Source: Candidatus Raymondbacteria bacterium RIFOXYA2_FULL_49_16 (GTDB taxonomy: Bacteria > Fibrobacterota > OXYB2-FULL-49-7 > XYB2-FULL-49-35). From it: DNA of 14,734 bases. Positions 1 through 14,734 of the stretch are shown here, in pieces. The notes beneath the pieces are model-generated. The model did no database searches. It was not told the origin of the DNA and was given only the letters and a program-made list of their open reading frames with translations. Where the stretch lies: positions 1-14,734 of the forward strand of contig MFYT01000020.1 in the NCBI GenBank assembly GCA_001789205.1. Direction: 5' to 3'. Both the position numbers and the translations under genes were made by a program. Positions within the stretch are counted from its first letter, which is position 1; each line of letters starts with the position of its first letter.

Positions 1-90
1 TACGGAAAATGATGGGGAAAATGCATTGCGATTCATTGCAGGGGCGTCATTCATCGATAGAGGAAGCCAATTGCCGAATGACGCCCGTAC
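1..90 (+). repeat. 90-bp direct repeat, left copy
   Basis: This 90-bp stretch recurs at 867-956 with a single mismatch (G at 55 against T in the right copy). The pair brackets the transposase gene in direct orientation, 866 bp apart. Each copy carries one complete REP palindrome in its second half. The left copy begins at the first base of the window, so the repeat may extend upstream; the right copy directly follows another REP unit, and the same may be true here. The near-identity implies a recent duplication. Confidence 0.9.
38..90 (+). repeat. REP-like palindrome, copy 1
   Basis: A perfect 11-bp inverted repeat, GGGCGTCATTC at 42-52 against GAATGACGCCC at 76-86, encloses a 23-nt loop containing the CCAATTG core. 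The left flank TGCAG and right flank CGTAC are conserved in the other copies. Size and proximity to a REP-associated transposase gene fit a REP element. Confidence 0.85.
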
Positions 91-157
91 AGATAAAATG
101 CCCGCGTATATTGATGAATTTATCGCATGCAATACGGGCAAAAAATAATCCCATGAT

Positions 158-799
158 ATGGCATCCAATTTAAAATTTCACCGGCAATCCCATCGATTGC
201 GGGATTGGGATTACCGGACGCCAGCATCGTATTTTATTACAATGTGCACCCAGGGCAAAGTTGAATTTTTCAATGATAAAAGCACGCTGTATTTTGCGAA
301 AAAATTCTGGAAAGAAATACCCGAACGCCATCCCCATGTAACGTTGGGCGCGTTTGAATTTGTGCATAATCACATGCATGGGATCATTACGATAATCAGG
401 GACCCGAAATCATCGTTTATCGATAGGAAAAATTCATTGCAATCGGATGCAGGGGCGTCATTCATCGATAGAGGCAGCCAATTGCAGAATGACGCCCCTG
501 CATCCAATCAACACACCATACCAAACCATTGTGAATCCGGGTCAATTGGTGCCATATTGCAGGGATATAAAATGATCACCAAACGCATGATACGGTTTGA
601 TACCAAATTCCGCGATTTTGATTGGCAACGTGATTTTTGGGACCATATCATCAGGAACCAGAAAGAATATTCACGGATCACCAGGTATATTGAAAAGAAT
701 CTGGAACGATGGGAACGTGACAGGCATAACCCCATTTCCCCAAATTTTACAGCAGATGAGATATCAGAGGCAGGCAGATTGCCGTGGAATACAATGTAA
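158..799 (+). CDS. REP-associated tyrosine transposase (HUH, Y1_Tnp family)
   Basis: A 213-aa protein of the IS200/REP-associated (RAYT) transposase superfamily, which cuts single-stranded hairpin DNA through a tyrosine-DNA link. The N-terminus (RLRDWDYRTPASYFITMCT, residues 13-31) matches the family start. The metal-binding HxH is H72-M73-H74 within FVHNHMHGII; most relatives read MPNHxHG here, so H70 replaces the usual Met-Pro context. The C-terminal half has WQRDFWDHIIRN (156-167) and a YIEKN helix, whose Y177 is the probable catalytic tyrosine (Y171 is an alternative). Residues 83-116 have no family counterpart: they encode a duplicated SFIDR peptide, and 96-116 are the translation of a complete REP palindrome. 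No good ribosome binding site precedes the ATG, so expression may be low. The reading frame is intact despite the insert. Whether the enzyme is active is unknown. Confidence 0.88.
   Translation: MASNLKFHRQSHRLRDWDYRTPASYFITMCTQGKVEFFNDKSTLYFAKKFWKEIPERHPHVTLGAFEFVHNHMHGIITIIRDPKSSFIDRKNSLQSDAGASFIDRGSQLQNDAPASNQHTIPNHCESGSIGAILQGYKMITKRMIRFDTKFRDFDWQRDFWDHIIRNQKEYSRITRYIEKNLERWERDRHNPISPNFTADEISEAGRLPWNTM
413..444 (+). repeat. degenerate REP half-unit inside the transposase gene
   Basis: The segment reading TCGTTTATCGATAGG and then ATTCATTGCA resembles the left half and left flank of the REP units (TCATTCATCGATAGAGG; ATTCATTGCAG). In frame it gives SFIDRKNSLQ, echoed 15 residues later by SFIDRGSQLQ in the intact copy. 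I read it as the decayed remnant of an earlier copy placed just before the complete one. Confidence 0.5.
445..505 (+). repeat. REP-like palindrome, copy 2, in frame inside the transposase gene
   Basis: This is the most symmetric copy: a perfect 19-bp inverted repeat (GGATGCAGGGGCGTCATTC at 445-463, its complement at 487-505) around a 23-nt loop. It lies wholly inside the coding sequence and keeps the frame open, adding residues 96-116 between the HUH half and the tyrosine half. The other copies pair over only 11 bp because their right flank differs. Confidence 0.9.
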
Positions 800-812
800 A
801 TTTAATAGGGGT

Positions 813-869
813 GGATGCAGGGGCGTCATTCATCCATAGAGGAAGCCAATTGCCGAATGACGCCCGTAC
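813..869 (+). repeat. REP-like palindrome, copy 3
   Basis: The 11-bp arms are at 821-831 and 855-865, with loop ATCCATAG instead of ATCGATAG. The left flank GGATGCAG matches copy 2, and the right flank CGTAC matches copies 1 and 4. It begins 14 bp after the transposase stop codon. Confidence 0.85.
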
Positions 870-956
870 GGAAAATGATGGGGAAAATGCATTGCGATTC
901 ATTGCAGGGGCGTCATTCATCTATAGAGGAAGCCAATTGCCGAATGACGCCCGTAC
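867..956 (+). repeat. 90-bp direct repeat, right copy
   Basis: It matches 1-90 at 89 of 90 positions. It abuts copy 3 of the REP, so copies 3 and 4 are tandem with a 42-bp spacer between hairpins. Weak similarity between the sequences to its right (957-1014) and to the right of the left copy (91-130) includes a shared ATCGCATGC, so the original repeat was probably longer. Confidence 0.9.
904..956 (+). repeat. REP-like palindrome, copy 4
   Basis: The 11-bp arms are at 908-918 and 942-952, with loop ATCTATAG. It is otherwise identical to copy 1, including the CCAATTG core and CGTAC right flank. Confidence 0.85.
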
Positions 957-988
957 ATTAAAATCCCCGAATGTGTTTTATTCGCAGA

Positions 989-1005
989 GGTATCATTCAT
1001 CCATA
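989..1005 (+). repeat. possible degenerate REP fragment
   Basis: TCATTCATCCATA at 993-1005 equals the start of copy 3 (826-838), but no right arm follows. It is probably an eroded half-unit marking the outer edge of the repeat cluster. Confidence 0.4.
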
Positions 1006-1016
1006 ATCGCATGCCT

Positions 1017-1066
1017 AAAAAACCGAGGGGTCTGCAGGGGTTGTTTTCACCCCTGCAGACCCCTCG
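1017..1066 (-). terminator. intrinsic terminator of the barrel-protein gene
   Basis: A perfect 17-bp stem (1024-1040 with 1050-1066, plus one more T-A pair inside) leaves a 7-nt loop. On the minus strand it is followed by GG and then six T residues (complement of 1017-1022). It lies 21 bp past the stop codon of the minus-strand gene, so position, strength and T-tract all fit a Rho-independent terminator. The core GGGGTCTGCAGGGG resembles the GC-rich flank of the nearby REP units (TGCAGGGG), so the hairpin may itself be a domesticated repeat. Confidence 0.82.
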
Positions 1067-1087
1067 TCTGTTGATCAATTAATCAAA

Positions 1088-2554
1088 TCAATACATCGCC
1101 GGTGTTGTTCCCACGGGCCCGCTGCTTGAAGAAGGTGACGATGAACCGCTGCCGAAATTATAGGTCAGGGTTACATTGGCGCCCGCAGGGCCGGTGCCTG
1201 TCAGGAAATAAACACCGTTCCAATTCTGAGTGAGGACTGTCATACCAAGGTCAAAATGGCCCATGGTAAGTCCAATACCGGTCTGCCAGGCCCAGTTTAC
1301 ACCAGTCTGGGGGTTGGACTGTTCCGATGTCGCAGTGCCGCCAGTTTCGGTCCTGCTTGACCAGCCAATGGATTTGCTGCCGCCAGCACGCAGGGCGATC
1401 TGGTCGAATTTCCACACGCTCTTCTCTATGTGTTCAATACCGAGACTGAAATAGGGAAGGGTCGTGGTTGTTGTGGTTACCTCACGAACGGCTTCGGAAA
1501 CGGTAACAGGTGTGGAAACCGTTGAGGATTGGGCAAACGCTACGCTGGCAATGAATTTGGTGGCATCTGTTGCTTTGAACTCATCGCCAATGCCAATGCC
1601 AAAAGCAGTGGTTGCAACATCGCTCGATTTGTAGGTCTGGTTGGGGGTTGTTGCAGGATCGCCATCATCAAAAGTTGCTTCGAACTGATACCCGCTCATA
1701 ATAAAATCAGCGCCAAAGGTGGGAACGTTTGAGCCCATGTCTATGCTTGCTTTTACTGAAAGGGGGATATAACTACCTTTTGTCGCATTCATTTCTGATT
1801 TTTCAGTCACATACGTTACAACGGGTGTTGGAGCTGGAGCTACCTGGGTACCAGAGTGTTCCATGGTTGCGCTATATCCCAGATTAACATATCCCAGGCC
1901 GGCCTTGATTTTTAGTTTAGAGACATCCAGTTGGATGCCGGCATTTACACCAAGGGCGGAGAGTGATGACGAGCCAACGCCTCTCTCGGTAGTAGAGGTT
2001 GCTGCAGGAGGTACTCCTACAATAGATACGCCGGAAGAATCGACGCTTGCGTTTGAGGCTTCGTAGCTAAGATCGAGACCGAGTTTGACAACATCGCCAA
2101 GACGCATGCCGAGAAGAGCGTGGGCAACGCCCGGAGGGGCATTAATGGGGGCTATATCAAAACTGCCATAATTCGGGGCTACTGGCTGGCCAGTAGCGCC
2201 CACTTCATAATCATATCCTGCAGCACCGGCTATAGCACCAGTGTAGCCGTTTGCACCGAAAAAACCGGATAGTGATGTGTAGTTGGTTTTATTCAGCAGA
2301 AACCCAAAGCTCATAACATCGAGAAAGCTTTTCGATGCATACACATAATTATTTGCCACTCCCTGGGCCATGTCCGTTGATGCCGCGACTTCAGAGGGGA
2401 AATAAAAGACGTCCGAAACATCGTCAATGAGGTTTCTTCCATCGACCCCTGGTGAGCCAACTGCCGCGGTCCGGGCATTGCTTTGTCCAAAGCTCGATGT
2501 GGCAATCAGCATGACCATGCCTGCCAGAATACAGAGTCCCGTTCTTTTTGTCAT
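1088..2554 (-). CDS. outer-membrane beta-barrel protein, hypothetical
   Basis: A 488-aa exported protein. Residues 1-23 form a signal peptide (basic MTKR, hydrophobic LCILAGMVMLIA, then SSFG before Q24). The mature part is rich in Gly, Ser, Thr and alternating hydrophobic residues with repeated strand-like segments (KLGLDLSYEAS, KIKAGLGYVNLGYSATM, FEATFDDGD, FDLGMTVLTQNW, NVTLTYNFG), as in porin-like barrels of 14 or so strands. The opening NARTAAVGSPGVDGRNLIDDVSDVFYFPSEV resembles the N-terminal region of porin-like proteins whose barrel follows a conserved DDVSDV segment. The last strand is followed by a Ser/Gly/Pro tail (GSGSSSPSSSSGPVG), so it does not end on the usual aromatic residue. 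AAGGAG sits 8 nt before the ATG. I cannot name the family or substrate. Confidence 0.75.
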   Translation of the reverse strand: MTKRTGLCILAGMVMLIATSSFGQSNARTAAVGSPGVDGRNLIDDVSDVFYFPSEVAASTDMAQGVANNYVYASKSFLDVMSFGFLLNKTNYTSLSGFFGANGYTGAIAGAAGYDYEVGATGQPVAPNYGSFDIAPINAPPGVAHALLGMRLGDVVKLGLDLSYEASNASVDSSGVSIVGVPPAATSTTERGVGSSSLSALGVNAGIQLDVSKLKIKAGLGYVNLGYSATMEHSGTQVAPAPTPVVTYVTEKSEMNATKGSYIPLSVKASIDMGSNVPTFGADFIMSGYQFEATFDDGDPATTPNQTYKSSDVATTAFGIGIGDEFKATDATKFIASVAFAQSSTVSTPVTVSEAVREVTTTTTTLPYFSLGIEHIEKSVWKFDQIALRAGGSKSIGWSSRTETGGTATSEQSNPQTGVNWAWQTGIGLTMGHFDLGMTVLTQNWNGVYFLTGTGPAGANVTLTYNFGSGSSSPSSSSGPVGTTPAMY

Positions 2555-2562
2555 ACAAAACT

Positions 2563-2568
2563 CTCCTT
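2563..2568 (-). promoter_or_regulatory. ribosome binding site of the barrel-protein gene
   Basis: AAGGAG on the minus strand, 8 nt before the ATG at 2554, is a strong match to the anti-SD sequence and fixes the start. Confidence 0.8.
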
Positions 2569-2601
2569 TGTAGGTTAAGGTTTTTCTACCTCATACAGTT
2601 T

Positions 2602-2630
2602 TATATAATATAAGTATTGTGTAATATCAA
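2602..2630 (-). promoter_or_regulatory. candidate sigma70-type promoter for the barrel-protein gene
   Basis: On the minus strand, TTGATA (2630-2625) is followed after 17 bp by TATATA (2607-2602): five of six and four of six matches to the -35 and -10 consensus. The region is strongly AT-rich and lies about 50 bp before the start codon. The -10 assignment is uncertain because the stretch contains several overlapping TATA-like hexamers. Confidence 0.5.
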
Positions 2631-2640
2631 TACAATATTA

Positions 2641-2669
2641 TTTAAACCCATTAACTTAATAGGTTTAAA
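2641..2669. promoter_or_regulatory. 29-bp palindrome, possible operator
   Basis: TTTAAACC (2641-2648) pairs with GGTTTAAA (2662-2669), and the inner ATTA (2650-2653) pairs with TAAT (2657-2660), centred on A-C-T at 2654-2656. Twelve of thirteen positions in each half are symmetric. It lies between two divergent genes, just upstream of the candidate -35 of the barrel gene, with no T-tract. A dimeric repressor or activator site is the simplest reading; a secondary structure role is possible. Confidence 0.5.
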
Positions 2670-2742
2670 CTCGTAACTAGAAAAAGATACAAGAATAGCC
2701 TGGAAATTTTGTATTTTAAGAGTGAAATGCATAGCCAGGAAT

Positions 2743-2747
2743 AAGGA
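2743..2747 (+). promoter_or_regulatory. ribosome binding site deciding the carboxynorspermidine synthase start
   Basis: AAGGA lies 4 nt before the ATG at 2752. The upstream in-frame GTG at 2722 has no comparable site and would add ten residues before the Rossmann strand. Confidence 0.65.
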
Positions 2748-2751
2748 ATAT

Positions 2752-3954
2752 ATGGCCAAAGTACTGATTATTGGGGCTGGCGGAGTTGGGGGAGTTGTTG
2801 TCCACAAGTGCGCACAAGTACCTGAAATTTTTTCCGAGATCATTTTAGCCTCCAGGACCCTTAGCCGTTGCGAGCGTATTCAAAAACAGTTAACTCGTTC
2901 TATCCAGATAGCCCATGTTGATGCTGATAAAATCGAACAGGTGGTAGCGCTTATTAATAAATGCAAGCCTGATTTGGTTATCAATGTTGCTCTGCCTTTC
3001 CAGGACCTGACTATTATGGAGGCATGCCTGCAGACCGGGGTAAATTATCTGGATACAGCCAATTACGAGCCACCGGACGAGGCGAAATTTTGCTATAAAT
3101 GGCAGTGGGATTATCATGAGCGGTTTAAAAGCAAAGGCATAATGGCCCTTTTAGGCAGCGGGTTTGACCCAGGAGCAACGAATGTTTTTTCCGCCTATGC
3201 GCAAAAGCACTATTTCGACGAAATTCACGCAATTGACATCATTGATTGCAACGCGGGAAGCCATGGCCATGCGTTTGCGACCAATTTCAATCCGGAGATC
3301 AATATCCGGGAGATAACCCAGCGCGGCAAATACTGGGAAAAGGGGCAGTGGGTCGAAACAGCCCCGCTTTCAGTGCACATGATGTTTGACTATCCTGAAA
3401 TAGGTCCCAGAAAGAGTTATCTCATGTATCATGAAGAGCTTGAGTCTTTGGTAAAACATATCAAGGGACTAAAACGTATCCGCTTCTGGATGACTTTTTC
3501 CGATGCATATATCAATTATCTCAATGTGTTGCAAAATGTTGGCATGACCCGGATTGATCCTGTTATGTACGAGGGAAAGAAGATAGTCCCGCTCCAGTTT
3601 CTTAAAGCCGTGTTGCCCGACCCTGCAAGCCTTGGCATCAGCTATACTGGAAAAACAAACATCGGCTGTTTTTTTGAAGGGGAGAAAAACGGGCAGAAGA
3701 AACGGCTGCATATCTACAATGTCTGCGACCATGCCGAATGCTACAAGGAGGTCATGGCCCAGGCAGTATCATATACCACGGGCGTTCCCGCAATGATTGG
3801 CGCAATCATGATGTTGACCAACGCGTGGCGCGGCAAGGGTGTATTTAATATGGAACAGTTCGATCCCGATCCTTTCATGGAACGGATGAACATGCATGGG
3901 CTTCCATGGGTTGCAAAAGAAGTGCCCGAATACCTGCCCACACTTTACGATTGA
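2752..3954 (+). CDS. carboxynorspermidine synthase (carboxynorspermidine dehydrogenase, saccharopine dehydrogenase family)
   Basis: A 400-aa cytoplasmic NADPH-dependent enzyme. It reductively condenses L-aspartate beta-semialdehyde with 1,3-diaminopropane or putrescine to give carboxynorspermidine or carboxyspermidine, the first step of the alternative (norspermidine-type) polyamine route. The N-terminal Rossmann motif is VLIIGAGGVGGVV (residues 4-16). Other family hallmarks are INVALPFQDLTIMEACLQ, the YLDTAN segment, GSGFDPGATNVF, the DxNAGxHGxxFATNFxPE block, LPDPxSLG and the C-terminal GVFNMEQFDPDPF. Length and motif order agree with Vibrio-type carboxynorspermidine dehydrogenase as I remember it. 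The usual partner, carboxynorspermidine decarboxylase (nspC), is not in the window. The gene is divergent from the barrel gene and 47 bp upstream of the glycosidase-like gene, with no terminator between, so it may head the long transcript. Confidence 0.92.
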   Translation: MAKVLIIGAGGVGGVVVHKCAQVPEIFSEIILASRTLSRCERIQKQLTRSIQIAHVDADKIEQVVALINKCKPDLVINVALPFQDLTIMEACLQTGVNYLDTANYEPPDEAKFCYKWQWDYHERFKSKGIMALLGSGFDPGATNVFSAYAQKHYFDEIHAIDIIDCNAGSHGHAFATNFNPEINIREITQRGKYWEKGQWVETAPLSVHMMFDYPEIGPRKSYLMYHEELESLVKHIKGLKRIRFWMTFSDAYINYLNVLQNVGMTRIDPVMYEGKKIVPLQFLKAVLPDPASLGISYTGKTNIGCFFEGEKNGQKKRLHIYNVCDHAECYKEVMAQAVSYTTGVPAMIGAIMMLTNAWRGKGVFNMEQFDPDPFMERMNMHGLPWVAKEVPEYLPTLYD

Positions 3955-4001
3955 TCTTAACGCATATACAGGCATAGAAGTTTAATTCAAAGGGGAAAAA
4001 C

Positions 4002-6812
4002 ATGGTCGGAAAATTTATTGCCGTAAAGGACGCCTATATCAACGCCAATGTGTACGTAAGCAGCAAGATGACCATGAAGCCGTATGAATATCACACGACC
4101 GAACAGTACAACTCAGGCGCGGCGCCAGAACTGCGGAGCGACGGCGCATTTATCGTGCCCATACTGGGATTCGATCTTTCAGAGCTCAGAGGAAAGCGCA
4201 TAAAAAAAGCAACGCTCATTGTCCATTGGATCCATAATCCAGTACGCGAATGGGATGTGGGTACAATCAGCCATAACTGGACCGAAGGCACTGGCACTGG
4301 CCACAAATCCATAAAGATCGACGGTGTAAGTATGTGGACGTGCGCAAAGGGCATACGGTGGCCTGAGAACGGTACCTTCCATGAATTTTCTTTGGGCAAC
4401 CAGAATAGCAGACACCAGCTTGCCGTGCCCCTGACCGCGGGCGACAGGCAGGAGATTGTGCTCGATCCGGTCATGCTCTACTCGCTTGTGTATGGTGAGA
4501 ATTTCGGCCTGCTTCTGTACGACACCCGCGCTGACGTATTTACCCACCGCAGGGGATGGAACTATTTCAGCAAACCCAAATGGCTCCATTCAAGGACAAC
4601 CCGTGAACAGGGCAAGGGACCTTGTCTTGAAATCGAATATGAGGACGCGGGAACAGGACAGCTGCCGGAGATTTCCAGCCTTGAGGTTATGCACCATCCG
4701 GGAATCAGCCTTGAAAAGCGCGGCATCAAACTTTCATGGCAATGTAAAAAAAGCGGGATATTTACCCGGTTCGATATTATGTTGAACGGAAAGCGTGTTG
4801 ACCGGTATCTTACGCCTATTTGGGACGATCGTGAAGGGTGTTACGAGGCAATTCTGTACGATTGCGCGCCCGCGACCCTCTATGCTGTTGAAGTAAGCGG
4901 TTGTAATCTGCATGGAAGCAGCGGTCCTGTCTTGGCATCGATTGAAACAAGCCCGGCCCGCAAACGGCTCAAACTCACTAAAGTTAATCCAGTCTCCAAG
5001 GAACGCCCCCTGGTCCTGGCCGCCAAGGGATTGAAGGTGCATGCTTTTGATGAATTTCATAAAATTGACCCGCGCTCCGGCGCGTTGTACACCAATGAGG
5101 GGCTGGCAAAGACCCATGCGAACACTCTGGTACGGAACAAGCGCATCACCTTGCGCACGGGTCTGAACGAGGCTGTGGGCTTCCAGCTTGTCTTTGAATC
5201 GGAAAAGGGCGGGCATTTTTCAATTATCCCTTTTGGCGAATCTATTCCTCCCATCCAGTGCTTCCGGGTATGGTATCACAAGGACAAAACGCGGTACTAT
5301 CCCGACGCCTTGGTTCCTATTTCTCCGTCCCATTTTGTCTTTCCTTCAACTGACAACCGGGTGCCTGGCCAGCGCTTCCAGGCGGTATATATCGAAATCC
5401 AACTGGCTGAATACGGGGCAACCACCTACGATTTTTCATTGGCCGTGCATTGCTCAGGCGTGGTCGTGGGCTGGATACCGGTCAAACTCGAAGTGCAGAA
5501 CTTCAGACTCGACGACAGCGCGGATTTTATTTTTGAGATGAACCATTACAATTCACCCTCGATAAGGTTCGGCTTGGGACGGCAGCCCCGGGCGGCCGCG
5601 TCCGAGGAAGAGATGGGCACGGACTTCAACTTCTACCGGATGGCCCACGACCACCGGGCCGACCTTGATATTCTCGCGTACAACGCGTTTGGAGAAATTT
5701 GCGCTGACGCGGCGCCTCTTCTCGAGGGCGAAGGCGCCTCCATCAGGGTGAAGGATTGGTCGCCTTTTGACCGCAAATACGGCCCCCTTCTGAGCGGCAG
5801 CGCTTTTTCAGGATGCAACAGGACTTTACGGATAAAACAGTTTTATCTGCCCTTTTTCGAGAATTGGCCCCTGTCTTTTAAAAAATATTACAAGGTCAAT
5901 GTGAACGAGCGGCAGGAATATCTTACGGTTATGCACGAGCACCGGACAAAAGAAACCCGTATTGAGGAGGACATCGACCCCGTATATAGGCAGGGGGTCA
6001 AGAATATCATCAGGGAATTCATCCTCCACTTCGAGGAAAAGGGGTGGACCGATGTCATTGTTTTTTATTTTTTCAACAACAAATACTATTGGCGCGGCTC
6101 GCCTCACCGTGAAGGCAAGGATGTCTCCTCGTGGTGGCTGCTTGACGAACCTTTCTATTACAGCGATTGGCGTGCGCTCCGTTTTTTCGGCTCCATGCTC
6201 AATGAGGTGAAACGTGAACTGGGGGGGAAGGGTAAAAACTTCCTTTTCAGGATCGACGTGTCGTGGCAGTCGCAGTACCATCATTTTGACGGTGGCATCC
6301 TTGATGTCAATGTAGCCAGCGCAAAAAACGGGCTTGATAACGGATGGTGGTACCGCAAACGCTCGCTACTTTTCAACGAACGGTTCTGGAAATACGGGGA
6401 AGGCAATCCGCTCAACGAGCCTGACACCAACACCTACGCCAATATCATGCGCCACTATGCGTGGCATGGCGAGGGTTTTCTGCCGTGGAATTCCGTGTCA
6501 GGCAACAGTGCGTTTGACGAGGCCGATGTGCTTGCCATCATATATCACGGCATGCGTTTTGGCGTAAAAGGTCCAATCGCGTCTTTGCGGCTAAAAACCA
6601 TCCGCCGGGTCATGCAGGACCTTCAGTACGTGCATCAGGCCGCGGTCAAACAGGGGGTCGATCGCATTGCGGAAGGACATGTTATCGAAACCCTGATTAA
6701 CACCGAGGCCACTGCGCACATGGAAAATACACTGGCCGCGGGTTCCACCCGTTCAGCAATGAAAATCTGGGAACCCGCTGTATTGCGTGAAAGTTTGCGA
6801 CGCTACTTATGA
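4002..6812 (+). CDS. multidomain GH123/DUF4091-type glycosidase-like protein
   Basis: A 936-aa protein. Domain reading: residues 1-215 look like a CBM96/DNRLRE-type carbohydrate-binding beta-sandwich (VKDAYINANVYVSS, ILGFDLSELRGKRIKKATLIVHW, SHNWTEGTGTG); 225-320 is FN3-like; 350-510 is the beta-sandwich that precedes the catalytic domain in GH123/DUF4091 proteins; 515-930 resembles the TIM-barrel part. The diagnostic acidic pair is D715-E716-P717 in WWLLDEPFYYSDW. In characterised GH123 enzymes an adjacent Asp-Glu pair drives substrate-assisted hydrolysis of beta-GalNAc. The later YAWHGEGFLPWNSVSGN (about 819-836) also fits the family. Relatives are usually 500-600 aa, so about 340 residues are extra at the N-terminus. 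There is no signal peptide, and an in-frame TAG at 3975 prevents a longer start. AAAGGGG precedes the ATG. The substrate is unknown; a pseudo-enzyme cannot be excluded. Confidence 0.72.
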   Translation: MVGKFIAVKDAYINANVYVSSKMTMKPYEYHTTEQYNSGAAPELRSDGAFIVPILGFDLSELRGKRIKKATLIVHWIHNPVREWDVGTISHNWTEGTGTGHKSIKIDGVSMWTCAKGIRWPENGTFHEFSLGNQNSRHQLAVPLTAGDRQEIVLDPVMLYSLVYGENFGLLLYDTRADVFTHRRGWNYFSKPKWLHSRTTREQGKGPCLEIEYEDAGTGQLPEISSLEVMHHPGISLEKRGIKLSWQCKKSGIFTRFDIMLNGKRVDRYLTPIWDDREGCYEAILYDCAPATLYAVEVSGCNLHGSSGPVLASIETSPARKRLKLTKVNPVSKERPLVLAAKGLKVHAFDEFHKIDPRSGALYTNEGLAKTHANTLVRNKRITLRTGLNEAVGFQLVFESEKGGHFSIIPFGESIPPIQCFRVWYHKDKTRYYPDALVPISPSHFVFPSTDNRVPGQRFQAVYIEIQLAEYGATTYDFSLAVHCSGVVVGWIPVKLEVQNFRLDDSADFIFEMNHYNSPSIRFGLGRQPRAAASEEEMGTDFNFYRMAHDHRADLDILAYNAFGEICADAAPLLEGEGASIRVKDWSPFDRKYGPLLSGSAFSGCNRTLRIKQFYLPFFENWPLSFKKYYKVNVNERQEYLTVMHEHRTKETRIEEDIDPVYRQGVKNIIREFILHFEEKGWTDVIVFYFFNNKYYWRGSPHREGKDVSSWWLLDEPFYYSDWRALRFFGSMLNEVKRELGGKGKNFLFRIDVSWQSQYHHFDGGILDVNVASAKNGLDNGWWYRKRSLLFNERFWKYGEGNPLNEPDTNTYANIMRHYAWHGEGFLPWNSVSGNSAFDEADVLAIIYHGMRFGVKGPIASLRLKTIRRVMQDLQYVHQAAVKQGVDRIAEGHVIETLINTEATAHMENTLAAGSTRSAMKIWEPAVLRESLRRYL

Positions 6813-6850
6813 ACCCATCTCCCCGCAAAGGGAGAGGGGGTTAGGGGAAG
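6811..6850 (+). repeat. hairpin-forming repeat-like element at the gene junction
   Basis: Between the glycosidase stop codon and the next start lies CCC-A-TCTCCC (6814-6823), loop CGCAAA, GGGAGA-G-GGG (6830-6839): nine base pairs with one A-G mismatch, followed by GTTAGGGG. It resembles dispersed CTCCC/GGGAG repeats found in many bacterial genomes (from memory, not searched). Its right arm supplies the purine-rich ribosome binding region of the next gene, so folding could limit translation. Confidence 0.5.
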
Positions 6851-9800
6851 TGGGTTTCTTGAAATTAATCTTCGTTCTACTGCTATTAATACGGCTGACA
6901 TCATCCGTGGCGGCTTTTGACCCTCCGCCGCGCCAACTTTCGGCCTTGCAGGGAGCCAATGTCTGGGTAGGGACCGATGGCGGCCTGTATAAATACCAGA
7001 CTGACAATGAGCTCTGGAGCGTGGTGGGAAACGAACCGCTGAACGACCTGTATTTGGACGAAGACATGCTCTGGACCGCGACCAACCGCGGCGTTGCCTA
7101 CGCGGACCTCCGGTATCTTGACTGGAAAGAGTATACGTCCGCGAACGGGCTGCCCTTTGATACCGTGGTGAGCATCCGGGCTGACCTTGATTATGTGTAT
7201 GCCGCTGGCAAACGCGGCTGTGCGCGCATGGACAAGCTGGTTGAACAGTGGGTGTCTATTGGCGATTTTTCCGCCACTGAAGTACGCGACCTCTATTCTG
7301 ATCAGGACAACTTGTGGGTGGCAACCGCAAACGGCGTCCAGCGGTTCTATAAACAGTACGAGAAATGGGAATTTTTCACTGAACAAAACGGGCTTATTGC
7401 CAGCGATGTGTACCGTCTATTTTATTTCAAAGGGTATCTTTGGGCCCTTACCAGCAAGGGGTTTTCACGCTACAGCGACAAAATGAAGATGTGGAACTCG
7501 TATGGGACCAAAGATGGCCTGCTCGATACGGCGGTGACCGCCTTTTTCTGCGACGCGTCCTATATCTGGGTAGTTACCTCCCAGGGGGTCTGCAGGTTTA
7601 ACGGCGCTAATGAGGCCTGGGAGCGCTTTTCAGCCAACACGCCTCTCGAAAAACAGCGCGTGGCCGATTGCGCAACATCAGGAACGCTTTTTTGGTTTAC
7701 CACAGACCAGGGTGTGTACCAATACAACGATGATGCGCGGCAATGGGTGCTGTACACTGCCATGGATGGCCTTGGCGCTGAATCGCAGGAACGCATCCTC
7801 GCCTTTGGCAGGTCGGCCATCTGCTGGAACCAGAACGTGTTCAGCGTCTACCGGACAACCGAAGACCTCTGGTTTAGCAAGGAACTGGCCAATGCCGGTG
7901 GCGGGCGGCAGGGTGCGCGCACATGGAAAGTATCGTCCGACGAGAACGGTCTTGGCGCAACAGCGCCCTCCGGACAGCGGCTGAATCTCATTGGCCGCGG
8001 CTATTTTAAAATGAAGAGCAAAGCTGAATTTCCCTCACCCGTTGACAAGAGCGTCATGGAATATATTACCGGAACACGGCTCGATAGCGCGGGAATGCCG
8101 CGGTTCAAGGACTTTATGTACTGGTGGACCAAGGCCCAATTGAACCTGAACGGCGATCTGGGAAACGAGCGGACAATGAGAGGAGCGTATGACAATACAG
8201 ACCCGCGCGGCGACCTCAAATATGGCATGGAATACCGGGGAAACAGGGACGACAACATACGACGCGCGGGATGGCTCGAAAACCAGAAGACCGATTATTT
8301 TTTCAGCGAGCTTATTGATCCCACCTACATTGAGGGCGCGGGTGTTCGCACGCAGTTTGGGCAGGCCATTGGGGAAAAAAAGCGGCATCGGACCACTTCC
8401 AGTTTCTATGGAGGGTATCACAAAACCCGGTATGTGCGGGTCCTGGTCCCGTATAGAAAAGACAATTTTTACGAACTGAAATACCAGAATATCATTATCG
8501 AAAGCGTTGAGCTTAGAGTGGACGGCGATCTCATGGACCCCAAGGAATACAGCATTGAACGGACCATGGGCATGCTTACCTTTCAGGACGAGAGCAGGGT
8601 GAATCCTGATTCGCGCATTGAGATCACCTTTGAATACGAACCCTCCCTGACTGAAAACACGGGTGAATATATCTCGGGTGAAGAGGTTGTGGCAATCAAC
8701 GATCACCTGGCAATGGGCGCGACAGGTGTTTACCGGGGAGAAAACGAACCCAGCGCCACGGGCGGTGCCATTGCAAAGAACCGGGTTTGGGCGGGCAATG
8801 TGAACGGCGAGATAGAATTCAAATCCAGTGACAACTCAAAGATTTTCAGGGCATATCCGGAAATTTCCGGGAGCTACCAGGATTCCATTCTTGCGGTAAA
8901 GCAGGGAAATGCCGCGCACCTGCGCATGAATACGGTGTACCACGACCTGCGCGTAGAAGCTGAGGCAACGGGTTTCACGCCCAATTATGAAAGCGTACTC
9001 AATCGTAATTCCATCTTCGGCAGGACAAAGAACCAGGCTTCGGCCGAGGCGGTCTATGACATCAGGAGTGACATGCCGTTTACCGCTGGTTTCAGCCGTG
9101 TGGCAGGTGAATATGGAACTGAGGAAAAGGAGTATGCCGAATACCTGGTTTCGCCCGCGGGAAAACCCTCGCTCAAGCTGGGCGGCATGCGCCAAAATAT
9201 CCGGAACTTGGACGCGCTTCACAATGACTCTCTGGTTACGGATAGATTGAATGCCCGCGTAGAGAGTGAATGGGACGTGTCGCAGGCCTTGCTGAAAAGC
9301 CTGGGCATGAACCGGATCTGGCTCAATGCCTCCTACGATCTGGACATGATCAGCGATTCCCTGCATACCGGCGCCGCCGTGGACCTGGAGCAGGACCGGA
9401 ACCACAATCTTTTCATGCGGCTGCGGCTTGCGCCCCACCAAAAGGTCCTTCTCGAGACCAAACAAGTGTACCGTTTTGCCGAACGGAACCGCGGCGATCT
9501 CTGGGAGCGTGAAGGGGAACGATGGGGGCCGGAGTTCATCCTTTTTTCCCAGGAGTTTGTCCCCGGTGTTACCCTGTATGGCAAGTTGAAATTGGAACAG
9601 GCTGAACAGAGGGAAACCGACGATACCACCAGCATACTCGACGAGTTCCGGTTCAACGGCAATGCGCTGCTGGTTCCGGGTGTGTGGCTGCCGGTTTTTA
9701 ACCCGTTTCAGTTGAACATAGGCTACAACCGCCAGTCCGCCGACTCCTTGGTGCGCAGCGCATCCGCCGATTCCCAGGTCACGGACGATTTCGATTACAC

Positions 9801-10392
9801 CTGGTCGTTGAATCCGTCGCTCTATTTTGGGCAGGACATCAGGTTTTTAAGCAGGACCGACATTTCACGCAAGAACGCCTTTGGCGCGCAGACAGGCCGG
9901 GGGCTTAAAAACACCAATGATTTTGAAGTTTATTTCAGGGAGAGAAAGACCAAACTGCTCCTTGAATACGACTTCACCAGTGACGATGTTTTTGATTCAA
10001 CCGGTTGGAACAGCGCGAATAAGCGCCAATTCAGGGATAAGTGGACTGAACGCTGGTCCGGTAATTTCCGCACAGAACTGCAGGTAGCCTTTGGCAGATC
10101 TACGGACAGCAGCTATGCGCGCGACAATGCGTCATCATCGCTGCTTCTTGACTGTCGAACGCAGCGTTTTGTCCGCGAATTCCGTGTGCAGGAACGTATT
10201 GGCCCTGCGTTGTATGACGGCAGGTTGTTCGATTTTAGCACCTATCGGCAGTCTATCGAGAACAAGCTGGATATTTCACTCAAGGCGGGCAGGAATGTTT
10301 TTGTCAGATTGCTTCTTAATCTGACATATCTGTTCGATGAGCGGCTGCTGAAATACGATATGGCTGAATTCAAGGCCACGGCTGTTTTTTAA
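6850..10392 (+). CDS. secreted beta-propeller fused to an outer-membrane barrel
   Basis: From the GTG at 6850 the protein has 1180 aa and a clean signal peptide (GFLKLIFVLLLLIRLTSSVAA, cleaved before F23). An earlier in-frame GTG at 6787 would bury this peptide behind 21 polar residues inside the previous gene. Residues 38-345 hold seven clear blades and one degenerate one of the two-component-regulator-propeller type, spaced about 45 aa, each of the form [LVI]W-x-x-T-x-x-G-V..W (VWVGTDGGLYKY, LWTATNRGVAY, LWVATANGVQRF, IWVVTSQGVCRF, FWFTTDQGVYQY). Residues 365-600 contain segments like the repeating strand motifs of SprA-type proteins (LNLNGDLGNERTMRGAYD; VDGDLMDPKEYSIERTMGML). Residues 605-1180 are a long amphipathic-strand region ending in Phe, the classic barrel C-terminus. 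The likely location is the outer membrane, with the propeller in the periplasm or at the surface. The function is unknown; it could be a sensor, receptor or assembly scaffold. Confidence 0.78.
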   Translation: MGFLKLIFVLLLLIRLTSSVAAFDPPPRQLSALQGANVWVGTDGGLYKYQTDNELWSVVGNEPLNDLYLDEDMLWTATNRGVAYADLRYLDWKEYTSANGLPFDTVVSIRADLDYVYAAGKRGCARMDKLVEQWVSIGDFSATEVRDLYSDQDNLWVATANGVQRFYKQYEKWEFFTEQNGLIASDVYRLFYFKGYLWALTSKGFSRYSDKMKMWNSYGTKDGLLDTAVTAFFCDASYIWVVTSQGVCRFNGANEAWERFSANTPLEKQRVADCATSGTLFWFTTDQGVYQYNDDARQWVLYTAMDGLGAESQERILAFGRSAICWNQNVFSVYRTTEDLWFSKELANAGGGRQGARTWKVSSDENGLGATAPSGQRLNLIGRGYFKMKSKAEFPSPVDKSVMEYITGTRLDSAGMPRFKDFMYWWTKAQLNLNGDLGNERTMRGAYDNTDPRGDLKYGMEYRGNRDDNIRRAGWLENQKTDYFFSELIDPTYIEGAGVRTQFGQAIGEKKRHRTTSSFYGGYHKTRYVRVLVPYRKDNFYELKYQNIIIESVELRVDGDLMDPKEYSIERTMGMLTFQDESRVNPDSRIEITFEYEPSLTENTGEYISGEEVVAINDHLAMGATGVYRGENEPSATGGAIAKNRVWAGNVNGEIEFKSSDNSKIFRAYPEISGSYQDSILAVKQGNAAHLRMNTVYHDLRVEAEATGFTPNYESVLNRNSIFGRTKNQASAEAVYDIRSDMPFTAGFSRVAGEYGTEEKEYAEYLVSPAGKPSLKLGGMRQNIRNLDALHNDSLVTDRLNARVESEWDVSQALLKSLGMNRIWLNASYDLDMISDSLHTGAAVDLEQDRNHNLFMRLRLAPHQKVLLETKQVYRFAERNRGDLWEREGERWGPEFILFSQEFVPGVTLYGKLKLEQAEQRETDDTTSILDEFRFNGNALLVPGVWLPVFNPFQLNIGYNRQSADSLVRSASADSQVTDDFDYTWSLNPSLYFGQDIRFLSRTDISRKNAFGAQTGRGLKNTNDFEVYFRERKTKLLLEYDFTSDDVFDSTGWNSANKRQFRDKWTERWSGNFRTELQVAFGRSTDSSYARDNASSSLLLDCRTQRFVREFRVQERIGPALYDGRLFDFSTYRQSIENKLDISLKAGRNVFVRLLLNLTYLFDERLLKYDMAEFKATAVF

Positions 10393-10407
10393 AGAGGCGA
10401 ATACAGC

Positions 10408-11661
10408 ATGAAAATGCTTGTTTTTCTTGGATTACTCTTCAGTATGGGGTTTTCAATGGAACAAACTGATTTTGTCTTTACACCGCAACAACAGGGCGGC
10501 TTTCTGGCTGTTGATTCTGTGTCGCAAAAAGGGTTGGTCATGGCGCTCTTTTCGCCCCGGCGTGAGTTCCAGCCTGTGTTGGAAGGGAACGCACCCATTG
10601 AACACGGGCTTTTTACCTGGGGCGGCCTTTCGCTTGATCTGGCGGAACTCGGGGGGTGCGTCCAGTTGAGGTTTAAGCTCTTTGGCAGCCAGCAGCACGC
10701 CATTACCGGATCGCTCACGCACCTGAAAAAAGGCGCGCTCTATTGCGCTGGTTTCAGATGGGACGGTTCCGCGCAAACGCAGTTTGAGTTTTTCTTCAAC
10801 AGCATGGCCAATGGAGTAGAGGATTGGCAGCTGCCGGGTCTTTTTGGCGCCACTACGGCAGGACGGGAATATGCGCTTGGTAATTCGAGCGATATTGACC
10901 TGAAGGAGGTCCGAATTTACAATAGAGACGTTTCTTTAGTTGAAATTGCCAAAATAAATAAAATCAATGGATTGGCGAGTATAACCTCAGAAGCGCGTCC
11001 AGCAAAGACAAAGCTTTTTTCAACCAAGAACCTGAAACTCGCCACAGTGTATTCATGTTCGCTGGCACATGAGGGCGACCTTTCAGATTGGGTGTTGGAA
11101 GGAGGAGGAGTTTGCGAAATTGCCGGTAAAAAGCTTGTTATGGCCGCGGAGAATGGCAGTCATCAGGTGCTCTGGAACAAAACCGACATGCCCTCTGACT
11201 TTCTCGCTGAATGGAAGTTTACCCATACTGTTGACCAAGGGCTTGCCATTGTTTTTTTCTGCGCAAAGGGCAAAAAGGGCCAGGATATTCTGACTGGCGG
11301 TCTTAAACCGCGCACAGGCGATTTCAAGGAGTATCACCACGGTGATTTCAACTGTTATCATATAAGTTATTATGCGTGGGGCCGGACCACCTGCAACCTT
11401 CGCAAGAATTACGGCATGTATCTGGCGGCAGTTGGCAATGATCTGGTTTCAGCTGTTCCAGCGGGCAAAGAGGTGAAAATTTCACTGTTGAAAATGGGAA
11501 GCCATATTACCCTTGCGGTAAATAAAACGATCGCGCTTGAATATGACGACGACGGATCACGTTTTGGTCCTGTGCTTGGCGCGGGAAAAATAGGCCTGCG
11601 TCAGATGGAGCATACGGGCAAGGCGTATTATCGTGATTTTACCGTGTATCGGGTGGATTAA
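10408..11661 (+). CDS. secreted LamG-like plus DUF1961 (YesU-like) protein
   Basis: A 417-aa exported protein starting 15 bp after the barrel gene, with AAAGAGG before the ATG. Residues 1-17 are a short signal peptide (MKMLVFLGLLFSMGFS). Residues 30-185 look like a LamG/concanavalin-like sandwich, ending in the typical LGNSSDIDLKEVRIYNRDVSLVEI. Residues 213-415 match DUF1961, the galectin-like fold family of B. subtilis YesU: GLAIVFFCAKGKKGQDI, EYHHGDFNCYHISYY, RTTCNLRKNYG, GPVLGAGKIGLRQM and YRDFTVYRV are the family blocks. YesU belongs to a pectin/rhamnogalacturonan gene cluster, so binding or processing of a glycan is likely, but no reaction is established. The pairing of two sugar-binding-type sandwiches and the GH123-like gene upstream support a carbohydrate role. 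Confidence 0.8.
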   Translation: MKMLVFLGLLFSMGFSMEQTDFVFTPQQQGGFLAVDSVSQKGLVMALFSPRREFQPVLEGNAPIEHGLFTWGGLSLDLAELGGCVQLRFKLFGSQQHAITGSLTHLKKGALYCAGFRWDGSAQTQFEFFFNSMANGVEDWQLPGLFGATTAGREYALGNSSDIDLKEVRIYNRDVSLVEIAKINKINGLASITSEARPAKTKLFSTKNLKLATVYSCSLAHEGDLSDWVLEGGGVCEIAGKKLVMAAENGSHQVLWNKTDMPSDFLAEWKFTHTVDQGLAIVFFCAKGKKGQDILTGGLKPRTGDFKEYHHGDFNCYHISYYAWGRTTCNLRKNYGMYLAAVGNDLVSAVPAGKEVKISLLKMGSHITLAVNKTIALEYDDDGSRFGPVLGAGKIGLRQMEHTGKAYYRDFTVYRVD

Positions 11662-11667
11662 AGGTGG
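11661..11667 (+). promoter_or_regulatory. ribosome binding site of the short leader frame
   Basis: AAGGTGG overlaps the previous stop codon and lies 6 nt before an ATG at 11674. It is 29 nt before the ATG at 11697, too far to serve that start directly, so it points to initiation at 11674. Confidence 0.5.
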
Positions 11668-11673
11668 TTAGAA

Positions 11674-11700
11674 ATGTATTTATTTGATAGACGCTTATGA
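11674..11700 (+). CDS. possible 8-codon leader peptide
   Basis: ATG at 11674 opens the frame MYLFDRRL, whose TGA (11698-11700) overlaps the ATG of the DUF362 gene in an ATGA junction. It has the better ribosome binding site of the two starts. A role in translational coupling is the simplest interpretation: ribosomes finishing the leader would re-initiate at 11697. It could instead be chance. Confidence 0.4.
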   Translation: MYLFDRRL

Positions 11701-13247
11701 AAAAAATGAACAGACGTGTTTTTGCCAGCCGGGCAGTGCAGGGGCTGGCTGCCGCGGCCCTTGCGGCAGCGTGTGACAAGCGGAGCGTTTCGCCCGATGT
11801 GCGCGCGCCGTCCGCGCCTGCGGGTTTGGCGGCGCAGGCAGGGGATGAGAGAGTGACCCTTGCATGGGAGGCGCATGATCTTACGGATGTCACGGGCGCG
11901 CTGTCAGAAAAAGCCATTGCGGGATACAATATCTATCGCGACCGGCTTTTTTCAACGCCAATCAACACTCAACTTATTCAAGGTACACGCTATGGGGACG
12001 CTGCTTTGGAAAACGGCATGGCGCATGAATACCAGGTTTCAGCGGTTGATGCCAGCGGCAACGAGAGCGCGCTTTCAAATGCTGTGACCTGCACACCCTT
12101 GCTCCCCCTCACCGCGGCAGTTGATAATGGGGCGATCAGACTCGACTGGACGCCTGACAGTTTAATCATACGCGATGGCTATGATATTTACCGCAGCACA
12201 AACCTTGACACCGGGTTTGTCAAAATAAACAGCAATGGCCTGGTCTCCGGCATTTCGTTCCGTGATGGTTCGGTGGACGACCAAGTCCGGTATTATTACT
12301 ATGTGGTCCCTGTACAGGCCGCAATCCAAGAAAACCGGTCAATGCTTGCTTTTGCCGTGAGTGGCGTACCGAGCTGGATATGTACCATTACCAATAGCCT
12401 GGCAAGTTCAGGCAGCAACATCAGCGGCCCTGTTGTCGAAGAGATGCTCCATACGGCTGTCTGTCAGATGACGGGCCATGCCGCTATTGGCCAGGCCTTT
12501 GAATCACTTTTTCCCGGACTTACGGCAACGTCCATTATCGGGGTCAAGATAAACTGCCTTGCCGGCGCAATGCTCAGTACGCATCCGGCTGTTGTCAATG
12601 CCATTATCAGCGGTCTCACCAGCATGCTTAATGGCACTTTTCCTCCATACAACATCATTGTGTTCGACGACCGCATGGAGAGCATGATTATCGCGGCTGG
12701 TTATACGCTCCAGAACACAGCGGGACAGGTCAGGTATGTAACCACGCAAGACAGCTGGTCTGCGGAGACCTATGCGATCAAAGGCACGAACCAGCACCTG
12801 AGCTGTATGGTTCAGCAGGCCGATTATCTGATCAATGTTCCGGTGCTCAAAGACCACAACCAGGCGGGCATCACTTTTGCGCTTAAGAATTTTTACGGCA
12901 TTGTGAGTAGTCCGGGCAGCCTTCACGATGATAAATGCAGCCCCATGATTGCGGAGGTCTATGCGCTTGCTGCGTCTAAGGTAAAGCTCATTGTGGGCGA
13001 TGCGATCTTTGCCGCTCATCGGGGCGGTCCCAGTACAATGGCCACTTTTGCGCCCAATACGCTTGTTATAGGTACAGACCCTGTTGCCACGGACGTGGAA
13101 GCGCTGCGCATAATCAACGAACAGCGCGTTGCTACCGGCATGGCCCTCATTGCCATGGACGCGACAGGCGATGCGCGCCATATCTCGGTCGCGGCCGGCC
13201 AGCCGTATGTATTGGGAGACCCGCTTTTAGTAAAGGTGATTTTATGA
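11697..13247 (+). CDS. Tat-type lipoprotein with two FN3 domains and a DUF362 domain
   Basis: A 516-aa exported protein. The N-terminus has twin arginines (R6-R7 in MNRRVFASR), a hydrophobic Ala-rich stretch and a lipobox-like LAAAC with C26 as the lipidated residue, so Tat export followed by lipidation is likely. FN3-like domains span about 37-133 and 137-225 (each with the W, YxIYR and SAVD or VVPV strand motifs). DUF362 spans about 240-512: IIGVKINCLAG (280-290), DYLINVPVLKDHNQAGITFALKNFYGI (376-402), LIVGDAIFA and VIGTDPVATDVEAL (457-470). Many DUF362 proteins carry or accompany 4Fe-4S ferredoxin motifs; no CxxCxxC motif is present here. The activity of DUF362 is unknown to me. A 4-bp overlap with the next gene indicates translational coupling. 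The direct ribosome binding site is weak. Confidence 0.82.
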   Translation: MKKMNRRVFASRAVQGLAAAALAAACDKRSVSPDVRAPSAPAGLAAQAGDERVTLAWEAHDLTDVTGALSEKAIAGYNIYRDRLFSTPINTQLIQGTRYGDAALENGMAHEYQVSAVDASGNESALSNAVTCTPLLPLTAAVDNGAIRLDWTPDSLIIRDGYDIYRSTNLDTGFVKINSNGLVSGISFRDGSVDDQVRYYYYVVPVQAAIQENRSMLAFAVSGVPSWICTITNSLASSGSNISGPVVEEMLHTAVCQMTGHAAIGQAFESLFPGLTATSIIGVKINCLAGAMLSTHPAVVNAIISGLTSMLNGTFPPYNIIVFDDRMESMIIAAGYTLQNTAGQVRYVTTQDSWSAETYAIKGTNQHLSCMVQQADYLINVPVLKDHNQAGITFALKNFYGIVSSPGSLHDDKCSPMIAEVYALAASKVKLIVGDAIFAAHRGGPSTMATFAPNTLVIGTDPVATDVEALRIINEQRVATGMALIAMDATGDARHISVAAGQPYVLGDPLLVKVIL

Positions 13248-13789
13248 AAAAACACTGCGCGGTCTTTATCGCCGTTGTTTTCTGCTCTTATTTTTTCATG
13301 GGAGGCGGGTGCAGAAAAAGCGTTGATCCTGGAGCCGGATCTGATCCCGCGGACATGCTGCCCGCGGACAATGATATCAGCGGTTTTGTAAAAAAAGGAT
13401 CGCCCGCGGTCATGACCGACTATCAGACCATCATGGACGCCATTGACGGGGCAGCTGAAAAATATATCGATTATGGTTTTGTCGAGGGCGTGCAGCAGCT
13501 CTATGGCAATGGCGCGGTCAATGTGGATGTGCAGATATTCAACCACGGCAGCACGGAAAACGCCACGGGCATTTTCCAGGAATTATATCCGCCCTCCGCC
13601 GAAACAATCACCCAGGGTGAGGGGCTTGAAATCATTGTAGACCATTCACGCCTTCTTAATTATTCCATCCTGTACCGGAAAGGGCGGATGTTCATGCAAA
13701 TCAATACAACGGAAAAGAGCGATTTTGCTCTGAATATGGCAAAACAGTTCTGCTACAACATTGATTCAAAGATAGAAAGCGCCGAATGA
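13244..13789 (+). CDS. small lipoprotein, DUF6599-like
   Basis: A 181-aa protein with a lipoprotein signal peptide: basic start, hydrophobic VFIAVVFCSYFF, then MGGGC with C23 as the putative lipid site (Gly at -3 is unusual). The mature part has the block YQTIMDAIDGAAEKYIDYGF (60-79) and then VDVQIFNHGSTENATGIFQE (94-113). This matches the pattern of DUF6599 proteins (INGGAExYLxYGF, then DVxIYxxGSxENAFGIY). The family has no known activity. It overlaps the DUF362 gene and the prenyltransferase gene by 4 bp (ATGA) on each side, so the three are probably made in fixed proportion. It may anchor or assist the DUF362 lipoprotein, which is inference. Confidence 0.75.
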   Translation: MKKHCAVFIAVVFCSYFFMGGGCRKSVDPGAGSDPADMLPADNDISGFVKKGSPAVMTDYQTIMDAIDGAAEKYIDYGFVEGVQQLYGNGAVNVDVQIFNHGSTENATGIFQELYPPSAETITQGEGLEIIVDHSRLLNYSILYRKGRMFMQINTTEKSDFALNMAKQFCYNIDSKIESAE

Positions 13790-14673
13790 TCCGGCTGCTA
13801 TTTTTTGAAACACGGCCGAAATTTCTTCTTCTCCCTTTTGCGGTCGTTTTTTTAGGTTCGGCCATTGCCAAGTTTCATGGATACACGCATCCCGCATGGT
13901 CCTTGCTCTGTCTGGCAGGGCTCTTGTTGCTTCATATCAGCACCAATGTATTAAACGATTATTTCGACTATAAAAGTGGCATTGATCAGCGGACCACGCC
14001 TACGCCTTTTAGCGGCGGGAGCGGGTATATCATATCCGGAGTCATGAAACCGGCCCAGGTACTATGGTTTGGGGTCATCGCATTCAGTCTTGCGCTGCCA
14101 ATAGGAGCCTATTTTGTTTATATGGCCGGGTTAAAAATACTCTGGATATTTGTTCTTGGGGCCATTGTTGTCCTTTTTGGAACCAGCCATCTCACGCGGC
14201 TGGGTTTTGGCATTGCCGAAATGGCCGCAGGACTGGGTCTGGGCCTGCTTCCGGTCTTTGGCACATCCCTTATTCTGCAGAGCCATGCGTCCCCGGCAGC
14301 CCTATATGCGAGCGTGCCTTCAGGTTTTTTGGCCTTCAATCTTCTGCTCTTGAACGAATTCCCGGATGTTCAGGCTGATGCTGCTGGCGGAAGGCATACC
14401 CTTGCCATTGAGCTTGGATTGTCGCGCAGCGCCTTCCTATACGCGGGTGTGGCCATTGCTGTCTTTGGCTGGATAGGAGTGGGTGTTGCGTTGGGATTCA
14501 TGCCCAAGGCCGCGCTGGCCTGTTTTCTTTTTACGCCCGTGAGTTTTGCGGCGATACAAGGAGCGTTTGCCCACGCCAGCCGCGAGCGGCTTCTCAAGGC
14601 AATGGGCGCCAATATCGCCGTGACCCTGGGCGTTCAATTCTGTCTTGCCTTGAGCTTTTTCTATCAGCTCTGA
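13786..14673 (+). CDS. UbiA/MenA-type membrane prenyltransferase
   Basis: A 295-aa inner-membrane protein with about eight to nine hydrophobic segments. Its two Asp-rich prenyl-diphosphate-Mg motifs are NVLNDYFDYKSGID (N57-D58, D61, D67) and NEFPDVQADAAGGRHTLA (N190, D194, D198). Motif spacing, overall length and the GGRHTLAIELG continuation are closest to 1,4-dihydroxy-2-naphthoate prenyltransferase (MenA), which makes the menaquinone precursor. No other menaquinone gene is nearby, so the aromatic acceptor is uncertain; another UbiA-family acceptor is possible. It shares an ATGA overlap with the lipoprotein gene. It is the last gene of the run. Confidence 0.85.
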   Translation: MIRLLFFETRPKFLLLPFAVVFLGSAIAKFHGYTHPAWSLLCLAGLLLLHISTNVLNDYFDYKSGIDQRTTPTPFSGGSGYIISGVMKPAQVLWFGVIAFSLALPIGAYFVYMAGLKILWIFVLGAIVVLFGTSHLTRLGFGIAEMAAGLGLGLLPVFGTSLILQSHASPAALYASVPSGFLAFNLLLLNEFPDVQADAAGGRHTLAIELGLSRSAFLYAGVAIAVFGWIGVGVALGFMPKAALACFLFTPVSFAAIQGAFAHASRERLLKAMGANIAVTLGVQFCLALSFFYQL

Positions 14674-14689
14674 CGATTAGCTGATTTTT
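14663..14689 (+). terminator. weak intrinsic terminator overlapping the stop codon
   Basis: ATCAGCT (14663-14669) pairs perfectly with AGCTGAT (14679-14685) around a 9-nt loop that contains the prenyltransferase TGA (14671-14673), followed by TTTTT (14685-14689). The stem has only seven pairs and three G-C pairs, so efficiency may be low. Downstream (14690-14734) I see no feature. Confidence 0.5.
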
Positions 14690-14734
14690 CGCACTCCCCC
14701 CCCTCGGACAATCGCTAAATCCTTCGAAATTCCA

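Follow-up and report, generated by a model that had tools for sequence, protein, structure and literature searches.

An in-frame REP hairpin in the predicted variable loop of a REP-type transposase gene of Candidatus Raymondbacteria, and its counterparts in relatives from many phyla

The DNA analysed here, referred to as the window, is a stretch of 14,734 nucleotides of contig MFYT01000020.1 from Candidatus Raymondbacteria bacterium RIFOXYA2_FULL_49_16. The forward-strand open reading frame at 158-799 encodes a protein of 213 residues that, judged by profile and fold, is a REP-type Y1 HUH transposase (RAYT, or TnpA_REP) with predicted cleavage activity. In an alignment of 69 sequences, His72 and His74 of its HUH motif (NHMH, residues 71-74, codons at 368-379) are invariant, while Trp156 and Gln157 (623-628) and Tyr177 (686-688), the putative catalytic tyrosine by homology, are at least 90% conserved. 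A profile built from 69 relatives matched a single PDB entry, 4er8, with an E-value of 1.6e-8; this entry is TnpA_REP in complex with a REP hairpin. The AlphaFold model of the protein (mean pLDDT 80.9) also has 4er8 as its top Foldseek match (E-value 1.9e-6), followed by the IS608 and ISDra2 transposases. These matches bear out the assignment as a REP-type transposase made in the preliminary description. The match to the NCBIfam family REP_Tyr_transpos (NF047646) is sub-threshold, at 37 bits for a cut-off of 80, and no Pfam family, PF01797 (Y1_Tnp) included, matches 158-799 at 1e-3. A paralog in the same genome, L007, likewise stays under the PF01797 threshold, and together these shortfalls indicate that the models fit this branch of RAYTs poorly.

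Nucleotides 445-463 (GGATGCAGGGGCGTCATTC) and 487-505 (GAATGACGCCCCTGCATCC) are the 5' and 3' arms of a perfect inverted repeat of 19 bp on the forward strand, separated by a loop of 23 nt (464-486, ATCGATAGAGGCAGCCAATTGCA) that is near-identical in the flanking copies. The hairpin lies between the HUH half and the tyrosine half of the gene, with a GCAG foot on either side, and is translated in its entirety into the peptide SDAGASFIDRGSQLQNDAPAS, residues 96-116 of the RAYT protein. The complementarity of the arms and the open reading frame across them confirm that an in-frame hairpin is present inside the transposase gene, as originally noted. Folded as RNA, the hairpin reaches −42.4 kcal/mol (z = −8.2), a value equalled by none of 200 shuffled sequences; the corresponding shuffle test for DNA gives z = −8.0. 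An Rfam search of the window returned zero matches.

In the AlphaFold model, the strand formed by residues 72-79 is followed by an unstructured stretch, residues 100-119, with pLDDT values below 50, and then by the helix of residues 130-148. Residues 83-94, ahead of the hairpin-encoded segment, are modelled as a helix of lower confidence. The model thus suggests that the hairpin encodes a variable loop, probably disordered, outside the core. Residues 83-116 had been put forward as the encoded segment and as a loop; the loop is retained, while the span is narrowed to residues 96-116. The two findings that would have spoken against this proposal were not encountered: the segment is predicted to be unstructured and outside the core fold, and the relatives contain no REP-free version of the 83-116 peptide.

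Three more REP copies on the forward strand flank the gene, one upstream at about 36-91 and one downstream at about 815-870, both with GCAG and GTAC feet, and a second downstream copy at about 902-957. The 11-bp stem GGGCGTCATTC/GAATGACGCCC and near-identical loops are common to all four window copies. The proposal that the in-gene hairpin is a copy of the gene's own REP family is supported. In the genome stretches read, the family has about 30 or more copies, with an invariant 11-bp stem, a loop of 22-24 nt and one foot that is mostly GTAC, the other being GCAG or GTAG. The RAYT gene is thus flanked by REPs that are also dispersed through the genome; by loop sequence, the RAYT-adjacent copies and those of contig 11 form one subfamily. 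Nearly all family copies lie outside open reading frames of at least 100 residues, the exceptions being a copy in the tail of a DUF2961 reading frame that spans an N stretch and two more in reading frames just over 100 residues long. The 91 nucleotides at the contig start (1-91) and those at 867-957, behind the RAYT gene, are 99% identical, and the contig end at position 1 is probably a break within the REP repeat; several other contigs seem to end alike.

Elsewhere in the window, a perfect 18-bp stem with a T tail on the minus strand (1024-1066) resembles a terminator and is placed to serve the minus-strand reading frame 1088-2554. Two large reading frames, 4002-6812 (936 residues) and 6787-10392 (1201 residues), are without a Pfam family, the latter having only a weak, sub-threshold NCBIfam match.

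Counting the window gene, the same genome contains four intact RAYTs of this type, with four different in-gene REPs: GGGCGTCATTC in the window, GTAGGGGCATTATGC in L006, GTAGGGGTTCAAAA in L007 and GTAGGGGCGGGTTT in L009. The palindromes of the three paralogs are in frame, in the same region of the gene as the window hairpin, and have GTAG feet; each recurs elsewhere in the genome, that of L007 in just a single further hairpin. In the tree, L006 and the window gene are sisters (support 100), and the L006 hairpin differs from the window hairpin in both core and frame, being read as CGT AGG GGC ATT where the window has GAT GCA GGG GCG. In the reading frames of three Y1 genes of other types from this genome (L205-L207), no inverted repeat with a score of at least 10 was found. 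The L007 gene, with its in-frame palindrome, is located between cas4 and cas1-cas2 (162-2774 of the L007 stretch, G000 contig 15, 57671-61267), all on one strand, in what resembles a type I-C CRISPR adaptation operon; inverted-repeat units resembling a CRISPR array are found nearby.

An in-frame REP in a RAYT gene is not as unusual as was first supposed. Quentin et al. (2018; PMC6006769) describe TnpA_REP genes of subclass 2.4 that carry in-frame REPs, generally between HuH and Y, in a variable region that forms a peripheral extension, and the arrangement is a common state of that subclass, published since 2018. By its sequence, the window gene appears to be a divergent RAYT related to subclass 2.4 (RAYT group 4). 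It shares with the subclass, as described in that report, the in-frame REP between HuH and Y, a variable insert between beta3 and alphaC, the WQ motif and the flanking REPs. Two other motifs are each one or two residues off, NHMH standing for NH[IFV]H and YIEKNL for YIxNNP. The feet also differ, the window family having GTAC and GCAG or GTAG instead of the double foot GT[AG]G...C[TC]AC and, set against subclass 2.4, the window REP is a stem with a 23-nt loop. The E. coli TnpA_REP (4er8, subclass 2.2), in which the WQ motif lies within the GTAG-recognition region (PMC6006769), resembles the window protein in its HUH-Y1 fold and its REP flanks. According to Quentin et al., however, the in-gene REP is a trait of subclass 2.4 and not of 2.2, and E. 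coli REPs, unlike those of the window, have a bulged stem (PMC8266576).

Palindromic repeats inserted in frame are also on record for other genes, as the Rickettsia palindromic elements and as the intragenic REPs of Di Nocera et al. (2013; PMC3733652); more than half of these insertions add 20-30 residues. There the hosts are unrelated genes, whereas in the window the host is the cognate transposase. Biochemical work on groups 2 and 3 (PMC8266576) reports that single-stranded REPs are recognised and that the tetranucleotide matters for their cleavage; one of the enzymes could bind a REP with a GCAG foot but barely cut it. If the same held for the window enzyme, the in-gene copy would be bound but not cut.

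The arrangement was followed in 128 relatives from many phyla, the contig-derived ones having been found via patterns in the HUH half and not via the loop; plasmid searches yielded few relatives, all distant. An inverted repeat with a score of at least 10 is present between the HUH motif and the tryptophan in 100 of the 128 genes, and in the preceding control segment in 5; at a score of at least 12, the numbers are 75 and 1. For a subset of 71 genes, the mean score is 12.5 in the real loops and 6.6 in codon shuffles. The core 11-mer is also found in the flanks of its own locus for 38 of 89 genes, compared with 1.8% of the flanks of loci with another core, which indicates, at the level of sequence, that an in-gene hairpin belongs to the REP family of its own locus. 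The GTAG foot starts at codon position 1 in 51 genes, at position 2 in 18 and at position 3, the one that would make TAG a stop codon, in none. Five identical 14-mers each occur in two frames, giving different peptides; a conserved protein domain in the loop is ruled out by these differences in frame and peptide. On the tree of relatives, which is poorly resolved (137 columns), the minimum number of changes is 43 for the core (with 42 cores), 15 for the frame and 16 for presence. The distance from HUH to W is 72.5 residues with a hairpin and 62 without, about 10 residues longer, which is close to the median hairpin length of 30 nt among the relatives. The recurrence of the core, the changes of core and frame and the added length all fit repeated local REP insertion. 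The RAYT loops of L056, L018 and L076 contain half-REPs in tandem within the coding sequence, for instance ELHSPENAN repeated, GVQNIEPNKNIV and LHCNVS; in L076, a half-REP run also lies directly ahead of the start codon.

For 121 genes, the coding loop could be compared with the neighbouring non-coding DNA. A REP is present in the loop of 73 (60%), in the 200 bp upstream of 29 (24%, the boundary being approximate, as start codons are guessed) and in the 200 bp downstream of 21 (17%); at 200-400 bp from the gene REPs are rare (2%). Genes with a REP only in the loop outnumber those with one only upstream by 50 to 6, with a p-value of about 1e-9 that assumes independent genes and is nominal, since they are not fully so. 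Footed palindromes reach 0.86 per kb in RAYT genes and 0.03 per kb in other reading frames of at least 150 residues. This ratio of 26 is a lower bound, because a few of the palindromes assigned to "other" reading frames belong to RAYT genes that the motif search did not pick up. Intragenic REPs do occur outside RAYT genes, though rarely; GTAG-footed palindromes were seen in other large reading frames at L025, L029, L059, L071 and L088. To our knowledge, and as far as the text of the reports consulted goes, the preference of REPs for the coding loop over adjacent non-coding DNA is new. Since the loop is richer in REPs than its non-coding neighbours, mere tolerance of insertions is inadequate as an explanation; the enrichment requires either preferential targeting of the loop or selection on the copies there.

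With somewhat better than even confidence, we take repeated REP deposition at a favoured site in the RAYT loop to be the best explanation. REPs spread by the RAYT would land repeatedly beside its gene and also in the gene's own variable loop, between beta3, where the HUH half ends, and alphaC, where the tyrosine half starts. Given the predicted disorder of the loop and its distance from the active site, copies there would survive as long as their length is divisible by three and GTAG is not read in the frame that gives a stop; old copies would decay and be replaced by the REP family that the enzyme currently serves. What the data show is the presence and frame of the hairpins, their match to the local family, the turnover of sequence and frame and the predicted disorder of the loop. 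That the enzyme itself performs the insertions, and that the loop is enriched as a favoured target rather than through selection on the copy, is what we infer from this pattern. The state of the palindromes agrees with it: the best footed 14-bp palindrome has 0, 1, 2, 3 and 4 mismatches in 40, 17, 13, 3 and 9 genes, respectively, and such partial decay fits turnover under at most moderate constraint. A chance palindrome or an assembly artefact has a negligible probability: the contig does start inside a repeat copy, so that its upstream end is not assured, but the folding scores near z = −8, the dispersed copies in many contigs and the same arrangement in three paralogs and about 100 homologs rule it out.

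The synonymous sites count against repeated insertion. In shared hairpins, 239 of 273 synonymous third positions (88%) are conserved, compared with a mean of 58% in the catalytic core, in pairs that overlap and were picked for recognisable hairpins. This, the local family identity of the hairpin, its presence in most relatives from many phyla, the Watson-Crick pairing of 1521 of 1565 base pairs and the excess in the loop over adjacent non-coding DNA, which also counts against passive survival, would be expected if the in-gene REP were a cis element kept for a benefit to the RAYT locus. TnpA_REP might bind the hairpin in its own single-stranded DNA or nascent message and so limit its own synthesis, or a protected copy might keep enzyme and substrate linked and co-evolving. 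We regard such a selected element as possible but rather unlikely, as about one-fifth to two-fifths of relatives, depending on the criterion, lack a clear hairpin, many copies are partly decayed, and sequence and frame turn over among relatives. Mismatches on the coding strand (15 GT versus 7 AC) give no clear sign of constraint at the RNA level through GU pairs, and the literature searched yielded no evidence of autoregulation by an in-gene REP. That the loop peptide is what functions, with the palindrome incidental, is very improbable: the loop is of similar length in most members, but the same hairpin encodes unrelated peptides in two frames, and the peptide is unconserved in a segment predicted to be disordered.

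In many phyla, the same DNA thus serves as a mobile palindrome and as part of the gene for the enzyme presumed to spread that palindrome; the data presented here on this point exceed those in the text of the original report (PMC6006769). More tentatively, the coding-loop REP may be a functional and near-obligatory part of the locus that is preferred to neighbouring non-coding positions and renewed as the REP family changes, in which case the gene and its message would carry a hairpin recognised by the encoded enzyme, for self-limitation or for matching enzyme to substrate. Were the copy functional, it would provide a simple test of what keeps REPs matched to their transposases, a question of REP evolution.
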